From Conexibacter sp. SYSU D00693 (GTDB lineage: Bacteria; Actinomycetota; Thermoleophilia; Solirubrobacterales; Solirubrobacteraceae): DNA of 64,000 nt. A program made the translations under genes and the position numbers. Positions 1 through 64,000 of this stretch are shown one piece after another. Location: positions 1,612,001-1,676,000 of the forward strand of contig NZ_CP070950.1 in assembly GCF_017084525.1 (NCBI RefSeq). Reading direction: 5' to 3'. The number at the start of each line of letters is the position of its first letter. Positions within the stretch are counted from its first letter, which is position 1. Under the pieces are notes generated by a model that saw only the letters and a list, made by a program, of their open reading frames with translations, did no database searches and was not told the DNA's origin.

Positions 1-2
1 AG

Positions 3-1403
3 AAGCAGGCTCCCACCCTCGGCCGGCTCGCCGCGATGGTCGTCTTCGCGCTGTCGTGCTTCGGCCTGCTGCTGTTCCTGTGGCTGAGCTTCGGCGGCGC
101 GACGCCGCTCAAGCCCAAGGGCTACCGCGTGGAGGCGGCGTTCGCGGAGGCCACGCAGCTCGGCGTCGAGGCCGACGTCCGGGTGGCCGGCGTGACCGTC
201 GGCAAGGTGCGCGAGAAGCGCCGCGACGACGTCGACCGCAACCGGACGATCGCGACGCTCGAGCTGGACCCGCGCTACGCGCCCGTGCCGCGTGACGCCC
301 GCGCGATCCTGCGCCAGAAGACGCTGCTGGGCGAGACGTACGTCGAGCTCGCGCTCGGCGACGCCGACGGGCCGGCGCTGCCCGAGGGCGGCCGGCTCGC
401 CGACCGCCGGGTGCAGGACACCGTCGAGCTCGACGAGATCCTCGACACCTTCGACCCCTACACGCGCCAGGCGCTGCGCACGTGGCAGCGCTCGGCCGGC
501 GACGCGATCGACCGGCGCGGCGGCGACGTCAACGACGCGCTGGGCACGCTGCCGGGCTTCGTGGAGGACGGCGGCGACCTCCTGGGGGTGCTCGACCGCC
601 AGCGCGCGGCGCTGCGCGGCCTGGTGCGCAACACGGGGGTCGTCTTCCAGGCGCTCACCAAGCGCGAGGGCCAGCTGCAGTCGCTCATCCGCAACGGCGA
701 CACCGTCTTCAGCGCGATCCAGCGCCAGCGCGAGGACTGGGCGCAGACGTTCAAGGTCCTGCCGACGTTCCTCGACGAGTCGCGTGCGACGTTCCGGCGC
801 ATGGACCGCTTCGCGCAGGACACCGACCCGCTGCTCGTCGACCTCGAGCCGGCGGTCCGCGACCTCGGGCCGACGCTCGAGTCCGTCGGCGACCTCGCGC
901 CGGACCTGCGCCGGCTCTTCCAGCGGATGAGCCCGCTCATCACCGCCTCGCGCCGGTCGCTGCCGGACACGACCGAGGTGCTCGACGGCCTGCGCCCGTT
1001 CCTCGGCGAGCTCGGCCCGTGGCTCGGCCAGCTCAACCCGATCCTCGACTGGGTCGGCGTCCACGAGCACACGCTCACCGACATGCTCTCCCACCTCGGC
1101 GTCGCCACCGCCGCGCGGACGCAGAGCAGCGTCAAGGGCGCGCCCGGCCACTACCTGCGCCAGATCGGGCCGATCGGCACGGAGACCATCGCGATGTGGC
1201 CGCGGCGGCTACCGACGAACCGCGGCAACGCGTACCCGAACCCCCTGGCCTTCCTGGGTGACGAGTACACCGACAACGGCTCCGAGGCGTGGGACTGCAA
1301 GAACGCGTCGTCGAACTGCCGCGAGGCCAAGCCGTTCAGCTTCGACGGCCGGCTGGACAAGCTCCCGAAGGTCCAGGCGCGGCCCTACACCACCGGCGGC
1401 TGA
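3..1403 (+). CDS. MCE/MlaD-family lipid transport protein (5' end outside window)
   Basis: This is a substrate-binding subunit of an MCE (Mce/Mla-type) lipid importer, anchored by one N-terminal helix and facing the cell envelope. The first ATG is at 36, but the frame stays open to the window edge and the upstream codons read KQAPTLGRLAA, which looks like native sequence, so the start is probably missing. A hydrophobic helix (FALSCFGLLLFLWLSF) is followed by the MCE domain (about residues 30-115 counted from ATG 36, with TQLGVEADVRVAGVTVGKV and QKTLLGETYVEL). A long alpha-helical and coiled region runs to about residue 350, then a Cys-containing tail (DCKNASSNCRE). MCE proteins usually lie downstream of MlaE-type permeases, which would be off the left edge. 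The lipid substrate cannot be inferred. Confidence 0.85.
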   Translation, partial: KQAPTLGRLAAMVVFALSCFGLLLFLWLSFGGATPLKPKGYRVEAAFAEATQLGVEADVRVAGVTVGKVREKRRDDVDRNRTIATLELDPRYAPVPRDARAILRQKTLLGETYVELALGDADGPALPEGGRLADRRVQDTVELDEILDTFDPYTRQALRTWQRSAGDAIDRRGGDVNDALGTLPGFVEDGGDLLGVLDRQRAALRGLVRNTGVVFQALTKREGQLQSLIRNGDTVFSAIQRQREDWAQTFKVLPTFLDESRATFRRMDRFAQDTDPLLVDLEPAVRDLGPTLESVGDLAPDLRRLFQRMSPLITASRRSLPDTTEVLDGLRPFLGELGPWLGQLNPILDWVGVHEHTLTDMLSHLGVATAARTQSSVKGAPGHYLRQIGPIGTETIAMWPRRLPTNRGNAYPNPLAFLGDEYTDNGSEAWDCKNASSNCREAKPFSFDGRLDKLPKVQARPYTTGG

Positions 1404-1416
1404 GAGGCTTCCGCGC

Positions 1417-3015
1417 ATGACGACGGTCCGCGAGGCGACGTTCGACCTCCTGCGCGAGCGGGGGATCACCACGGTCTTCGGCAACCCCGGCTCGACGGAG
1501 CTGCCGATGCTCGCCGACTTCCCGGCGGACTTCCGCTACGTCCTCGGCCTCCAGGAGGCGGTCGTCGTCGGCATGGCCGACGGCTTCGCGCAGGCGTCAC
1601 GCTCGGTGGCCCACGTCAACCTCCACACCGCGCCCGGCGTGGGCAACGCCATGGGGGCGATCTTCAACGCCCAGGCCAACAAGTCCCCGCTGCTCATCAC
1701 CGCCGGCCAGCAGGTCCGCGCGCATGTGACGATGCACGCCAACCTCTCCAACCGCGACGCGACGCGGGTGCCGCACCCGTACGTCAAGTGGAGCCACGAG
1801 CCGCTGCGCGCCCAGGAGGTGCCGGCGGCGATCGCGGGCGCGATCCACCGCGCGTCGCTGCCGCCCCAGGGCCCCGCCTTCGTGTCGATCCCGATGGACG
1901 ACTGGGGCGCCGAGGTCGAGGAGGCCGACACGCGGCTCGTGCTGGCGCGGACCGTCATGGGCCGCGCGGGGGCCGACCCCGCCGTCGTCGCCGAGCTGGC
2001 CCGCGCGCTCGAGGACGCGTCCAACCCGGTGCTCGTCGCGGGCCAGGACGTCGACCCGTCGGGCGCCTGGGACGCCGTGGTCGCGCTGGCCGAGCGCCAG
2101 CGCCTGCCGGTCTGGGCCGCGCCCGCCACCGGGGGTGGCCGGCTGGGCTTCCCGGAGGGCCACCCGCAGTTCCGCGGCGTGCTGCCGCCGGCGATCGGGC
2201 CGATCGGCCAGACGCTCGAGGGCCACGACCTCGTCCTCGTCGTCGGCTCGTCGGTCTTCGCCTACTACCCCTACATCGCGGGGCCGGCGATCCCGGCGGG
2301 CGCCCGGCTCGTGGCGATCACGAACGACCCGGACGAGGCGGCCCGTGCCCCCGCGGGCGACGCGGTCGTCGCCGACGTCCGGCTCACCGTCGAGGCGCTG
2401 CTCGGCGCCGTCGGGGAGACGTCGCGGACGATGCCCGAGCCGCTGGCCGACCTCCCGCCGGTCGAGGAGTCCGACCCGCTCAGCCCCGGCGCGGTCCACG
2501 CGACGCTGCGCGAGGCCCTGCCCGACGACGGCATCGTCGTCCTCGAGTCGCCCACGAGCACGCTGGCGCTGCGCAACCGCCTGCGCATCTCGCGGCCGGG
2601 CTCGTACTTCTTCTGCGCGGGCGGCGGCCTGGGCTACGGCCTGGCGGCGGGCATCGGGGTGCAGCTGGCCCAGCCGTCGCGGCCGGTGGTGTGCGTCCTC
2701 GGCGAGGGCTCGGCGCAGTACGCGATCAGCGGCCTGTGGACCGCGGCCGCCTACGACGTGCCCGTGACGTTCCTCGTCCTGCGCAACGAGGAGTACGGGA
2801 TCCTGAAGTGGTTCGCCGCGGCCGAGCAGGTCAGCGGCGCGCCGGGCCTGGACCTGCCGGCGCTCGAGAGCGCGGCCATCGCCCAGGGCTACGGCGTGCC
2901 GGCGCAGCGGGTGCGCTCGCGCGACGCCCTGCGCGCCGCGCTGGACGACGCCGTCGCCGCGAGCGGGCCGCGGCTGGTCGAGGTCGACGTGGCGCCGGGC
3001 ATGGCGCTCTTCTAG
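1417..3015 (+). CDS. mdlC: Benzoylformate decarboxylase-like ThDP enzyme
   Basis: A 532-residue thiamine-diphosphate decarboxylase that most resembles benzoylformate decarboxylase (non-oxidative removal of CO2 from a 2-oxo acid to give an aldehyde). The ATG at 1417 puts Ser26 (NPGSTELPML), Glu47 (LQEAVVVG) and His70 (NLHTAPGVGNAMG) at the numbers of the Pseudomonas enzyme. The ThDP-binding GDG-type motif appears as GEGSAQYAISGLWTAAAYD. The second active-site histidine, His281 in the Pseudomonas enzyme, seems to be replaced by Tyr284 (VFAYYPY instead of VFRYHQY). The substrate may therefore not be benzoylformate. It lies 13 nt after the MCE gene and 10 nt before an FAD dehydrogenase, probably in one transcript with the latter. 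Confidence 0.8.
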   Translation: MTTVREATFDLLRERGITTVFGNPGSTELPMLADFPADFRYVLGLQEAVVVGMADGFAQASRSVAHVNLHTAPGVGNAMGAIFNAQANKSPLLITAGQQVRAHVTMHANLSNRDATRVPHPYVKWSHEPLRAQEVPAAIAGAIHRASLPPQGPAFVSIPMDDWGAEVEEADTRLVLARTVMGRAGADPAVVAELARALEDASNPVLVAGQDVDPSGAWDAVVALAERQRLPVWAAPATGGGRLGFPEGHPQFRGVLPPAIGPIGQTLEGHDLVLVVGSSVFAYYPYIAGPAIPAGARLVAITNDPDEAARAPAGDAVVADVRLTVEALLGAVGETSRTMPEPLADLPPVEESDPLSPGAVHATLREALPDDGIVVLESPTSTLALRNRLRISRPGSYFFCAGGGLGYGLAAGIGVQLAQPSRPVVCVLGEGSAQYAISGLWTAAAYDVPVTFLVLRNEEYGILKWFAAAEQVSGAPGLDLPALESAAIAQGYGVPAQRVRSRDALRAALDDAVAASGPRLVEVDVAPGMALF

Positions 3016-3025
3016 AGAGGGACTG

Positions 3026-4678
3026 ATGGACGCTGACGTGATCGTCGTCGGCGGCGGGCTCGCGGGCCTCGTCGCCACCGCGGAGCTGGCCGACGCCGGC
3101 CGCAAGGTCCTGCTGCTCGACCAGGAGCCCGAGGCGTGCCTCGGCGGCCAGGCGTTCTGGTCCCTGGGCGGGCTGATGTTCGTCGACAGCCCCGAGCAGC
3201 GACGCATGCGCGTCAAGGACTCCTACGAGCTCGCGCTGCAGGACTGGATGGGCACGGCGGGCTTCGACCGTCCCGAGGACGAGTGGCCGCGCAGGTGGGC
3301 CGAGGCCTACGTCGGCTTCTGCGCCGGGGAGAAGCGCGCGTGGCTGCACGACCAGGGCATGCGCTGGCTGCCCAACCCGGGCTGGCCCGAGCGCGGCGGC
3401 GGCCACGCCGACGGCCACGGCAACTCCGTCCCGCGCTTCCACATCACCTGGGGCACGGGGCCGGGCGTCGTCGAGCCCTTCGAGCGGCGGGTGCGCGAGG
3501 CGGTGCGCAAGGGCCTCGTGGAGCTGCGCTTCCGCCATCGCGCGGATGAGCTCGTGGTCAGCGACGGGGCGGTCACCGGCGTGCGCGGCGCGATCCTCGA
3601 GCCGTGCACCACCGGCCGCGGGCAGGAGAGCACGCGCGGCGTCGTCGGCGACTTCGAGGTCGGCGCCCAGGCCGTGCTCGTCACCACGGGAGGCATCGGC
3701 GGCAACCACGAGCTGGTCCGCGCCAAGTGGCCCGCGCGCCTCGGCCCGCCGCCCAAGCACATGATCTCCGGCGTCCCGGCCCACGTCGACGGGCGGATGC
3801 TCGAGATCGCCAAGACCGCGGGCGCCCACGAGATCAACGCCGACCGCATGTGGCACTACGTCGAGGGGATCCACAACTGGGACCCCATCTGGCCCATGCA
3901 CGCGATCCGGATCATCCCCGGGCCGTCGTCCATGTGGTTCGACGCGCTGGGCCGCCGCCTCCCCGCGCCGCTCTTCCCCGGCTTCGACACCCTCGCGACG
4001 CTCGCCCACCTGCAGCAGACGGGCCACGACCACTCGTGGTTCGTCCTGACCCAGAAGGTCATCGAGAAGGAGTTCGCGCTCTCAGGCTCCGAGCAGAACC
4101 CCGACACGACCTCGAAGAGCGTCAGGGCCGTGCTGCGCGAGCGCCTGGGCAGCGGCCCGCCCAGCCCCGTCCAGGCGTTCATGGACCACGGCGAGGACTT
4201 CATCGTCCGCAAGACGCTCCCCGAGCTCGTCCAGGGCATGAACGCGCTCGTGGGCGAGGACCTCATCGACCTCGCGTCGCTCGAGGCGCAGGTCGTCGCC
4301 CGCGACCGCCAGATCGACAACCCCTACGCCAAGGACGCGCAGGTCACCGCGATCCACGGCGCCCGCGCGTACTTCGCCGACAAGGTCACCCGCGTCGCCG
4401 CGCCCCACCGCCTCCTGGACCCCGAGGCGGGCCCGCTCATCGCCGTCCGCCTGTCGATCCTCACGCGCAAGTCGCTGGGCGGCCTGCAGACCGACCTCGA
4501 GGCCCGCGTCCTGCAGCCCTCCGGCGCGCCCCTGCCGGGCCTGTACGCCGCGGGTGAGGTCGCCGGCTTCGGCGGCGGCGGGATGCACGGCTACCGCGCG
4601 CTCGAGGGCACCTTCCTGGGCGGCTGCCTCTTCAGCGGCCGGACGGCGGGACGGGCGATGGCGCGCGCCGTGGCCTAG
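3026..4678 (+). CDS. FAD-binding dehydrogenase, KstD/fumarate-reductase-like
   Basis: A 550-residue flavoprotein of the FAD-dependent dehydrogenase group related to 3-ketosteroid dehydrogenases and fumarate reductase flavoproteins. The N-terminal dinucleotide fold is clear (VIVVGGGLAGLVATAELADAG), and the C-terminal FAD motif reads LYAAGEVAGFGGGGMHGYRA followed by EGTFLGGCLFSGR. No signal peptide or transmembrane segment is seen, so it should be cytosolic. A purine-rich Shine-Dalgarno (agagaggg) precedes the ATG. Sitting directly after the ThDP decarboxylase, it may act in the same aromatic or oxo-acid pathway, but the substrate is unknown. Confidence 0.75.
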   Translation: MDADVIVVGGGLAGLVATAELADAGRKVLLLDQEPEACLGGQAFWSLGGLMFVDSPEQRRMRVKDSYELALQDWMGTAGFDRPEDEWPRRWAEAYVGFCAGEKRAWLHDQGMRWLPNPGWPERGGGHADGHGNSVPRFHITWGTGPGVVEPFERRVREAVRKGLVELRFRHRADELVVSDGAVTGVRGAILEPCTTGRGQESTRGVVGDFEVGAQAVLVTTGGIGGNHELVRAKWPARLGPPPKHMISGVPAHVDGRMLEIAKTAGAHEINADRMWHYVEGIHNWDPIWPMHAIRIIPGPSSMWFDALGRRLPAPLFPGFDTLATLAHLQQTGHDHSWFVLTQKVIEKEFALSGSEQNPDTTSKSVRAVLRERLGSGPPSPVQAFMDHGEDFIVRKTLPELVQGMNALVGEDLIDLASLEAQVVARDRQIDNPYAKDAQVTAIHGARAYFADKVTRVAAPHRLLDPEAGPLIAVRLSILTRKSLGGLQTDLEARVLQPSGAPLPGLYAAGEVAGFGGGGMHGYRALEGTFLGGCLFSGRTAGRAMARAVA

Positions 4679-4695
4679 CGCCCGACGTCGCCGAT

Positions 4696-4747
4696 CATCG
4701 AGTGGCGGATCGTCCGTCCTGAGAGCGGAGGATCCGCCGATCGATGG
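4696..4747. repeat. 52-nt palindromic dispersed repeat, copy 1
   Basis: A 52-nt element starting CATCGAGTGGCGGAT and ending with ATCCGCC plus GATCGATGG. The arms are nearly self-complementary, so it can form a hairpin. A second copy of exactly the same length lies at 56285-56336, with conserved arms and a different 21-nt middle. Both copies sit between convergent genes (here the FAD dehydrogenase and the ABC permease). It could serve as a bidirectional terminator or a REP-like element. Confidence 0.7.
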
Positions 4748-4782
4748 CGCTCGCGCGGGGCGGGGCGCGACGCGGCGCGCAG

Positions 4783-5529
4783 CTACCGCCGCGACTCCCA
4801 CCGGAACCCGCGCACCGCGAGCACCACACCCGCCGCGCCCCACAGGGCCACGAACGCCAGGTCGCCCAGGTGGTCGCCCAGCGGCGCGCCGGAGACCATG
4901 GCGGCGCTGAGGCCGTCGATGAGGTGGGTGAGCGGGAGGGCCTCGGCGACGTCGCGCAGCAGCTGGGGCGCCTCGTCGGCGTCGTAGAAGACCCCGGAGA
5001 TGAAGATGACCGGCAGGAACACGATGTTCGTGTAGGCCGGGGCGGCGTCGAAGTTCGGGATGAGGTGGCTCATCGCCACGCCGAGCGCCGCGAACGTCAC
5101 GACGCCGACGACCGCGAAGACGAGGACCGCGGCGGGCTCCGGGGGCCAGTCGACGCCGAAGAGCAGCTTGCCCGCGACGACGACGAGCGCGAGCTGGATC
5201 GCCGCGTTGGTGACCGCGTTGCCGAAGAGGCCGACGAGGTAGGCGCCCGTCGGCAGCGGCGTGCCGCGCATGCGCTTGAGCACGCCCTGCTCGCGCAGGA
5301 ACGTGAGGTTCATCGCCAGCGCGTTGAACGTCGTGGTCATGACGCTCATGCCGGCGATGCCCGGGACGATGACGTCGAGGTCCTCCTGCGAGCCGTTGAA
5401 GATCGCCCCGAAGAGGAGCAGGAACAGCATCGGCAGCAGGAAGTTGAAGAACGCCGCGCTCGGGTTGCGCCAGAACATCCGGCGCTCGAGGCGGTACTGG
5501 CGCCAGGCCAGGGCGGCGGCGTCAGCCAC
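4783..5529 (-). CDS. ABC-2 type exporter permease
   Basis: A 248-residue integral membrane protein of the ABC-2 (DrrB/YadH) permease family. About six hydrophobic helices are visible, including FFNFLLPMLFLLLFGAIF, IQLALVVVAGKLLF and FLPVIFISGVFYDA. The family signature region before the last helix (EALPLTHLIDGLSAAMV) is present. Its start overlaps the last 8 nt of the upstream ATPase gene, so the pair is translationally coupled and forms one exporter. The substrate is unknown; relatives export drugs or lipids, and some act in membrane resistance. Confidence 0.88.
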   Translation of the reverse strand: MADAAALAWRQYRLERRMFWRNPSAAFFNFLLPMLFLLLFGAIFNGSQEDLDVIVPGIAGMSVMTTTFNALAMNLTFLREQGVLKRMRGTPLPTGAYLVGLFGNAVTNAAIQLALVVVAGKLLFGVDWPPEPAAVLVFAVVGVVTFAALGVAMSHLIPNFDAAPAYTNIVFLPVIFISGVFYDADEAPQLLRDVAEALPLTHLIDGLSAAMVSGAPLGDHLGDLAFVALWGAAGVVLAVRGFRWESRR

Positions 5530-6394
5530 GCGCGCTCGCCTCCTCCGGCGTCGCGGTGAGCTCGAGGTAGACGTCCTCGAGCGTCGGGCGGGTCACCGAC
5601 AGGTCGCGCAGCGGCACGCCGCGGGCGAGCGCCGCGCTCGTGAGCTGGTGCAGGAGCGCCGTGGGGTCCTCGGTCTCGCGGGCCTGGAGCTCGCCGGCCT
5701 CGTCGCGCCAGCACACCGTGTAGCGCGAGGCGCCCGTGCCCAGCTCGGCGGGCGGGCCCTCGGCGAGGATCGCGCCGTCCTTGACGATCGCCACGCGGTC
5801 GCACAGGGCCTGGGCCTCGTCGAGGTAGTGCGTCGTGAGCAGGACGGTCTTGCCGAGCTCCTGCAGCGAGCGCACGACCTCCCACGCCGCGCGGCGCGCC
5901 TCGGGGTCGAAGCCGGTGGTCGGCTCGTCGAGGAAGATCAGGTCCGGGTCGCCCACGAGCGCCAGGGCGAAGTCCAGCCGGCGCAGCTGGCCGCCGGACA
6001 GCTCGCGCGCCTTCGCGTCGGCCTTCTCCTCGAGCCCGGCGAGCTCCAGCACCTCGTGGACGCTGCGCGGCCGCGGGTACAGGCCGGCCCAGTGCGTGAG
6101 CGCCTCGCGGACGGTGATGTGGCGGTACATCCCGCACGACTGCAGGACGATCCCGACCCGCTCGCGCAGGGCGCGCGGCCGCCGCCCGGGGTCGAGGCCG
6201 AAGACCGAGACGATCCCGCTGTCGCGCTCGCGGTGGCCCTCGAGCACCTCGACGGTCGTCGTCTTGCCGGCGCCGTTGGGGCCGAGCAGCCCGAAGACCT
6301 CGCCGTGGGCCACCTCGAACGACAGCCCGCGCACGGCTTCGACGCCGCCGTAGGCCTTGCGCAGGTCGCGCACGAGGATGGCGGGGACGGACAC
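5522..6394 (-). CDS. ABC transporter ATP-binding protein (DrrA/CcmA type)
   Basis: The nucleotide-binding subunit for the ABC-2 permease encoded immediately downstream. Walker A is LLGPNGAGKTTT, the ABC signature is RELSGGQLRRLD, Walker B is LIFLDEPTTGFDPEA and the switch histidine lies in LLTTHYLDEA. The C-terminal extension (about 80 residues after the ABC domain, ending in an ELTATP-type segment) is typical of DrrA-like exporters. I chose the GTG at 6394 because a CAGGAT hexamer lies 8 nt before it, fitting the leaderless pattern seen across the window. An in-frame ATG at 6412 is the alternative. It is divergent from ppx. Confidence 0.87.
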   Translation of the reverse strand: MSVPAILVRDLRKAYGGVEAVRGLSFEVAHGEVFGLLGPNGAGKTTTVEVLEGHRERDSGIVSVFGLDPGRRPRALRERVGIVLQSCGMYRHITVREALTHWAGLYPRPRSVHEVLELAGLEEKADAKARELSGGQLRRLDFALALVGDPDLIFLDEPTTGFDPEARRAAWEVVRSLQELGKTVLLTTHYLDEAQALCDRVAIVKDGAILAEGPPAELGTGASRYTVCWRDEAGELQARETEDPTALLHQLTSAALARGVPLRDLSVTRPTLEDVYLELTATPEEASARG

Positions 6395-6456
6395 CGCCCT
6401 GCATCCTGGCAACTCCGGGGGCGAGACGGCGCGCGGACTGGCAGGATCGTCGGGGC

Positions 6457-7281
6457 ATGGTCGTCGCCTGCGTCGACGTCGGCTCGAACACCACGCGCCT
6501 GCTGGTGGCCGAGCCGGGACCCGGCGCCACGGTGCGGCCGGTCCTGGAGCGCCGGGCGTTCAACGACCCGGCCACGCCCGAGCACGTCGCCGCGCAGGTG
6601 ACCGCCCAGCGCGAGGCGGCCCGCGCCGCGGGCGCGCAGCGCATCCGCATCGTCGGGACCGCGCTCCTGCGCGCCCGCGAGGACCTGCGCGCCGCGCTCG
6701 AGCCCCTCGGCGTCGAGGTCCTCCCCGCTGCCGAGGAGGCGCGGCTGGCCTTCGCCGGCGCCACCCAGGAGCGGCTGCCAGGCGAGCCGGTGGCCGTCGT
6801 CGACGTCGGCGGCGGCTCGACCGAGGTCGCCGTGGGCGCCGCGGGGACCGGCGTCGCGTGGTGGGCCTCGACCCCTCTCGGCTCCCGCAACCTCAGCGAG
6901 GGCTGCGACTTCGGCGACCCGCCCACCGCCGGCCAGCTCGCCGAGGCGTCGGCCCGCGCCGCCCGCGCCCTGGCGGGGCTGGCCTGCCCGCACCGCCCCC
7001 CGCTCGTGCTCGCCGCGGGCGGCTCGGCGACGACGACCGCCCGGCTGCTCGGGACCGACCTGCACCGCGAGGCGCTCGACACCGCGCTCGAGCGCCTGTG
7101 CGGCGCGCCCGCCGCCGCCGTGGCCCGCCGCCACCGGCTCGACCCGCGCCGCGCGCGGATCCTCCCGGCCGGCCTCGTGCTGCTGCGCGCCGCCGGCGAG
7201 CAGCTCGGCGCACCGCTGCGCCTCGGGGCCGGCGGCCTGCGCGAAGGCGTCGCGCTGGACCTCATGGGCGCCATCGGGTAG
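6457..7281 (+). CDS. ppx: Exopolyphosphatase / pppGpp phosphatase family protein
   Basis: A 274-residue Ppx/GppA-family hydrolase that would release terminal phosphate from inorganic polyphosphate (or act on pppGpp). The actin-like ATPase-fold motifs are present: the N-terminal VDVGSNTTRLLVAE, the second phosphate loop VAVVDVGGGSTEVAVG and the later LAAGGSATTTARLL. At this length only the two core domains are present, without the C-terminal HD extension of long Ppx forms. It is followed 72 nt later by ppk1, so synthesis and breakdown of polyphosphate are encoded side by side. Confidence 0.85.
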   Translation: MVVACVDVGSNTTRLLVAEPGPGATVRPVLERRAFNDPATPEHVAAQVTAQREAARAAGAQRIRIVGTALLRAREDLRAALEPLGVEVLPAAEEARLAFAGATQERLPGEPVAVVDVGGGSTEVAVGAAGTGVAWWASTPLGSRNLSEGCDFGDPPTAGQLAEASARAARALAGLACPHRPPLVLAAGGSATTTARLLGTDLHREALDTALERLCGAPAAAVARRHRLDPRRARILPAGLVLLRAAGEQLGAPLRLGAGGLREGVALDLMGAIG

Positions 7282-7299
7282 ACCCGCCCCGATGGGCCT

Positions 7300-7343
7300 G
7301 TTGACACCGCCTTCACACTGCCCAGCCGCCTGCCTCGTAGCGT
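7300..7343 (+). promoter_or_regulatory. Candidate ppk1 promoter with Pho-box-like repeats
   Basis: Two 11-nt units lie head to tail at 7300-7310 (GTTGACACCGC) and 7311-7321 (CTTCACACTGC). They resemble the GTTCACC direct repeats bound by PhoP in Streptomyces. A TAGCGT hexamer at 7338-7343 follows and stands 10 nt before the ppk1 ATG. No good -35 lies at 17 nt, which would suit activator dependence. The repeats are imperfect, so this is a tentative call. Confidence 0.4.
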
Positions 7344-7353
7344 CGGGCCCACG

Positions 7354-9516
7354 ATGACCCCGCCGCCCGAGCAGCAGCTCACGCAGGAGTCCATCCGCGA
7401 CGTCGAGACCCCCATCGGGCCCGAGCCCGTGGAGCCGGCGCCCTCGGACCTCGACGACCCGGCGCTCTTCTTCAACCGGGAGCTCTCGTGGATCGACTTC
7501 GACGACCGCGTCCTGCAGCTCGCCGAGGACCCGTCGGTCCCCCTGCTCGAGCGCGTGAAGTTCTGCTCGATCTTCTCGTCGAACCTCGACGAGTTCTTCA
7601 TGATCCGCGTCGCCGGGCTGCACGACCAGGTCGAGGCCGGCCTGGACCGTCCCAAGCAGGACGGCCGCACGCCCAACCAGGTCATCGACGAGGTCCGCGC
7701 GAAGGTCGAGCCGCTGGTCGAGCGCCAGGCCCGCCTGCTGCAGCGCGAGCTGCGCCCCGCGCTGGCCGAGCACGGCATCCGCATCGTCAGCCTCGACCAG
7801 CTCGACCAGGACGAGCGCGCCGCGCTGCAGGAGCGCTACGTGCGCCAGATCTTCCCGGTCCTGACGCCGCTGGCCGTCGGCCTCGGGCGTCCGTTCCCCT
7901 ACATCTCGAACCTGTCGCTGTCGCTCGCCGTGCTCGTCCGCGACCCCGTCGGCGGCCACGTGACCTTCGCCCGCGTGAAGGTCCCCAAGGAGATCCTGCC
8001 CCGCTTCGTCGAGGTCGGCGAGGGCACCGACACCTTCGTCGCCCTCGAGGACCTCATCGCCGAGAACCTCGGCGCGCTGTTCCCCGGCATGGAGGTCCTC
8101 GACCACGGCGTCTTCCGCGTCACGCGCGACGCGGACTTCGAGGTCTCCGACGAGGCCGACGACCTCCTGCGCGCCGTCGAGCAGGAGCTGCGCCGCCGCC
8201 GGTTCGGCGAGGTCGTGCGCCTCGAGCTCGGCGAGGGCATCACCGACGAGCTGGCCTCCCGGCTGACCGAGGCGCTGGGGGTCGAGGCCCGCCAGGTCTA
8301 CGAGATCGACGGGCCGCTGGACCTCGAGGACGTCAAGCAGCTCCTCAAGGTCCCCGGCCGCGAGGAGCTGCGCGACAAGCCGTGGTCGCCGGTCACCCAG
8401 CCGCGGCTCACCGGCGAGGAGGGCGAGGCGCCCGACCTGCTGGGCCAGATCCGCCAGGGCGACGTCCTCGTCCACCACCCCTACGACTCGTTCGGCACGT
8501 CGGTCGAGCGCTTCGTCGAGCAGGCCGTGGCCGACCCGGACGTCCTCGCGATCAAGATCACGATCTACCGGACCTCCGACGACACGCCGCTCGTGCCCGC
8601 GCTGATGCGCGCGACCGAGCGCGGCAAGCAGGCCGCCTGCCTCGTGGAGCTCAAGGCGCGCTTCGACGAGCGCGCGAACATCGAGTGGGCGCGCAAGCTC
8701 GAGGAGGCGGGCGTCCACGTCGTCTACGGCCTGCCCGCGCTGAAGACCCACGCCAAGTGCGTCCTGGTCGTGCGCCGGGAGGGCGACGGCGTGCGCCGCT
8801 ACGTCCACGTCGGGACCGGCAACTACCACCCGACGACCGCGCGGCTCTACACGGACTTCGGCCTCTTCACCTGCGACGAGGAGCTCGGCGCCGACGTCGC
8901 CGACATGTTCAACCTCCTCACGGGCTACGCCCGGCCGCGCGGCTACCGCAAGGCGCTGCTCGCGCCGACCCACCTGCGCGACGGGATCATCACCGAGATC
9001 CGCGAGACCATCGACGCCAAGGAGCGCGGCGAGCACGCCCGCATCCGGATGAAGATGAACTCGCTGGTGGACAAGCGCTGCATCCAGGCGCTCTACGAGG
9101 CCTCGCGCGCGGGCGTCGACGTCGAGCTCAACATCCGCGGCATCTGCTGCCTCGTGCCGGGCGTCGAGGGCGTCAGCGAGAACATCCGCGTCGTCTCCGT
9201 GGTCGGGCGCTTCCTCGAGCACTCGCGGATCTTCAGCTTCGAGCGCGGCGACGAGACGAAGGTCTTCATCGGCTCGGCCGACCTCATGCCGCGCAACCTG
9301 GACACGCGCGTCGAGCTCGTCGTGCCGATCGGCGACGAGGCGGTGCGCAGCGACCTCGCCGACACGCTGGACCGCTGCTTCGCCGACGACACCAACGCGT
9401 GGGAGCTGCAGGCCGACGGCGCCTGGCAGCGTCGCCAGCCGGGCGACGAGCCGCGCAACGTGCAGCGCGAGCTCATGGCCGGCCACGCCGCGCGCGCGGC
9501 CGACCGCGACGGCTAG
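7354..9516 (+). CDS. ppk1: Polyphosphate kinase 1
   Basis: A 720-residue polyphosphate kinase that reversibly transfers the ATP gamma-phosphate to a polyphosphate chain. The N domain (FFNRELSWIDFDDRVLQLAED and FCSIFSSNLDEFFMIRV), head domain and two C-terminal PLD-like catalytic domains are all present. The autophosphorylated histidine lies in LKTHAKCVLVVRR and the second conserved histidine in HARIRMKMNSLVDKRC. HVGTGNYHP and GSADLMPRNLDTRVE are further family hallmarks. It is full length. Its stop codon overlaps the stop of the convergent GNAT gene. Confidence 0.97.
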   Translation: MTPPPEQQLTQESIRDVETPIGPEPVEPAPSDLDDPALFFNRELSWIDFDDRVLQLAEDPSVPLLERVKFCSIFSSNLDEFFMIRVAGLHDQVEAGLDRPKQDGRTPNQVIDEVRAKVEPLVERQARLLQRELRPALAEHGIRIVSLDQLDQDERAALQERYVRQIFPVLTPLAVGLGRPFPYISNLSLSLAVLVRDPVGGHVTFARVKVPKEILPRFVEVGEGTDTFVALEDLIAENLGALFPGMEVLDHGVFRVTRDADFEVSDEADDLLRAVEQELRRRRFGEVVRLELGEGITDELASRLTEALGVEARQVYEIDGPLDLEDVKQLLKVPGREELRDKPWSPVTQPRLTGEEGEAPDLLGQIRQGDVLVHHPYDSFGTSVERFVEQAVADPDVLAIKITIYRTSDDTPLVPALMRATERGKQAACLVELKARFDERANIEWARKLEEAGVHVVYGLPALKTHAKCVLVVRREGDGVRRYVHVGTGNYHPTTARLYTDFGLFTCDEELGADVADMFNLLTGYARPRGYRKALLAPTHLRDGIITEIRETIDAKERGEHARIRMKMNSLVDKRCIQALYEASRAGVDVELNIRGICCLVPGVEGVSENIRVVSVVGRFLEHSRIFSFERGDETKVFIGSADLMPRNLDTRVELVVPIGDEAVRSDLADTLDRCFADDTNAWELQADGAWQRRQPGDEPRNVQRELMAGHAARAADRDG

Positions 9517-10109
9517 CCGCGCACGACCCAGCCGGCCGGCGGCGAGCGCACCAGCGTCACCGGCTGGCCGGCCAGGGGCCCGCGCTCGTAGTCGGCGCGC
9601 AGGAGGCCGTGGACGTGGACGTCGAGCTGCCGGTCGCCGTGGCGGTGCCAGCGGCGCAGCGTCCCCTCGCAGACGAAGCCCAGCCGGGCCAGCGCGGCGG
9701 TCGAGCGGCGGTTCTCGGGGTTCGTGTAGGCCCCGAGGCGCTCGAGGCCGCAGACCGCGAAGGCGAGGTGGGCGACGAGCGCCTTGGCGGCCTGGTTCAC
9801 GCCTGTCCCCCACCAGTCCCGGCCGATCCACGTGCCGACCATCGCCCGCCGGTCCCGGACGGACAGCTCGTTGAGGCCGATGACGCCCACGACGCCGTCG
9901 GCCGGGTCGACCACGACGAAGTCGAGGTGGCGCAGCGCGTCGCGCTCGGCCGGCTGGCGGGCGATCCACGCCGCCGCCTGCTCCTCGGCGGTGTACGGCC
10001 CCCAGGAGAACCAGCTCGTCACCTCGGGGTCGGCGCCGAGCTCGAACAGCCGGGGCGCGTCGCCGGGCACGGGGAAGCGCAGCGACAGCGTTGTCCCGCG
10101 GAGCTCCAC
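9513..10109 (-). CDS. GNAT-family N-acetyltransferase (RimJ/RimL type)
   Basis: A 198-residue acetyl-CoA-dependent N-acetyltransferase. The GNAT fold is visible from LRGTTLSLRFPVPGDAPRL through GVIGLNELSVRDRRAMVGTW to the acetyl-CoA-binding region GTGVNQAAKALVAHLAF and the closing NRRSTAALARLGFVCEGTLR. The GTG at 10109 was chosen because it leaves a short gap to the divergent metallophosphoesterase and has a GAGG Shine-Dalgarno. A GTG at 10124 would abut the neighbour's ATG. The acceptor is unknown. Confidence 0.82.
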   Translation of the reverse strand: MELRGTTLSLRFPVPGDAPRLFELGADPEVTSWFSWGPYTAEEQAAAWIARQPAERDALRHLDFVVVDPADGVVGVIGLNELSVRDRRAMVGTWIGRDWWGTGVNQAAKALVAHLAFAVCGLERLGAYTNPENRRSTAALARLGFVCEGTLRRWHRHGDRQLDVHVHGLLRADYERGPLAGQPVTLVRSPPAGWVVRG

Positions 10110-10124
10110 GGGGAGGATCCTCAC

Positions 10125-10808
10125 ATGCCCACCGGCGTGCTGTACGACATCCACGGCAACCTCCCGGCGCTCGAGGCGGCACTCGACGACGCCCGCGCGG
10201 CGGGTGCGTCGCGCTGGCTGCTCGGGGGCGACCTGGTCGCCTTCGGCGCCTGGCCCCGCGAGTGCCTGGCGGCGCTCGACGCGCTCGAGGACGCGGTCTG
10301 GATCCGCGGCAACACCGAGCGCTGGCTCGCCGACCGCTCCGACCTCCCCGACCCCACGATGGTCGAGGCGACCGCGGAGCTGCTCGAGGACCACGAGGTC
10401 CAGCGGCTCGTCGCCCTCCCCGGGACCCACCGCACCGGCGACACGCTGTTCTGCCACGCGTCCCCCACCTCCGACATGGCGTCCTTCGCGCCCGAGCCGG
10501 CCGAGGGCGACGCCGACCTGCTGCGCGGCGTCGACGACGCGCGGCGCCTCGTCTTCGGCCACACCCACGTGCAGTTCTCGCGCACGGAGCCCGAGAGCGG
10601 GATCGAGCTCGTGAACCCCGGCAGCGTCGGCATGCCGTGCGACGGCGACCACCGCGCCGCGTACGCGCTCGTCGCCGACGACGGGACGCTCGAGCTGCGC
10701 CGCGTCGCCTACGACCACCAGGCGGCGATCGCCGCGCTGGAGGAGCGCTTCGCGCCGGCGCCGTGGCGCGACACCGTCCGCCGCCGGCTGGCCGAGGCGC
10801 GGTTCTAG
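10125..10808 (+). CDS. Metallophosphoesterase (YfcE/DUF2437-like calcineurin fold)
   Basis: A 227-residue binuclear-metal phosphoesterase. Metal-binding motifs appear in order: YDIHGNLPALEA, LLGGDLVAFG, IRGNTERWL, FCHASP and FGHTHVQF. It is cytosolic, and its substrate could be a nucleotide or phosphodiester. A strong Shine-Dalgarno GGGGAGG lies 8 nt before the ATG. The complement of the same GAGGATCCTC palindrome supplies the Shine-Dalgarno of the divergent GNAT gene. The stop overlaps the stop of the convergent GGDEF-EAL gene. Confidence 0.85.
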   Translation: MPTGVLYDIHGNLPALEAALDDARAAGASRWLLGGDLVAFGAWPRECLAALDALEDAVWIRGNTERWLADRSDLPDPTMVEATAELLEDHEVQRLVALPGTHRTGDTLFCHASPTSDMASFAPEPAEGDADLLRGVDDARRLVFGHTHVQFSRTEPESGIELVNPGSVGMPCDGDHRAAYALVADDGTLELRRVAYDHQAAIAALEERFAPAPWRDTVRRRLAEARF

Positions 10809-12487
10809 ACGGCGATCGCGGGCGGTGCCGCGCCGGCGGGGGCCGGCCTGGCGAACAGGTAGCCCTGGCCGACGTCGCAGCCCAGGTCGGCCAGGCGGCG
10901 GCGCTGGCCGTCGGTCTCGACGCCCTCGGCGACGACCTGCATCCCCAGGGCGTGGGAGAGGGAGACGATCGCGGTCACGATCGACCCGTCCTCGCCGCCC
11001 TGCGGCCCGAGCGCCGCGACGAACGACCGGTCGATCTTCACGAGGTCGAACGGGAAGCGCTGCAGCGCGCTGAGCGACGACCAGCCCGTGCCGAAGTCGT
11101 CGATCGCCAGGCCGAGGCCGAGCGCCTTGAGCTCGCCGAGCACCGTGCCGGCGGTGTCCTGGTCGCCCATGACCGCGGTCTCGGTGACCTCGAGGCAGAT
11201 CCGCCGCGGGTCGGCCCCCGTGCGGCGCAGCGTGTGCGCGAAGAGCTCGGGCAGGTCGGTGCGCTGGCACTGGTGGGCGGAGAGGTTCACGGCGACCTCG
11301 AGCTCCGGCCCGCCCCACGCGACCCACTGGCGGCAGGCCCGCTCGAACACCCAGGCGCCGAGGTCGTAGACCAGCCCGGTCTCCTCCGCGGCGGGGATGA
11401 ACTCCGACGGCGGGACGAGGCCGCGCTCGGGGTGGCGCCAGCGCACGAGCGCCTCGGCGCCGCAGACCCCGCCGCGCGGCAGCGCGACCTGCGGCTGGAA
11501 GTGCAGCTCGAGCTCGTCGCGCTCGATCGCCCGGTGCAGCGAGGTCTCGACCTCCAGCCGGCGCACCGCGCGGTCATGCATCGCGCGGTCGAAGAGCTCG
11601 AGGCGCCCGCCGCCGCGCTCCTTGGCGCGGTACATGGCGGCGTCGGCGTCGCGCAGCAGCGTCTCGGGGCGCACCGTCGGGCCGTCGCACAGGGCGATGC
11701 CGACGCTCACCCGGACGGGGACCTCGGCGCCGTCGAGGCGGAAGGGCGCGCGCAGCGCGGACGTGATGCGGGTGGCCAGCGCCTGGGCCTGCTCGGGGCC
11801 GTCGAGGTCCTCGCAGAGCACGACGAACTCGTCGCCGCCGAAGCGCGCGGCGGTGTCGCCGAGGCGCAGCGCGCTGCGCAGTCGGTGGGCGACCTGGACG
11901 AGCAGGTCGTCGCCGGCGCTGTGGCCGAGCGAGTCGTTGACGACCTTGAAGCGGTCGAGGTCGCAGAAGAGCACGGCGACGCTGCCGTCGCGACGGCCGG
12001 TGCGCGCGACGGCCTGGGCGAGGCGGTCGAGCAGCAGCGCGCGGTTGGGCAGGCCGGTGAGCCCGTCGTGCAGCGCCTGGTGGGCGAGCTGGAGCTCGGA
12101 GCGCTTGCGCTCGACGGCGTACTGGCAGGCGCGGGCGATGAGCCGCCCGTCGGCCTCGCCCTTGACGAGGTAGTCCTGGGCCCCTTCCTGCACGGCCTGC
12201 ATCGCGAGGTCCTCGTCGGCGCGGCCGCTGAGCACGACGACGGGCAGGTCGAAGGCGACCGAGCGCAGCACCTCCAGGGCCTGCAGCCCCTCGGCGTCGG
12301 GCAGCGTCAGGTCGAGCAGGACGCAGTCGGCCTGGTGCAGCGCGAGGTCCTCGACGCCCTCGGCGAGCGTCGGGGCGTGGCGGACGACGAACGCGGTGCG
12401 CGGGTCGGCCTCGAGCTGGCGGCGCAGGAGGTGCGCGAAGCCGGCGTGGTCCTCGATCGTCAGGACCGTCAGCGTCCGGCGCTCCAC
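10805..12487 (-). CDS. Response regulator with GGDEF and EAL domains
   Basis: A 560-residue cyclic-di-GMP protein. A receiver domain fills residues 1-130, with acidic pocket E12/D13, phospho-acceptor Asp59 (VLLDLTLPDAEG) and Lys in YLVKGEADG. A GGDEF domain with an intact RFGGDEF active loop (about residues 150-310) and an EAL domain (GAEALVRWRHPERG, later EVTETAVM and IDDFGTGWSSL) follow. All catalytic motifs look intact, so it could both make and degrade c-di-GMP. No cognate kinase is adjacent. The start is the GTG at 12487 with GGGAGG close upstream; GTG 12499 is an alternative. Confidence 0.93.
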   Translation of the reverse strand: MERRTLTVLTIEDHAGFAHLLRRQLEADPRTAFVVRHAPTLAEGVEDLALHQADCVLLDLTLPDAEGLQALEVLRSVAFDLPVVVLSGRADEDLAMQAVQEGAQDYLVKGEADGRLIARACQYAVERKRSELQLAHQALHDGLTGLPNRALLLDRLAQAVARTGRRDGSVAVLFCDLDRFKVVNDSLGHSAGDDLLVQVAHRLRSALRLGDTAARFGGDEFVVLCEDLDGPEQAQALATRITSALRAPFRLDGAEVPVRVSVGIALCDGPTVRPETLLRDADAAMYRAKERGGGRLELFDRAMHDRAVRRLEVETSLHRAIERDELELHFQPQVALPRGGVCGAEALVRWRHPERGLVPPSEFIPAAEETGLVYDLGAWVFERACRQWVAWGGPELEVAVNLSAHQCQRTDLPELFAHTLRRTGADPRRICLEVTETAVMGDQDTAGTVLGELKALGLGLAIDDFGTGWSSLSALQRFPFDLVKIDRSFVAALGPQGGEDGSIVTAIVSLSHALGMQVVAEGVETDGQRRRLADLGCDVGQGYLFARPAPAGAAPPAIAV

Positions 12488-12627
12488 CGTCCTCCCCACG
12501 GCCGTAGCGGGCGTCACGCATGCGGCATCGGCGCGCGGGCGGCGAACTTGAGCGCTTGTGCGACTTCCATACGCATTCCATGCGCTGGGCGGGCGTCCTG
12601 GCGCGCCCGGCGGTAGCGTCCGGCCCC

Positions 12628-13110
12628 GTGGCGGCGCTCGGACCGCTCCTCGTGCGGCACGGCGCCCCCCGGCTGGCGCACCAGGTGGTCTCCTCCTCCG
12701 ACGAGGAGCTCGAGCGGCGGCTGCGCTCGCCGCTCTGGGGCCCGCCGGTGCTGTGGGCCGTCTTGCGCGCCATGCCCGGGCGGATCGCCCGCGGCTCGTC
12801 GCTGGAGGCCGTCGTCGAGTGGCGGGTGCACACCCAGCGCGGCCGGACGCTCGTCCGGCGCCTGCACGTCGACGCCGCCGGGGGCCGCCTGACGCGGGCC
12901 GGCGCCGGCGACCCCCCGCCCGACCTCGTCCTCGAGCTCTCCGACGCGGACCTCCTGCGCCTCGCCGTCGGCCAGCGCTCCGTGACGTGGCTCGTGCTGC
13001 GCGGGCGGCTGCGGCTCGAGGGCAGCAAGGTCCTCGCGGCGCGGCTGCTCCTCGTCGTGCAGCCGCCGCCCGTACCCTCCGCGCTGCATGGCCGGCGAGC
13101 ACCACGATGA
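12628..13110 (+). CDS. SCP2 sterol-binding-like small protein
   Basis: A protein of about 160 residues whose C-terminal half (PDLVLELSDADLLRLAVGQR, then a segment ending in LRLEGSKVLAARLL) has the pattern of an SCP2/sterol-carrier lipid-binding domain. The GTG at 12628 is preceded by TAGCGT with an 8-nt gap, the window's usual start context. A longer frame reaches back to 12520 but has no such context. The 3' end overlaps the next gene by 23 nt. The ligand is unknown and the assignment rests on pattern only. Confidence 0.6.
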   Translation: MAALGPLLVRHGAPRLAHQVVSSSDEELERRLRSPLWGPPVLWAVLRAMPGRIARGSSLEAVVEWRVHTQRGRTLVRRLHVDAAGGRLTRAGAGDPPPDLVLELSDADLLRLAVGQRSVTWLVLRGRLRLEGSKVLAARLLLVVQPPPVPSALHGRRAPR

Positions 13111-13645
13111 GCCGATCGACCTGGTGGCCAGCGCGGGGGCGCTGGACCCGGTCATCGCGACCCTGCGGGAGTTCCTGCACCACAGCGGGGCGGTCCGGGC
13201 GGTCGCGGTCGTCGACGGCACCGACGAGGGCGACGGTCCCGCGCTGGTGGACGTCGGCCGGCTGCTGCCCATCGAGGTCCAGCACGGGACGCGCGTCGTG
13301 CACCTGCCCCACGCGATCGAGCTCGACGCACCGCCGCTGGGCCTCGTCGACGTCCGCCAGCTGCCGCCCTTCGAGGTCGACCCGGCCAGCGGCGAGGTCG
13401 CCGCGACCATCGGCGGCGTCGAGCACCTCGCCCGCGCGACGCGCGACCTCGCGCGGCTGATCGGCGGGCGCTCGGTCGCGATGGCGCAGTTCGACACGAC
13501 GACGCCGGACCTGCGCTTCGGCGTCGCCGCGCGGGGTGACGACCCGATCGTCCTGACGATCGGCGAGGAGGAGTTCGAGATGGAGCCCGGCTGGCCGGAC
13601 GCCGCGGCGTCAGAGGCGGTCGAGGAAGGCGAGCACGGCGGCTGA
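13088..13645 (+). CDS. Conserved-looking hypothetical protein
   Basis: A 185-residue acidic soluble protein that I do not recognise. It has no signal peptide or transmembrane helix. A long strand-rich section (VGRLLPIEVQHGTRVVHLPH, DVRQLPPFEVDPASGEVAAT) ends in a Glu-rich tail. The ATG at 13088 lies inside the end of the SCP2-like gene, with TACCCT 9 nt upstream, so it may have its own leaderless transcript. Its last 36 nt overlap the convergent hydrolase gene. Confidence 0.65.
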   Translation: MAGEHHDEPIDLVASAGALDPVIATLREFLHHSGAVRAVAVVDGTDEGDGPALVDVGRLLPIEVQHGTRVVHLPHAIELDAPPLGLVDVRQLPPFEVDPASGEVAATIGGVEHLARATRDLARLIGGRSVAMAQFDTTTPDLRFGVAARGDDPIVLTIGEEEFEMEPGWPDAAASEAVEEGEHGG

Positions 13646-14404
13646 GGTCCGCTCGGGCGCGTCGTCGAAGACGAAGTGCCCGACGCCGTCGAGGACGAGC
13701 ACCTCGGCGTCGAGCTCCTTGCCGAAGCGGTGCGCGCCGGCCACGGGCGAGAACGGGTCCTCCGCGCCCCACACGACGAGCGCCGGGACGCCGAGGGCGG
13801 CGAGCTTGCCCTGGTAGGGCCCGAGCTCCTCGAAGTCGCCCGAGCGGTAGAGCTCGAGCGTCGCGGCGCCGCCCGCCTCGGTGGCGAACGGCCGGACGTA
13901 GTCCGCGAGCTCCTCCTCCCCCATGCCGGGCGACAGGGCGCGCAGCGTCTGGGCGAGCGTCGCGGGGTCGAAGGCCTGCACGAGCTGCTCGCCCTCACCG
14001 GGGGTGCGCATCGTCTGGGCCATGCCGTGCCAGGTGCCGTCGGCGAAGAAGCCCGTGTCGCTGATCACCAGGCCGCGGACGGCGCCGGGCCCGCGGTCGC
14101 AGGCCCAGCGCAGGCCGATGAGCCCGCCCCAGTCGTGGACGCAGAGGACGACCGGGCCGAGGTCGTGCTCGTCGACGAAGGCGTCGAGGCGCCGGACCTG
14201 GTTGGTCCAGGTGTGCGGCGGGTCGGGCGCCGAGCCGCCGGCCGGCGGCAGGTCCGGGGCGATGGCGTGCCAGCCCGCCCGCGCGGCGTCGCGCAGCAGC
14301 GGCGCCCACATCGCCGAGGACTCGGGGAAGCCGTGGACGCAGAGCAGGGTCCCGCGCGGCTCGCCGTCCGGGCGCTCCTCGCGGAAGGCCAGCGAGGGGC
14401 TCAC
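13610..14404 (-). CDS. Alpha/beta hydrolase (haloalkane dehalogenase / epoxide hydrolase-like)
   Basis: A 264-residue alpha/beta-hydrolase. The oxyanion-hole motif HGFPESSAMW is present. The nucleophile elbow reads VLCVHDWGGLIG, giving Asp rather than Ser as nucleophile, as in haloalkane dehalogenases and epoxide hydrolases. The acid is expected in WGAEDPFSP and the base is the His in VGHFVFDDAPE. The GTG start overlaps the TGA of the upstream ArsC-like gene in a GTGA junction, so the two are coupled. Substrate unknown. Confidence 0.85.
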   Translation of the reverse strand: MSPSLAFREERPDGEPRGTLLCVHGFPESSAMWAPLLRDAARAGWHAIAPDLPPAGGSAPDPPHTWTNQVRRLDAFVDEHDLGPVVLCVHDWGGLIGLRWACDRGPGAVRGLVISDTGFFADGTWHGMAQTMRTPGEGEQLVQAFDPATLAQTLRALSPGMGEEELADYVRPFATEAGGAATLELYRSGDFEELGPYQGKLAALGVPALVVWGAEDPFSPVAGAHRFGKELDAEVLVLDGVGHFVFDDAPERTSAAVLAFLDRL

Positions 14405-14748
14405 AGGAGCTCCAGCGCGCGCTCGACGGGACGGGCCAGCACCGCGCGGTCGCCGTGGACCACGATCGGGCGCTGGACGAGCTGCGGGTGCTCGACCATG
14501 AGCGCGACGAGCTCGTCGTCGCTGCGCTCTCCGGGGAGGTCGAGCTCCTTGACCAGCGCCTCGCGGGTGCGCAGGACCTCGCGGGGTCCCGTGCCGAGCT
14601 TGGCCAGGAGGGCCCGCAGCTCGGCCTCCGTGAGGCCGCGCACGTGGTAGTCGACCCGGTCGAGGTCCACGCCCCGCTCGTCCAGGAGCGCGACGAGCTT
14701 GCGGCACGTCGTGCAGGTGGGCTTCTCGTAGACGGTCAGCTCGGCCAC
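14401..14748 (-). CDS. ArsC/Spx-family thioredoxin-fold protein
   Basis: A protein of about 115 residues of the ArsC/Spx family: a thioredoxin fold with an N-terminal CTTC motif (YEKPTCTTCRKLVALL), a middle RTREALVKELDL segment and an end (HPQLVQRPIVV) typical of glutaredoxin-coupled arsenate reductases. The CxxC pair is Spx-like rather than the single Cys of classical ArsC, so redox regulation is as likely as arsenate reduction. No other arsenic gene is nearby. GTG 14748 is favoured because CAGGAT lies 7 nt upstream; ATG 14757 would add three residues. Confidence 0.75.
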   Translation of the reverse strand: MAELTVYEKPTCTTCRKLVALLDERGVDLDRVDYHVRGLTEAELRALLAKLGTGPREVLRTREALVKELDLPGERSDDELVALMVEHPQLVQRPIVVHGDRAVLARPVERALELL

Positions 14749-14783
14749 GGGGGCCATCCTGCCATGTGCTTGGATGGCTGCCC

Positions 14784-15140
14784 ATGAGCGCTTCGAGGAC
14801 CCGCGTCGCCGGCGCCTTCATCGGCATGGGGACCCTGCACTTCCTGGTCCCCAAGCCGTTCGTGGCGATCGTGCCGGACTACCTGCCGGCCCACCGGGAG
14901 CTCGTGTACGCCAGCGGCGTCGCCGAGGCGGCCGGCGGCCTGGCGCTGCTGTCGTCCAACCCGACGACGCGCAAGCGCGGCGCGTGGTGGCTCGTCGCCA
15001 CCATCCTCGCCGTCTTCCCGGCCAACATCCACATGGCGCTGCACCCTGAGCGCTTCCCGAGGATCCCCAGGGCCCTGCTCTGGGCGCGGCTGCCGTTCCA
15101 GGCGCTGTTCATCCGCTCGGTCCTGCGCGCCGCCGCGTGA
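14784..15140 (+). CDS. Small DoxX-like membrane protein
   Basis: A 118-residue membrane protein with three to four hydrophobic helices (AGAFIGMGTLHFLVP, EAAGGLALLSS, WWLVATILAVFPANIHMAL), similar to DoxX-like proteins. The ATG at 14784 is close to the divergent ArsC-like gene. Its stop overlaps the GTG of the FkbM methyltransferase, so the two are co-translated. The biochemical role is unknown. Confidence 0.7.
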   Translation: MSASRTRVAGAFIGMGTLHFLVPKPFVAIVPDYLPAHRELVYASGVAEAAGGLALLSSNPTTRKRGAWWLVATILAVFPANIHMALHPERFPRIPRALLWARLPFQALFIRSVLRAAA

Positions 15141-15967
15141 GCGCCTCCCCGGCCGACCGCGCCAAGGCCGCGGCGGCGGAGGCCAAGGCCCGTCTGCGCC
15201 CGGTCGTCAAGGACGTCCTCGCGCGCGCCGGCCTCGAGGTGCGCCGCACGGGCGGCGGGGGTCCGCGGCGCACGCTGCCCGAGGTCCTCGCCCACCTCCA
15301 GCGCCTGGGGCTGCGGCCCGGGGCGGTGGTCGACGTCGGCGTGGCCCGCGGCACGCCCGACCTCTACGCCGCCTTCCCCGGGCTGCCCGTCCTGCTCGTC
15401 GAGCCGCTGGCCGAGCACGAGGGCGACCTCAAGGCGATCTGCGCGGCCCGGCCCGGCTCGGCCTACGCCCTCGCCGCCGCCGGCCCCCAGCCCGGCAAGC
15501 TCGAGATCGCCGTCCACCGCGTGCCCGCCTGCTCCTCGGTCCTGGGCGACCGCGAGCCCGACGGCACGCCCGCGCCGCGCCGCACCGTCCCGGTGGTCCG
15601 CGTCGACGACCTCGTGGCCAACCACGCGCTGCCCGGTCCCTTCGTCGTGAAGGTCGACGTCGAGGGCGCCGAGCTCCAGGTCCTCGAGGGCGCCCGCGAG
15701 ACGCTCGCGCAGACCGACGTGGTGCTGCTCGAGGTCTCCTTCTTCCAGCTCGTCCCCGGCGGCGCCGAGCTCGCCGACGTGGTCGCCTGGATGCGCGCCG
15801 CCGGCTTCTCGCCCTACGACGTCTACCAGGGCCACCTGCGCCCGCTCGACGGCGCGCTGGCGCAGGTCGACATGGCGTTCGTGCGCGACGACGGCCCCTT
15901 CCGGGCCGACCACCGGTACGCGACGCCCGCGCAGGCCGACGCGCTGTACCGGCGCTGGGGCTACTGA
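15137..15967 (+). CDS. FkbM-family SAM-dependent methyltransferase
   Basis: A 276-residue methyltransferase of the FkbM family. Motif I is AVVDVGVARGTPDLYAAFP, followed by LLVEPLAEHEG. The hallmark FVVKVDVEGAELQVLEGA is present, as is LLEVSFFQL. An N-terminal Ala/Lys-rich helix of about 25 residues precedes the domain. FkbM enzymes O-methylate sugars or polyketides. No glycosylation or polyketide cluster is adjacent, so the acceptor is unknown. Start by GTGA overlap with the preceding gene. Confidence 0.85.
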   Translation: MSASPADRAKAAAAEAKARLRPVVKDVLARAGLEVRRTGGGGPRRTLPEVLAHLQRLGLRPGAVVDVGVARGTPDLYAAFPGLPVLLVEPLAEHEGDLKAICAARPGSAYALAAAGPQPGKLEIAVHRVPACSSVLGDREPDGTPAPRRTVPVVRVDDLVANHALPGPFVVKVDVEGAELQVLEGARETLAQTDVVLLEVSFFQLVPGGAELADVVAWMRAAGFSPYDVYQGHLRPLDGALAQVDMAFVRDDGPFRADHRYATPAQADALYRRWGY

Positions 15968-16152
15968 CGCCCACCGGCGGGCGGCGCGGGCGGGAGGTCC
16001 GTGACGTTCGAGGTCCCCACCACCTCGTGCGTCACACACCTCGCTCGATCGCGGGCCTGAGCGCCGCGACCACCTGCCCAGGACGATCCTCGATCTGGTG
16101 TCATCCGCTGACCCAGGACCGGGACCTTCCCGCCCGGCCGTCGTTGGGGTCC

Positions 16153-16617
16153 ATGGAGATGCCCGCCAAGACCACCTCGCCCCGCCGCCTCGGCCTCGTC
16201 GTCGCCGCCGCCGTCCTCGCCGGCGCGCTGAGCGCGCTGCTGCCGGTGGGCGACGCGCACGCCTTCACCGTCGGCACCCAGCAGACGCTCGGTCCCGGCA
16301 GCCGCATGCCGGTCGACTTCCCCGGCCGGTCCTACGACCTGGGCGGCAAGGTGCCGCGTGGGCACGTGATGCTGCGCCGCCGGGTCGAGGTCGCGCGCAG
16401 CGAGGGCCGCCGCGGGCTCTCCTTCCTCTGCCCGGGCGGGACCTACGCGTACAGCCCGTCGCTGGTCGAGGGCGCGTCGATCGGCCTCGACATCCCCGAC
16501 GTCTCGCAGTACCAGAAGAAGCTGCGGCGCTTCCGGCTGCGCGTCTACGCGTCCCCGCTGGCCAAGCGCGACCCCGCGGTGAGCAGCGTCTACCTCCTCT
16601 GCCGCCCGCGCCGCTAG
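16153..16617 (+). CDS. Secreted protein homologous to the sensor domain of the adjacent ECF sigma factor
   Basis: A 154-residue protein with a clear Sec signal peptide (positively charged TSPRR, hydrophobic core LGLVVAAAVLAGALSALL, cleavage near DAHA). Residues 66-152 align with residues 325-410 of the ECF fusion encoded 10 nt downstream. Both share VPxG, LSFxCPxGT, GAxxG, RV and a final LC(x)RP, including two cysteines that could form a disulfide. I recognise no named family. The short gap suggests an operon, so this may be a ligand, decoy or partner of the sigma factor's C-terminal domain. The start is ATG 16153 or 16159. Confidence 0.75.
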   Translation: MEMPAKTTSPRRLGLVVAAAVLAGALSALLPVGDAHAFTVGTQQTLGPGSRMPVDFPGRSYDLGGKVPRGHVMLRRRVEVARSEGRRGLSFLCPGGTYAYSPSLVEGASIGLDIPDVSQYQKKLRRFRLRVYASPLAKRDPAVSSVYLLCRPRR

Positions 16618-16627
16618 CCCGCCGCCG

Positions 16628-18091
16628 ATGGCCGCTCTCGCCCCCGGACTGCCCGTGCCCGCCCGCTTCTCGCGCTCGCAGAGCGACGAGGAGCTCGTGG
16701 CGCGCCTGCGCAAGGGCGACGAGGCGGCGTTCGGCGAGATCCACGACCGCCACCGGGCGGCGCTCGAGCGCTACGCCAAGCGGATCCTCGACGGCCGCGG
16801 CGCCTCGGGTCCGGAGGACGTCGTGCAGGACGTCTTCGTGCGCGCGCATGCGGCGCTGAAGGCCGACGACCGGCCGATGCAGCTGCGCGCCTGGCTGTAC
16901 CGCCTGACGCGCAACCGCTGCCTCGACGAGCTGCGCCGGCCCGCCACCGGTGCGACGGTCCCGATGGACGACGTCCTGGACCCGGTCGCCCTCGAGCACA
17001 GCGACCCCTACGAGGCCACGACGCGGCGCGAGGAGCTGCGCGACGTCGTCACGGACCTCGCCTCGCTGCCCGACCGCCAGCGCGAGGTGCTGCTCTTCCG
17101 CGAGGTCGAGGGGCTCTCGCACGAGGAGGTGGCCGAGCAGCTGGGCATCACCGTCCGCGCCTCGAAGAACCTCGCCAACCGCGCGCGCGAGAACCTCGCC
17201 CGCAGCGCCCGGGCGCGCGACGAGAGCTGCCAGACGATCCGCGACGACCTCGTCTCCGCCCACGAGCGCCGCCGCCGCGCCAGCCCGCACGCGCTGCGCC
17301 ACGTCGCGCGCTGCCGGGACTGCCGCCTGTTCCGCGGCGAGCTCCAGACGCTGCGCTCCGCCATGCGGGTCCTCGACCCGGGCTCGGCGCTCGTCGGCGT
17401 CGCAGCCACGGCGACGGGCTGGTCGGTGCTCGGCCTCGGCGCGGGCGCCGCGACGATGAAGGTCGCCGCCACCGCGGCCGTGACCGTCGCCGCGGGCGCG
17501 GGCGCGTTCGAGCTGGCCTCCTCGTCGTCCTTCGCGGGCGACCGCGCGCCGATGGCGATCCGCTCCGACGTCCTCGCCGGGCCGCTGCAGCGCGGGGAGC
17601 GCGTCCCGGCCGGCACGGCGGTGCTGACCAAGAAGGTCGTGCTGGCGGCCGGGACGACGAGGCACCCGTCGCTCTCGTTCACCTGCCCGGCGGGCACCCG
17701 CGTGGCGGGCATGACGCCGTCGCGCGGCGCGCGCGTGGGCTTCGGCTACGCGCCGAGCACGATCGTCGGCGCCTCGCGCATCGCCCGCGTGGTCTTCGAG
17801 CCCCGGCGGCTGGCGCGCGCCACCGGCGTCGTCGTCGGGACGCTGTGCAAGCGCCCCGACGCGGCAGGCTCGCTGCTCGCCGTCCCGGCGCTCGCGGCGT
17901 CCAAGAAGGTGCGCAAGGTGTGCTCGAGCCGGGCCTACCTCTACGAGACGCCCGGGCGCTTCGTCATCGGCACGGTCTTCCGCTCCCAGCCCGTGACGGT
18001 CCAGCGGCGCGACCGCACGCGGCGCTGGACGCGCATCACGACCGACGCGGGCACCCGCGGCTGGGTCCGGTCCTCGGCGCTGTGCCGGTAG
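16628..18091 (+). CDS. ECF sigma factor fused to zinc anti-sigma motif, membrane segment and sensor domain
   Basis: A 487-residue protein. Sigma-2 lies at about 20-103 (GPEDVVQDVFVRAHAAL, WLYRLTRNRCLDELRR) and sigma-4 at about 137-190 (LPDRQREVLLFREVEGLSHE, HTH VAEQLGITVRASKNLANRA). Then come a ZAS-type zinc motif H225-x3-C229-x2-C232, an Ala/Gly-rich hydrophobic stretch at about 252-297 (one or two membrane helices), a domain at 308-415 homologous to the preceding secreted protein, and an SH3-like end at 430-487. A normal ECF is about 180-200 residues with a separate anti-sigma. Here sigma, inhibitor and sensor appear to be one polypeptide. Release of the sigma part would probably need proteolysis or a conformational change. 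Known C-terminally extended ECF groups exist, but I cannot place this one. Confidence 0.88.
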   Translation: MAALAPGLPVPARFSRSQSDEELVARLRKGDEAAFGEIHDRHRAALERYAKRILDGRGASGPEDVVQDVFVRAHAALKADDRPMQLRAWLYRLTRNRCLDELRRPATGATVPMDDVLDPVALEHSDPYEATTRREELRDVVTDLASLPDRQREVLLFREVEGLSHEEVAEQLGITVRASKNLANRARENLARSARARDESCQTIRDDLVSAHERRRRASPHALRHVARCRDCRLFRGELQTLRSAMRVLDPGSALVGVAATATGWSVLGLGAGAATMKVAATAAVTVAAGAGAFELASSSSFAGDRAPMAIRSDVLAGPLQRGERVPAGTAVLTKKVVLAAGTTRHPSLSFTCPAGTRVAGMTPSRGARVGFGYAPSTIVGASRIARVVFEPRRLARATGVVVGTLCKRPDAAGSLLAVPALAASKKVRKVCSSRAYLYETPGRFVIGTVFRSQPVTVQRRDRTRRWTRITTDAGTRGWVRSSALCR

Positions 18092-18121
18092 CGCGCCGCC
18101 CGCGCCGCTAGCGTCGCCTCC

Positions 18122-19087
18122 GTGGACCCGGCGCCGTCTCGCCCCCTCCCGGCCTGGAAGGCCACGCTGCCGCTGCGCGGCGCGGGCGGCGAGCCGGTCG
18201 ACCTGCGGCGCTGCGTGCGCTCCCACGGCCTGACGTCGCTGCCGCCCTTCGTCCGTCACGAGGACTCCCGCGGCTTCGACGTGGCGATCCGGGTCCCGGG
18301 CGACGCCGCGCCGCTGCGCCTGCGCGTCCGGGAGGCGCGCGGCACCCGCGCGACCGTGTCGTCCACCGCCGTCCCCGCCGACCCCGACGCAGGGCTCGGC
18401 GTGGTCGCCCACCTCCTGCGCCTGGACGCCGACCTCTCGGGCTTCTACGCGCTCGTCGCCGAGGACGAGCACCTCGCGTGGGTGGCGACCGGCGCGGGGC
18501 GGCTCATGCGCGCGGGCACGGTCTTCGAGGAGGTCGTCAAGACGATCTGCACGACGAACTGCGCGTGGTCGGCGACCGAGCGGATGGTCGGCGCGCTCGT
18601 GCGCGAGCTCGGCGAGCCGGCCGTGGGCGAGCCGGACGGCACGTCGTGGCACGCGTTCCCGACGCCGGCGGCGATGGCCGCGGCCGACGAGGCCTTCTAC
18701 GCCGACGTCGTGCGCGCGGGCTACCGCGGGCGGGCGCTGCGCGAGCTCGCCGAGCAGGTGGCCTCGGGGGCGCTGGACCTCGAGGCGCTGGCGACCGTCC
18801 CGCGCTCCGAGCTCTCCGACGACGCGCTCGAGGAGCAGCTCCTGGCCCTGCGCGGGATCGGCCCGTACGCGGCGGCGCACGTGATGCTCCTGCTCGGGCG
18901 CCACTCGCGGCTCGTGCTCGACTCGTGGACGCGGCCGACGTGGGCGCGGCTCAACGGCCGCAAGGCCAAGGACCCGGCGATCGTCAAGCGCTTCCGCCGC
19001 TACGGCGAGCACGCGGGGCTCGCCTTCTGGCTGCGGCTGACCGAGGACTGGGTCGGGGCGACCGACCCTGGCGCCGGTGAGCCCTGA
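18122..19087 (+). CDS. HhH-GPD DNA glycosylase (AlkA/OGG-like)
   Basis: A 321-residue base-excision repair glycosylase. The helix-hairpin-helix lies in LLALRGIGPYAAAHVMLLLG, followed by the catalytic Asp region LVLDSW. The segment VFEEVVKTICTTNCAW matches the glycosylase-fold helix that carries the OGG1-type Lys. Damaged bases such as alkylpurines or 8-oxoG are the likely substrates, but which one is not clear. GTG 18122 has TAGCGT 7 nt upstream. The end overlaps the next gene by 11 nt. Confidence 0.82.
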   Translation: MDPAPSRPLPAWKATLPLRGAGGEPVDLRRCVRSHGLTSLPPFVRHEDSRGFDVAIRVPGDAAPLRLRVREARGTRATVSSTAVPADPDAGLGVVAHLLRLDADLSGFYALVAEDEHLAWVATGAGRLMRAGTVFEEVVKTICTTNCAWSATERMVGALVRELGEPAVGEPDGTSWHAFPTPAAMAAADEAFYADVVRAGYRGRALRELAEQVASGALDLEALATVPRSELSDDALEEQLLALRGIGPYAAAHVMLLLGRHSRLVLDSWTRPTWARLNGRKAKDPAIVKRFRRYGEHAGLAFWLRLTEDWVGATDPGAGEP

Positions 19088-19574
19088 GCGCCCGGTCTGG
19101 CACGCGCCGGGCGGCGGCCCCGCCGCCTGGCTCGCCGCGGCCTGCTGGGGCGCGTTCGGCGCGCTGAGCGCCGCGTGGGCGCTCGGGTGGGACGGCGCCC
19201 TGGAGGGCCTCTCGCGCGACCTGCAGCGCGACGCGGCCGCGCGCGAGACCGGCTTCCTGGCCCTGGTGTGGGCGGCCGCGGCGCTCAAGCTCGGCGCCGC
19301 GGCGCTGGCGGTGGCCGTGGCGCGGCCGGGGCGGCTGGCGCCGTGGCGGCGCCGGGCGGTCCTGGCGCTGCGCGTCGGGGGCGTGGTGACCCTGCTCTAC
19401 GGCGCGGTGCTGTGGGTCGAGAAGCTGCTGATGGTGGCCGGGGCCGTCGACGTCCCGGCGGCGCTCGAGGACGGGGTGCTCGGGTGGTACGTCCTGCTCT
19501 GGGAGCCGTCGTTCGTGGTCGGCGGGACGCTGCTGCTGCTCGCCGCTAGGCGGGCGCGGCTGCCCAGGCCGTGA
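19077..19574 (+). CDS. DUF3995-like four-helix membrane protein
   Basis: A 165-residue membrane protein with four hydrophobic helices: AAWLAAACWGAFGALSAAWA, a second near LALVWAAAALKLGAAALAVA, a third near GVVTLLYGAVLWVEKLLMVA and a fourth near WEPSFVVGGTLLLLAA. The layout matches the DUF3995 family. The GTG start lies within the end of the glycosylase gene. The 3' end overlaps the convergent M23 peptidase gene by 29 nt. Function unknown. Confidence 0.7.
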   Translation: MSPERPVWHAPGGGPAAWLAAACWGAFGALSAAWALGWDGALEGLSRDLQRDAAARETGFLALVWAAAALKLGAAALAVAVARPGRLAPWRRRAVLALRVGGVVTLLYGAVLWVEKLLMVAGAVDVPAALEDGVLGWYVLLWEPSFVVGGTLLLLAARRARLPRP

Positions 19575-20355
19575 GGGCCGGCGCCGGATCGCGCGGCGCG
19601 CCGCCGCGGTACCAGCCCGGCGCCGTCCACAGCTCGAGGTGCACGTGGCAGGCCGTCGCGTTGCCCGTGCGCCCGACCGTGCCGATCCGCTGCCCGGCGG
19701 CCACGGGCTGGCCCTGCGGGACCTCGCTCGGCGCCGCCAGGTGCATGAGGACGACCTCCTCGCCCGAGGCGGCGTCGCGCACGACGACGTAGTGGCCCGC
19801 GCGCGCCTGCTGCTTGACGTTCATGACCGTCCCGGTGACGGGCGAGACGACGGGCAGCCCGCAGTCGGCCAGCAGGTCGACGCCCTCGTGCGCGCCGCCG
19901 CGGGTCGCGAACCCGTCCCCCACGTGGTAGGGCCCCTGGACCGGGAAGCGCGGCCCGCCGCCGCCCGCCGGCGCGGCGACCGGCCGGCCGTCGGTCTGGG
20001 TGCGGTCCTGCTGGTAGGCGGCGGGGTCGCCGCCGAACGGCAGCCGGGCGCGGCGGCGCATGCCCCGCGCCTCGCCGAAGGAGATGTCGCCGTCGACCGT
20101 GAGGCCGAAGCGCCGCTCGTAGCGGTGCACGAGCCGGTGGGTCTGGCGGCCGAAGACCCCGTCGACGCCCGTGCGCAGGCGCAGCCGGCGCAGGGTGCGC
20201 TGCAGCTCGCGGACGTCGGCGCCGCGGTCGCCGCGCTCGAGCAGGCGGTCGCCGAGGCGCAGCCCGTCGGCGGCGCTCGCGCTCGCCGGCGCGGCTGCGG
20301 TCGCCGTCGCCCCGGCGGCCAGCGCGGCCGCCACCGTCCAGCGCAGGCGGCTCAT
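19546..20355 (-). CDS. Secreted M23 peptidase with peptidoglycan-binding domain
   Basis: A 269-residue exported cell-wall hydrolase. A signal peptide (LRWTVAAALAAGATATAAA, cleavage near ASAS/A) is followed by a PG_binding_1 domain (LERGDRGADVRELQRTLRRL to VDGVFGRQT) and a C-terminal LytM/M23 domain. Zinc ligands are visible in GGAHEGVDL (His and Asp) and in CHVHLELW (HxH), so the enzyme looks active as a DD- or LD-endopeptidase. Its ATG overlaps the stop of the upstream glycoside hydrolase gene (ATGA), so the two are coupled. Confidence 0.9.
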   Translation of the reverse strand: MSRLRWTVAAALAAGATATAAAPASASAADGLRLGDRLLERGDRGADVRELQRTLRRLRLRTGVDGVFGRQTHRLVHRYERRFGLTVDGDISFGEARGMRRRARLPFGGDPAAYQQDRTQTDGRPVAAPAGGGGPRFPVQGPYHVGDGFATRGGAHEGVDLLADCGLPVVSPVTGTVMNVKQQARAGHYVVVRDAASGEEVVLMHLAAPSEVPQGQPVAAGQRIGTVGRTGNATACHVHLELWTAPGWYRGGAPRDPAPALTAWAAAPA

Positions 20356-21809
20356 CGGCCGGCGTACGAGCGGGTCAGAGGACCGGTGAGGACGGTGCCG
20401 TCCGGCGCGGTCCAGCGCACGCGGTAGCGGCGTCCCTCGCGCTTGGCGGTCGTCGTGGACCACCGCCCGCGGGCGTCGGTGCGGTCGGTCGCGAGCCGCC
20501 GCCAGACCGACGAGCCGCGCTCCTGGCGCTCGACCGTCACGGTGGTCGGGCCGCCGGCCGGCCGGACGATGCCCCAGAGCGTCGTCGTCGAGCGCTCCCG
20601 GTCGGCGACCAGCGGCAGGCGGAACCCCTCGTAGGCCCGCTTGGGCTTGCCGGCGGCGGCGCGCAGGCCGGACTCGAAGCCGCTGTAGCGCTGGGTGGCC
20701 GGGACGCCCGCCTTGGGCTCGTCGTCGCGCATGAGGTACTGCGAGAACGCGGCGACCCGCGGGTTGCCCATGGCGATGCGCTCGGAGATCGCGCGATGCT
20801 CGGCCTGGGCGGTCTCGCTGACGCCGAGGAACGGGTCGGGCTTGGACTGGATGCCGAACTCGGTCAGCCACAGGCGCAGCCCGCGCGGGAGGGCGTCCGC
20901 CCGGCCGGCGCGGTCCATCGCCCGGGTCAACCGCGACAGCACGCCGATCGTGACGTCGTTCGGGCTGGGCGGGACGTAGAACGGGCCCTGACGCGTGGTG
21001 TAGGCGTGGTGGGCGACGCCGTCGGCGTCGAGCTCGCCGCAGCCGCGGGCCTGACGCCACCGCGCGTCGAGGCACAGCGCGCGCAGGAAGAACGTGATCG
21101 GGTGCACGACGCTGCCCGTCCCCCGCGGCGCGAGCTCGCCGAAGAGCACGGTGTCGCGGTCCTGCCCCGCGCGCTGCAGGCCGGCCTCGCCCTCGCGGAA
21201 GAGCTGGCGGTAGATCCGTGCCGAGGTCGCCTCGCGGGCGCCGCTGCGGGTGCGCGTCCACTGCGGGCGCAGGAACGCGGGGTGGTTGGGCTCGTTCCAG
21301 ATCGACCAGTGGTCGACCACCTCGCCGAAGTGTCGGCCCGCCGCTTCCATGAAGCGCCCGAAGCGCACCGCGCTGGGGTGGGTGCGGTCGTCGGCGCGGT
21401 CGCGCGTGGCCCAGCGCGGCACCGGGCCCGAGACGGTGAGCAGGAGGCGCATCCCGCGGGCTCGCGCGTCCTGGACCAGCGCGTCGTAGCGCGACCAGTC
21501 GTAGCTCGCCGGGTCGCGCTCGTCCACCCGCGGCACGCCGGGGCGGTCGCCGCCGGGCGCGACGCCCTTCCAGTACAGGACGACGCGCAGCCAGCGCACG
21601 CCGAAGCCGCGGATCTCGTCGAGCGTCTGCGCGCGCAGCGCGGCGTCGCCGGACAGCAGCTCGCGCGGCGCTTCGAAGAGCGTCCGCTGGGAGCTTGATG
21701 CCGACGCGCTCGCCGGGACGGCGAGGGTCAGCAGGGTGAGGAGCACGACGGCGGTGCGAGACGGCGGCACGTGCGTTGTCGACACGGCCAGGGTCCGTCG
21801 GTTGCGCAT
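20352..21809 (-). CDS. Secreted glycoside hydrolase (clan A, GH5/GH39-like)
   Basis: A TIM-barrel glycosidase of about 485 residues with an N-terminal signal peptide (AVVLLTLLTLAVPASASA). The two catalytic carboxylates are recognisable: the acid/base Glu in VDHWSIWNEPNHPAF and the nucleophile Glu in LRLWLTEFGIQSK. The C-terminal 90 residues form a beta-rich Ig-like domain (TTLWGIVRPAGGPTTVTVER onward). Substrate unknown. ATG 21809 gives a compact signal peptide; an upstream GTG at 21827 is also possible. It is translationally coupled to the M23 peptidase. Confidence 0.8.
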   Translation of the reverse strand: MRNRRTLAVSTTHVPPSRTAVVLLTLLTLAVPASASASSSQRTLFEAPRELLSGDAALRAQTLDEIRGFGVRWLRVVLYWKGVAPGGDRPGVPRVDERDPASYDWSRYDALVQDARARGMRLLLTVSGPVPRWATRDRADDRTHPSAVRFGRFMEAAGRHFGEVVDHWSIWNEPNHPAFLRPQWTRTRSGAREATSARIYRQLFREGEAGLQRAGQDRDTVLFGELAPRGTGSVVHPITFFLRALCLDARWRQARGCGELDADGVAHHAYTTRQGPFYVPPSPNDVTIGVLSRLTRAMDRAGRADALPRGLRLWLTEFGIQSKPDPFLGVSETAQAEHRAISERIAMGNPRVAAFSQYLMRDDEPKAGVPATQRYSGFESGLRAAAGKPKRAYEGFRLPLVADRERSTTTLWGIVRPAGGPTTVTVERQERGSSVWRRLATDRTDARGRWSTTTAKREGRRYRVRWTAPDGTVLTGPLTRSYAGR

Positions 21810-21843
21810 GTGCGGCCGCAGCCACACATGCGCGTCCGCGCGG

Positions 21844-22062
21844 CTACTTCATGCGGAAGACGATCCGGCCCCGGTTGAGGTCGTACGGCGAGACCTCCAC
21901 CCGGACGCGGTCGCCGGGGAGCACGCGGATGCGGTTGCGTCGCATCTTGCCGGCCAGGTGCGCGAGCACCTCGTGACCGACGTCGAGCTGGATGCGGAAC
22001 ATCAGGTTGGGAAGGGCCTCAACGACCTCTCCCTCGAGTGCGATCTTGTCCTCGACGGCCAT
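21844..22062 (-). CDS. infA: Translation initiation factor IF-1
   Basis: A 72-residue OB-fold protein: [40 protein letters not shown], then [20 protein letters not shown]. It binds the 30S A site during initiation. A strong Shine-Dalgarno (GAGGAGGTGA) precedes the ATG. It lies alone, not beside rpmJ-rpsM-rpsK as in most Gram-positives, so it may be a relocated or an additional copy; the rest of the genome would decide. A longer frame upstream of the ATG is not supported. Confidence 0.96.
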
Positions 22063-22212
22063 GCGTTCACCTCCTCTCGTGGTGACGCCCGCGGATGCCT
22101 CCCGCCGGCGGCGAGTGGGTGACAGGCGTTCGTCCTGGACGGACATTGTACCCGGCCGCCTGCCGGTTCGACCCGTTCGGGGCCGTCGTTGCACCGGGCG
22201 CCGGGGCGAGCG

Positions 22213-25101
22213 CTAGCGGCCCAGGGGCGACGGGCGGTGCTCGGCCTCGACGAGCGTCGCCAGCGCCGTGCGGTTGGCGACCCCGAGCTTCGTGAAGACG
22301 CCGGTCAGCGTCCGCTCGACGGTCTTCTCGCTCACGAAGATCCGCTCGGCGATCTGGCGGTTGGAGTGCCCGGCGTGGACGAGCTCGGCGACCTGGCGCT
22401 CGCGCTCGGTGAGGGCGTCGAGGCCCGTGGCGGCCTGGAAGCGCGCCGCGCGGCGCCGACCGAGGCGGCGCAGCTCGCGCTCGGCGCCGGCCGCCCATCC
22501 GTGGGCGCCGACGGCCACGAGCCGGTCGGCCGCGCGGTCCAGCACGGCGACCGCGTCCTCGCGCCGGCCGGCGGCGGCGAGCGCCCGGCCGGCGAGGACC
22601 TCGCAACGGCCCGCGTCGATCGGCAGCGACGCCTGCTCGCCGCGCAGCGCGGCGGCGAGGGCGCGGTCGGCGGCGGTGGCGGCGTCGCCCTGGGCGAGCT
22701 CGAGCTCGGCCTGCGCGCGCTGGGCGTGCGCGTCCTCGGCGGGCAGGTGGCCGCCGTGGGAGGCGGCAGCGGCGCGCTGGGCCCACTCGCCGGCGGCGTC
22801 GTGGGCGCCGAGGTCCAGCGCGGCGCGGGTGAGCACCTCGTAGGCGTGCACGTGGCCCGAGCGCGACGTCCGCAGCTCGCGGTCGCCGCCGCTCATGTCG
22901 AGCACCGCCGCGTGGGCGGCCGCCGGGCGCCCGGCTTCGAGCAGCGCCACCGCCGCGTAGAGGCCGCTCATCCCCGGGATGAGGCCGGGGTCCGCGCCGG
23001 CGGCGGTCTCACGCGACTCCTCCCCCGCCCGCAGCGCCTCGGGCAGCCGGCCCTGGGCGAGGCGCAGGAGCGCGAGCTGGCCGAGCGAGACGCTGAAGTA
23101 GAGGTTGGGCGCGAGGCGACCGGTCTGGACGGCGCTCGCGAGCTGGGCGTCGGCCTCGTCGAGGCGGCCCAGGCGCAGCAGCGACCACGTCGCGGCGGTC
23201 CGGGTGACGAGGACCGGCGCGCCCTGTCGGGTCTCGCGCGCCACGCGCAGGACCCGCTCGCAGGTGCGCAGGGAGCGCTCGTGGTGCTCCAGCACCGCCT
23301 CGGTCCATCCGAGCCAGAGCCCGAGGTCCAGCCGCGTCGCGAGATCGAGGTCGGAGAGGCCGGCGAAGCGCTGCGCCGCGGCTTCCAGCTGGCGCTCGGC
23401 GGGCAGGCCGAGGAAGTAGTGGGCCAGCGCGACCTGCCCGGCGGCGACCGCGGCGAGCGGGCGCAGCTCGAGGCGCTCGGCACGGGCGAAGGCGGCGCGG
23501 GCCCGGTCGAGCATCTCCTGCGGGCGGGTCTCGTAGCCCGCGGCGGCGGCGAGCTCGACCTCGAGCAGGGCGGCGCCGGCGCCGTCGGGGTCGGGCACCG
23601 CGGCGTGCGCGGCGGTGAGCCGTGCGTGGGCGTCGCGGTGGCGGCCGAGCAGGTGCTCGAGCCCGGCGCAGGCGGCGACGACGGGCGTGCGGTCGGGAGC
23701 GTCGGGACCGAGGAGCTCGAGCACCGCGCCGAGCGCCCGGTGCCCGCGCTCGAGGTGGCCCGCCGCGGTGGCGGCGGTCGCCTCGGCCAGGCGCAGCTCG
23801 ACGCGGGTCGGTGCGGCGTCGGGCGTGTCCGGCAGCACGCCGGCGGCCGCGGCGTACCACCGCGCCGCGAGCGCGGGCGCACGCGCCATCGCCGCGTCGC
23901 CCGCCTGGTGCAGGACGGCGACGGCGCCCGGGTCGCCGGGGACGGCCGAGCGCTCGACGTGCGGCGCGCGGGCGGCGACGTCCGCGCCCGTGGCGGCGAG
24001 GTGGGCGGCGACGCGTCCGTGGGCCTGCGCCAGCCAGCCGCCGCCGGCGCCGTCCAGGACGGTGGCACGGACGATCGGGTGGCGGAAGGCGACGCGGCCG
24101 GCCGGTCCCGGCTGCACGAGGCCCGAGGCCGTCAGGGCGTCGAGCAGGTCGGGCACGTCGGCGTCGGCGACGTCCGCGGCGCGGGCGGCGACACGCGGCT
24201 CGAAGGGGTCGCCGGCGACCGCCGCCCCGCGCAGGAGCTCGAGCGCCCGCGGAGCGAGGGCGGCGAGCTCGCCGGTCAGCGCGGTGCGCACGGCGGCGGG
24301 GACGCTGCCGGGCTCGTCGGCGTCGGCGTCCATGGGGCGGCGTCCCTCCTCCGCATAGGCGCGCGCGAGCGCGAGGAGGAAGAAGGGCGTCCCGCCGCTC
24401 TCGCGGTGCAGGGCGTCGGCGACGTCGGGCGGGACGGCGTCCTGCACGAGCCGGCGGCTGGCGGCGGCGTCGAGCGGCCGGAGGTCGAGGCGCACGGCGT
24501 CGTGCTCGCGCACCGCGCCGGCGAGCGAGCGCTCGAGCAGCGCTGGGAGCTGCGCGGGGCGCAGGCCGAGCGCCAGGCGCACGGCGCCGCGCGGCACGCG
24601 CAGGAGGAGGTGCGCGAGGAGCTCCTGCGACGCGGGGTCGGCCCAGTGGACGTCGTCGAGGACGAGCAGCACCGGCCGCTGGGCCCCAGCCCGCTCGAGC
24701 AGGCGGCGGACGGCGCGGAACGCGCGATGGCGCTCCTCCCCGGTGGCGGGCAGGCGGCCGTCGCCGGGCGCCTCGAAGGCGGGCAGCACCTGGGCGAGCT
24801 CGACCGCGTCGCGGTCGGCCAGTGCCCGGCGCTCGTCCGGCCCCAGGTCGTCGAGCCAGTCCTCGCAGGCGGTGCGCAGGAGGCCGAACGGGACCTCGGC
24901 CTCGAACTCCGCCGCGCGCCCGTGCAGGACGAGGTGGCCGCCCCCTCGGGCGTGGTCGGCGAGCTCGCGCAGCAGCCGGCTCTTGCCGATGCCGGGCGGG
25001 CCGGCGACCTGCAGCACCGGCGGGCCGTCGGGCCCGAGCACCGCGAGGGCGGTGGTGAGCTCGGCCTCCCGGCCGACGAGCGGACCCGCTGCCCCGAGCA
25101 C
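22213..25101 (-). CDS. Large LAL-type LuxR transcriptional regulator with AAA ATPase domain
   Basis: A transcriptional activator of about 960 residues. Walker A (VAGPPGIGKSRLLREL) and Walker B (VLLVLDDVHWADP) lie in the first 200 residues, a long TPR-like helical middle follows, and the C-terminal LuxR HTH is LTERERQVAELVHAGHSNRQ plus IAERIFVSEKTVERTLTGVF. GTG 25101 was chosen because TACAGT lies 6 nt upstream and the protein then starts near GPLVGREAEL, as in relatives. GTG 25134 would add 11 residues. It stands alone, so its targets are unknown. The 235 nt between it and the next minus-strand gene hold nothing I recognise. Confidence 0.88.
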   Translation of the reverse strand: MLGAAGPLVGREAELTTALAVLGPDGPPVLQVAGPPGIGKSRLLRELADHARGGGHLVLHGRAAEFEAEVPFGLLRTACEDWLDDLGPDERRALADRDAVELAQVLPAFEAPGDGRLPATGEERHRAFRAVRRLLERAGAQRPVLLVLDDVHWADPASQELLAHLLLRVPRGAVRLALGLRPAQLPALLERSLAGAVREHDAVRLDLRPLDAAASRRLVQDAVPPDVADALHRESGGTPFFLLALARAYAEEGRRPMDADADEPGSVPAAVRTALTGELAALAPRALELLRGAAVAGDPFEPRVAARAADVADADVPDLLDALTASGLVQPGPAGRVAFRHPIVRATVLDGAGGGWLAQAHGRVAAHLAATGADVAARAPHVERSAVPGDPGAVAVLHQAGDAAMARAPALAARWYAAAAGVLPDTPDAAPTRVELRLAEATAATAAGHLERGHRALGAVLELLGPDAPDRTPVVAACAGLEHLLGRHRDAHARLTAAHAAVPDPDGAGAALLEVELAAAAGYETRPQEMLDRARAAFARAERLELRPLAAVAAGQVALAHYFLGLPAERQLEAAAQRFAGLSDLDLATRLDLGLWLGWTEAVLEHHERSLRTCERVLRVARETRQGAPVLVTRTAATWSLLRLGRLDEADAQLASAVQTGRLAPNLYFSVSLGQLALLRLAQGRLPEALRAGEESRETAAGADPGLIPGMSGLYAAVALLEAGRPAAAHAAVLDMSGGDRELRTSRSGHVHAYEVLTRAALDLGAHDAAGEWAQRAAAASHGGHLPAEDAHAQRAQAELELAQGDAATAADRALAAALRGEQASLPIDAGRCEVLAGRALAAAGRREDAVAVLDRAADRLVAVGAHGWAAGAERELRRLGRRRAARFQAATGLDALTERERQVAELVHAGHSNRQIAERIFVSEKTVERTLTGVFTKLGVANRTALATLVEAEHRPSPLGR

Positions 25102-25336
25102 GAGGGCACTGTAGGAGAAACGTCGAGGGACCACGTGAGGGAATCCCCCGTTGAACGTCCGTCAGCAGTCGCACATCCTGTGCCCGCGGGGACCCGGCCC
25201 AGGGGGGCGTCGTCCTCGAGCTGCGTCGCGCGGCCTCGTCGTGGGACGACGGGCCGGCGGCATTGGGGGCGCCCACGGGCGCAGCGGCCGGCCCGCACGC
25301 GGGTCGCCGGCGCAGCTCGGGGCACGGCGTCGTGCC

Positions 25337-26512
25337 TCAGGAGCCGGCGCGCGCGAGCGTGGCGACGGCCTCGTCGATCGGCGTGTCGCCGGAGCCCAGC
25401 TCGAAGACCTCGCCGGCGGTCTCCGGCTCGGCCAGCACGGCCGCGAGGACGTCGGCGACGTCGGCGCGCGGGACGCTCTCGCGCCCGACGTGGCGGGCGG
25501 CACGGACCTTGCCGGTCGGCTCGTCGTCGGTCAGCGGGCCGGGCCGCACCACGGTCCAGTCGAGCTTCGAGGCCTTGAGCGCCTCGTCGGCCTCGGCCTT
25601 CGCGCGCAGGTAGACGGCGAAGACCTCGTCGCCCTGAGGCGGGTCGTCGGCGCCGATCGAGCTGACGATGACGTAGCGCGCCACGCCCTCGTCCTCGCAC
25701 GCGCGGATCGTGCGCACGGCGCCGTCGCGGTCCATCGTCGCCTTGCGCTCGGCGCCCGAGCCGGGTCCGGCGCCGGCGGCGAAGACGAAGGCGTCGGCCC
25801 CGCGGACGGCGGCGCGCAGCTCGTCAACGTCGGCGTGCTCGAGGTCGCAGACGACGGGCTCGACGCCGAGCGCCTCGAGCGCCGCGGCCTGGTCGGGGTT
25901 GCGGATGAGGCCCCGCACGCGGTCGCCGCGGGCGACGAGACGCGGGTGCAGCAGCTTGGCGATCTGGCCGTGGGCTCCGGCGACGACGACGTCCATGGGC
26001 CTCTCCTGCCCCCGCGTGAGGCGCAGGACACGGTGCTCGCGGCCGTGTGCGTGGCGGTGGCCCGCGGGGCGCAGTCCCAGCTTCAGGGCGACGCGGACCG
26101 AGGCGGTGTTCGTCGGGACGACGAGCGCCTCGACGGCCTGCGCGCCGGGGACGGTGAGGGCGTGGCGGACGCAGGCGGCGCCCGCCTCCGTGGCCACGCC
26201 CCTCCCCCAGGCGTCGCGCCGCAGGGTCCAGCCCACCTCGAGCGCGCCGTCGGTGGCGGGCGAGGGCTCGAGGCCGGCGTCGCCGAGGAGGTCGCCGGTC
26301 GCGCGCTCGACGACCGCCAGGACGGAGATGCCGTCGCGACGGTGGCGGCGGGCGTAGGCCTCGAGGATCGCGTGCGTGCGGGCGGCGCTCCACGGCTCGC
26401 CGGTCGCGACGTGGCGCATGACCTCCGGGTCGCCGTACACCTTCGCCATCGCGGGGACGTCGGCGGGCGTGAACGGCCGCAGGTCGAGGCGCGGGGTGCG
26501 CAGCACGGGCAC
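25337..26512 (-). CDS. GNAT acetyltransferase fused to NAD(P)-binding (NmrA/SDR-like) domain
   Basis: One 391-residue open frame joins a GNAT domain (LRTPRLDLRPFTPADVPAMA, GWTLRRDAWGRGVATEAG, NTASVRVALKLGL) to an atypical SDR/NmrA domain starting MDVVVAGAHGQIAKLLHPRL. No stop separates them. An ATG at 25996 with AGGAGAGG upstream sits exactly at the domain junction, so the second domain could also be made alone. GTG 26512 has TAGGCT 7 nt upstream. Either this is a true bifunctional protein or two coupled genes merged by a lost stop codon. Substrates are unknown. Confidence 0.75.
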   Translation of the reverse strand: MPVLRTPRLDLRPFTPADVPAMAKVYGDPEVMRHVATGEPWSAARTHAILEAYARRHRRDGISVLAVVERATGDLLGDAGLEPSPATDGALEVGWTLRRDAWGRGVATEAGAACVRHALTVPGAQAVEALVVPTNTASVRVALKLGLRPAGHRHAHGREHRVLRLTRGQERPMDVVVAGAHGQIAKLLHPRLVARGDRVRGLIRNPDQAAALEALGVEPVVCDLEHADVDELRAAVRGADAFVFAAGAGPGSGAERKATMDRDGAVRTIRACEDEGVARYVIVSSIGADDPPQGDEVFAVYLRAKAEADEALKASKLDWTVVRPGPLTDDEPTGKVRAARHVGRESVPRADVADVLAAVLAEPETAGEVFELGSGDTPIDEAVATLARAGS

Positions 26513-26574
26513 GCCGGCGAGCCTACGGCCGGCGGACCGCGCGGTCCGTCGGGTGCCCGCCGTACGCTCGCACC

Positions 26575-27276
26575 GTGCGCTTGGGCACCCGGAGGGGACG
26601 GGGCTTCGGCGCCGCGCTGCGCGCGGCCGCGGGTCGTGTGCGCGCGGGCGCGGGGGTCGTGCCGCGAGACGGGCTCGACGAGGCTGCGGCGGACGCGGTC
26701 TTCGGCGAGGCCCTGGACGTCGACTGGGGCGGGCTGCAGCACGCCTACGGTCCCGCCGACGACGTGCCCGAGCAGCTGTGGGCGATCGTCGTGGGCGACG
26801 AGGAGGCGCGCGACGCCGCGTGGTGGGAGCTGTGGGCCAACGTGCACCACGAGGGCGTCGTCCACGAGGCGGCGGTCCCCTGCATCCCGGTCCTCGCGCG
26901 GATCGCGCGGTGGAAGGCCCACCCCGACCGCGTCGAGGCGCTGCGGCTCCTGCGCGAGCTCGCGGCGCTGCGCGAGGTGGCGGCGGCCGACGACGAGGCG
27001 GCGGCCGCGATCGCGGCGGGGGTGCGGGCGGCCGTCGACGAGCACGTGGCGGGGCTGGCGGACACGTGGGCGACCGAGCCGCCGGAGGTCCGCCGGGCGC
27101 AGCTCTGGCTCCTGACGGTCCTGCCGTGGGCGCGGTTCTCGCACGCGGAGCTCATCGGCGCGGTGCTGCCGGGCGAGCACCGGCCGGCGTGGGAGCTCGT
27201 CGTCGCGGGCGCGCCGCTGGACGCCGACGGGCTGGCCGCCGTCGAGGCGCTCGAGCGCTGGGTCGCCGAGGGCTGA
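26575..27276 (+). CDS. Alpha-helical HEAT-like hypothetical protein
   Basis: A 233-residue, almost wholly helical soluble protein. A central segment (DWGGLQHAYGPADDVPEQLW, then EARDAAWWELWANVHHEG and HEAAVPCIPVLARIARW) has the pattern of HEAT-like proteins common in actinobacteria, where ARM/HEAT folds are often found near polymorphic toxins. No toxin gene is seen here. An Arg-rich N-terminus (MRLGTRRGRG) precedes it. GTG 26575 has TACGCT 6 nt upstream and is divergent from the GNAT-SDR gene. Function unknown. Confidence 0.7.
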   Translation: MRLGTRRGRGFGAALRAAAGRVRAGAGVVPRDGLDEAAADAVFGEALDVDWGGLQHAYGPADDVPEQLWAIVVGDEEARDAAWWELWANVHHEGVVHEAAVPCIPVLARIARWKAHPDRVEALRLLRELAALREVAAADDEAAAAIAAGVRAAVDEHVAGLADTWATEPPEVRRAQLWLLTVLPWARFSHAELIGAVLPGEHRPAWELVVAGAPLDADGLAAVEALERWVAEG

Positions 27277-27331
27277 CCGCCGCGGCGCGGCCAGGGGGCG
27301 TCGGGACGGGGTGCGGCGGTACTGTCGAGCC

Positions 27332-27415
27332 GTGCACGACGGCCCGGGGACGACGCGCGAGGAGCTCCGGCCGGTGCGCCCCGTCGCCGGTGCGCGCGAG
27401 GTGTCCGCCGCATGA
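27332..27415 (+). CDS. Possible 27-residue leader ORF before the RsbW-like gene
   Basis: A GTG at 27332 stands 6 nt after a TACTGT hexamer (27320-27325), the same spacing as the other leaderless candidates. The frame runs 27 codons, and its TGA overlaps the ATG of the next gene (ATGA). The peptide is basic and has no known motif. It may be a real small protein or a translated leader that couples initiation of the ATPase gene. The alternative is that 27412 is reached by its own GAGG Shine-Dalgarno and this ORF is only chance. Confidence 0.35.
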   Translation: MHDGPGTTREELRPVRPVAGAREVSAA

Positions 27416-27813
27416 TGGTGGCGGCGCCCGAGCGCCGCACGTGGACGTGGCCCGCGGCGCGCGATGCCCTGTCGCGTGCGCGCCACGCCGCCCTGGAGTT
27501 CGCCGACCAGTGCGGCGTGCCGGAGGAGGTCACCCGCGCCGTCGCCCTCGCCACCACCGAGGCCGTCACCAACGCCGTGGTCCACGCCTACCGCGAGGGC
27601 CGTCGCGGCGCGGTCTCCGTCGAGGCGACCTGCGACGAGCGCCGCCTCGTCGTCACCGTGCGCGACGAGGGCGGCGGCCTGCGCCCCCGCATCGACTCCC
27701 CCGGCCTCGGACTCGGCCTCGGCCTCATCGCCCAGGTCGCCGACGAGACCGACATCCGCACCCCGCCCTCCGGCGGCACCGAGGTCGTCATGACCTTCCG
27801 CCTCGCCGGCTGA
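27412..27813 (+). CDS. RsbW-like serine kinase / ATP-binding protein
   Basis: A 133-residue GHKL ATPase of the HATPase_c_2 type, as in RsbW/SpoIIAB anti-sigma kinases and their many actinobacterial relatives. The N box is TTEAVTNAVVHAYREG, the G1 box VTVRDEGGGLRPR and the G2 box LGLGLGLIAQVAD; all look intact. The usual partners (anti-anti-sigma factor, alternative sigma, PP2C) are not adjacent, so the regulated target is unknown. It is followed by the palindrome cluster at 27820-27959. Confidence 0.85.
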   Translation: MMVAAPERRTWTWPAARDALSRARHAALEFADQCGVPEEVTRAVALATTEAVTNAVVHAYREGRRGAVSVEATCDERRLVVTVRDEGGGLRPRIDSPGLGLGLGLIAQVADETDIRTPPSGGTEVVMTFRLAG

Positions 27814-27819
27814 TGCGAA

Positions 27820-27959
27820 GAAGGGGACAGTCCCCTTCGTCGCACACGCGCCGCGCACGCGTCGCGAAAGGCCCCCGTTGCAGGCCTTTCAGAAGAAGGG
27901 GTCAGACCCCTCCTTCTCACGGCACGCCGCGAAGCCGCGCGAAGGAGGGGACAGGCCCC
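27820..27959. repeat. Cluster of GGGG-CAG-CCCC palindromes
   Basis: Four hairpins are packed between convergent genes. The first is GAAGGGGAC-A-GTCCCCTTC (27820-27838). The second has GAAAGGCC and GGCCTTTC arms (27866-27890). The third has the core AGGGGTCAGACCCCT (27897-27911) and the fourth GGGGACAGGCCCC (27947-27959). Three share a 13-nt GGGG(T/A)CAG(A/T/G)CCCC core, which recurs six times in the tandem array at 31830-32084. They could act as terminators for the flanking convergent genes or be remnants of a REP-like element. Confidence 0.75.
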
Positions 27960-27987
27960 GGCTGACCGTCCCCCCGCCCCGCGGACC

Positions 27988-29217
27988 TCAGCGTGCGGTG
28001 ATCGACCGGCTCGCCCGCAGCGCCCGGGTACGGCGCGCGCCGTCCCGGCCGGTCACGCGCACGGACACCCGACGCCCCGCGCCGGGCGACCGGCGCAGGA
28101 CCAGCGTCCGCGTCCCCGGCGTCACGATCGCGCGCACGGGCGACGACGCGACGGTGCGCCCGCCACGCCGCAGCACGACCCGCACCGACCGCGCGCAGCC
28201 GCCCGTGACGCGGACGCGCACGCGCCGGCCGCGGACCGACAGCACCCGGACCTTCGGCGCCGCGGGCCGCGTGAGCGGCTGGACGTCGCACGGTCCCGAG
28301 ACGGCCAGCGACGCCCCCGGCGTCGCGCCGGTCGCGTCGGTGCCGACCCGCAGCCAGAGCGCCTGCCCGCGTCGCGCCCGGAAGGCCGCCGAGACCGTCT
28401 GCCCCGACTCCCGCACGCCGCACGCCAGCGCGCCGTCCCCGGTCGGTCGCCGCCCCGCGAACGCCGTGACGGTCGCGACCCCCGGGCCGCGCGCAGCCAC
28501 GACGTGCGTGCCGGTCCGCGCCGCCGTCACCCGCCGCCAGACCGACCCCGCCGCCGCGCAGGACGGCTGCGCCGGGTCCTCCTCGGTCAACCGCGCGCCC
28601 CCGAGCGCCACGGACGACGAGCGTCCCAGCGCCACGCGCGGCGCCTTCAACGTCCCCAGGTCGCCCAGCGGCGCCGCGAGCCCCTCGACCGCGGTCGTCG
28701 CGACCGTCACCAGGACGCCCTGGGCGGTCTGGCCCTCGGGCCGTCCGGCCTGCACGAGCACCGTCCGCCCCGCCGGGACGAGCAGCTCGACGCCCGCGGC
28801 CGGGTCGCGCGTGCCGACGTCCCCCTGGGACGCCGGCCCGTCGCACGCCTGCGGCTCGCGCGTCTGCGTCCCGCTCGCCGGCTGGACGAAGACCGCCAGC
28901 TCGGGACCCTCGTTCGCCTGGCCGGCCGGCGTGAGAGCGTCGACCCGCAGGCGCTGCGGCGCATCGGCCGACGGTACGCGGAACCACACCGTGCGCGCGA
29001 AGGACCTGGGCCCCAGGCAGCGCGGCACGCCCGCGTCCGGCCCGGCCTCGGACAGGTCCGCCTGGCCGGTGCGCTCGAGCGGCAGGCCGTTCTCGGCACC
29101 GAACGGCGCGACGTCGACCGCCCCACCGGGCGCGTCGTTCGGCGGCGCCGCCGCGCTCGCCGGCGCCGCGCACACCAGGCCGAGCAGCGCGACCGCCGTC
29201 ACGAGCCCGAGGCGCAT
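27988..29217 (-). CDS. Secreted beta-rich protein of unknown function
   Basis: A 409-residue exported protein with a Sec signal peptide (LGLVTAVALLGLVCAAPASA). The mature part begins with APPNDAPGGAVDV, resembling the start of bacterial pre-peptidase/Ig-like surface domains, and contains several beta-rich repeats and paired cysteines. A C-terminal Arg-rich beta domain (VRVLSVRGRRVRVRVTGGCA onward) follows. I do not recognise a catalytic site. The ATG overlaps the TGA of phoD (TGATG), so it is co-expressed with phoD and perhaps under phosphate control. Confidence 0.7.
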   Translation of the reverse strand: MRLGLVTAVALLGLVCAAPASAAAPPNDAPGGAVDVAPFGAENGLPLERTGQADLSEAGPDAGVPRCLGPRSFARTVWFRVPSADAPQRLRVDALTPAGQANEGPELAVFVQPASGTQTREPQACDGPASQGDVGTRDPAAGVELLVPAGRTVLVQAGRPEGQTAQGVLVTVATTAVEGLAAPLGDLGTLKAPRVALGRSSSVALGGARLTEEDPAQPSCAAAGSVWRRVTAARTGTHVVAARGPGVATVTAFAGRRPTGDGALACGVRESGQTVSAAFRARRGQALWLRVGTDATGATPGASLAVSGPCDVQPLTRPAAPKVRVLSVRGRRVRVRVTGGCARSVRVVLRRGGRTVASSPVRAIVTPGTRTLVLRRSPGAGRRVSVRVTGRDGARRTRALRASRSITAR

Positions 29218-30866
29218 CACGACGTCCTCGCCTTCTTGCGCCGGGTGGCGGCTCGGGCCTTGGCCTCGGTCCGTTCGCGCGCCGCGCGCTCGAGCCGCTC
29301 GTGCTTGCGCCGCCGCGCCGCGAGCTCCGGCGTCGCGGCGCGGTCGCTGCGCAGGCTGCGCGCCGCCGGGTTCGGCGGCAGCTCGCCCGGCTTGTTCTCC
29401 CCGCCGACCTGCTCGAAGCGGTTCGTGCCGGCGGGCTGCCGGTAGACCTTGAGGTCGCGCTGCGGGGCGCCGGGGGTGTCGAGCGGGCCGACGCGGTAGG
29501 TCGTCGTCGCCGCCTCCGTGCCGAGGTCGACCTTCGCGTAGCCGTGGTCGGCGCCGTTGGTGTAGGCGATCCACGGGTTGGCGGCGGTGATCGCCGTCGA
29601 CTCGAGGCCGGCGAGCGCTGGGAAGCCCGTCGAGGAGATCGACCCGCCGACGTACTCCGTCGCCACCGGCGGTCCCGAGCTCCCGTGGCGCAGGACCTCG
29701 GCGGTGAAGTACGTGTGGATGTCGCCCGTCACGAACATCGTGTTCGAGATCGGGGCGTCGCCCAGGAGCGCCCGGAGCTCGGCCTGCTCCGCGGGGTAGC
29801 CGTCCCACTGGTCGTCGTTGATGCCCGCGCCGCCGACGCCGAGCGGCACGAACATGACCTGGTTGGCGATGACCTTCCAGCGTGCGGTGCTCTTGCGCAG
29901 CGCGTCCTTCAGCCAGTCCATCTGCTGGCGGCCGAGCAGCTGGCGGGCCTGGCCGTCGCCGTCACCCGTGCGGTACTGGCGCTGGTCGAGCAGGAAGACC
30001 TCGCACTGGCCGCCGAGCGGCAGGGAGCGATAGAGCCGGTAGCGCTCGCCGCCCTGCGGCACGCGGGGCAGCCACTCGAAGCTCGCCTGGTAGCCGGCGG
30101 CGCGCTGCAGGTCGCTCGGCCGCGGCGCGTTGTCGCTGTAGTTGTCGGCGACCTCGTGGTCGTCCCAGATGTGGGCGATCGGGTGCAGCCGGTGCAGCTC
30201 GCGCAGGCCGGGGTCGCTGCGGTAGAGGCGCAGCTTGTCCCGGTAGGTCTGGAGGTCGACCGACGGCGCCGGGTCGTCGCGCCCGGCGACCGAGCCGGCC
30301 GTCGGGCCGTACTCGTAGGTGTAGTCGCCCAGGAAGAGGTAGAGGTCGAGCGGCTCGAGCTTCGCCGCGTCGACGTGGCCGTTGAAGAAGCCCTCCGGCC
30401 AGTTCTGGCAGGACGAGTACGCGAGGCGCACCTGCTCCTGCGAGTCGGCCGGCTTGGCGGTCTTCGTGCGCCCGAGGTCGGAGGTGCCGTCGGCCGAGCG
30501 CCAGCGGTACCAGTAGAGCGTGTCGGGCTCGAGGCCGTCGACCCGGACCTTGAGCGACCCGTCGACGCTGCGCGTGGTCGGGACGACGGCGCGCGCGACG
30601 GTCTGGCTCATGCCCTCGTCCTTGGCGACGACGAGCTCCGCGCCCGAGCGCTGGTGCTCGGTGCTCAGGCGCGACCAGAACGTCACGGCGTCGGTGGACG
30701 GCTCGCCGGACGCCACACCGTCGAGGAAGCGCCCGGGGCCCACGCGCGGGGTGCGCTGCAGCAGGCGGTCGGCCCAGGCATCGGGGACGGAGGCGGCCGC
30801 GAGCGCCAGTCCGGCGCCGGCCGCGGTGATCTCGCGCCGCGTCAGGCGGCGTGCTCGGCTCTGCAT
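29217..30866 (-). CDS. phoD: PhoD-type alkaline phosphatase/phosphodiesterase, Tat-exported
   Basis: A 549-residue Ca/Fe-dependent extracellular phosphatase. A twin-arginine signal (LTRREITAAGAGLALAAA) leads the protein. The PhoD_N domain (FLDGVASGEPSTDAVTFWSR) and the metallophosphatase domain with LAYSSCQNWPEG, LFLGDYTYEYG, HIWDDHEVADNYS and MFVTGDIHTYF are all present. The C-terminus is a basic coiled tail. ATG 30866 places the Tat motif close to the N-terminus; a longer frame to 30905 is less likely. The three 11-nt Pho-like repeats at 30908-30940 lie just upstream, fitting induction under phosphate limitation. Confidence 0.93.
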   Translation of the reverse strand: MQSRARRLTRREITAAGAGLALAAASVPDAWADRLLQRTPRVGPGRFLDGVASGEPSTDAVTFWSRLSTEHQRSGAELVVAKDEGMSQTVARAVVPTTRSVDGSLKVRVDGLEPDTLYWYRWRSADGTSDLGRTKTAKPADSQEQVRLAYSSCQNWPEGFFNGHVDAAKLEPLDLYLFLGDYTYEYGPTAGSVAGRDDPAPSVDLQTYRDKLRLYRSDPGLRELHRLHPIAHIWDDHEVADNYSDNAPRPSDLQRAAGYQASFEWLPRVPQGGERYRLYRSLPLGGQCEVFLLDQRQYRTGDGDGQARQLLGRQQMDWLKDALRKSTARWKVIANQVMFVPLGVGGAGINDDQWDGYPAEQAELRALLGDAPISNTMFVTGDIHTYFTAEVLRHGSSGPPVATEYVGGSISSTGFPALAGLESTAITAANPWIAYTNGADHGYAKVDLGTEAATTTYRVGPLDTPGAPQRDLKVYRQPAGTNRFEQVGGENKPGELPPNPAARSLRSDRAATPELAARRRKHERLERAARERTEAKARAATRRKKARTS

Positions 30867-30907
30867 CGCGCGGCATCTTGGTCCGTCGAGACCGCGCCCG
30901 TCCAACC

Positions 30908-30940
30908 GTTCACAGGACGGTCACGGGACGTGAACGGGAC
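30908..30940 (+). promoter_or_regulatory. Pho box between phoD and the EamA gene
   Basis: Three consecutive 11-nt units: GTTCACAGGAC (30908-30918), GGTCACGGGAC (30919-30929) and GTGAACGGGAC (30930-30940). The first two match the G(G/T)TCAY core and exact 11-nt spacing known for PhoP direct repeats in Streptomyces. The box is 41 nt upstream of phoD on one side and 11 nt before the TACGCT hexamer (30952-30957) of the EamA gene on the other, so it could control both. Confidence 0.65.
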
Positions 30941-30969
30941 GGGGCGGCGGGTACGCTGCGCCGCCCGTC

Positions 30970-31830
30970 GTGCTCGCGATCGTCCTGTCCCTCGCGGCGA
31001 GCCTGGCGTACGGGCTGTCGGACTTCATCGGCGGCCTCAAGAGCCGGTCCCAACCGCTGATCGGCGTCCTGCTGGTGTCGCAGGCCGCCGGCCTGGTGCT
31101 GCTGGTGGTCGCCGTGGCGGTCCACGGCGAGGGGCCGCCGGGCGACGAGTTCGTCTGGCTCGTCCTGGCGGCGGGCGTCGCCGAGGCGCTGGGCGTCTCG
31201 GCGCTCTACCGCGGGCTCGCCGTCGGTCGCATGAGCGTCGTCTCCCCCGTCGCGGCGACCGCGCCGGTCGTCCCCGTCTGCGCGGCGATCGCGCTGGGCG
31301 AGCTGCCGTCGGCGCTGCAGGCGCTCGGGGTCGTCCTCGCCGCGACCGGCATCGCGCTGACGGTCCTGACCGGCGAGGGCGCCGGGGACGAGGGCCGGCG
31401 CGCCGGCGCGTTGCGGACCTCGGTGGTCCTGGGCCTGCTGTCGGCGTTGGGCTTCGGCGCGTTCTTCGTCGCCGTCGACGCCGCGAGCGAGCATGACGTC
31501 CCGTGGGCGCTGCTCGGCACCCGCGCCACGACGCTCGTCCTCGTCGGCCTCGCGGCGGTGGTCGCCCTGCGCCGGAGCCGGCGCGTCCGCGTCGAGCGCG
31601 CCGCCCTCCCGGCCGTCGCCTCCATCGGCGCCCTGATCGTCGCCGCCGACGCGGGCTTCGCCGTCGCCTCGACCGAGGGCCTGCTCAGCGTCGTCTCGGT
31701 CCTGAGCGCGCTCTACCCGCTCGTCACCGTCGCCCTGGCGGCCGCGCTGCTGGGCGAACGCCTCACCACGCCCCAGCGCGCCGGCGTCGCCTGCGCCTTC
31801 GGCGGCATCGTCCTGGTCTCCGTCGGCTGA
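30970..31830 (+). CDS. EamA/DMT-family transporter
   Basis: A 286-residue membrane protein with ten hydrophobic helices arranged as two EamA repeats (first about 1-130, second about 148-286, with LYPLVTVALAAALLGERLTT in the second). It is a predicted drug/metabolite exporter or permease of unknown substrate. The GTG at 30970 follows TACGCT by 12 nt. It is divergent from phoD across the Pho box and so may belong to the phosphate regulon. The A of its TGA is the first base of the 45-bp tandem array. Confidence 0.85.
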   Translation: MLAIVLSLAASLAYGLSDFIGGLKSRSQPLIGVLLVSQAAGLVLLVVAVAVHGEGPPGDEFVWLVLAAGVAEALGVSALYRGLAVGRMSVVSPVAATAPVVPVCAAIALGELPSALQALGVVLAATGIALTVLTGEGAGDEGRRAGALRTSVVLGLLSALGFGAFFVAVDAASEHDVPWALLGTRATTLVLVGLAAVVALRRSRRVRVERAALPAVASIGALIVAADAGFAVASTEGLLSVVSVLSALYPLVTVALAAALLGERLTTPQRAGVACAFGGIVLVSVG

Positions 31831-32084
31831 CGCTCGGGGTCAGACCCCGTCGCACCGGCGCCAGGGCACGTCGCACGCTCGGGGTCAGACCCCGTCGCAC
31901 CGGTGCCAGGGCACGTCACACGCACGGGGTCAGACCCCGTCGCACCGGTGCCAGGGCACGTCACACGCACGGGGTCAGACCCCGTCGCACCGGTGTCAGG
32001 GCATGTCGCATGCACGGGGTCAGACCCCGTCGCAGCGGTGCCAGGGCATGTCGCACGCTCGGGGTCAGACCCCGTCGCATCGGT
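31830..32084. repeat. 45-bp tandem repeat array, about 5.7 copies
   Basis: Units begin at 31830, 31875, 31920, 31965, 32010 and 32055, and the sixth stops after about 30 nt. Each unit contains the palindrome GGGGTCAGACCCC, then GTCGCACCGG and a small GTGCC-AG-GGCAC hairpin. Units 2 and 3 also carry the palindrome GCACCGGTGC. Copies differ at only a few positions, so the array is recent or homogenised. Because 45 is a multiple of three, several frames are open through it by construction. No spacers exist, so it is not CRISPR. Confidence 0.95.
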
Positions 32085-32136
32085 CGCTTCACCGGACGGT
32101 CACGCGAGCGGCCGCGACGGCGCGACCATCCGCGCC

Positions 32137-32292
32137 ATGGAGTCCGTGGAGCGCGACCTCGAGTCCGGCGGCACGCCGGGCGCCTTCGACGACGCAGACG
32201 ACTGGGGCGACGACGACGAGCTCCTCCCGGGGGCCGGCGACGAGGCCGGCGCCCGCTGGGACGACGACCTGTTCGACGACCCGGAGGACTAG
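32137..32292 (+). CDS. Small acidic hypothetical protein
   Basis: A 51-residue, strongly acidic ORF (DDADDWGDDDELLPG, WDDDLFDDPED). No domain is recognised. It follows the tandem array by 52 nt, and its stop overlaps the stop of the convergent MFS gene. The same frame continues upstream through the array to a GTG at 31903, which would add 15-residue repeats, but that looks like an artefact of the repeat. Short acidic proteins of this kind are common in actinobacteria, and its reality is uncertain. Confidence 0.45.
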   Translation: MESVERDLESGGTPGAFDDADDWGDDDELLPGAGDEAGARWDDDLFDDPED

Positions 32293-33713
32293 TGCATCGC
32301 CGGCGCGGGCTCCATGCCCGGCGCCGGGGCCGGCTTGCTGCGCAGGAACAGCGACAGCGCGAAGGCCAGGACGCAGAGGCCCGCGGAGACGATGATCGCG
32401 TCCTGGAAGCCGGCCGCCGTCGCGCCCGCCGGGTCGAGGCCGTCGTCGGCCGCGGAGACCTCGCCGCGCGTGAGGATCGTGATGAACAGCGCGGTGCCCG
32501 CGGCGCCCGCGACCTGCTGGAGCGTCGTGAAGACGGCGCTGCCGTGCGCGTACAGGTTCATCGGCAGCGCGCCGAGGCCCGCGGACATCAGGGGCGTGAA
32601 CATGAGCGCCAGCGAGACGCCGAGCACGGCGTAGCAGACGACGATCTCCGCGGTGGACGTCGACTGGTCGATCGTCGACATCCACAGCAGCGAGCCGCCG
32701 AGCACGATCGTGGACGGCACCACGAGGGGCCGCGCGCCGTACTGGTCGTACCAGCGCCCGACGAAGGGCGAGAAGAGGCCCATCATCAGGCCGCCCGGCA
32801 GCAGGACGAGGCCCGTCGTGAGCGTCGACGCGTCCCGGGCGTTCTGCATGAACAGCGGCAGCAGGATGATCACGCCGAACAGCGACATCATGCTCACGCC
32901 GATCAGCCCGATCGCGAACGCGAACGTCCGGTGCCGGAACACCCGGATGTCCATGAGCGGGTGGTCGCCGAGGCGGACCTGGCGCCAGCCGAACAGGACG
33001 AGGAACACCGCCCCGACGACGATCGGGACGACCGGCGCGACCGGCGTGTCGCCGCGCGCGTCCTCGCCGATGAGGCTCAGGCCGTAGACCACGCCGCTGA
33101 AGGCGATCGCCGCGAGGACGACGGAGACCACGTCGATCGGCAGCTTGTGCGGCTCGGTGACGTTGCGCACCAGGCGCGCGCCGACGCCGAGCGCGAGCAG
33201 CGCGATCGGCAGGACGATCCAGAACATCCAGCGCCAGCTCAGCCCGCTGAGCACGAGGCCCGAGATGGTCGGGCCGATGGCCGGCGCGACGGCGATGACG
33301 ATGGTGATCGTCCCCATCATCTGGCCGCGGCGCTCCTCGGGCACGAGCGTCATGACCGTCGTCATGAGCAGCGGCATCATCAGCGCGGTGCCCGTCGCCT
33401 GGACGATGCGCCCGACGAGCAGGACCTCGAAGCCCGGCGCCAGCGCCGCGATGAGCGTGCCGGTGCTGAACGCCGCCATCGCCGCGATGTAGATCTGCCG
33501 CGTGTGGAAGCGCTGGAGCAGGTAGCCGGTGACCGGGATGACCGTGGCCATCGTGAGCAGGAAGGCCGTGGTGAGCCACTGCGCCGTGGTCGCCGGGATG
33601 TCCAGGTCGTCCATCAGGTGCGGCAGGGCGACGCCCATGATCGTCTCGTTGAGGATCACGACGAACGTCGCGCCGACGAGCAGGCTGATGAGGCGGAGGT
33701 GGGCGGCGGGCAC
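32289..33713 (-). CDS. MFS multidrug exporter, DHA2 (EmrB/QacA) family
   Basis: A 474-residue transporter with about 14 hydrophobic helices. The N-terminal motif D1 region (VVILNETIMGVALPHLMDDL), motif A region (GYLLQRFHTRQIYIAA) and motif C-like AVAPAIGPTISG are typical of DHA2 proton/drug antiporters. The GTG at 33713 directly precedes AAHLRLISLLVGATFVV. The ORF upstream of it is Arg-rich and non-membrane, so it is unlikely to be coding. It is divergent from a LAL regulator that may control it. Confidence 0.9.
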   Translation of the reverse strand: MPAAHLRLISLLVGATFVVILNETIMGVALPHLMDDLDIPATTAQWLTTAFLLTMATVIPVTGYLLQRFHTRQIYIAAMAAFSTGTLIAALAPGFEVLLVGRIVQATGTALMMPLLMTTVMTLVPEERRGQMMGTITIVIAVAPAIGPTISGLVLSGLSWRWMFWIVLPIALLALGVGARLVRNVTEPHKLPIDVVSVVLAAIAFSGVVYGLSLIGEDARGDTPVAPVVPIVVGAVFLVLFGWRQVRLGDHPLMDIRVFRHRTFAFAIGLIGVSMMSLFGVIILLPLFMQNARDASTLTTGLVLLPGGLMMGLFSPFVGRWYDQYGARPLVVPSTIVLGGSLLWMSTIDQSTSTAEIVVCYAVLGVSLALMFTPLMSAGLGALPMNLYAHGSAVFTTLQQVAGAAGTALFITILTRGEVSAADDGLDPAGATAAGFQDAIIVSAGLCVLAFALSLFLRSKPAPAPGMEPAPAMH

Positions 33714-33832
33714 GCCTGCATGGTTGCACGCGCAACGGCGACGGTCCGTCGCACGTCGTCGAACGGTCCGCGAGTGTGCGCACGCCCACGGACGCCATCG
33801 GCGGCCGGGAGGGCCCATAGACTCGCGGCGTC

Positions 33833-36595
33833 GTGAGCTCCGGGCCACCGCTCGCCGTGCCGGGCCCGCTCCTCGAACGCGCCGACGCGCTCGAGCACAT
33901 CGACGCGCTCCTGCGGCGTCTGCGCGACGGCGTGCCCGGCGTGCTCCTGGTCACGGGCGCCGCCGGCATCGGCAAGACCGCCCTGCTCGCCCATGCCGCG
34001 GCGCGCGCCGCCGGCGAGGGGGTGTCTGTCCTCCACGCGCGGGCCAGCGAGCTCGAGCACGACCTCGCGTTCGGGGTCGTGGCGCAGCTCCTGCCGGGAC
34101 AGACCGCCGCGCCCGGCGCCCAGGACGACCTGCACGCGAGCCTCGACCGGCGCTTCTGGCAGCTGGCCGAGCGCACCGCCGACGGCCCGGTGCTCGTCAC
34201 CGTCGACGATGCCCAGTGGGCCGACGAGGCGTCGCTGCGCTGGTTGACCTACACGGCCCGCCGGCTTGCCGGTCTGCCCGTGCTCCTGGCGGCGACGATC
34301 CGCACGGGCGAGGACGCCGAGCACCCGGCGCTCGACGGGCTCGTCGCGCTCGAGGAGGCGCACACGGTGGCGCCGCGGCCGCTCTCGGCCTGGGCGGCCG
34401 CGACGCTGCTCGAGGAGGCGCTGGGGACCTCGCCCGCGCCGGCCTTCGCCGAGGCGTGCTGGGAGCAGACCGGCGGCAACCCCTTCCTGCTGTCGGTCCT
34501 CGCCTCCGACCTCGTCGAGGCCGGCGTGACGCCCGACGCCGGGAACGTCGCGCGCGTGCGCGCGGCCGCGCCCGAGCGCGTGGCCGCCTGGGTCGCCCGG
34601 CGGGTCGCACGGCTCGGCGACGACGCCCGCGCCGTGGCCCAGGCGGCCGCCGCCACCGGCGGCGGCGAGGACCTACCGCTGGTGTGCGCGATCGCCGGGA
34701 TCGACGAGGCCCGTGGCGCCACGGCGGCCGCGGCGCTCGTCGCGGCCGGGCTGCTCGAGGACGCCGCGCCGATGCGCCTGCGCCACCCGCTCGTGCGCGC
34801 GGCCCTCGAGGCCTCGCAGACCGCGCCCGAGCGCGTCGTGCTCCACGCGCGTGCCGCGGAGCTGCTCGCGGCCCGCGGTGCGCCGTCGGGACGCGTCGCC
34901 ACGCACCTGGTCGCCGCCGGCGGCGGACGCGGGGACGCCGCCGCCGTCGAGCACCTCCGCGCCGCCGCGCGCGACGCCGCCGACCAGGGCGTCCCGGAGC
35001 AGGCGGTGCGGCTGCTGGAGCGCGCGCTGGCCGAGCCCCCGCCCCCGCACCGGCGGCCCGAGGTGCTGCGCGAGCTGGGCGCCGCCGCGCTCGCCGCCTC
35101 CGACGACCGGGCCGGCCTGCTGCTGCGCGACGCCCGCCGTGCGACGGACGACCCCGCGGTGCGCGCGCAGCTCGCGCTGCAGGTGGCGGTGGCCGACTAC
35201 GCCGCGGGCCGCCACGCCGACGGCGTCGCCACCGCGCGCGAGGCCGTCCAGGAGCTCCGCGACCGCCCGGAGCTGCGCGAGCAGTGGCTCACGCTCGAGG
35301 CGTTCCTCGCGCTGCTGAGCCGCTACGACCTCGCCACGGCCGACACCGCCGGCGCACGGATCCGCGAGCTGGCCGCGACCCTCGAGGACGACGACGGCCT
35401 CGGCGCCCGGCTCGTGCGCCTGCGCGCGCGGGCCGACGCGCCCGGGACGAGCGCCGACGAGGTCGCGGCGCTCAGCCGCGAGCGCCTGGCGCTCCTCGGG
35501 CTCGAGCCGTGGTCGGCGCCGGTCGAGGCGATCGGCGAGGGGATGATGCTGCTGCACGCCGGGCGCGTCGACGACGTGCGCCGGCTGACCGCCGACCTGC
35601 TGGCCGAGGCGCGCCGGCGCGGCTCACCTTCGCGCCACGCCGTCGCCCTCGCGATCCGCGGCGCCGCCGCCCTGGACACCGGCGACCTCGACGCCGCCGA
35701 GGCCGACTTCGGCCAGGCGATGGAGCTCTGGACCGCCGGCGGCAGCCTGCACCTGGCCCGCTCGCTGGTCGGCCTCTGGCTGCAGACCGCGTCCGCGACG
35801 GGACGCTTCGCGGCGGCCGACGCGCTGGCGGCCGAGCACGGTCTCGTCGGCGCGGTCCCCGAGCACATGATCTTCAACCCGCTCCTGCACGGCCGCGGCG
35901 TGCTGCGCCTTGCCCAGGGGCGGACCGCCGAGGGCATCGCGGACCTCGAGGAGCTCGGCCGCCGGCACGCCCGGTGGTCGATGACGCGGCCGATCCCGCC
36001 GTGGCGCTCGGTGCTGGCGCTCGCCCTCGACGACCAGGGGCGTGCCCGGGCGCTCGTCGACGAGGAGCTCGAGCTGGCCCGGCGGTGGGGCACGGCGCGG
36101 ACGATCGCCCAGGCGCAGCGGGCCGACGGGCTGCTGACCGGCGGTGAGGCGGGGCTCCGCGCGCTCGCGAGCGCGGCGAAGCTGCTCGAGGACGGACCCT
36201 GGCGGCTGGACCGAGCTCGCGCGCGCGGGGACCTCGGCGCCGCGCTGCGCCGCGCTGGCGAGCGGCGCGCCGCGCGCGAGCACCTCGTCGTGGCGCTCGA
36301 CGAGGCGCACGCCTGTGGCGCCCACGTCCTCGCCGACCGCCTCGAGGACGAGCTGCGCGCCAGCGGCGCCAAGCCGCGACGGCGCTCGATCAGCGGCCTC
36401 GACGCGCTCACCCCCAGCGAGCTGCGCGTCGCTCGGCTCGCCGCCGGTGGCGCGAGCAACCGCGAGATCGCCCAGACGCTGTTCGTGACGATGGCGACCG
36501 TCGAGACCCACCTCTCGCGGTGCTACCGCAAGCTCGACGTGACCGGCCGCGGCGGGCTCGCCGACGCGCTGGGCGACGACGCCGACGGCGCCTGA
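33833..36595 (+). CDS. LAL-type LuxR transcriptional regulator with AAA domain
   Basis: A 920-residue regulator. Walker A is VTGAAGIGKTALLAHA and Walker B VLVTVDDAQWADEAS. A long TPR-like helical region follows, and the C-terminal LuxR HTH is LTPSELRVARLAAGGASNRE plus IAQTLFVTMATVETHLSRCY. The GTG at 33833 has TAGACT 9 nt upstream. It is divergent from the MFS exporter, with 119 nt between their starts, the usual layout for a regulator and its target. It is followed by a strong bidirectional terminator. Confidence 0.9.
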   Translation: MSSGPPLAVPGPLLERADALEHIDALLRRLRDGVPGVLLVTGAAGIGKTALLAHAAARAAGEGVSVLHARASELEHDLAFGVVAQLLPGQTAAPGAQDDLHASLDRRFWQLAERTADGPVLVTVDDAQWADEASLRWLTYTARRLAGLPVLLAATIRTGEDAEHPALDGLVALEEAHTVAPRPLSAWAAATLLEEALGTSPAPAFAEACWEQTGGNPFLLSVLASDLVEAGVTPDAGNVARVRAAAPERVAAWVARRVARLGDDARAVAQAAAATGGGEDLPLVCAIAGIDEARGATAAAALVAAGLLEDAAPMRLRHPLVRAALEASQTAPERVVLHARAAELLAARGAPSGRVATHLVAAGGGRGDAAAVEHLRAAARDAADQGVPEQAVRLLERALAEPPPPHRRPEVLRELGAAALAASDDRAGLLLRDARRATDDPAVRAQLALQVAVADYAAGRHADGVATAREAVQELRDRPELREQWLTLEAFLALLSRYDLATADTAGARIRELAATLEDDDGLGARLVRLRARADAPGTSADEVAALSRERLALLGLEPWSAPVEAIGEGMMLLHAGRVDDVRRLTADLLAEARRRGSPSRHAVALAIRGAAALDTGDLDAAEADFGQAMELWTAGGSLHLARSLVGLWLQTASATGRFAAADALAAEHGLVGAVPEHMIFNPLLHGRGVLRLAQGRTAEGIADLEELGRRHARWSMTRPIPPWRSVLALALDDQGRARALVDEELELARRWGTARTIAQAQRADGLLTGGEAGLRALASAAKLLEDGPWRLDRARARGDLGAALRRAGERRAAREHLVVALDEAHACGAHVLADRLEDELRASGAKPRRRSISGLDALTPSELRVARLAAGGASNREIAQTLFVTMATVETHLSRCYRKLDVTGRGGLADALGDDADGA

Positions 36596-36626
36596 CCGGC
36601 CGCGCCCGCGGCGTCCCACACACGCC

Positions 36627-36654
36627 GAAGGCCCGCCGTCACCGGCGGGCCTTC
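36627..36654. terminator. Bidirectional rho-independent-type hairpin
   Basis: A perfect 12-bp stem, GAAGGCCCGCCG (36627-36638) and CGGCGGGCCTTC (36643-36654), with a 4-nt loop. It lies between the convergent LAL regulator and tmRNA gene, 9 nt beyond the tmRNA 3' end. There is no long T run, as is common in very GC-rich genomes. Confidence 0.8.
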
Positions 36655-36663
36655 GTGAGCTGA

Positions 36664-37036
36664 GGTGGAGACGGCGGGAATCGAACCCGCGTCCGCGATC
36701 GCGCTCGGGGCAGCGTCTACGAGCGTAGCCAGCACTCTGTGATCTCGTCCTCGGGTCGCCGTACTGGCAGGGTCACCTCGGACCAGCCCCCTGAAGATGT
36801 CCCCGGATCGGCGAGGGCGGGCCTCACCGGGTGAGCCGACGTGTTGATCCCAGGCCCCCGCTGTCGGCGGGCGGAGGCGGGGACCTCACCTACTCAGTCA
36901 GTGATGACTAAGCGGCGAGGGCGTACTCGTGAGAGTCCGCACGTATTGGTTGTGCCGGGTGTTTCACGAGGCCTCCCGACAACCTCGGCTCGCAACCACC
37001 CCTGCGGAATCGACCACGTCGAAGCCTGTCGTCCCC
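36664..37036 (-). ncRNA. ssrA: Transfer-messenger RNA (tmRNA)
   Basis: The 5' end (GGGGACGACAGGCTTCGACG, at 37036) pairs over 7 bp (one G-U) with the 3' end (CGTCTCC plus discriminator A), forming the tRNA-like acceptor stem. The T-arm GGTTCGATTCCCGCC-type sequence is present near 36680, and only CC of the terminal CCA is encoded. The tag frame occupies 36908-36940 and reads ADSHEYALAA followed by TAG. The ending YALAA is the classic degradation signal. At about 373 nt the length is normal. smpB lies 4.3 kb away on the same strand. Confidence 0.97.
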
Positions 37037-37063
37037 AGGGATGTCCTTCGTCCTGCGCGACCC

Positions 37064-37069
37064 ATTGTA
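37064..37069 (-). promoter_or_regulatory. Putative -10 of the ssrA promoter
   Basis: The minus strand reads TACAAT here, the best -10 hexamer in the region. It is 27 nt upstream of the mature tmRNA 5' end, so a leader of about 20 nt would be removed by RNase P. No convincing -35 lies at 16-18 nt. Confidence 0.5.
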
Positions 37070-37169
37070 GCGACCCCCACCTGCCGCAGAGCGCCGCGGA
37101 CAGGGAGCGCCAGCGCGCCAGTGCTGGCGCGTTCTGATCCGCCGGCGAGCGGCCCGCGCACACCGAGCC

Positions 37170-37859
37170 ATGACCATCACCCGGACCATCACGGCCATCG
37201 GCGCCGCGGCCGCGCTGGCCCTCGGCGCTGCCGCCTGCGGCGACGACGACGACAGCTCCGAGAGCTCCTCGGGCTCCGCCGCCACCCAGCAGCAGAGCAC
37301 GCCCCAGCCGGCCGCGCAGGTCGACGACCTCTCCGGCGGCGACACCACCAAGGTGACGCTCGACGCCGGCTTCGTCGAGGCCCTCGGCACCCTCAAGCTC
37401 ACGCCCGCGCCCGTCGGCGAGGGCTCCATCTCCAAGAAGGGCGTCGCGTCCTTCCCCATCACCGGCGGCAACGTCACCTACTACAAGCCCGGCACCGTCA
37501 ACCCCTACGTCCAGGGCGAGATCGACCACGACGGCTCCGGCCTGTCCCTCACGGGCGGGGGCAAGAAGGTGGAGCTGACGGACTTCGTCATCGACCCCGG
37601 CAAGTCGGTCCTCACCGGCAAGGTGACCGTCGACGGCGAGGAGGCCGCCCCGAGCGCGCCGCTGTTCTTCCTCGACGGCCGCACGCTGGAGCCGCTGCGC
37701 ACGAACGCCGACGGCTCGAAGGCCGTGCTCCAGGGCACGACCGTGAAGCTCAAGCAGGAGGCCGCTGACCTCCTGAACCAGACGTTCGGCACCGACGCCC
37801 TCGAGGGCGGCCTGGTGATCGGCGTCGCCAAGATCACGGTCGACACCGGCGCCGCCTAG
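37170..37859 (+). CDS. Secreted lipoprotein of unknown function
   Basis: A 229-residue lipoprotein: signal ITAIGAAAALALGAAAC with a lipobox-type LGAAAC, followed by an Asp/Ser-rich linker (GDDDDSSESSSGSA). The mature domain is beta-rich (FPITGGNVTYYKPGTVNPYV, then SGLSLTGGGKKVELTDFVID). It resembles the secreted substrate-free beta domains found in actinobacteria, but I do not recognise a named family. It lies between tmRNA and the oligoendopeptidase gene, transcribed away from tmRNA. Confidence 0.75.
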   Translation: MTITRTITAIGAAAALALGAAACGDDDDSSESSSGSAATQQQSTPQPAAQVDDLSGGDTTKVTLDAGFVEALGTLKLTPAPVGEGSISKKGVASFPITGGNVTYYKPGTVNPYVQGEIDHDGSGLSLTGGGKKVELTDFVIDPGKSVLTGKVTVDGEEAAPSAPLFFLDGRTLEPLRTNADGSKAVLQGTTVKLKQEAADLLNQTFGTDALEGGLVIGVAKITVDTGAA

Positions 37860-37904
37860 TCGACCACCGCGCGGGCTCGAGGTCCCGGTCGTAGGCTGCG
37901 GTGC

Positions 37905-39707
37905 ATGAGCACCGCGCTGGACGACGTCGCCTGGGACCTCGAGCCGCTCGTGGACGGCGAGGGCGAGGCGGGCTGCGACCGCCTCCTGGCCGAGGCGCAG
38001 GAGCGTGCCTCGGCCTTCGCCGCCGCCCACCAGGGCAAGGTCGCGGACTTCGACGGACCGGCGCTGGCCGCTGCCGTCGAGGAGCTCGCCGCGATCTCCG
38101 AGCTCGTCGGCAAGGCCGGCTCCTACGCGTCGCTGCGCTTCAGCACCGACACCGCCGACCCCGCCAACGGCGCCCTCATGGCCCGCGTCCAGGAGGGCGC
38201 GACGGCCGTCGAGACCGCGCTGGTGTTCTTCGAGCTCGAGTGGGCCGCGCTGGACGATGCGCGCGCCGACGAGCTCCTGCAGGCCGAGGGCCTCGACAAG
38301 GCCCGCCACCATCTGCGCACCGCGCGCCGCTACCGGCCGCACCTGCTCTCCGAGGCCGAGGAGAAGCTCCTGGCCGAGAAGTCCCAGACCGGCCGCGACG
38401 CGTGGACGCGCCTGTTCTCCGAGGTCACGAGCGCCATCCAGGTCGACCTCCCGGACGCCGACGGTCCCGCGCCGCTGGACGTCGCCCTCAGCCGGCTCAT
38501 GTCCAACGACCGCGACGTGCGCGCCTCGACCGCGGAGGCCGTGACCACCGCGCTCGAGCCGGGGCTGCGGGTGCGCGCGTTCATCTTCAACACGCTCCTG
38601 CAGGACAAGGCCGTCGACGACCGCCTGCGGGCGTTCCCGACGTGGATCTCGAGCCGCAACCTCTCCAACGAGGCCTCCGACGAGTCGGTCCAGGCGCTCG
38701 TCGAGGCGGTCCGCTCGCAGTACGAGCTGCCGCGTCGCTGGTACCGCCTCAAGGCCCGGCTGCTCGGCCTCGACCGCCTCAAGGACTTCGACCGCATGGC
38801 CGCGGTGACCGCCGAGGACGAGGAGGTCGGCTGGGACGAGGCGCGCGACATCGTCCTGGACTCCTTCGACGCCTTCTCCCCCGTGCTGTCGGGGACGGCC
38901 AAGCGGTTCTTCGACGAGCAGTGGATCGACGCGCCGGTGCGCCCGGCCAAGCGCGGTGGCGCGTTCTGCGCCTACACGGTGCCCTCGGTCCACCCGTACG
39001 TCCTCCTGAACTACACCTCCAAGCGCCGCGACGTGCTGACGCTGGCCCACGAGCTGGGCCACGGCCTGCACGCCGCCCTGGCCCAGCCGCGCGGCGTCTT
39101 CGAGCAGCACACGCCGCTCACGCTGGCAGAGACTGCCTCGGTGTTCGGCGAGACGCTGGTCTTCCGCCGCCTGCTCGACCAGGCCGACACGCCCGAGTCG
39201 CGCCTCAGCCTGCTCGCGTCGAACATCGAGGACGCGATCGCGACGGTCTTCCGCCAGGTCGCCATGAACCGCTTCGAGGACCTCGCCCACACGGCGCGCC
39301 GCGAGCAGGGCGAGCTGAGCATCGAGCGCATCGGCGAGCTGTGGGGCCAGTCGCAGGAGGAGCTGCTGGGCGACGCCGTCGAGGTGACCGACGGCTACCG
39401 GACGTGGTGGTCCTACGTCCCGCACTTCATCGGGACCCCGGGCTACGTCTACGCCTACGCCTACGGCCAGCTGCTCGCGCTGTCGGTCTACCAGCGCTAC
39501 GCCGACGAGGGCGAGCCGTTCGTCGACCGCTACGTCGAGCTGCTGTCCGCCGGCGGCTCGAAGTCGCCGGAGGACCTCGCGGCGATCGCCGGCCTCGACC
39601 TCGCCGACCCAGGCTTCTGGACCAGCGGCCTCGAGCTCGTCGAGCAGCGCCTCGAGCAGGCCGAGGCGGCGGCCGACGAGGTGCTGCGCGAGCGCGCGGG
39701 CGCCTAG
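37905..39707 (+). CDS. pepF: M3-family oligoendopeptidase F
   Basis: A 600-residue zinc oligopeptidase of the M3B family. The HExxH motif with downstream Glu is in LTLAHELGHGLHAALAQ followed by TLAETASVFGE. The C-terminal YAYAYGQLLALSVYQRY supplies the transition-state Tyr/His region. Cytosolic; it would recycle short peptides. The ATG at 37905 has TAGGCT 7 nt upstream and no Shine-Dalgarno, so it is probably leaderless. Confidence 0.93.
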   Translation: MSTALDDVAWDLEPLVDGEGEAGCDRLLAEAQERASAFAAAHQGKVADFDGPALAAAVEELAAISELVGKAGSYASLRFSTDTADPANGALMARVQEGATAVETALVFFELEWAALDDARADELLQAEGLDKARHHLRTARRYRPHLLSEAEEKLLAEKSQTGRDAWTRLFSEVTSAIQVDLPDADGPAPLDVALSRLMSNDRDVRASTAEAVTTALEPGLRVRAFIFNTLLQDKAVDDRLRAFPTWISSRNLSNEASDESVQALVEAVRSQYELPRRWYRLKARLLGLDRLKDFDRMAAVTAEDEEVGWDEARDIVLDSFDAFSPVLSGTAKRFFDEQWIDAPVRPAKRGGAFCAYTVPSVHPYVLLNYTSKRRDVLTLAHELGHGLHAALAQPRGVFEQHTPLTLAETASVFGETLVFRRLLDQADTPESRLSLLASNIEDAIATVFRQVAMNRFEDLAHTARREQGELSIERIGELWGQSQEELLGDAVEVTDGYRTWWSYVPHFIGTPGYVYAYAYGQLLALSVYQRYADEGEPFVDRYVELLSAGGSKSPEDLAAIAGLDLADPGFWTSGLELVEQRLEQAEAAADEVLRERAGA

Positions 39708-39732
39708 CCCAGGGCTACCCTGGAGGGGGCAG

Positions 39733-40611
39733 ATGGACCGCCCGTCGCCCCCTCCGCAGTGGCTGCCGCCCGTGCCGGCCGCCGACCCGCCGGCCCCGGC
39801 TGCTCCGCCGCCCGCGTCGCAGCAGCCCGAGCCGGAGCAGAGCGCGCTCAAGCGCGCGCTCGGCCCGCTCTTCCTCGTCGTCGCCCTGGTGGCGAAGTTC
39901 GGGAAGGTCGCGTTCGTCGCCGTCAAGGGCCTGAAGTTCCTGACGACCTCCGCGACGATGCTCGTCTCGGTCGCCGCCTACGCGCTGATCTGGGGCTGGA
40001 AGTTCGCCGTCGGCTTCGTGCTGCTCCTCCTGGTCCACGAGTACGGCCATGTGCTCCAGCTGCGCCGGGAGGGGATCAAGGCCAGCGCACCGATCTTCAT
40101 CCCGTTCATGGGCGCCCTCATCTGGGCGAAGTCCCTCGGCAAGGACGCGGTGGCGGAGGCGCGCGTCGGCCTCGCCGGCCCGATCCTCGGCTCGCTCGGC
40201 GCCGCGGTCTGCATGGTCATCGGCTTCGCGACCGACGAGGACTTCTGGAAGGCCCTCGCGTTCACGGGCTTCTTCCTGAACCTCTTCAACCTGCTGCCCC
40301 TGGGCTTCCTGGACGGGGCGCGCGCCGCGGCGGCCATGTCCCCGTGGATGTGGCTGGTCGGCGTGTTCGGCGCGGTCGTGCTGACGCTGACGTTCCCGAA
40401 CCCGATCATCGTCCTGCTCACGCTGCTCGGGATCTGGGAGACCTACCGCCGGTTCAAGGACCTGCGCAGCGGCGACCCGCAGATCACGGAGTACTACCGC
40501 GTCTCCCCGCGCAACCGGCTGCTGGTCGCCGCGGTCTACCTCGGGCTCATCGCGCTGCTCGTGCTCGGCATGGACGCGACGCACATCGAGCGCGACTTCG
40601 ACGACGTCTGA
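39733..40611 (+). CDS. Site-2 protease family (M50) intramembrane metalloprotease
   Basis: A 292-residue membrane protein. After a Pro-rich cytosolic N-terminus (about 40 residues) come several helices, including VGFVLLLLVHEYGHVLQL with the HExxH zinc motif (HEYGH) inside the membrane and LFNLLPLGFLDGARAA, the second S2P motif with the metal-ligand Asp. Such proteases cleave membrane-bound anti-sigma factors or other regulators. Whether it acts on either ECF system in this window is open. TACCCT and a GGAGGGGG run precede the ATG. Confidence 0.88.
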   Translation: MDRPSPPPQWLPPVPAADPPAPAAPPPASQQPEPEQSALKRALGPLFLVVALVAKFGKVAFVAVKGLKFLTTSATMLVSVAAYALIWGWKFAVGFVLLLLVHEYGHVLQLRREGIKASAPIFIPFMGALIWAKSLGKDAVAEARVGLAGPILGSLGAAVCMVIGFATDEDFWKALAFTGFFLNLFNLLPLGFLDGARAAAAMSPWMWLVGVFGAVVLTLTFPNPIIVLLTLLGIWETYRRFKDLRSGDPQITEYYRVSPRNRLLVAAVYLGLIALLVLGMDATHIERDFDDV

Positions 40612-40621
40612 GCAACCGAGG

Positions 40622-40660
40622 TTGACAGTCGCTCATCGCGTCAACTACGGTTGACGCGAT
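40622..40660 (+). promoter_or_regulatory. Promoter and palindromic operator of the HTH/Clp-N operon
   Basis: TTGACA (40622-40627) and TACGGT (40646-40651) are 18 nt apart, and the ATG follows 7 nt later, giving a leaderless sigma-70-type promoter. A perfect 11-bp inverted repeat, ATCGCGTCAAC (40635-40645) and GTTGACGCGAT (40650-40660), with a 4-nt centre covers the -10 and runs into the start codon. The -35 also lies within a GTTGAC half-site. This is a strong candidate autoregulatory operator. Confidence 0.75.
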
Positions 40661-40862
40661 GCTGCAGGACGTCGCCACCCCGGAGACCCCCGAGGACGGG
40701 CTCGCCGCCGTGGTGGCGTTGCGCCGCCTGGCCGATCGCCTCGAGGACGCCGAGGTCGAGCGCGCCCTGCGCGACGGGTGGACGTGGCAGCAGGTCGCGG
40801 AGGCGCTCGGCGTCACGCGCCAGGCCGTCCACAAGAAGCACGCGAAGCGGCTCGGCCGCTAG
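40659..40862 (+). CDS. Small helix-turn-helix DNA-binding protein
   Basis: A 67-residue protein whose C-terminal half is an HTH (GWTWQQVAEALGVTRQAVHK followed by basic KHAKRLGR). The N-terminal helix (AAVVALRRLADRLEDAEVER) probably dimerises, fitting the palindromic operator in front of the gene. Its TAG stop overlaps the AGGAGG Shine-Dalgarno of the next gene, so it is an operon with the Clp-N protein. It is most likely an autoregulated repressor. Confidence 0.85.
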   Translation: MLQDVATPETPEDGLAAVVALRRLADRLEDAEVERALRDGWTWQQVAEALGVTRQAVHKKHAKRLGR

Positions 40863-40873
40863 GAGGCGACGAC

Positions 40874-41335
40874 GTGTTCGAGCGGTTCACGAAGGACGCC
40901 AAGGGCGTGGTGCTCACCGCGCTGGAGGAGGCGCGGCGCGAGGGCGCGACCAGGACCGAGGCCGAGCACCTGCTGCTCGCGCTGGCGACCCGCAGCGGCG
41001 GTCGCGCGCAGGAGCTGCTGGCGGCGCAGGGTCTGGACGAGGCGGGCGTGCGCGAGGCGCTGCGCGCGGAGGAGGAGCGGAGCCTAGCCGCCGTCGGGAT
41101 CGCGCCGCCCGAGCTGCCCGAGCCCCGGCCCGCGCTCAAGCACCCGAGGACCGGCACGTCGGCGAAGGTCGCGCTCGAGCGCAGCCTCAAGGCCGCGACG
41201 CGCCAACGCACGAAGCGCCTGGGCCCCGAGCACGTCCTGCTCGGCCTGCTGGAGGCCGAGGGCGGCCGCGTCCCGCGCGCGCTCGCGCACGCCGGGGTGG
41301 ATCGCGAGGCGCTGGCGGCCGCCGCCGGCACCTAG
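40874..41335 (+). CDS. Stand-alone Clp N-terminal domain protein
   Basis: A 153-residue protein consisting of two Clp_N repeats (first FTKDAKGVVLTALEEARREG to EAEHLLLALATR; second SAKVALERSLKAATRQRTKR to GPEHVLLGLLEA). It has no AAA module, so it cannot unfold substrates by itself. It may be an adaptor, a competitor for ClpC substrate binding or a stress sensor. The GTG at 40874 has AGGAGG 7 nt upstream. It is co-transcribed with the small HTH gene, and its 3' end is 9 nt from the convergent smpB. Confidence 0.85.
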   Translation: MFERFTKDAKGVVLTALEEARREGATRTEAEHLLLALATRSGGRAQELLAAQGLDEAGVREALRAEEERSLAAVGIAPPELPEPRPALKHPRTGTSAKVALERSLKAATRQRTKRLGPEHVLLGLLEAEGGRVPRALAHAGVDREALAAAAGT

Positions 41336-41344
41336 CAGGCGCGT

Positions 41345-41824
41345 CTAGCGGTTGGCCTCCCGCAGCGCGCGCTGCATGTCGCGCTGCTGCTCGCGTGCCT
41401 TGATCGTCTCGCGCTTGTCGAAGCGGTCCTTGCCGCGGGCCAGGGCGATCTCGACCTTCGCGCGCGGCCCCTTGAAGTAGAGGCGCGTCGGGACGAGCGT
41501 GAGCCCCTTCTCCTTGGTGCGCCCCATGAGCCGCTCGATCTCGGGCTTGGTGGCCAGCAGCTTGCGCGGGCGTTCCGGGTCGTGGTTGTCGCGCGAGGCG
41601 GGTCCGTAGGGCGGGATGTGGACGTTGTGCAGCCACAGCTCGCCGCGCTCGATGTTCGCGTAGCCGTCCTTGATCTGGGCCGAGCCGGTGCGCAGGGCCT
41701 TGACCTCGGTGCCTGTGAGCACGAGGCCGCACTCGAGCTTGTCGAGGAACTCGAACCGGTAGCCGGCCTGGCGGTTCGTCGCGACGTCGCCCGGCGCGGC
41801 CTTCTTCTTGCCCTTCTTGGCCAC
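41345..41824 (-). CDS. smpB: SsrA-binding protein SmpB
   Basis: A 159-residue OB-fold protein that binds tmRNA and delivers it to stalled ribosomes. Family motifs include NRQAGYRFEFLDKLECGLVL, TGTEVKALRTGSAQIKDGYA, LWLHNVHIPPY and LYFKGPRAKVEIALARGKD, with the basic C-terminal tail (REQQRDMQRALREANR) that enters the mRNA channel. The GTG start has TAACCT 9 nt upstream, overlapping the end of rnr, so a separate leaderless transcript is possible. Confidence 0.97.
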   Translation of the reverse strand: MAKKGKKKAAPGDVATNRQAGYRFEFLDKLECGLVLTGTEVKALRTGSAQIKDGYANIERGELWLHNVHIPPYGPASRDNHDPERPRKLLATKPEIERLMGRTKEKGLTLVPTRLYFKGPRAKVEIALARGKDRFDKRETIKAREQQRDMQRALREANR

Positions 41825-41836
41825 AGCCAGACGAGG

Positions 41837-43651
41837 TTACTGGCGCGGTCTGCGACGCCGGCGCGCCGCGGCCCCGCCGCCCGCCGCCCGGGCGTCGCCG
41901 TCGTCGTGCGTCTCCTCGGCCAGGACGAGGTCGACCCGGCCGCGCGGCGCGTCGACGCGCTCGACGCGCACCCGCAGCGGGTCGCCGAGGCGGATCGCCC
42001 CGCCGTCGTCGCCCTCGAGGACCGTCCCCTGCTCGTTGAGCTCCCACCACTGGCCACGGCCGAGCCGCCGCACCGGGACGAGCCCCTCGTGGCCCTCGCC
42101 GAACGACACGAACGCCCCGGCGCCGATGAGGCCGGTGACCTCGCCGTCGAAGACCCGGTCGAACCCGCCGCCCTCGAAGAGCTCGCGCTCGAGCAGGAAG
42201 CAGCGCGCCACCGCGTCGGCCCGGCGCTCGATGGACATCGCGTCGCGCTCGCGTGCGCTGCAGTGCTCGCCGGCCTCCTCCATGGCGCCCGCGGGCGGCG
42301 CCTCCTCCCCGCCCCCGACCGCGCTGAGCAGCGCGCGGTGGCAGAGCAGATCGGGGTAGCGGCGGATCGGCGAGGTGAAGTGGCAGTAGCGGTCGAGGTG
42401 CAGCCCGGCGTGGCCGGTCGTCGCGTCGGACGCGTAGCGCGCCTGCTTCAGCGACCGCAGGATGAGGTACGTGAACGCCGTGCGGCCGTGGCCCGTGCGG
42501 CGCACGTGCTGGTCCACGAGCCGGGAGGCCGCCGCCACGACGTCGACCGCCTCGCGCGGGCTGAGGTGCTCGGGCGCCGGCGGCGTCGGCAGGTCCAGCG
42601 ACGCGAGCTGGTCCAGCAGGCGCTCGACCGCCGTCGGGTCGGGCTTCTCGTGGATGCGGTGCAGCGCCGGGACCGAGCGGTCGGCCAGCAGCCGCGCGAC
42701 CTGCTCGTTGGCGGCGATCATCAGGTGCTCGATGAGCCGGTGGGACTCGGTCTGCTCGCTGGCCTCGGACCCCGTCACGTGGCCGCGGCGGTCGAAGGCG
42801 AACTCCGGCTCGGCCGACTCGACGGCCAGCGCGCCCTCGCGCTCACGCGCGGCCTGCAGCGCGGCGGAGACCTCGCGCGCCACCCGCAGCGGCGTGGCCC
42901 ACGGCTCCTCCCACGGCTCCTCGCCGGCGAAGAGCCGGTCGACCTGGTCGTAGTCCAGCCGCTGGTCGGAGCGGATGGTCGACCGGTAGAACGCCGCCTT
43001 CACCACGTCGGGCCCGTCGAGCTCCAGCTCGACCGTCACCGCGCGGCGCTCCTGGCCGGGCACGAGCGAGCACGCGCCGTTCGAGAGCACCTCCGGGAGC
43101 ATCGGCTCGACGAGCGCCGGGACGTACACGGACGTCGCGCGTCGGTAGGCCTCGCGGTCCACGGGCGAGCCGGGACGCACGTACGCGCTGACGTCGGCGA
43201 TGTGGACCCACACCCGCGCCCGGCCGCCGTCGAGCGCCTCGGCAGAGATCGCGTCGTCGAAGTCCTTCGCCGTCGCCGGGTCGATGGTGAACGTCGCCAG
43301 GTCGCGCAGGTCCCGTCGCGCCGGCGCCGGGTCCTCGGCCTCGACGCGCGCGACCGCCTCGGCCGCCGCCCGCTCGATCCCGGGGCCGAAGCGCCGCGCC
43401 AGCCCGCGGTCGACCATGAGCGCCTCGAGCGCGTCGCGCGCGACGTCGGGCCGGCCGAGCAGCCGCAGTACCTTCGAGCGCCGCCCGCCCTTGCCCGGGC
43501 CGATGAGCGCGAGCCGGCCCGGCCGCGCGTCGCGGTTGGCGTCGACGGCCTGCGACGAGCCCCGCTCGAAGAACGGCTCGGCGACCAGGAAGCGCCCGCG
43601 CTTCTCCAGCAGCCCGACGAAGACGCTGCGCTCGGCGCCGCGGTCCCTCAC
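41837..43651 (-). CDS. rnr: RNase R/RNase II-family exoribonuclease
   Basis: A 604-residue 3'-5' exoribonuclease. The RNB catalytic domain has TIDPATAKDFDDAIS with the metal-binding aspartates, then HIADVSAYVRPG and HFTSPIRRYPDLLCHRAL. A C-terminal S1 domain (FDGEVTGLIGAGAFVSFGEG) is followed by a basic tail. The N-terminus is short, with only part of the cold-shock domains of E. coli RNase R, which is about 800 residues. Next to smpB, it would degrade non-stop mRNA released by trans-translation. Its GTG overlaps the ctpA TGA. Confidence 0.92.
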   Translation of the reverse strand: MRDRGAERSVFVGLLEKRGRFLVAEPFFERGSSQAVDANRDARPGRLALIGPGKGGRRSKVLRLLGRPDVARDALEALMVDRGLARRFGPGIERAAAEAVARVEAEDPAPARRDLRDLATFTIDPATAKDFDDAISAEALDGGRARVWVHIADVSAYVRPGSPVDREAYRRATSVYVPALVEPMLPEVLSNGACSLVPGQERRAVTVELELDGPDVVKAAFYRSTIRSDQRLDYDQVDRLFAGEEPWEEPWATPLRVAREVSAALQAAREREGALAVESAEPEFAFDRRGHVTGSEASEQTESHRLIEHLMIAANEQVARLLADRSVPALHRIHEKPDPTAVERLLDQLASLDLPTPPAPEHLSPREAVDVVAAASRLVDQHVRRTGHGRTAFTYLILRSLKQARYASDATTGHAGLHLDRYCHFTSPIRRYPDLLCHRALLSAVGGGEEAPPAGAMEEAGEHCSARERDAMSIERRADAVARCFLLERELFEGGGFDRVFDGEVTGLIGAGAFVSFGEGHEGLVPVRRLGRGQWWELNEQGTVLEGDDGGAIRLGDPLRVRVERVDAPRGRVDLVLAEETHDDGDARAAGGGAAARRRRRPRQ

Positions 43652-44838
43652 GCCGCGCGCTCGGCGAGGACCTCGAGCGCGCGGTCCAGGCCCTCGTCGA
43701 CGTCCGGGGTGTCGCGGTCGTCGCGGGCGCTGACGTCAGGCGCGAGGCCGCGGCCCTGCGCGGTGCCCTTGCCGCCGAGGTTGCGGCCCGCCGGGGTGAA
43801 GTACTGCCCGGCGGTGATGTCGAGCGCTCCGCCGTTGGAGAGCTCGATCACCTGCTGGAAGACGCCCTTGCCGTAGGTGCGGGTGCCCACGAGCGCGGCG
43901 CGCTTGCGGTCCTGCAGGGCGCCGGCGACGATCTCGGAGGCCGAGGCGCTGTCACGGTCGACGAGCACGACCATGGGCAGGTCCCCGGCGATCGGGTCCC
44001 CAGTCGCCTTGAGCGTGCGCGACGGCAGCGACCGGCCCTTGGTCGTGACGATCGCGCCGCCCTTGAGGAACGCGCTCGCGATGAGCTGGGCCTCGCTCAC
44101 CAGGCCGCCGCCGTTGCCGCGCAGGTCGAGCACGAGGCCCTCCACCTTGCGGGCCTCGAGCTTGCGGATCGCCGCGTTGACCTCGGCGTGCGCGCCGCTG
44201 GTGAACTGCGCGAGCTTCACGACGCCCAGGCGCTTGCCGCCCGAGGAGCGCACCCGCGAGGCGACCACCGGGACCGAGATCGTCGCCCGCGTGACGCGCA
44301 CGTCGCGCTCACGGCCCTTGCGCGGCTTGATCCGCAGCCGCACGTCGGTGCCCTCCGGGCCCTTGATGCGCGCCACGGCCTGGGACTGCGAGAGCCCCTT
44401 GAGGCGCTTGCCCCCGGCCGCGACGATGACGTCGCCCGAGGCGATGCCGGCGCGCTTGGCGGGCGAGTCGTCGAAGACGTCGACGACGCGCAGGCCGCCG
44501 GGGTCCTCGCTCACCGTCAGGCCCACGCCGGAGAACTCGCTGCTCTGCGCCTGCTCGAAGCGCGCGTACTCCTTCGGGTCGAAGTACGAGCTGAACGGGT
44601 CGTCCAGCGACTCGACCATCCCGGCGATCGCGCGGTCGGCGAGCTCCTCGTCGCCGAGGCCGCGGTAGTAGCGCTCGGCGACGGTGTCGATCGCCTCCTT
44701 GACCACCCGCGTGTCCTTGTCGCCGACGAGCCCGTCGCGCACGAAGCCGGGCAGCGCGTCGGGGTGGCCTCCGAGGAAGATGCCGGCCGCCAGGAGGGCC
44801 GGCACCATGAGGATGGCGAGCAGGAAGCGGGGGCGCAC
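43648..44838 (-). CDS. ctpA: S41-family C-terminal processing peptidase
   Basis: A serine protease of about 396 residues with an N-terminal membrane anchor/signal (FLLAILMVPALLAAGIFLGG). A PDZ domain spans FSGVGLTVSEDPGGLRVVDV to SGDVIVAAGG. The catalytic Ser lies in VLVDRDSASASEIVAGAL and the Lys in GTRTYGKGVFQ. It acts outside the membrane, in cell-wall or envelope protein processing. Position directly after ftsEX suggests a role with FtsEX-controlled wall hydrolysis. GTG 44838 gives a normal signal; GTG 44862 is an upstream alternative. Confidence 0.93.
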   Translation of the reverse strand: MRPRFLLAILMVPALLAAGIFLGGHPDALPGFVRDGLVGDKDTRVVKEAIDTVAERYYRGLGDEELADRAIAGMVESLDDPFSSYFDPKEYARFEQAQSSEFSGVGLTVSEDPGGLRVVDVFDDSPAKRAGIASGDVIVAAGGKRLKGLSQSQAVARIKGPEGTDVRLRIKPRKGRERDVRVTRATISVPVVASRVRSSGGKRLGVVKLAQFTSGAHAEVNAAIRKLEARKVEGLVLDLRGNGGGLVSEAQLIASAFLKGGAIVTTKGRSLPSRTLKATGDPIAGDLPMVVLVDRDSASASEIVAGALQDRKRAALVGTRTYGKGVFQQVIELSNGGALDITAGQYFTPAGRNLGGKGTAQGRGLAPDVSARDDRDTPDVDEGLDRALEVLAERAA

Positions 44839-44880
44839 CAAGGCGCCCCCTACGCTACCCACGGTCTGTCAGCGGGCCGT

Positions 44881-45777
44881 CTAGACCCGCAGGAAGCGGC
44901 GCAGCGACAGCCCGGAGCCCGCGGCGCTCACCATCACGGAGGCGCCGAGGAGCAGGGCGGCCAGCAGGCCGAAGTTGATCGTCTGCGGCGCGGAGATCAG
45001 GGCGAACGAGTCGGCCAGCGGGTCGACGAAGGCGACCTTGCCGACCAGCAGCAGGCCGATGGCCAGCACGCCGCCGAGCGCCCCGAGCACGACGCCCTCG
45101 ATCACGAACGGCCAGCGGATGAACCAGTCCGTCGCGCCCACGAGCTTCATGACCTCGACCTCGCGCCGGCGCGAGAAGAGGCTCAGGCGGATCGTGTTGG
45201 AGATGAGCAGCACGGAGGCGACGACGAGCAGGATCGCCAGCAGCGCCATCGACCACTTCACGACGTTCGTCGCGGTGAGGATCTTCTCCGTGTCGTCCTC
45301 GCGCGTGGCGACCTTGGCGATGGCGCCGTCGACCGGCTCGCGGCCCCCCGAGACGCCCTCGGGCGAGAGCGCGTCGCGGATCTTCAGGACGTCGTCCGGG
45401 TCGTCGGGCGTGATCCGGAAGGTGTCGGGCAGCGGGTTGCGACCCAGGAGCTCGTAGAGGTCCGGGTACTTGCGCTGCTCGGCCTTGTACGCCTCCTCCT
45501 TGGAGACGTACTGCAGGTTCTTGACGCCGTCGGCCTTGTCGACGATGAGCTGGCGGACGCGCTCGACGTCGGCGTCCTTGGCCTTCGTGTTGAGGTAGAC
45601 GTCGACGAGCACGCGGCCGCGGACCTCGTTGGCCGCGCCGGTCGTGGCCTGCACGACGGGGATGAAGACGCCGAGGACGAGGACGGTCACCAGGACCGAG
45701 GCCATGGCGGCGAAGGACGGGATGGCGTTGCGCTTGATGGAGCGCATCGCCTCCTTGGCGAAGAAGCCGGGGCGCAT
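44881..45777 (-). CDS. ftsX: Cell division protein FtsX
   Basis: A 298-residue membrane subunit of FtsEX. There are four transmembrane helices: one near residue 25, then an extracytoplasmic domain of about 120 residues (VLVDVYLNTKAKDADVERVR), and three more in the C-terminal half, with the SLFSRRREVEVMKLVGATDW coupling segment that contacts FtsE. It activates peptidoglycan hydrolases during division. It begins directly after the ftsE stop codon. Confidence 0.96.
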   Translation of the reverse strand: MRPGFFAKEAMRSIKRNAIPSFAAMASVLVTVLVLGVFIPVVQATTGAANEVRGRVLVDVYLNTKAKDADVERVRQLIVDKADGVKNLQYVSKEEAYKAEQRKYPDLYELLGRNPLPDTFRITPDDPDDVLKIRDALSPEGVSGGREPVDGAIAKVATREDDTEKILTATNVVKWSMALLAILLVVASVLLISNTIRLSLFSRRREVEVMKLVGATDWFIRWPFVIEGVVLGALGGVLAIGLLLVGKVAFVDPLADSFALISAPQTINFGLLAALLLGASVMVSAAGSGLSLRRFLRV

Positions 45778-46626
<849 letters not shown>

Positions 46627-46679
46627 GAGGCTCGGAGGTTAGGTGCGGCGCTCCGATTCCCTGCGTCGTGCAGGGGGTC

Positions 46680-46709
46680 TTGCAAAGCGTGCGTTCGCCG
46701 CTCTAGGTT
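46680..46709 (+). promoter_or_regulatory. Promoter of the RTX-like secreted protein gene
   Basis: TTGCAA (46680-46685) and TAGGTT (46704-46709) are 18 nt apart, and the ATG follows 7 nt after the -10. This is one of only two candidate leaderless promoters in the window with a recognisable -35. Confidence 0.55.
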
Positions 46710-46716
46710 GAGGTCC

Positions 46717-47292
46717 ATGGGGATGATCAGGGGGAGCCTCGCCGCCGTCACGGCGGCGATGGCATGCACGGTGCTGGCCGGCGCGTCGAGCTCCTCGGCG
46801 AGCGTCATCACGGTCGCCGGGCCGGCGGGGCAGGGCCAGACCGTCGATGTCCGGCCGATCACGGGGCTGCTCGGCGTCCCGATCGACCCGGTCAACGTCG
46901 ACGTGACGGTGTCGGCGGACCGCGCCACGCTCACCGTCGTGGATCGGTTGGCGCTCGTGCCGCTGTACCCCGGCTGCCGCATGGAGCCGCTGCTCCAGCG
47001 CGCCGTCTGCACCGGCAACTTCGCCGTCGGCACGGTCTTCGGCGGGCTTCTGCCCAACACCGTGAAGATCCGCGGCACCGACATCGGCTTCTCCGGCGGG
47101 GCGGGCAACGACGTCGCCGACATGCAGACCACCAACGGCAACGCGGACCTCGGCACCGGCGACGACCACCTCGACGTCCGCGGCGGGGCTTCGAACCACG
47201 TGACGTGCGGCCCTGGCCGCGACACCGTGCTGGCGGACCCCGAGGGCGTCGACCTGATCGCGTCCGACTGCGAGGTCGTCACCCACTTCTAG
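46717..47292 (+). CDS. Secreted protein with RTX-like calcium-binding repeats
   Basis: A 191-residue exported protein. The signal peptide (LAAVTAAMACTVLAGASSSS) is followed by a beta-rich middle with two Cys (YPGCRMEPLLQRAVC) and a C-terminal section with degenerate RTX nonapeptides (GGAGNDVAD, LGTGDDHLDV, CGPGRDTVLAD). Two more Cys bracket the last repeat. Hemolysin-type repeats bind calcium outside the cell. The precise role is unknown. It is divergent from ftsE, with two separate leaderless-type promoters. Confidence 0.75.
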   Translation: MGMIRGSLAAVTAAMACTVLAGASSSSASVITVAGPAGQGQTVDVRPITGLLGVPIDPVNVDVTVSADRATLTVVDRLALVPLYPGCRMEPLLQRAVCTGNFAVGTVFGGLLPNTVKIRGTDIGFSGGAGNDVADMQTTNGNADLGTGDDHLDVRGGASNHVTCGPGRDTVLADPEGVDLIASDCEVVTHF

Positions 47293-47326
47293 CTCGCCGA
47301 CCCGCCCGGCCCTAGGCTGGGCGGGG

Positions 47327-47788
47327 ATGAGCTACGCCACCGAGGAGGCCCGGGTCGGGCTGCTGGACACGATCGCCGAGGCGGTCGACGCGCTCGCGAA
47401 GGCCCTGGCGGAGCTCACGACGGCCTACGAGCTGCTCGACGAGCGCACCGCCGACCGGCTCGAGGAGGAGCTGTTCGGGCCGGTGCAGACCGCGTTCGGG
47501 CGGGCCAAGCGCGCCCACGCCGGGTTCGCGACGCGCCACGACCTCCACGGCCGGCCGTTCGCCCCTGCGCCGGAGCCCGCTGCACCGTCGGCCGGGGTCA
47601 AGGGGCTGGTGGAGCGGGCCGTCGACCACGCGCTGGGCGCCGAGCACGTCCTGAGCGACCTCCAGGACTCCATGGCGCCCGTCGAGGTGGGCGACGCGGA
47701 GCTCCGGGCCGGGCTCGCGGACGTGCGCGAGCACCTCGGCAGCCTGCGCGCGCGGGCCGACGGGTTCGTGCGCGTGCTCGGACGCTGA
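47327..47788 (+). CDS. Helical hypothetical protein
   Basis: A 153-residue soluble protein made of long amphipathic helices (LDTIAEAVDALAKALAELTT, then DERTADRLEEELFGPVQTAF), with a short Pro/Ala linker near residue 85. I recognise no family. TAGGCT lies 8 nt before the ATG. It is followed by a 310-nt gap that holds the structured element at 47819-47881. Confidence 0.65.
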   Translation: MSYATEEARVGLLDTIAEAVDALAKALAELTTAYELLDERTADRLEEELFGPVQTAFGRAKRAHAGFATRHDLHGRPFAPAPEPAAPSAGVKGLVERAVDHALGAEHVLSDLQDSMAPVEVGDAELRAGLADVREHLGSLRARADGFVRVLGR

Positions 47789-47818
47789 GGCAGAGCGGCG
47801 CGGTCGTCGGCGCCGCCC

Positions 47819-47881
47819 GGCGAACGAGGTGCGACGTACGTCGCGAGTGAGGGTGACGCGTCCGTCACTCTGTCGTTCGCC
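47819..47881. other. Nested inverted repeats, possible three-way-junction RNA or binding site
   Basis: An outer 9-bp stem, GGCGAACGA (47819-47827) and TCGTTCGCC (47873-47881), encloses the 14-nt perfect palindrome GCGACGTACGTCGC (47831-47844) and a second hairpin GTGACG-CGTC-CGTCAC (47853-47868). In RNA this would be a three-way junction. It lies in the 310-nt gap between the helical hypothetical gene and the M16 peptidase gene, where nothing else stands out except GAGGGGATTCCCTC just before the peptidase promoter. Confidence 0.5.
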
Positions 47882-48098
47882 TTCTGTGAGAGGGCGACGT
47901 GCAGGGTGACCGGGCGTCACGTGGACCGGCGGCGCTGGTCGCACTCCGCGCCCCGACCGCGACGGGCGTCTCGCGGACCGAGCGCCGGCCGGGCCTCCCC
48001 TCCTCGGTGCCGACCCGGCGACCGCCGCGACCCGCAGCCGCGCCCGAAGGGCGCTCCACGACGGAGAGCTGAGGGGATTCCCTCGTAGACTCGGGCGG

Positions 48099-49349
48099 AT
48101 GGCGACCGTCCGCACCGAGACCCTCCCCAACGGCCTGCCGCTGCACCGCGTCGGCCTGGAGGGCACCCGGGCCACCACGATCCTCGTCGCGTTCGACGCG
48201 GGGGCGCGCACGGAGCGCCCCGAGGAGAACGGCATGGCCCACTTCCTCGAGCACCTCGTGTTCAAGGGCGGCGAGGTCTACGACGACTACCGCAAGGTCA
48301 ACGAGACGGCCGAGCGGATGGGCGGCTCGCTCAACGCGTACACCAGCCACGACCTCGTCGCCTTCCACATCACCGTGCGCGCGGAGGCGGCGATGCAGGC
48401 GATCGACCTGCTGACGGACTTCGTCGGCCGGCCGAAGATCGACGCCGACGAGCTCGACCGCGAGCGCGGCGTCGTCATCCAGGAGATCCAGCGCTACAAG
48501 GACCAGCCCGCGGCGGTGGCCGAGGAGCTCGTCGACAGGGCGGCCTTCGGCGACCACCCGCTCGGGCGCACCGTGCTCGGGCCCGAGGAGCACCTGCGGA
48601 CCTTCACGCGCGACGCGATCGTGGCCTTCCGCCAGCGGCGCTGGGCCGGCCAGCGCGGCGGCGCGTTCATCGTCGGCAACGTCGACCACGTGCCGGCCAA
48701 CGGCGAGGTCGCCGAGCTCTTCGGCCGCTTCCCCACGCTCGACCAGCCGGAGGCCTACGTCGCGGCGCCGGGCGTCACGCCGCAGAAGCTCGTCGAGCAG
48801 CGCGACACCAACCAGTCGCACCTGCGGATCATGCACCAGCTCGACATCGACCCGACCGACCCCGGGCAGCGCGCGGCGACGGCGATCTACTCGACGCTGC
48901 TGGGCGGCTCGATGGGCTCGCGCCTGTTCGACGAGATCCGCGAGCAGCGCGGGCTCTGCTACTCGGTCTGGTCGGTCGACCACTCCTTCGCCGACGCGTC
49001 GGTCCTGCAGCTCGGCGCGGGCCTCGAGTCGTCGAAGTGCGCCGAGGCCTACGCGCGCATGCGCGAGATCGTGCGCGAGCTCCACGACGAGGGTCCGCGC
49101 GAGGAGGAGGTCGAGCGCGCCCGCGCGTACGCCGCCGGCCGCCGGGTCCTGGCCTTCGAGAACACGAACGCCGTCGCCCGCCACGCCGCCAACCAGTCCG
49201 TGGTCTACGGCGAGCCGATCGACCCCGACGCCGCCATCGCCGCGCTCGACGCCGTGACGTTCGACCAAGTGGCCGACGTCGCGCGCCGCGTCCAGGTCGA
49301 CGACGTCGCCGTGGCGTGCGTCGGCCCGCACGAGGCCTCCGAGTTCTGA
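48099..49349 (+). CDS. M16-family (insulinase-like) zinc peptidase
   Basis: A 416-residue pitrilysin-type protease. The inverted zinc motif HxxEH lies in GMAHFLEHLVFKGG, and the third ligand Glu is expected in the RERGVVIQEIQRYKDQ region. The C-terminal M16 partner domain (STLLGGSMGSRLFDEIREQR, then LCYSVWS) is complete. Relatives include processing peptidases often located near pnp, but pnp is not here. TAGACT lies 7 nt before the ATG. Confidence 0.93.
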   Translation: MATVRTETLPNGLPLHRVGLEGTRATTILVAFDAGARTERPEENGMAHFLEHLVFKGGEVYDDYRKVNETAERMGGSLNAYTSHDLVAFHITVRAEAAMQAIDLLTDFVGRPKIDADELDRERGVVIQEIQRYKDQPAAVAEELVDRAAFGDHPLGRTVLGPEEHLRTFTRDAIVAFRQRRWAGQRGGAFIVGNVDHVPANGEVAELFGRFPTLDQPEAYVAAPGVTPQKLVEQRDTNQSHLRIMHQLDIDPTDPGQRAATAIYSTLLGGSMGSRLFDEIREQRGLCYSVWSVDHSFADASVLQLGAGLESSKCAEAYARMREIVRELHDEGPREEEVERARAYAAGRRVLAFENTNAVARHAANQSVVYGEPIDPDAAIAALDAVTFDQVADVARRVQVDDVAVACVGPHEASEF

Positions 49350-49395
49350 GCCGTCGCTGGCGTGCCGGCGCCCGACCTGGGACAGTCGCCCCGGG

Positions 49396-49758
49396 ATGGT
49401 CGTCGCCGCGCCGATCGACGAGCGCGAGCTGGCCCGCTACGTCCGCCGGGTCGCGGACCGCTGGCCGCTGAGCGGCGCCTGGCTGGGCGGCGCCCGCGTG
49501 CGCGACGCCCAGGGTGCGCCGGCCCAGCGCGAGCGGGGACCGGAGTACGTCGTCGTCCTGGTCAGCGAGCACTTCGACGGGGTGCCGTGGCTCGAGCGGG
49601 TGCACGTCGCGGCGAGCCTCTGGGACGCCGGCGCGATGGGCGCCCCGGCCGACGTCCACTGCTACACGCCGGCCGAGCACGCCCGCAAGTGCGACAGCAT
49701 GCTGCGGGTGCGTCGGGCCACGGAGGACGGGCTGCAGGCCACCACCGACCCCGGGTAG
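49396..49758 (+). CDS. Small hypothetical protein
   Basis: A 120-residue soluble protein. The segment EYVVVLVSEHFDGVPWLERV followed by APADVHCYTPAEHARKCDSM resembles the end of small nucleotidyltransferase-like proteins, where a similar YTPxE pattern occurs, but the catalytic GS motif is not visible. Function unknown. It follows the M16 gene by 46 nt. Confidence 0.6.
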   Translation: MVVAAPIDERELARYVRRVADRWPLSGAWLGGARVRDAQGAPAQRERGPEYVVVLVSEHFDGVPWLERVHVAASLWDAGAMGAPADVHCYTPAEHARKCDSMLRVRRATEDGLQATTDPG

Positions 49759-49819
49759 CGCCGGCCCCGCCCGTCCGGGCGCGTCGACCGCGTGCGGCGA
49801 CGCCCGCCGTGCCGGCCGG

Positions 49820-50827
49820 CTAGCCGATCGCGACCATGCGCTCGATCGGCAGGCGAGCGCGCTGGGCCAGGTCGACCGGCACCTTCACCTCGCCGCTCAG
49901 GTCGCGCAGGCAGTCGCGGAGCTTGGGCAGCGTGATCATCTTCATGTAGCGGCAGGAGGCCGCCTCGTTGGCCGCGACGAAGTCGAGGTCCGGCGCGGCC
50001 ATCCGCAGCGGGTGCAGCATGCCGGTCTCGGTGGCCATGATCACCGTGCGCCCCTCGCCCTTGTGCTCGGCCGCGTAGTCGAGCATCCCGCCGGTGGAGA
50101 GCATGTGGACGCCCTCGGTGGCGACGTCGCCCGCGGCCACGTACTCCATGACCTGCGTCGAGCAGCCGCACTCGGGGTGGATGAGGAAGTCGGCGTCGGG
50201 GTGAGCCGCCCGCATCTCGTCGATGTCGGCCGGGCGGATGCCCGCGTGGACGTGGCACTCGCCGTCCCAGACGTGGAGCTTCGTCCCGAGCTCCTGCTCG
50301 ACGTAGGACCCGAGCCACATGTCGGGGCCGAAGAGGATGGGCGTGTCCGGGCCGTGCTCGCGGAGGATGTGCTCGACGACCTTCACGGCGTTGGACGACG
50401 TCACGCAGTAGTCCGTGAGCGCCTTCACCTCGGCCGTCGTGTTGACGTACATGACGGTCACGGCGCCCGGGTGCTTGGCCTGCCAGGCGGCGAGCTGCTC
50501 GGGGGTGATCGAGTCGGCCAGCGAGCAGCCGGCGTCGACGTCCGGGATCAGGACGCGCTTGTCCGGGGACAGGATGGACGCCGTCTCGGCCATGAAGTGC
50601 ACGCCGCAGAAGGCGATGACCGACTTGTCGACGGCGGCCGCCTGGCGGCTCAGGCCCAGCGAGTCGCCCACGAAGTCCGCGACGTCCTGGACCTCGGGCA
50701 GCTGGTAGTTGTGGGCGAGGATGACCGCGTCGCGCTCGGCGGCCAGGGCGCGGACCTCGTCCTGCAGGGCGGGGATGTCCTCGGGGGTCACCGCGTCTGC
50801 GGGACCCGCCATCGGCAGCGTCTTCAC
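49820..50827 (-). CDS. nadA: Quinolinate synthase NadA
   Basis: A 335-residue 4Fe-4S enzyme that condenses iminoaspartate with dihydroxyacetone phosphate to quinolinate in NAD synthesis. Recognisable are AVILAHNYQLPEVQDVADFV, the cluster Cys in FCGVHFMAETA, the middle Cys region YVNTTAEVKALTDYCVTSS and the last ligand in HPECGCSTQ. The GTG start overlaps the nadC TGA (GTGA), so the two are coupled. nadB is not in this operon. Confidence 0.96.
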   Translation of the reverse strand: MKTLPMAGPADAVTPEDIPALQDEVRALAAERDAVILAHNYQLPEVQDVADFVGDSLGLSRQAAAVDKSVIAFCGVHFMAETASILSPDKRVLIPDVDAGCSLADSITPEQLAAWQAKHPGAVTVMYVNTTAEVKALTDYCVTSSNAVKVVEHILREHGPDTPILFGPDMWLGSYVEQELGTKLHVWDGECHVHAGIRPADIDEMRAAHPDADFLIHPECGCSTQVMEYVAAGDVATEGVHMLSTGGMLDYAAEHKGEGRTVIMATETGMLHPLRMAAPDLDFVAANEAASCRYMKMITLPKLRDCLRDLSGEVKVPVDLAQRARLPIERMVAIG

Positions 50828-51666
50828 GGCAGGGGCTCCAGGATCAGGGACAGGTCGAGCGCCGGGGCGGAGTGGGTCAGCGCTCCCACCGACACGAAGT
50901 CTAGCCCCGCCTCGGCGACGCTCCGGACCGTCGCGAGCGTCACCCCGCCGCTGGCCTCCGTGGACGCGCGCTCGCCGATCCGCGCGACGGCCTCGCGCAG
51001 CTGCGGCGGGTCCATGTTGTCCAGCAGGATCCGGGGCGCGCCGGCCTCCAGCGCCTCGTCGACCTCCTCCATCGTGGAGCACTCGACCTCGACGGGAGCG
51101 TCGGGGAAGCGCTCGCGGGCCTTGCGCACCGCCTCCCCAACCCCGCCGGCCAGCGCGGCGTGGTTCTCCTTGATGAGGACGGCGTCGAAGAGGCCGAAGC
51201 GGTGGTTGGTCCCGCCGCCGGCGTGGACCGCGGCCTTCTCGAGCGCCCGCAGGCCGGGGGTCGTCTTGCGGGTGTCGAGCACCCGCGCGCCGGTGCCGTC
51301 GACGGCCTGCACGTAGCGGGCGGTGAGCGTCGCGACCCCGCTGAGGCGCTGCAGGAGGTTCAACGCGGTGCGCTCGGCGACGAGGATCCCGGCGGCCGTG
51401 CCGACGACCCGCAGGACCGGCGTGCCGGTCTCGTGCCAGACGCCCTCAGGCGCGAGCACCTGCAGCTCGACCTCCGGGTCGACCTGCCGGAAGGCCTCCT
51501 CGGCGACGGCGTGGCCGAAGACGACGCCCGGCGCCTTCTGGGTGATCGTGGCGATCCCGCGCGCGTCGGGCGGGACGGTCGCCTCGGTCGTGATGTCCCC
51601 GTCACCGACGTCCTCGGCGAGCGCGCGCGCGACCACCTCGCGGATGAGCTCGGGCTCCAGCGGCAT
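50824..51666 (-). CDS. nadC: Nicotinate-nucleotide pyrophosphorylase NadC
   Basis: A 280-residue quinolinate phosphoribosyltransferase: EDVGDGDITTEATVPPDARG, the central LDTRKTTPGLRALEKAAVHA, GGGTNHRFGLFDAVLIKENH, then VEVECSTMEEVDEAL and ILLDNMDPPQLREAV are all family motifs. It converts quinolinate and PRPP to nicotinate mononucleotide. The start lies only 10 nt from the ATG of the divergent gene, and the two -10-like hexamers overlap each other's start codons. Confidence 0.96.
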   Translation of the reverse strand: MPLEPELIREVVARALAEDVGDGDITTEATVPPDARGIATITQKAPGVVFGHAVAEEAFRQVDPEVELQVLAPEGVWHETGTPVLRVVGTAAGILVAERTALNLLQRLSGVATLTARYVQAVDGTGARVLDTRKTTPGLRALEKAAVHAGGGTNHRFGLFDAVLIKENHAALAGGVGEAVRKARERFPDAPVEVECSTMEEVDEALEAGAPRILLDNMDPPQLREAVARIGERASTEASGGVTLATVRSVAEAGLDFVSVGALTHSAPALDLSLILEPLP

Positions 51667-51676
51667 CCTGGGGAGT

Positions 51677-52243
51677 ATGGACCTCGACGCGTGGCTGCCC
51701 CGTCCCGCCGTGCGCACCCGCCACCGCCGTGCGGCCGACGCCGAAGCGGGCGCGCTGTGGGCGGCGGCGCGCTCGGTGCGCCTGGACGAGACGGCGACGC
51801 TCGGGCGCCTCGTGCGCTGGCGCATCCCGGAGACGCCGGGGTCGATCACCTTCCGCGAGCTCTTCGCGACGCCGCCGTTCTGCGTGCTGCACGAGACGGA
51901 CAGCGGGTCGGTCTCCGGGCTGGCGGGGCGGATCTGGACCCTGCGCCGCGACTACCCGCGTCTCGACGGTGCCGAGGCGTTCGCGGCGTGGGACGAGCCG
52001 GGCACCGTGCGCGTCGTGTTCGCCCACTGGGTCGAGGACGACGGCGACGGGCGCAGCGCGCTGGTGAGCGAGGCGCGGGTGCAGCCGGTCGACCGCCGGG
52101 CCGGCCTGCAGCTGCGGGCGCTGTGGGCGGTCGTCGGCCCCTTCGAGCGGCTCATCGGGGCCGAGCCGCTGGCGCTGGCGGCGCGCCGGGCGGCGGGGTC
52201 GCCCTCGGGGTCCGGCCCCGCTCGAGGCCGGCGAGGACGCTGA
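51677..52243 (+). CDS. SRPBCC/DUF2867-like hypothetical protein
   Basis: A 188-residue protein with a helix-grip-like pattern: TLGRLVRWRIPETPGSITFR, FCVLHETDSGSVSGLAGRIW, DEPGTVRVVFAHWVED, then a C-terminal helix LRALWAVVGPFERLIGAEPL. This resembles polyketide-cyclase-like SRPBCC or DUF2867 proteins. The last 92 nt overlap the convergent tocopherol-cyclase-like gene; the two C-termini there are low-complexity and one may be shorter than annotated. Confidence 0.6.
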   Translation: MDLDAWLPRPAVRTRHRRAADAEAGALWAAARSVRLDETATLGRLVRWRIPETPGSITFRELFATPPFCVLHETDSGSVSGLAGRIWTLRRDYPRLDGAEAFAAWDEPGTVRVVFAHWVEDDGDGRSALVSEARVQPVDRRAGLQLRALWAVVGPFERLIGAEPLALAARRAAGSPSGSGPARGRRGR

Positions 52244-53162
52244 CGCCCTCGTAGGCGGTCCGGCCGCGGCGGCCCTTGACCGCCACGCGCAGGTGGCCCG
52301 CGAGGTGCTGCGCGGCGGCCTCGTCGAGGTGACGGCGCTCGCGCGGGAGCGGGACGGGCAGCAGGTGGGGCGCCGTGCCGTTGGCGTGGCCCTCGACCTC
52401 GACGTCGCGGGTCCGCAGGTGCCACCCGCGGTCGCTGACCGCGACGCGGAGCGGCTGCAGCGGGCGCACCGTGGTGCAGAGGCGGTCGCCGACGCGCACC
52501 ACGAGCGCGGTCGCGGTCGTGCGCAGCCGCCCGACGCCGGCGCGACCGCCCGCGAAGGCGACGCAGACGTCCTCGCGGTCGAAGCCGTGCGCCTGGCCCC
52601 ACCACCAGTCCTCCGGGAACCCGTTCGAGCCCCAGTTCTTCTCCGCGTAGGCCGTGGCGCCCTCGAGGTCCAGCGTCCGGCCGGCCGCCTGGAGCGTCCC
52701 GGTCACCCGGGCGCCGAGCAGCGTCGGGTGCCAGTACTGGCTGAGCCCTGGCAGCGCCTGCGCGGCGCCCAGCGCCCCGAACGCCCGCCGCGGCCACGGC
52801 ACGCGCCCGTCGAGCCGGACCTCCAGCCGCGCGTCCTCGCCGAGGTCCACCGCCACGCTCGTGGGCGTGGCGCGGCAGACCGTCCGCCCGTCGTCGACGG
52901 CCCGCACGACGTCGCCCGACGGCGACGCGTGCGCGTCGCTCGTGGCGATCGCGCGATGGAACCCGCCCGGGTGCACGGCCAGCCCGACGGTCCCCCAGTG
53001 CGCCCCGGTCCGGTCGCGGTTCACGCCGAGCAGCACGATCGCGACCGTGCCGCTCTGCGCGTGCGTGATCCGCCAGAACCACCCCTCCATCGCCGTCCCG
53101 TGCGGACGGCGCGGGTCGCCGAAGGGCGGGTCGGCCCCCGTGGCGCGGTAGCGGGCGAGCAC
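52152..53162 (-). CDS. Tocopherol cyclase-family / CrtC-like lipocalin protein
   Basis: A protein of about 336 residues. The beginning VLARYRATGADPPFGDPRRP, followed by AMEGWFWRITHAQSG, and later AYAEKNWGSNGFPEDWWWGQ are hallmarks of the tocopherol-cyclase/hydroxyneurosporene-synthase lipocalin-like superfamily. The EKNWG and W-rich motif form its core. Actual tocopherol synthesis is not expected in actinobacteria, so the substrate is an unknown isoprenoid or other hydrophobic compound. The GTG 53162 is chosen by domain completeness. It lies just behind the anti-sigma-like gene. Confidence 0.8.
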   Translation of the reverse strand: MLARYRATGADPPFGDPRRPHGTAMEGWFWRITHAQSGTVAIVLLGVNRDRTGAHWGTVGLAVHPGGFHRAIATSDAHASPSGDVVRAVDDGRTVCRATPTSVAVDLGEDARLEVRLDGRVPWPRRAFGALGAAQALPGLSQYWHPTLLGARVTGTLQAAGRTLDLEGATAYAEKNWGSNGFPEDWWWGQAHGFDREDVCVAFAGGRAGVGRLRTTATALVVRVGDRLCTTVRPLQPLRVAVSDRGWHLRTRDVEVEGHANGTAPHLLPVPLPRERRHLDEAAAQHLAGHLRVAVKGRRGRTAYEGVSVLAGLERGRTPRATPPPGAPPAPAARPR

Positions 53163-53178
53163 GGGGTGATGGTCGCAC

Positions 53179-54165
53179 TCAGAAGCGCCCGCGCAGCACG
53201 ACCTCCTGGGGCTGGCGCGCTTGGACGTCGCGCTGGCGCGCGACGACCAGCAGCGTCCCCTCCGCCGGCCGCGCCCGGAGCGCCGCCAGGCCCTGCAGGC
53301 GGCCCTTCGCGTCGCCCCGGCCGGCGACGGGTGGGGCGAAGCCGAGGAACTGCGCCGGGTCACGGGCGCCCGCGGTCGGGGACACGAGGAAGATCGCGTA
53401 GTGCGAGCCGGGGCGCAGGCCCTGGCCGACGAGCGCCAGCGCGAGCTGGCCGTCCTCGACGACGAGGTTGGCCACCCCGACCGCCTTCGGCGGCGCACCC
53501 GGCATCGGGCGGAGGTTGACCTGGGCCGTGACCTGCGGTTGGGCTCGCCGGGTGACCGGCTGCAGCACCCCGCGCAAGACGGTCGGGCCAGGCTGCCCCG
53601 GGGCGTCCGTGGTCTCTTGCGTGAGCAGCAGCCCGGTCGAGCGCCCACCGCCGGTGAGGCGCCAGACGGCGCCATCGTGCAGGCCCGCGCCACGAGCCAC
53701 ACCGACGAAGGCGGGGTCGCCGTCACGACCCACCCGCCAGAGCCCGTAGACCCGCTGCGGGTCCAGACCGAGCGCCGCGAGGACCAGGCGCCGCCGGCCG
53801 CCGACGGTCACGGCGGACGCCCGGGCGAGTCCCCGACCCCCTCGCGCCTCGGGCTGCAGCACGGCGGCGAACTGGACGACGACGGGATCGCGGAAGCCGT
53901 TGCGGCGCACGACCTCCGTCGCGCTCGGGAACGTCTGGGACGCCGGGGCGGTGCGCGTCGTCGAGGTGCCGGTGGCCGCTGCCCGCCCGTCCTCGTCGTC
54001 GTCGCCGCCCGTGGTCAGGACGAAGGCCGCCCCACCGCCAAGGACGAGGACGACGGCGAGGGCCGTGAGGGCCTGGGAGCCGCGGGGTGGCTTCGCGGCA
54101 CGCCGCCGCAGGCGGTCCTCGAGGGCGTCGGAGAACTGCGGGGTGGGCGGGGCCTCAACGGGCAT
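53179..54165 (-). CDS. Membrane-anchored putative anti-sigma factor
   Basis: A 328-residue protein. A cytosolic N-terminus of about 30 residues (PQFSDALEDRLRRRAAKPPR) precedes one transmembrane helix (ALTALAVVLVLGGGAAFVL), then a large extracytoplasmic beta-rich domain. The gene overlaps the end of an ECF sigma gene by 11 nt, the usual arrangement of sigma and anti-sigma. The outer domain (RRLVLAALGLDPQRVYGLWR, ALVGQGLRPGSHYAIFLVSP) could sense an envelope signal. No ZAS zinc motif is visible in the short cytosolic part, so it is an atypical anti-sigma or another partner. Confidence 0.65.
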   Translation of the reverse strand: MPVEAPPTPQFSDALEDRLRRRAAKPPRGSQALTALAVVLVLGGGAAFVLTTGGDDDEDGRAAATGTSTTRTAPASQTFPSATEVVRRNGFRDPVVVQFAAVLQPEARGGRGLARASAVTVGGRRRLVLAALGLDPQRVYGLWRVGRDGDPAFVGVARGAGLHDGAVWRLTGGGRSTGLLLTQETTDAPGQPGPTVLRGVLQPVTRRAQPQVTAQVNLRPMPGAPPKAVGVANLVVEDGQLALALVGQGLRPGSHYAIFLVSPTAGARDPAQFLGFAPPVAGRGDAKGRLQGLAALRARPAEGTLLVVARQRDVQARQPQEVVLRGRF

Positions 54166-54760
54166 GGGCGGCCTCCGTCGTCGGGTCGGGGTCTGGTGCG
54201 GTGTCGTCGCCGAGGGCGGCGCGCAGGCGCGCCCGGGCCCGGCTGAGGCGCAGCCGGGCGGCGTTGGCGGAGATGCCGAGGGCCGCGGCGACCTCGGTGG
54301 GCGTCAGCTCGTCGTGGACGACGAGCTCGAGGACCTCGCGCTCGCGGCGCGGGAGAGCGTCGAGCGCCGCCTCGAGCTCGGGGCGCCGGCGCGCGGCGTC
54401 GACGGCCGCGGCGATCGCGTCGGCCTCGGCGCCGGCGTAGCGCGGCTGGGCGCCCGCGGCGCGGGCGCCGAGGCGCAGCCGGCGCCGGGCTCCACGGCGC
54501 TGGCGCAGGACGACGCGCACGGCGATGCCCAGCAGCCACGGCCGCGCGCCGCCGTCCGGGTGCTCGTCGCGGAAGCGCCCGGCGCCGCGCAGCGCGGCCA
54601 GGAAGGTGTCGGCCACCGCGTCGGCCACCTCGTCGGGCCCCGCGCAGCGGCGCAGGACGAAGGCGGTGACGGTCTGCTCGTGGCGGCGGAAGAACGCCGC
54701 GAACGCGTCCGGGTCCCCGGCCGCCGTGCCCGCGAGCAGCTGCGCGTCAGAGCGCTCCAT
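54155..54760 (-). CDS. ECF RNA polymerase sigma factor
   Basis: A 201-residue sigma-70 family member. Sigma-2 lies at about residues 20-90 (DEVADAVADTFLAALRGAGR, then WLLGIAVRVVLRQRRG) and sigma-4 at about 125-180 (ALDALPRREREVLELVVHDE followed by LTPTEVAAALGISANAARLR). It would direct transcription in response to its coupled membrane partner downstream. It is unlinked in sequence to the large sigma fusion at 16.6 kb. Confidence 0.9.
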   Translation of the reverse strand: MERSDAQLLAGTAAGDPDAFAAFFRRHEQTVTAFVLRRCAGPDEVADAVADTFLAALRGAGRFRDEHPDGGARPWLLGIAVRVVLRQRRGARRRLRLGARAAGAQPRYAGAEADAIAAAVDAARRRPELEAALDALPRREREVLELVVHDELTPTEVAAALGISANAARLRLSRARARLRAALGDDTAPDPDPTTEAAHAR

Positions 54761-54850
54761 GCCCCCTCATGCCCCGCACCGGCGCGAGCATGTCGCACCG
54801 CCGCCGCTACTCGCTTCACACCATGTCCACCCGGGTAGCGCCAGCGCAAG

Positions 54851-56011
54851 ATGCCCGTCGTCAATGAGATCACCGAGGACCGGCTGCGCGAGCTCGCCGC
54901 CACGCGCGAGCAGCACGGCAAGGTCCTGTCGCTCTACGTGAACCTCGACCCGCAGACGTTCGCGACGCCGCCGGCGCGCGACACGGAGATCAGCGCCGTG
55001 CTCGACGAGGCCGACCGCACCCTGCGCGACGAGGCCCGCCTCGGTCATGACGAGCGCGAGATGCTCAAGGCCGACCTGGAGCGCGCGCGGACGCACCTGC
55101 GCAGCGAGCTCGACACGAACGGGGCGCGCGGCATCGCGATCTTCGCCAGCGGCGGCGGCGACCGCCTCGAGGTCGTCAAGCTCCCCCGCCCCGTCGACCA
55201 CGCGGTGGCGATCGGCGACGGCCCGTTCCTGGAGCCGCTGGCCCGCATCGGCGCGCGTGAGCGCTGGTGGGTGGTCCTCGTCGACCGCCGCCGCGCCCGG
55301 CTGTTCGAGGGCACGCTCGACGGGCTCGCCGAGGTGTGGAACACCGAGGCCGACCACATGCACGACCAGCACGACCAGGGCGGCTGGTCGCAGGCGCGCT
55401 ACCAGCGCAGCGTCGACCGCGAGGTCGAGGGCCACCTCAAGGCCGTCTCGGAGGAGCTCTACCGGCGCTTCAAGAAGCTCAAGCGCATCGACGGCCTCCT
55501 GCTCGGCGGTCCCACCGAGACCGTCCCGGCGCTCGAGGGGCTCATCCACCCGGAGATGAAGGGCTGCCTGGTCAGCCAGCGCGTCGAGGTCGACGTCGGC
55601 AACGGCACGAACCACGACGACGTGCTCAAGGCCGCGGCGCCGATCCTCCAGCGCTGCCAGATGCAGCGCATCCGCGACCTCCTGGACCGCGTCGACGAGG
55701 GCCTGGCCACGGAGGGGCGCGCCGCCGCCGGTCTCGCCGACGTCCTGCGCGCCGTCAACGAGCGCCGGGTCGAGACGCTCCTGGTCCACGAGGGCTTCTC
55801 CGCGGCCGGCCAGCGCTGCCCGCGCTGCGGCATCCTCTCCATCGACATCGGCGGCGCCTGCCCCGTCGACGGGGCGGTCACCGAGCCCGTGGGCGACGTG
55901 GTCGAGGCCGCGATCGAGGCGACCTGGTCCCAGGACGCCGCGGTCAAGGTCGTCGTCGACGACGAGCTCGACCGCCAGCACGGCCGGGTGGCGGCCGTGC
56001 TGCGCTTCTAG
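54851..56011 (+). CDS. Vms1/Ankzf1-family peptidyl-tRNA hydrolase (bacterial eRF1-domain protein)
   Basis: A 386-residue protein of the bacterial VLRF1/baeRF group. An N-terminal helical section (LSLYVNLDPQTFATPPARD) precedes an eRF1-like domain with RWWVVLVDRRRARLFEGTLD and the catalytic-loop candidate GGWSQARYQRSVDREVEGHL, where GGxSQ resembles the Gln-containing loop of eukaryotic Vms1. A zinc-ribbon-like CPRCGILSIDIGGACPVDG closes the fold. These enzymes release nascent peptides from tRNA on stalled large subunits. It lies head to tail opposite prfB in a window that also carries ssrA, smpB, rnr and hpf. Confidence 0.8.
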   Translation: MPVVNEITEDRLRELAATREQHGKVLSLYVNLDPQTFATPPARDTEISAVLDEADRTLRDEARLGHDEREMLKADLERARTHLRSELDTNGARGIAIFASGGGDRLEVVKLPRPVDHAVAIGDGPFLEPLARIGARERWWVVLVDRRRARLFEGTLDGLAEVWNTEADHMHDQHDQGGWSQARYQRSVDREVEGHLKAVSEELYRRFKKLKRIDGLLLGGPTETVPALEGLIHPEMKGCLVSQRVEVDVGNGTNHDDVLKAAAPILQRCQMQRIRDLLDRVDEGLATEGRAAAGLADVLRAVNERRVETLLVHEGFSAAGQRCPRCGILSIDIGGACPVDGAVTEPVGDVVEAAIEATWSQDAAVKVVVDDELDRQHGRVAAVLRF

Positions 56012-56135
56012 GGCGTCCTGCAGCTCTAGGGCCGGGGCGTCGATCGCCCGGGCGCGGCGGTCCAGGTCCGTCCTGGGCCGGGCTCGTGAGGAGCTCCGTC
56101 CCGGCCGCGTCTTGGGATGCGGCGGGCGCTGGTCG

Positions 56136-56180
56136 GCAGTGAAGGAGGGGAACCGCCCGCGGCTGCGTCCTCCGACGGCG
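56136..56180 (+). repeat. Dispersed repeat related to the element at 62575-62873
   Basis: A segment reading GCAGTGAAGGAGGGG, then AACCGCCCGCGGCTGCGTCC, then TCCGACGGCG. It matches 62580-62623 at most positions. It lies in the 403-nt convergent gap between the Vms1-like gene and prfB, which holds only this repeat and the three listed next. Confidence 0.55.
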
Positions 56181-56190
56181 GTCCTGCCGG

Positions 56191-56220
56191 CTCGAGCGGG
56201 CGTGACTCGAGCGGGCGTGA
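56191..56220 (+). repeat. 15-bp direct tandem duplication
   Basis: CTCGAGCGGGCGTGA occurs twice without a gap (56191-56205 and 56206-56220), immediately before the hairpin at 56222. Confidence 0.9.
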
Positions 56221-56221
56221 C

Positions 56222-56258
56222 CCTGTCGTTGTCCCGCTGACAGCGGGGGAACGACAGG
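56222..56258. terminator. Long hairpin in the convergent gap before prfB
   Basis: CCTGTCGTT (56222-56230) pairs with AACGACAGG (56250-56258), and the inner TCCCGCTG pairs with CAGCGGGG, giving an imperfect 18-bp stem. A related hairpin with a GACCCTGTC arm occurs at 62747-62789. Between convergent genes it may terminate transcription from both sides. Confidence 0.6.
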
Positions 56259-56284
56259 CTCACGGTCCTATGGGGCCGTTGGAG

Positions 56285-56336
56285 CATCGAGTGGCGGATT
56301 CTCCGCTCCCCAGGCGGGAAATCCGCCATCGGATGG
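56285..56336. repeat. 52-nt palindromic dispersed repeat, copy 2
   Basis: CATCGAGTGGCGGAT at the left and ATCCGCC plus ATCGGATGG at the right, the same length and arms as copy 1 at 4696-4747. Only the middle differs. Both copies lie between convergent genes. Confidence 0.7.
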
Positions 56337-56414
56337 TCCCGAACGTCTCGCGGGCGCGCACCGGCGCGGCGCTTTGGCGCGCCCGAGCCTGCCGCGGATC
56401 CGGCGGCCTGGGAC

Positions 56415-57521
56415 CTAGCCCTCGGCCTGCTTGAGCAGCGCCGCCCGGACGAACCCGTCGAGGTCGCCGTCCAGCACGCGCTGGGCGTCGCCGACCTCGT
56501 GGTCGGTCCGGTGGTCCTTGACCATCGTGTAGGGGTGCAGGACGTAGGAGCGGATCTGGGAGCCCCAGCCGACGTCCTGCGCCTCGCCCTTCTCCCGGGC
56601 GATCTCCTCGGCGCGCTCGCGCTCCTGCAGGGCGAGGAGCTTGGCGCGCAGCATCTTCATGGCCGTGTCGCGGTTGGCCGACTGCGAGCGCTCGTTCTGG
56701 CACTGCACGACGGTGCCGGTCGGCTTGTGGGTGATGCGCACCGCCGAGTCGGTCTTGTTGACGTGCTGGCCGCCGGCGCCTGACGCGCGGTAGGTGTCGA
56801 CCTGCAGGTCGTCGGGGTCGATCTCGACGTCGCCGACCTCCTCGACCACGGGCGCGACCTCCACGCCGGCGAAGGCGGTCTGGCGCCGGCCCTGGGAGTC
56901 GAACGGCGAGATGCGCACGAGGCGGTGCACGCCGCGCTCGGCGCCGAAGAGGCCGTAGGCGTTCTCGCCCGCCGCGCGGAACGTCGCCGACTTGATGCCG
57001 GCCTCCTCCCCCGCGCTGGCCTCGAGCAGCTCGACCTTGAAGCCGCGGCTCTCGGCCCAGCGCATGAGCATGCGCAGGACCATCTCGGCCCAGTCCTGGG
57101 CGTCGGTGCCGCCCGCGCCGGCGTTGACGGACACGAGCGCGTCGCCCGCGTCGTACTTGCCGGAGAACAGCCGCTCCTCCTCGAGCGTGCCCAGCCGGTC
57201 CTCGACGGACGCGAACTGGCCCTCGAGCTCCTCGGCGAGGTCGTCGTCCTCGGCCGCGAGCTCGATCAGCCCCTCGAGGTCCTCGACGTCGGAGACCAGC
57301 GAGCGCCAGGTCTCCAGCCGGCGCGTCGAGCGCGCGTGGTCGGCCGAGACCTTCGCCGCGCTGTCCGGGTCGTCCCAGAAGCCCGGCGCCTGCATCTGGT
57401 CCTCGAGCTCGGTGACGTGCGCGGCCAGCGCGTCGGCGTCGAAGCCGCGCTCGAGCAGCGCGTGCTGCTCGCGGACGGCCGCGAGGCGCTGCTGCGGGGA
57501 GAGCTGTGTGGCCTCAGCCAC
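56415..57521 (-). CDS. prfB: Peptide chain release factor 2
   Basis: A 368-residue class I release factor for UGA and UAA. The catalytic GGQ is in ASGAGGQHVNKTDSAVRI, and the stop-codon recognition SPF tripeptide is in LVRISPFDSQGRRQTAF. The frame is continuous, with no programmed frameshift site near the start. It begins 3 nt after the secA stop codon, so hpf-secA-prfB may be one unit. The start is GTG 57521. Confidence 0.97.
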   Translation of the reverse strand: MAEATQLSPQQRLAAVREQHALLERGFDADALAAHVTELEDQMQAPGFWDDPDSAAKVSADHARSTRRLETWRSLVSDVEDLEGLIELAAEDDDLAEELEGQFASVEDRLGTLEEERLFSGKYDAGDALVSVNAGAGGTDAQDWAEMVLRMLMRWAESRGFKVELLEASAGEEAGIKSATFRAAGENAYGLFGAERGVHRLVRISPFDSQGRRQTAFAGVEVAPVVEEVGDVEIDPDDLQVDTYRASGAGGQHVNKTDSAVRITHKPTGTVVQCQNERSQSANRDTAMKMLRAKLLALQERERAEEIAREKGEAQDVGWGSQIRSYVLHPYTMVKDHRTDHEVGDAQRVLDGDLDGFVRAALLKQAEG

Positions 57522-57524
57522 GCG

Positions 57525-60407
<2,883 letters not shown>

Positions 60408-60493
60408 GCGTCCGAGTGTAGAGGCAGGTCCCTCCCGGCCGCGCGCTCTGCGCAGTTCCGTCACAGCGCGTCCGCCGACGCGCTGTCTGAGCG

Positions 60494-60838
60494 CTACAGC
60501 GCGGGCTGCGCGCCCTGCGCGGAGGCCCGCATCTCGCGCCGGCGCCGGCGCCGCACGCGGTCACGCTTGACCTGGCGCGCCAGCTCGTCGGCGCAGAGGT
60601 TGATCGAGTGCCTGAGGTCGCGCGAGGCGTCGCGCGCGCGCAGCAGGCCGCCCTTGATGTGCAGCGTCACCTCGGCGACGTAGCAGTCGGGGTTCGCCGG
60701 GTTGCGCTCCTGCCAGAGCTCCAGCTCCAGGTGGGCCAGGTCCGAGACCTGGCGACCGACCTTGTCGAACCGCCGTTCGACGTGCTCCCTGAGATCGTCG
60801 GTGACCGTCACGTTCCGGCCCTTGACGTCGATCTTCAT
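60494..60838 (-). CDS. hpf: Ribosome hibernation promoting factor (short form)
   Basis: A 114-residue HPF/RaiA-type protein (MKIDVKGRNVTVTDDLREHV, RFDKVGRQVSDLAHLELEL, HIKGGLLRARDASRDLRHSI) that binds the 30S mRNA channel in stationary phase. It lacks the C-terminal dimerisation domain of long HPF and instead ends in a basic tail (VKRDRVRRRRRREMRASAQG). GGAGG lies 5 nt before the ATG. It is the first gene of the hpf-secA-prfB run. Confidence 0.92.
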   Translation of the reverse strand: MKIDVKGRNVTVTDDLREHVERRFDKVGRQVSDLAHLELELWQERNPANPDCYVAEVTLHIKGGLLRARDASRDLRHSINLCADELARQVKRDRVRRRRRREMRASAQGAQPAL

Positions 60839-61012
60839 GCACCCTCCTTCGTCGGGTGTGGTCGCTTTCGCCGAGACTAGACCCAAGTGGCAAGCAGCAC
60901 AACGCCTGTTCGTCCAGACGGGGACCGACCGCGTGTCGATCCACCGTCCTGGCGCGAAGTCGGCACCGTCAGGTGCTGTGCCGCACCGGTCCGCAGGGCG
61001 ACCATCGGCGGC

Positions 61013-61696
61013 GTGCTCGACCTCCTCGTCCCGCCCTCGTGCGCCGCGTGCGGCGCGCCGCCGCCGCGCCGCGGAGTCGCGCTGTGCGCGCGCTGCCGCG
61101 CGTCGCTGCCGTGGCTGCACGGGGAGCTCTGCGGGCGCTGCGGGCTGCCGCGGCCGTGCGGTCGGGTGACCGGCGGCTGTCCGGCCGCGCGCGCGGCGTT
61201 CTCGGCGTCCTGGGCGCCGCTGGCCCACGCGGGGCCGGCGCGCCGGCTCGTGCTGGCGCTGAAGGAGCGGGGCGCCGTCCGGGTGGCCGACCTGCTCGCC
61301 GCGCAGGTCGCCGCGAGCGTCCCGGAGCCGCTGACGCGCGGCGCGACCGTCGTGCCCGTGCCGGCCGACCCGCTGCGCCGCCGGCTGCGGGGCGTCGACC
61401 ACACGGCGCTGCTCGCGGGCCTGGTCGCGGCGCGGACGGCCCTGCCGGCGGCCGCGGTCCTGCGCCGCCGCGGCCATGCCGCCGCCCATGCGGGCGCCGG
61501 CCGGCGCTCGAGGCTGGCCGGCGCCGGTGTGGCACGGGTCGAGGTCGTCGACGCGGCGCCCGCGGTGGTCCTGCTCGTCGACGACGTCCACACCACGGGC
61601 GCGACGCTCGACGCCGCCGCCCGCGCCCTGCTGCTGGCGGGCGCGCAGGACGTGCGGGCGGTGACGGTGACCCGCACGCTGCACGCGCGCGGGTAG
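61013..61696 (+). CDS. comF: ComF-family phosphoribosyltransferase-like protein
   Basis: A 227-residue ComFC homologue. An N-terminal double zinc ribbon (PPSCAACGAPPP, ALCARCRASL, LCGRCGLPRPC) precedes a PRTase fold with the PRPP loop VVLLVDDVHTTGATLDAAAR. In transformable bacteria ComFC helps import single-stranded DNA. Here no other competence gene is visible. GTG 61013 directly precedes LDLLVPPSCAACG; the longer frame to 60887 is not supported. It is divergent from hpf, as comF often is next to hpf-secA in Gram-positives. Confidence 0.9.
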   Translation: MLDLLVPPSCAACGAPPPRRGVALCARCRASLPWLHGELCGRCGLPRPCGRVTGGCPAARAAFSASWAPLAHAGPARRLVLALKERGAVRVADLLAAQVAASVPEPLTRGATVVPVPADPLRRRLRGVDHTALLAGLVAARTALPAAAVLRRRGHAAAHAGAGRRSRLAGAGVARVEVVDAAPAVVLLVDDVHTTGATLDAAARALLLAGAQDVRAVTVTRTLHARG

Positions 61697-61712
61697 GCGT
61701 AGCCTGCGCCGG

Positions 61713-62525
61713 GTGCCGGTCGGAGCCGTCGACGCCTCGTGGACGTTCGCGCCGGGGCCGATCGTCGTCCTCGCGCTGCTGGCGGTGCTCTACGCGCGCC
61801 GGGTCCCGGCCGCCCGCCGGGCCGGCGGCGCCAAAGCCGCGCCGGCCTGGCGGATCGCCTGCTTCGCCGGCGGCTGGCTCGCGCTCTTCGCCGCGCTCAT
61901 CTCCCCCATCGACGCCCTGGGCGAGCAGGTCTTCGGGATGCACATGCTCCAGCACGTCCTGCTGCTGGACGTCGCCCCGGTCCTGCTCCTGGCCGGGACG
62001 ACGAAGGTGCTCCTGCGCCCGGTCACCCGACGCATGCACCGCCTCGAGGAGGCCGCCGGCCCCCTGGCGTCGCCGTGGTTCGCCGTCGCCCTCTACGTCG
62101 GGTTCATGTGGCTCTGGCACGTGCCGGCCATGTACGACGCCGCGCTCGAGCACGACGTCGTCCACGTCCTCGAGCACGTCTGCATGACGAGCGCCGGCTT
62201 CCTCTACTGGTGGCACCTGCTCTCGCCGATCCGCCGCCGCTCGTTCTCCGGCCTGCAGCCCGTCGTCTACATGGTCGTCACGAAGGTCCTCGTCGGCGCG
62301 GTCGGCATCGTCCTGACCTTCGCCCCCGAGCCCCTCTACGACTTCTACGTCCGCCAGGGCGACGTCTGGGGCCTCTCGCCGCAGGACGACCAGTCCTTCG
62401 CCGGTGCGCTCATGGCCGTCGAGCAGTCGATCGTCATGGGCATCGCGCTGGCGTGGCTCTTCGTGCGCGCGCTCTCCGAGAGCGAGCGCGAGGAGGAGCG
62501 GCGGGAGCGCTACGCGTCGTCGTAG
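61713..62525 (+). CDS. ctaG: CtaG-type cytochrome c oxidase assembly factor
   Basis: A 270-residue membrane protein of the caa3_CtaG family with about six to seven helices. Conserved His-rich segments include EQVFGMHMLQHVLLLDVAPV, GFMWLWHVPAMYDAALEHD and FLYWWHLLSPI, which probably bind copper or heme for assembly of caa3 oxidase. TAGCCT lies 7 nt before the GTG. The next 427 nt hold only the repeat element described below. Confidence 0.9.
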   Translation: MPVGAVDASWTFAPGPIVVLALLAVLYARRVPAARRAGGAKAAPAWRIACFAGGWLALFAALISPIDALGEQVFGMHMLQHVLLLDVAPVLLLAGTTKVLLRPVTRRMHRLEEAAGPLASPWFAVALYVGFMWLWHVPAMYDAALEHDVVHVLEHVCMTSAGFLYWWHLLSPIRRRSFSGLQPVVYMVVTKVLVGAVGIVLTFAPEPLYDFYVRQGDVWGLSPQDDQSFAGALMAVEQSIVMGIALAWLFVRALSESEREEERRERYASS

Positions 62526-62643
62526 CGGGCTGCGGCGTTCAGTCCCGGCGTTCGTCGGGTGCGGGACGGTCGCGGTCTCGCACTGAGGGAGGGAAGCGCC
62601 CGCCGGCGCGTCCTCCGCCGGCGCTGGTGGGGGTCCGGCGAGC

Positions 62644-62690
62644 GTGAGTGGGGACTTGCGCTCGCTGTTCGAGCGCAACTCCCCACTCAC
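62644..62690. terminator. 21-bp hairpin after ctaG
   Basis: GTGAGTGGGGACTTGCGCTC plus G (62644-62664) pairs with 62670-62690 over 21 bp with a single C-C mismatch and a 5-nt loop. It is the strongest hairpin in the window and lies between convergent genes, so terminator activity in both directions is plausible. Confidence 0.7.
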
Positions 62691-62746
62691 CGTCGTCAGG
62701 GGCGCGAAGTGCGGACCGGCTCGCAGTTGGGCGCCGCTGGTTCGAC

Positions 62747-62789
62747 GACCCTGTCGTGCGGCGCGATGATCGCGCCCGAGGACAGGGTC
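62747..62789. repeat. Nested hairpin with GACCCTGTC arms
   Basis: GACCCTGTC (62747-62755) pairs perfectly with GACAGGGTC (62781-62789), and inside GGCGCGAT (62760-62767) pairs with ATCGCGCC (62769-62776). The outer arm resembles that of the hairpin at 56222-56258. Confidence 0.65.
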
Positions 62790-62952
62790 ACGGTCGGCCG
62801 GCGGCGAACGGTCCGCCCGCGGCGCCCCGCGAACCACGCGCCCGCGAGGACCTTCCCTCCCTCGCTGCGAGACGGCCAACGCCCCGCCTCCCGCGACCGC
62901 TCGAGCGGAACGCCACCGACGGCCGCGCGCCCCGCGACGCCGCAGCGCCCGC

Positions 62953-64000
62953 TCAGCCCACCAACCGCGCCCCGTCCGGCACGTCCTCGCCCACCTCGAC
63001 CTCCCCCTCGACGACGACGTCCGCCCCGAAGCGCACGTCGCCGCGCACCACGAGCCGGTCGCAGCGCACCAGCGACGGCGGGCCCGACGGGAAGCGCGCC
63101 TCGAAGTCGGCGACGAGCTTGAAGTGGTCGGGGTCGAGGTCGATGACCGGCGGCGCGGTGCGGGAGGGGTCGAGCTGGAGGGAGCCGTCGTCGGCGACGA
63201 CGTAGGCGTCGGAGCGCACGCCGAGGAGGTCGTTGGTCGTCTTGACCGGCGCGAAGCGGGTGCGGGGGACGCGCAGGGCCGCGGCGCCCTCGAAGACGTC
63301 GATCGCCGCGCCCATCGCCGTCTCGAGCTGGATGACCGGCGTCGAGCTCTTGTCGCCCGGATCGACCGTCTTGCGGTTGACGATCATCGGGAGGCCCAGG
63401 ACGCCGTCGCGCGCGCGCAGCGTCGCGGCGAGCGCCTCGAGGTCGACCCACAGCGTGTTCGTGTTGAAGAAGCGATGGCGCGCGGTGTCCTGGAAGGCGT
63501 CGACGTCCTCGTCGGGCGTCTGGGCGATCTCGCGCAGGACGAGGCCGCCGCCGTCGCGCCGCCGGGCGAGGTGGCCGCCCTTGCGGTCGGCCGCCGTGCG
63601 GTCGGCGACCTCCATGGCGAACGGGATCTCCTCGCGCACGACCCACGCGAGGATCCGCTCGTCGAGCACCGCGCCGAGGTTGTCGGCGTTGGAGACGAAC
63701 GCCCAGCGGTAGCCCGCGCCGAGCAGCTGCTCGAGCATCCCCGAGGTCTGCAGCGCGACGTAGAGGTCGCCGTGCCCGGGCGGCGCCCACTCCTTGTCCG
63801 GGTCGGCCTCCCACGTCACGGGCTCGAGGCTCTCCGCGTCGAGCTTCGGGACCTTGTTCTGCAGGAAGTCGAGCGGGACGTCGGCCTCGATGCCCTCGTG
63901 GCGGCGCAGGGCGGCCAGGGAGTCCTCGCGGGTGGCGAAGGAGTCCATGAGCACCAGCGGGACGCGCGCACCGGTGCGCTGGCGCAGCCCGAGGACCTGC
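62953..64000 (-). CDS. UTP-glucose-1-phosphate uridylyltransferase, eukaryotic-type (5' part missing)
   Basis: About 349 residues of a UDPGP-family pyrophosphorylase that forms UDP-glucose from UTP and glucose-1-phosphate. The frame is open to the right edge (upstream residues LRQRTGARVPLVLMDSFAT continue the domain), so the N-terminus with the GxG nucleotide loop lies outside. The motifs WAFVSNADNLGAVLD, RFFNTNTLWVDLEAL, LPMIVNRKTVDPGD and RFAPVKTTNDLLGVRSDAY are characteristic. A C-terminal beta-helix-like end (VVRGDVRFGADVVVEGEVEV) completes it. Confidence 0.92.
   Translation of the reverse strand, partial: QVLGLRQRTGARVPLVLMDSFATREDSLAALRRHEGIEADVPLDFLQNKVPKLDAESLEPVTWEADPDKEWAPPGHGDLYVALQTSGMLEQLLGAGYRWAFVSNADNLGAVLDERILAWVVREEIPFAMEVADRTAADRKGGHLARRRDGGGLVLREIAQTPDEDVDAFQDTARHRFFNTNTLWVDLEALAATLRARDGVLGLPMIVNRKTVDPGDKSSTPVIQLETAMGAAIDVFEGAAALRVPRTRFAPVKTTNDLLGVRSDAYVVADDGSLQLDPSRTAPPVIDLDPDHFKLVADFEARFPSGPPSLVRCDRLVVRGDVRFGADVVVEGEVEVGEDVPDGARLVG

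What the first reader, a model, noticed from the sequence alone, without database searches (positions are those of the whole stretch)
16153..18091. Single-chain sigma/anti-sigma/sensor with a secreted paralogue of its sensor domain
The ECF protein carries sigma-2 and sigma-4, a ZAS-type H-x3-C-x2-C motif (H225, C229, C232), hydrophobic segment(s), a domain at 308-415 and an SH3-like end. The gene 10 nt upstream encodes a signal-peptide protein whose residues 66-152 align with 325-410 of the fusion (shared VPxG, LSFxCPxGT, GAxxG, LC(x)RP and two Cys). Seen: the motifs and the alignment by eye. Known: some ECF groups have C-terminal extensions that hold their own inhibitor. Inferred: the secreted protein is a ligand, competitor or co-sensor. 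How a membrane-tethered sigma is released is open.
Basis: partly seen in the sequence, partly recalled or inferred. Interest (0 to 1): 0.8.

Follow-up and report, generated by a model that had tools for sequence, protein, structure and literature searches.

The report
Tethered sigma switch with secreted copies
A bacterium related to Solirubrobacter carries a membrane-tethered gene switch whose outer sensing part also exists as a separate secreted protein made from the same operon, which suggests a self-measuring control loop at the cell surface.

Summary
Window 16628-18091 encodes an ECF sigma factor fused to a four-ligand ZAS motif (C201, H225, C229, C232), a weak membrane segment, an unnamed beta-sandwich sensor (304-415) and an SH3_3 end. 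The gene 10 nt upstream encodes a signal-peptide protein homologous to that sensor (profile E 2.4e-8). Sigma/ZAS/membrane fusions are known (ECF48/52/53, IutY); I found no report of detached copies. Of 32 such fusions, nearly all in family f1, 28 (25 of 29 without near-duplicates) have upstream a secreted paralogue of the sensor (13), the SH3 (18) or both (3); 14 of 32 also have a third, ~250-aa secreted family nearby. A promoter motif before the window operon (CGGGACC-N13-GTCGTT) has three exact copies in the 4.43-Mb genome: this operon, a gene of the 250-aa family and a secreted SH3 gene, each 7-8 nt before ATG. So the sigma probably drives its own operon plus secreted relatives of its sensing apparatus. 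Best reading: a self-inhibited sigma freed by proteolysis, with secreted copies competing for the sensor's target; release and competition are inferred. New variant of a known kind.

The parts
16120..16145 (+). predicted promoter CGGGACC-N13-GTCGTT (readable as GGGAC-N16-CGTT), ending 7 nt before the first ATG, so possibly a leaderless transcript
   Evidence: only three exact N13 copies in the genome, all 7-8 nt before the ATG of genes of this system; an N14 form heads the operon of the same-genus relative L064
16153..16617 (+). secreted paralogue of the sensor domain, 154 aa
   Evidence: same-genus counterpart 41-42% identical
16153..16263 (+). signal peptide (residues 1-37, ends A-H-A)
   Evidence: read from the sequence; no predictor was run
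16264..16614 (+). mature beta-sandwich domain with two conserved Cys
   Evidence: AlphaFold2 pLDDT 91.5, pTM 0.85; Cys pattern
16628..18091 (+). ECF sigma / ZAS / membrane segment / sensor / SH3 fusion, 487 aa
16745..16939 (+). sigma region 2 (residues 40-104)
   Evidence: Pfam PF04542, E 1.9e-12
17057..17197 (+). sigma region 4 (residues 144-190)
   Evidence: Pfam PF08281, E 5.6e-15
17228..17323 (+). ZAS zinc-ligand motif C201-x23-H225-x3-C229-x2-C232
   Evidence: 30 of 32 fusions by pattern, L069 has His as first ligand (read), L083 lacks it
17462..17518 (+). probable membrane segment (residues 279-297)
   Evidence: hydropathy, marginal here, at or above 1.6 in 29 of 32 fusions
17537..17872 (+). 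tethered sensor domain (residues 304-415), conserved C353 and C407
17930..18079 (+). bacterial SH3 (SH3_3) end (residues 435-484)
   Evidence: Pfam PF08239; weak Foldseek hits, mostly SH3 domains (best E 8e-3)

Best explanation
It is a self-contained, self-inhibited ECF sigma factor: its own ZAS domain holds the sigma part inactive at the membrane, and an extracytoplasmic beta-sandwich plus SH3 end reads the cell envelope. When the sensor meets its target, stepwise proteolysis probably frees the sigma part, which switches on its own operon and two distant genes. The predicted output is secreted relatives of its own sensor parts (a sensor copy, an SH3 protein) and a third, ~250-aa secreted protein. 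The likeliest use is negative feedback: the secreted copies occupy the same envelope target as the tethered copy and so turn the switch off once supply meets demand. Shown: domain make-up, homology, conserved gene pairing, promoter motif copies. Inferred: membrane topology, proteolytic release, use of the motif by this sigma, shared target, competition.
For: Fusion anatomy and zinc ligands. Homology of secreted and tethered domains (29 of 29 fused domains score above the best of 5,800 shuffled ones). Upstream secreted paralogue in 28 of 32 fusions, 25 of 29 without near-duplicates; each of the 32 is also found by a profile of the fused C-terminus (31, L078). Of twelve sensor-copy pairs measured, nine are direct neighbours with gaps of -4 to 16 nt; L073, L074 and L076 have other genes, an SH3 gene among them, in between. 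Secreted and fused sensors fall on two sides of one branch (99/98): an old pair, not a recent duplication. Four distinct fusions without SH3 (L127, L129, L130, L132) have a separate secreted SH3. Both Cys are present together in 13 of 21 secreted domains, absent together in 8, never one alone; 28 of 29 fused domains have them, which suggests a disulfide and so an outside location. The promoter motif was taken from this operon and that of the same-genus relative; its two other exact copies in the genome precede a 250-aa-family gene (profile E 1.5e-45) and a secreted SH3 gene (E 2.4e-7). Site-2 (M50) proteases are present (three frames), so release by RIP is possible.
Against: No ligand or binding partner is known and nothing tests competition directly. 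4 of 32 fusions have no such paralogue upstream (L083, L126, L131, L134); L131 and L134 lack the SH3 end as well, with no separate one. The profile A3 that found the fusions was built mostly (12 of 14 rows) from loci with a secreted sensor copy, so the sample leans towards paired ones. The window's membrane segment is marginal (1.56), and in 12 of 32 fusions the best window is the first of two hydrophobic stretches, so two spans, which would leave the C-terminus inside, are not excluded by hydropathy. The motif is short: with gaps N12-15 it has 15 hits in eight genomes, 11 of them inside genes; 4 lie before a gene, and 2 of those 4 defined it; in the seven other genomes 11 hits stand against 5 of the reversed control. 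With up to two mismatches the window genome has fewer hits than the reversed control (181 against 250). 8 of 21 secreted sensor relatives have no adjacent fusion in the stretch fetched.
Confidence: 0.5

Rival explanations
1. The secreted proteins bind the tethered sensor itself and hold it in a protease-resistant state, as RseB does for RseA or CseA for the SigE system (recalled precedents); a stress signal removes them and starts proteolysis.
For: A separate SH3 stands in for the fused SH3 in four distinct loci, as expected if the pieces work as one complex. Conserved order and close spacing. A third secreted family lies near 14 of 32 fusions.
Against: No interface evidence. The 250-aa family matched no solved structure better than E 0.27, a chance level, so a likeness to RseB is neither shown nor excluded.
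Confidence: 0.3
2. The secreted proteins are plain envelope effectors under the sigma's control. The sensor is a copy of their target-binding domain recruited by fusion, and they do not feed back on it, as with RsgI sensors that carry carbohydrate-binding domains.
For: Predicted co-regulation; one old duplication; RsgI sensor domains of several carbohydrate-binding types (PMC12203970, passages).
Against: The three exact promoter sites all precede genes of the system itself, which fits a regulatory loop; but weaker regulon members cannot be told from background, so this is mild.
Confidence: 0.15
3. The C-terminal half is not exported: the hydrophobic stretch is no single membrane span and the fused domain lies in the cytoplasm.
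For: Hydropathy of the window protein is just below the usual limit, and 12 of 32 fusions show two hydrophobic stretches with the first one stronger.
Against: 29 of 32 fusions print 1.60 or more; 28 of 29 fused domains keep two Cys; the homologues in A1 begin with signal-peptide-like ends.
Confidence: 0.05

Closest known systems
ECF52 sigma factors (SCO4117 of Streptomyces coelicolor)
   Same: Single chain with sigma, zinc finger, membrane region and an extracytoplasmic binding domain; positive autoregulation suggested; proteolytic release proposed (PMC5826349, passages).
   Different: ECF52 has a proline-rich stretch and a carbohydrate-binding module; here an unnamed beta-sandwich and an SH3 end, plus separate secreted paralogues.
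ECF48 and ECF53 groups
   Same: Actinobacterial sigma fused to a ZAS-like zinc finger and one to two membrane helices (PMC8999054, section 16).
   Different: No detached secreted sensor copies are mentioned in the section read; group assignment could not be tested here.
IutY of Pseudomonas putida (ECF243)
   Same: Sigma fused to its membrane anti-sigma; freed by Prc and RseP (PMC8999054, section 16).
   Different: An iron-starvation cell-surface signalling system; no secreted copies are mentioned in the section read.
RsgI anti-sigma factors of Clostridium thermocellum
   Same: Outer sensor domains of carbohydrate-binding and other types; membrane cleavage by RseP (PMC12203970, abstract start and passages). 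That the same domain types occur in secreted products is recalled.
   Different: Anti-sigma and SigI are separate proteins; products are carbohydrate enzymes, not bare copies of the sensor.
RseB/RseA and CseA (SigE) systems
   Same: A secreted protein or lipoprotein acts on an ECF system (recalled; RseB appears in a passage of PMC8103513).
   Different: The regulator is not a paralogue of the sensor domain (recalled).

Membership tests
ECF sigma factor | sigma-70 regions 2 and 4 | tested here: met
   PF04542 and PF08281 in the window protein and in 16 of 16 members of A2 at E up to 1
ZAS anti-sigma domain | zinc ligands (C/H)-x~24-H-x3-C-x2-C behind the sigma part | tested here: met
   C201, H225, C229, C232; C-form pattern in 30 of 32 fusions; L083 lacks it. 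Zinc binding itself was not tested
ZAS anti-sigma domain | zinc-finger Pfam model reported for SCO4117 (pfam13490) | tested here: inconclusive
   no hit up to E 1 for the window protein; not among the 25 shown of 30 families for 16 members
ECF48/52/53-type fusions | sigma + zinc finger + one to two membrane helices in one chain | tested here: met
   the membrane segment of the window protein is marginal
ECF52 | proline-rich stretch and carbohydrate-binding module | tested here: not met
   Pfam up to E 1 shows SH3_3 and no carbohydrate-binding module; no proline-rich stretch in the sequence
ECF48/52/53-type fusions | phylogenetic group assignment | not testable with these tools
   no ECF group models on hand
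Bacterial SH3 (SH3_3) | Pfam PF08239 at or above its cut-off | tested here: met
   27.0 bits against 27; 30.8 on the C-terminal piece; 9 of 16 members match at E up to 1
Known fold family of the sensor domain | clear match to a solved structure | tested here: inconclusive
   Foldseek best E 0.18; VIA-align best Z 5.5, rmsd 3.7 over 81 residues
RIP-controlled sigma | cleavage by site-1 and site-2 proteases | not testable with these tools
   M50 frames exist in the genome, as M50 matches do in 14 of 14 control genomes

The most novel reading that the evidence does not exclude
A supply-and-demand sigma circuit: the transcription factor carries a tethered copy of a protein it makes, so it reads directly how many envelope sites its products have left empty. 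Its core regulon in this genome is its own operon with the detached sensor copy, a secreted SH3 protein and one further secreted partner.
Probability: 0.3. Interest if true: 0.82.

Novelty: new variant of a known kind. Interest (0 to 1): 0.68.

Why it matters
How membrane-fused sigma factors choose and quench their signal is largely open. This family offers a small, testable system: one chain that holds sigma, inhibitor and sensor, plus separate soluble relatives of the sensor parts, with a predicted promoter. It also gives two unnamed protein families (the beta-sandwich and the ~250-aa protein) a likely role in envelope sensing.

Tried and rejected
Recent local duplication as the origin of the pair: rejected, secreted and fused domains separate on one branch, 99/98. 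Chance similarity: rejected. Open motif enumeration of 25 upstream regions found nothing above shuffles (best 6 against null maxima of 5-8); the promoter motif came from reading those regions by eye and was then tested. CCGGGAC-N14-18-[CA]GT[CT] is in 6 of the 25 (0.14 expected), but four of these are one cluster of relatives (L079, L082, L121, L128) and two are the window and its same-genus relative. Of the ten one-mismatch sites nine lie inside genes; of the two-mismatch sites only 17 were looked at (13 inside genes; one, L160, 55 nt before a secreted-looking 162-aa protein). A LolA/RseB-like identity for the ~250-aa family was suspected and not supported. The SH3 tree (41 rows, 69 columns, 3 changes of label) is too short to date the SH3 split, and it wrongly labels the L069 fragment behind a stop as 'secreted'. 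The fused 300-487 stretch alone gave a middling model (pLDDT 71.7) whose search found no match at E 0.001 and mostly SH3 domains. Profiles of both domain families found no convincing solved relative by sequence.

Rows dropped: L081, L124, L133 (printed like L082, L123, L132) in the trees, and in the 29-row count; L120 (a sensor-SH3 frame without sigma in frame) from the 32; fused hits without sigma (SH3-only and secreted-only hits). The neighbour search looked 4000 nt upstream; L081 is cut by its contig end.

Papers: searches (listings) showed no report of ECF fusions with secreted copies of their sensor; the library holds only open-licence papers. Passages or one section were read in four papers, none as a whole.

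Full report
What is there. Two genes run in the same direction, 10 nt apart: a 154-aa protein with a signal peptide (read by eye; 16153-16617) and a 487-aa ECF sigma fusion (16628-18091). Pfam sees sigma regions 2 and 4 and a C-terminal SH3_3 (27.0 bits, at its cut-off) in the fusion; its other hits are overlapping sigma, HTH and SH3 or GW models, and the secreted protein has none up to E 1. The start at 16628 is supported by the same-genus relative L064, whose protein also begins MAALAP. Behind the sigma part lie C201, H225, C229, C232, the ZAS ligands, and a membrane-like segment, 279-297, of marginal hydropathy in this protein (1.56); 29 of 32 fusions, window included, print 1.60 or more. 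In 12 of the 32 the best window is the first of two hydrophobic stretches, so the number of spans is not settled.

The two sensor domains are related. BLASTP gives E 1e-5 and a shuffle test 0 of 2000. A profile built from the mature part of ten secreted proteins (the window's included) finds the fused domain of the window at E 2.4e-8 among the open frames of the loci, and those of relatives at 2e-10 to 0.004; one unrelated frame (L084) reached 9e-4. 29 of 29 fused domains score above the best of 5,800 shuffled ones (12.1 bits or more against 10.0). The reverse search, with the fused C-terminus, finds secreted proteins. In a tree of 29 fused and 21 secreted domains the two kinds lie on two sides of one branch with 99/98 support: an old duplication. 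Two Cys recur at corresponding places: both in 13 of 21 secreted, neither in 8, one alone in none; both in 28 of 29 fused (the 29th, L069, is cut by a stop). This fits a disulfide and so an outside location for both (inference). The secreted domain folds as a compact beta-sandwich in AlphaFold2 (pLDDT 91.5, pTM 0.85; the alignment held three secreted and four fused domains, so it is no independent proof of likeness). Foldseek and VIA-align give only weak matches (best E 0.18; best Z 5.5).

The arrangement is a family trait. A profile of the fused C-terminus (A3; 12 of its 14 rows come from loci with a secreted sensor copy) was run over 146 genomes of the family (21 with a match at E 1e-6 or better), 399 of the class (20) and 296 of the phylum (1, the window's own). 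Family f1 seems to be that of Solirubrobacter: L089, a Solirubrobacter phytolaccae contig, has the length of the G147 contig of L079. In the stretches fetched, 32 open frames hold sigma and this sensor; 31 of them are among the hits and L078 is. Of these 32, 13 have a secreted sensor paralogue upstream on the same strand, 18 a secreted SH3 paralogue, 3 both, so 28 have at least one; without three near-duplicates 25 of 29. L083, L126, L131 and L134 have none. Of twelve sensor-copy pairs measured, nine are direct neighbours with gaps of -4 to 16 nt. Six distinct fusions end after the sensor without a stop-split like L069's (L127, L129, L130, L131, L132, L134); four of them (L127, L129, L130, L132) have the SH3 as a separate secreted protein, two have none. 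This suggests that the separate and the fused piece can do the same work in one assembly. The window genome's own second system (G000:C1:957624-959071, L129) is of that kind. A third secreted family of about 250 aa (A8) lies near 14 of the 32 fusions, upstream on the same strand in 12 and on the other strand in L080 and L122 (the L130 member is weak, E 2e-5). It has no convincing match in Pfam or among solved structures.

The predicted regulon. In the same-genus relative L064 the operon is 250-aa gene, secreted sensor, fusion; in the window no 250-aa gene stands there and an FkbM methyltransferase gene precedes the pair. Both operons begin with CCGGGACC and GTCGTT at nearly the same spacing just before the first ATG. 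In the whole window genome CGGGACC-N12-15-GTCGTT occurs four times, its reversed control not at all; with N13 exactly three times. The three N13 sites lie between genes, 7, 8 and 8 nt before an ATG: the window operon; a 270-aa protein of the 250-aa family (G000:C1:1849540, profile E 1.5e-45); and a 98-aa secreted SH3 protein (G000:C1:4013676, E 2.4e-7). The fourth hit is inside a gene. In seven other genomes the pattern has 11 hits against 5 of the reversed control: 10 inside genes, one before the L064 operon. So all four promoter-placed hits in eight genomes belong to this system; two defined the motif, two are predictions that came true. Of the ten one-mismatch sites in the window genome one lies before a gene, an ABC transporter ATPase. 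With up to two mismatches there are fewer hits than in the control (181 against 250), so weaker members cannot be found this way. Read as GGGAC-N16-CGTT the motif has the shape of ECF promoters (recalled). The short distance to ATG suggests leaderless transcripts (inference).

How it may work. Sigma/ZAS fusions are thought to be freed by proteolysis: IutY by Prc and RseP, and ECF48/52/53 by analogy (PMC8999054, section 16); in a strain with a truncated SCO4117, without zinc finger, membrane and binding parts, expression of SCO4117 was activated (PMC5826349, passages). M50 proteases are present here and in 14 of 14 control genomes. The special point is the predicted output: the operon itself, with a free copy of the sensor, a free SH3 protein and the 250-aa protein. 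The simplest use of such copies is to compete with the tethered copy for a common envelope target, so that the switch measures unfilled sites. The SH3 end points to peptidoglycan as a candidate target (inference from known bacterial SH3 domains, recalled). A direct, RseB-like clamp on the tethered sensor is the main rival. Neither has been tested.

Known or new. The sigma/ZAS/membrane fusion is a known kind. Detached secreted copies of the outer domains, their conservation in a family and their predicted co-regulation did not show in the listings of searches (open-licence papers only). I rate it a new variant of a known kind.

Noticed in passing
window 40003-40338: Match to Peptidase_M50 (site-2 protease family; 53 bits over two pieces in a 407-aa frame), one of three such frames in the genome.
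   Followed up: no
G000 genome: 25 places match the ECF fusion at E 0.01 or better; several have long Ala/Pro-rich C-terminal tails without a clear domain (L003, L004, L006).
   Followed up: partly
L083:898-2346: A fusion that lacks the whole ZAS stretch but keeps sensor and SH3, with a secreted-looking protein of no detected kinship 18 nt upstream.
   Followed up: partly
L069:5126-7132: The fusion is split by an in-frame TAG inside the sensor domain; real or a sequencing error is unknown.
   Followed up: no
L061, L065, L066, L068, L071, L072, L075, L077: Eight secreted relatives of the sensor domain have no neighbouring fusion in the stretches fetched (some near contig ends); four of them form a clade, 98/94.
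   Followed up: partly
L127:2447-3118 and L129:5617-6354: A further secreted-looking protein of 224-246 aa precedes the SH3 copy in two SH3-less fusion loci; no family search was run on it.
   Followed up: no
L073:7559-9208 and L074:7341-9017: A 550-559-aa secreted-looking protein follows the fusion in both loci.
   Followed up: no
window 15137-15964: An FkbM methyltransferase gene stands where the same-genus relative L064 has the 250-aa secreted gene.
   Followed up: partly
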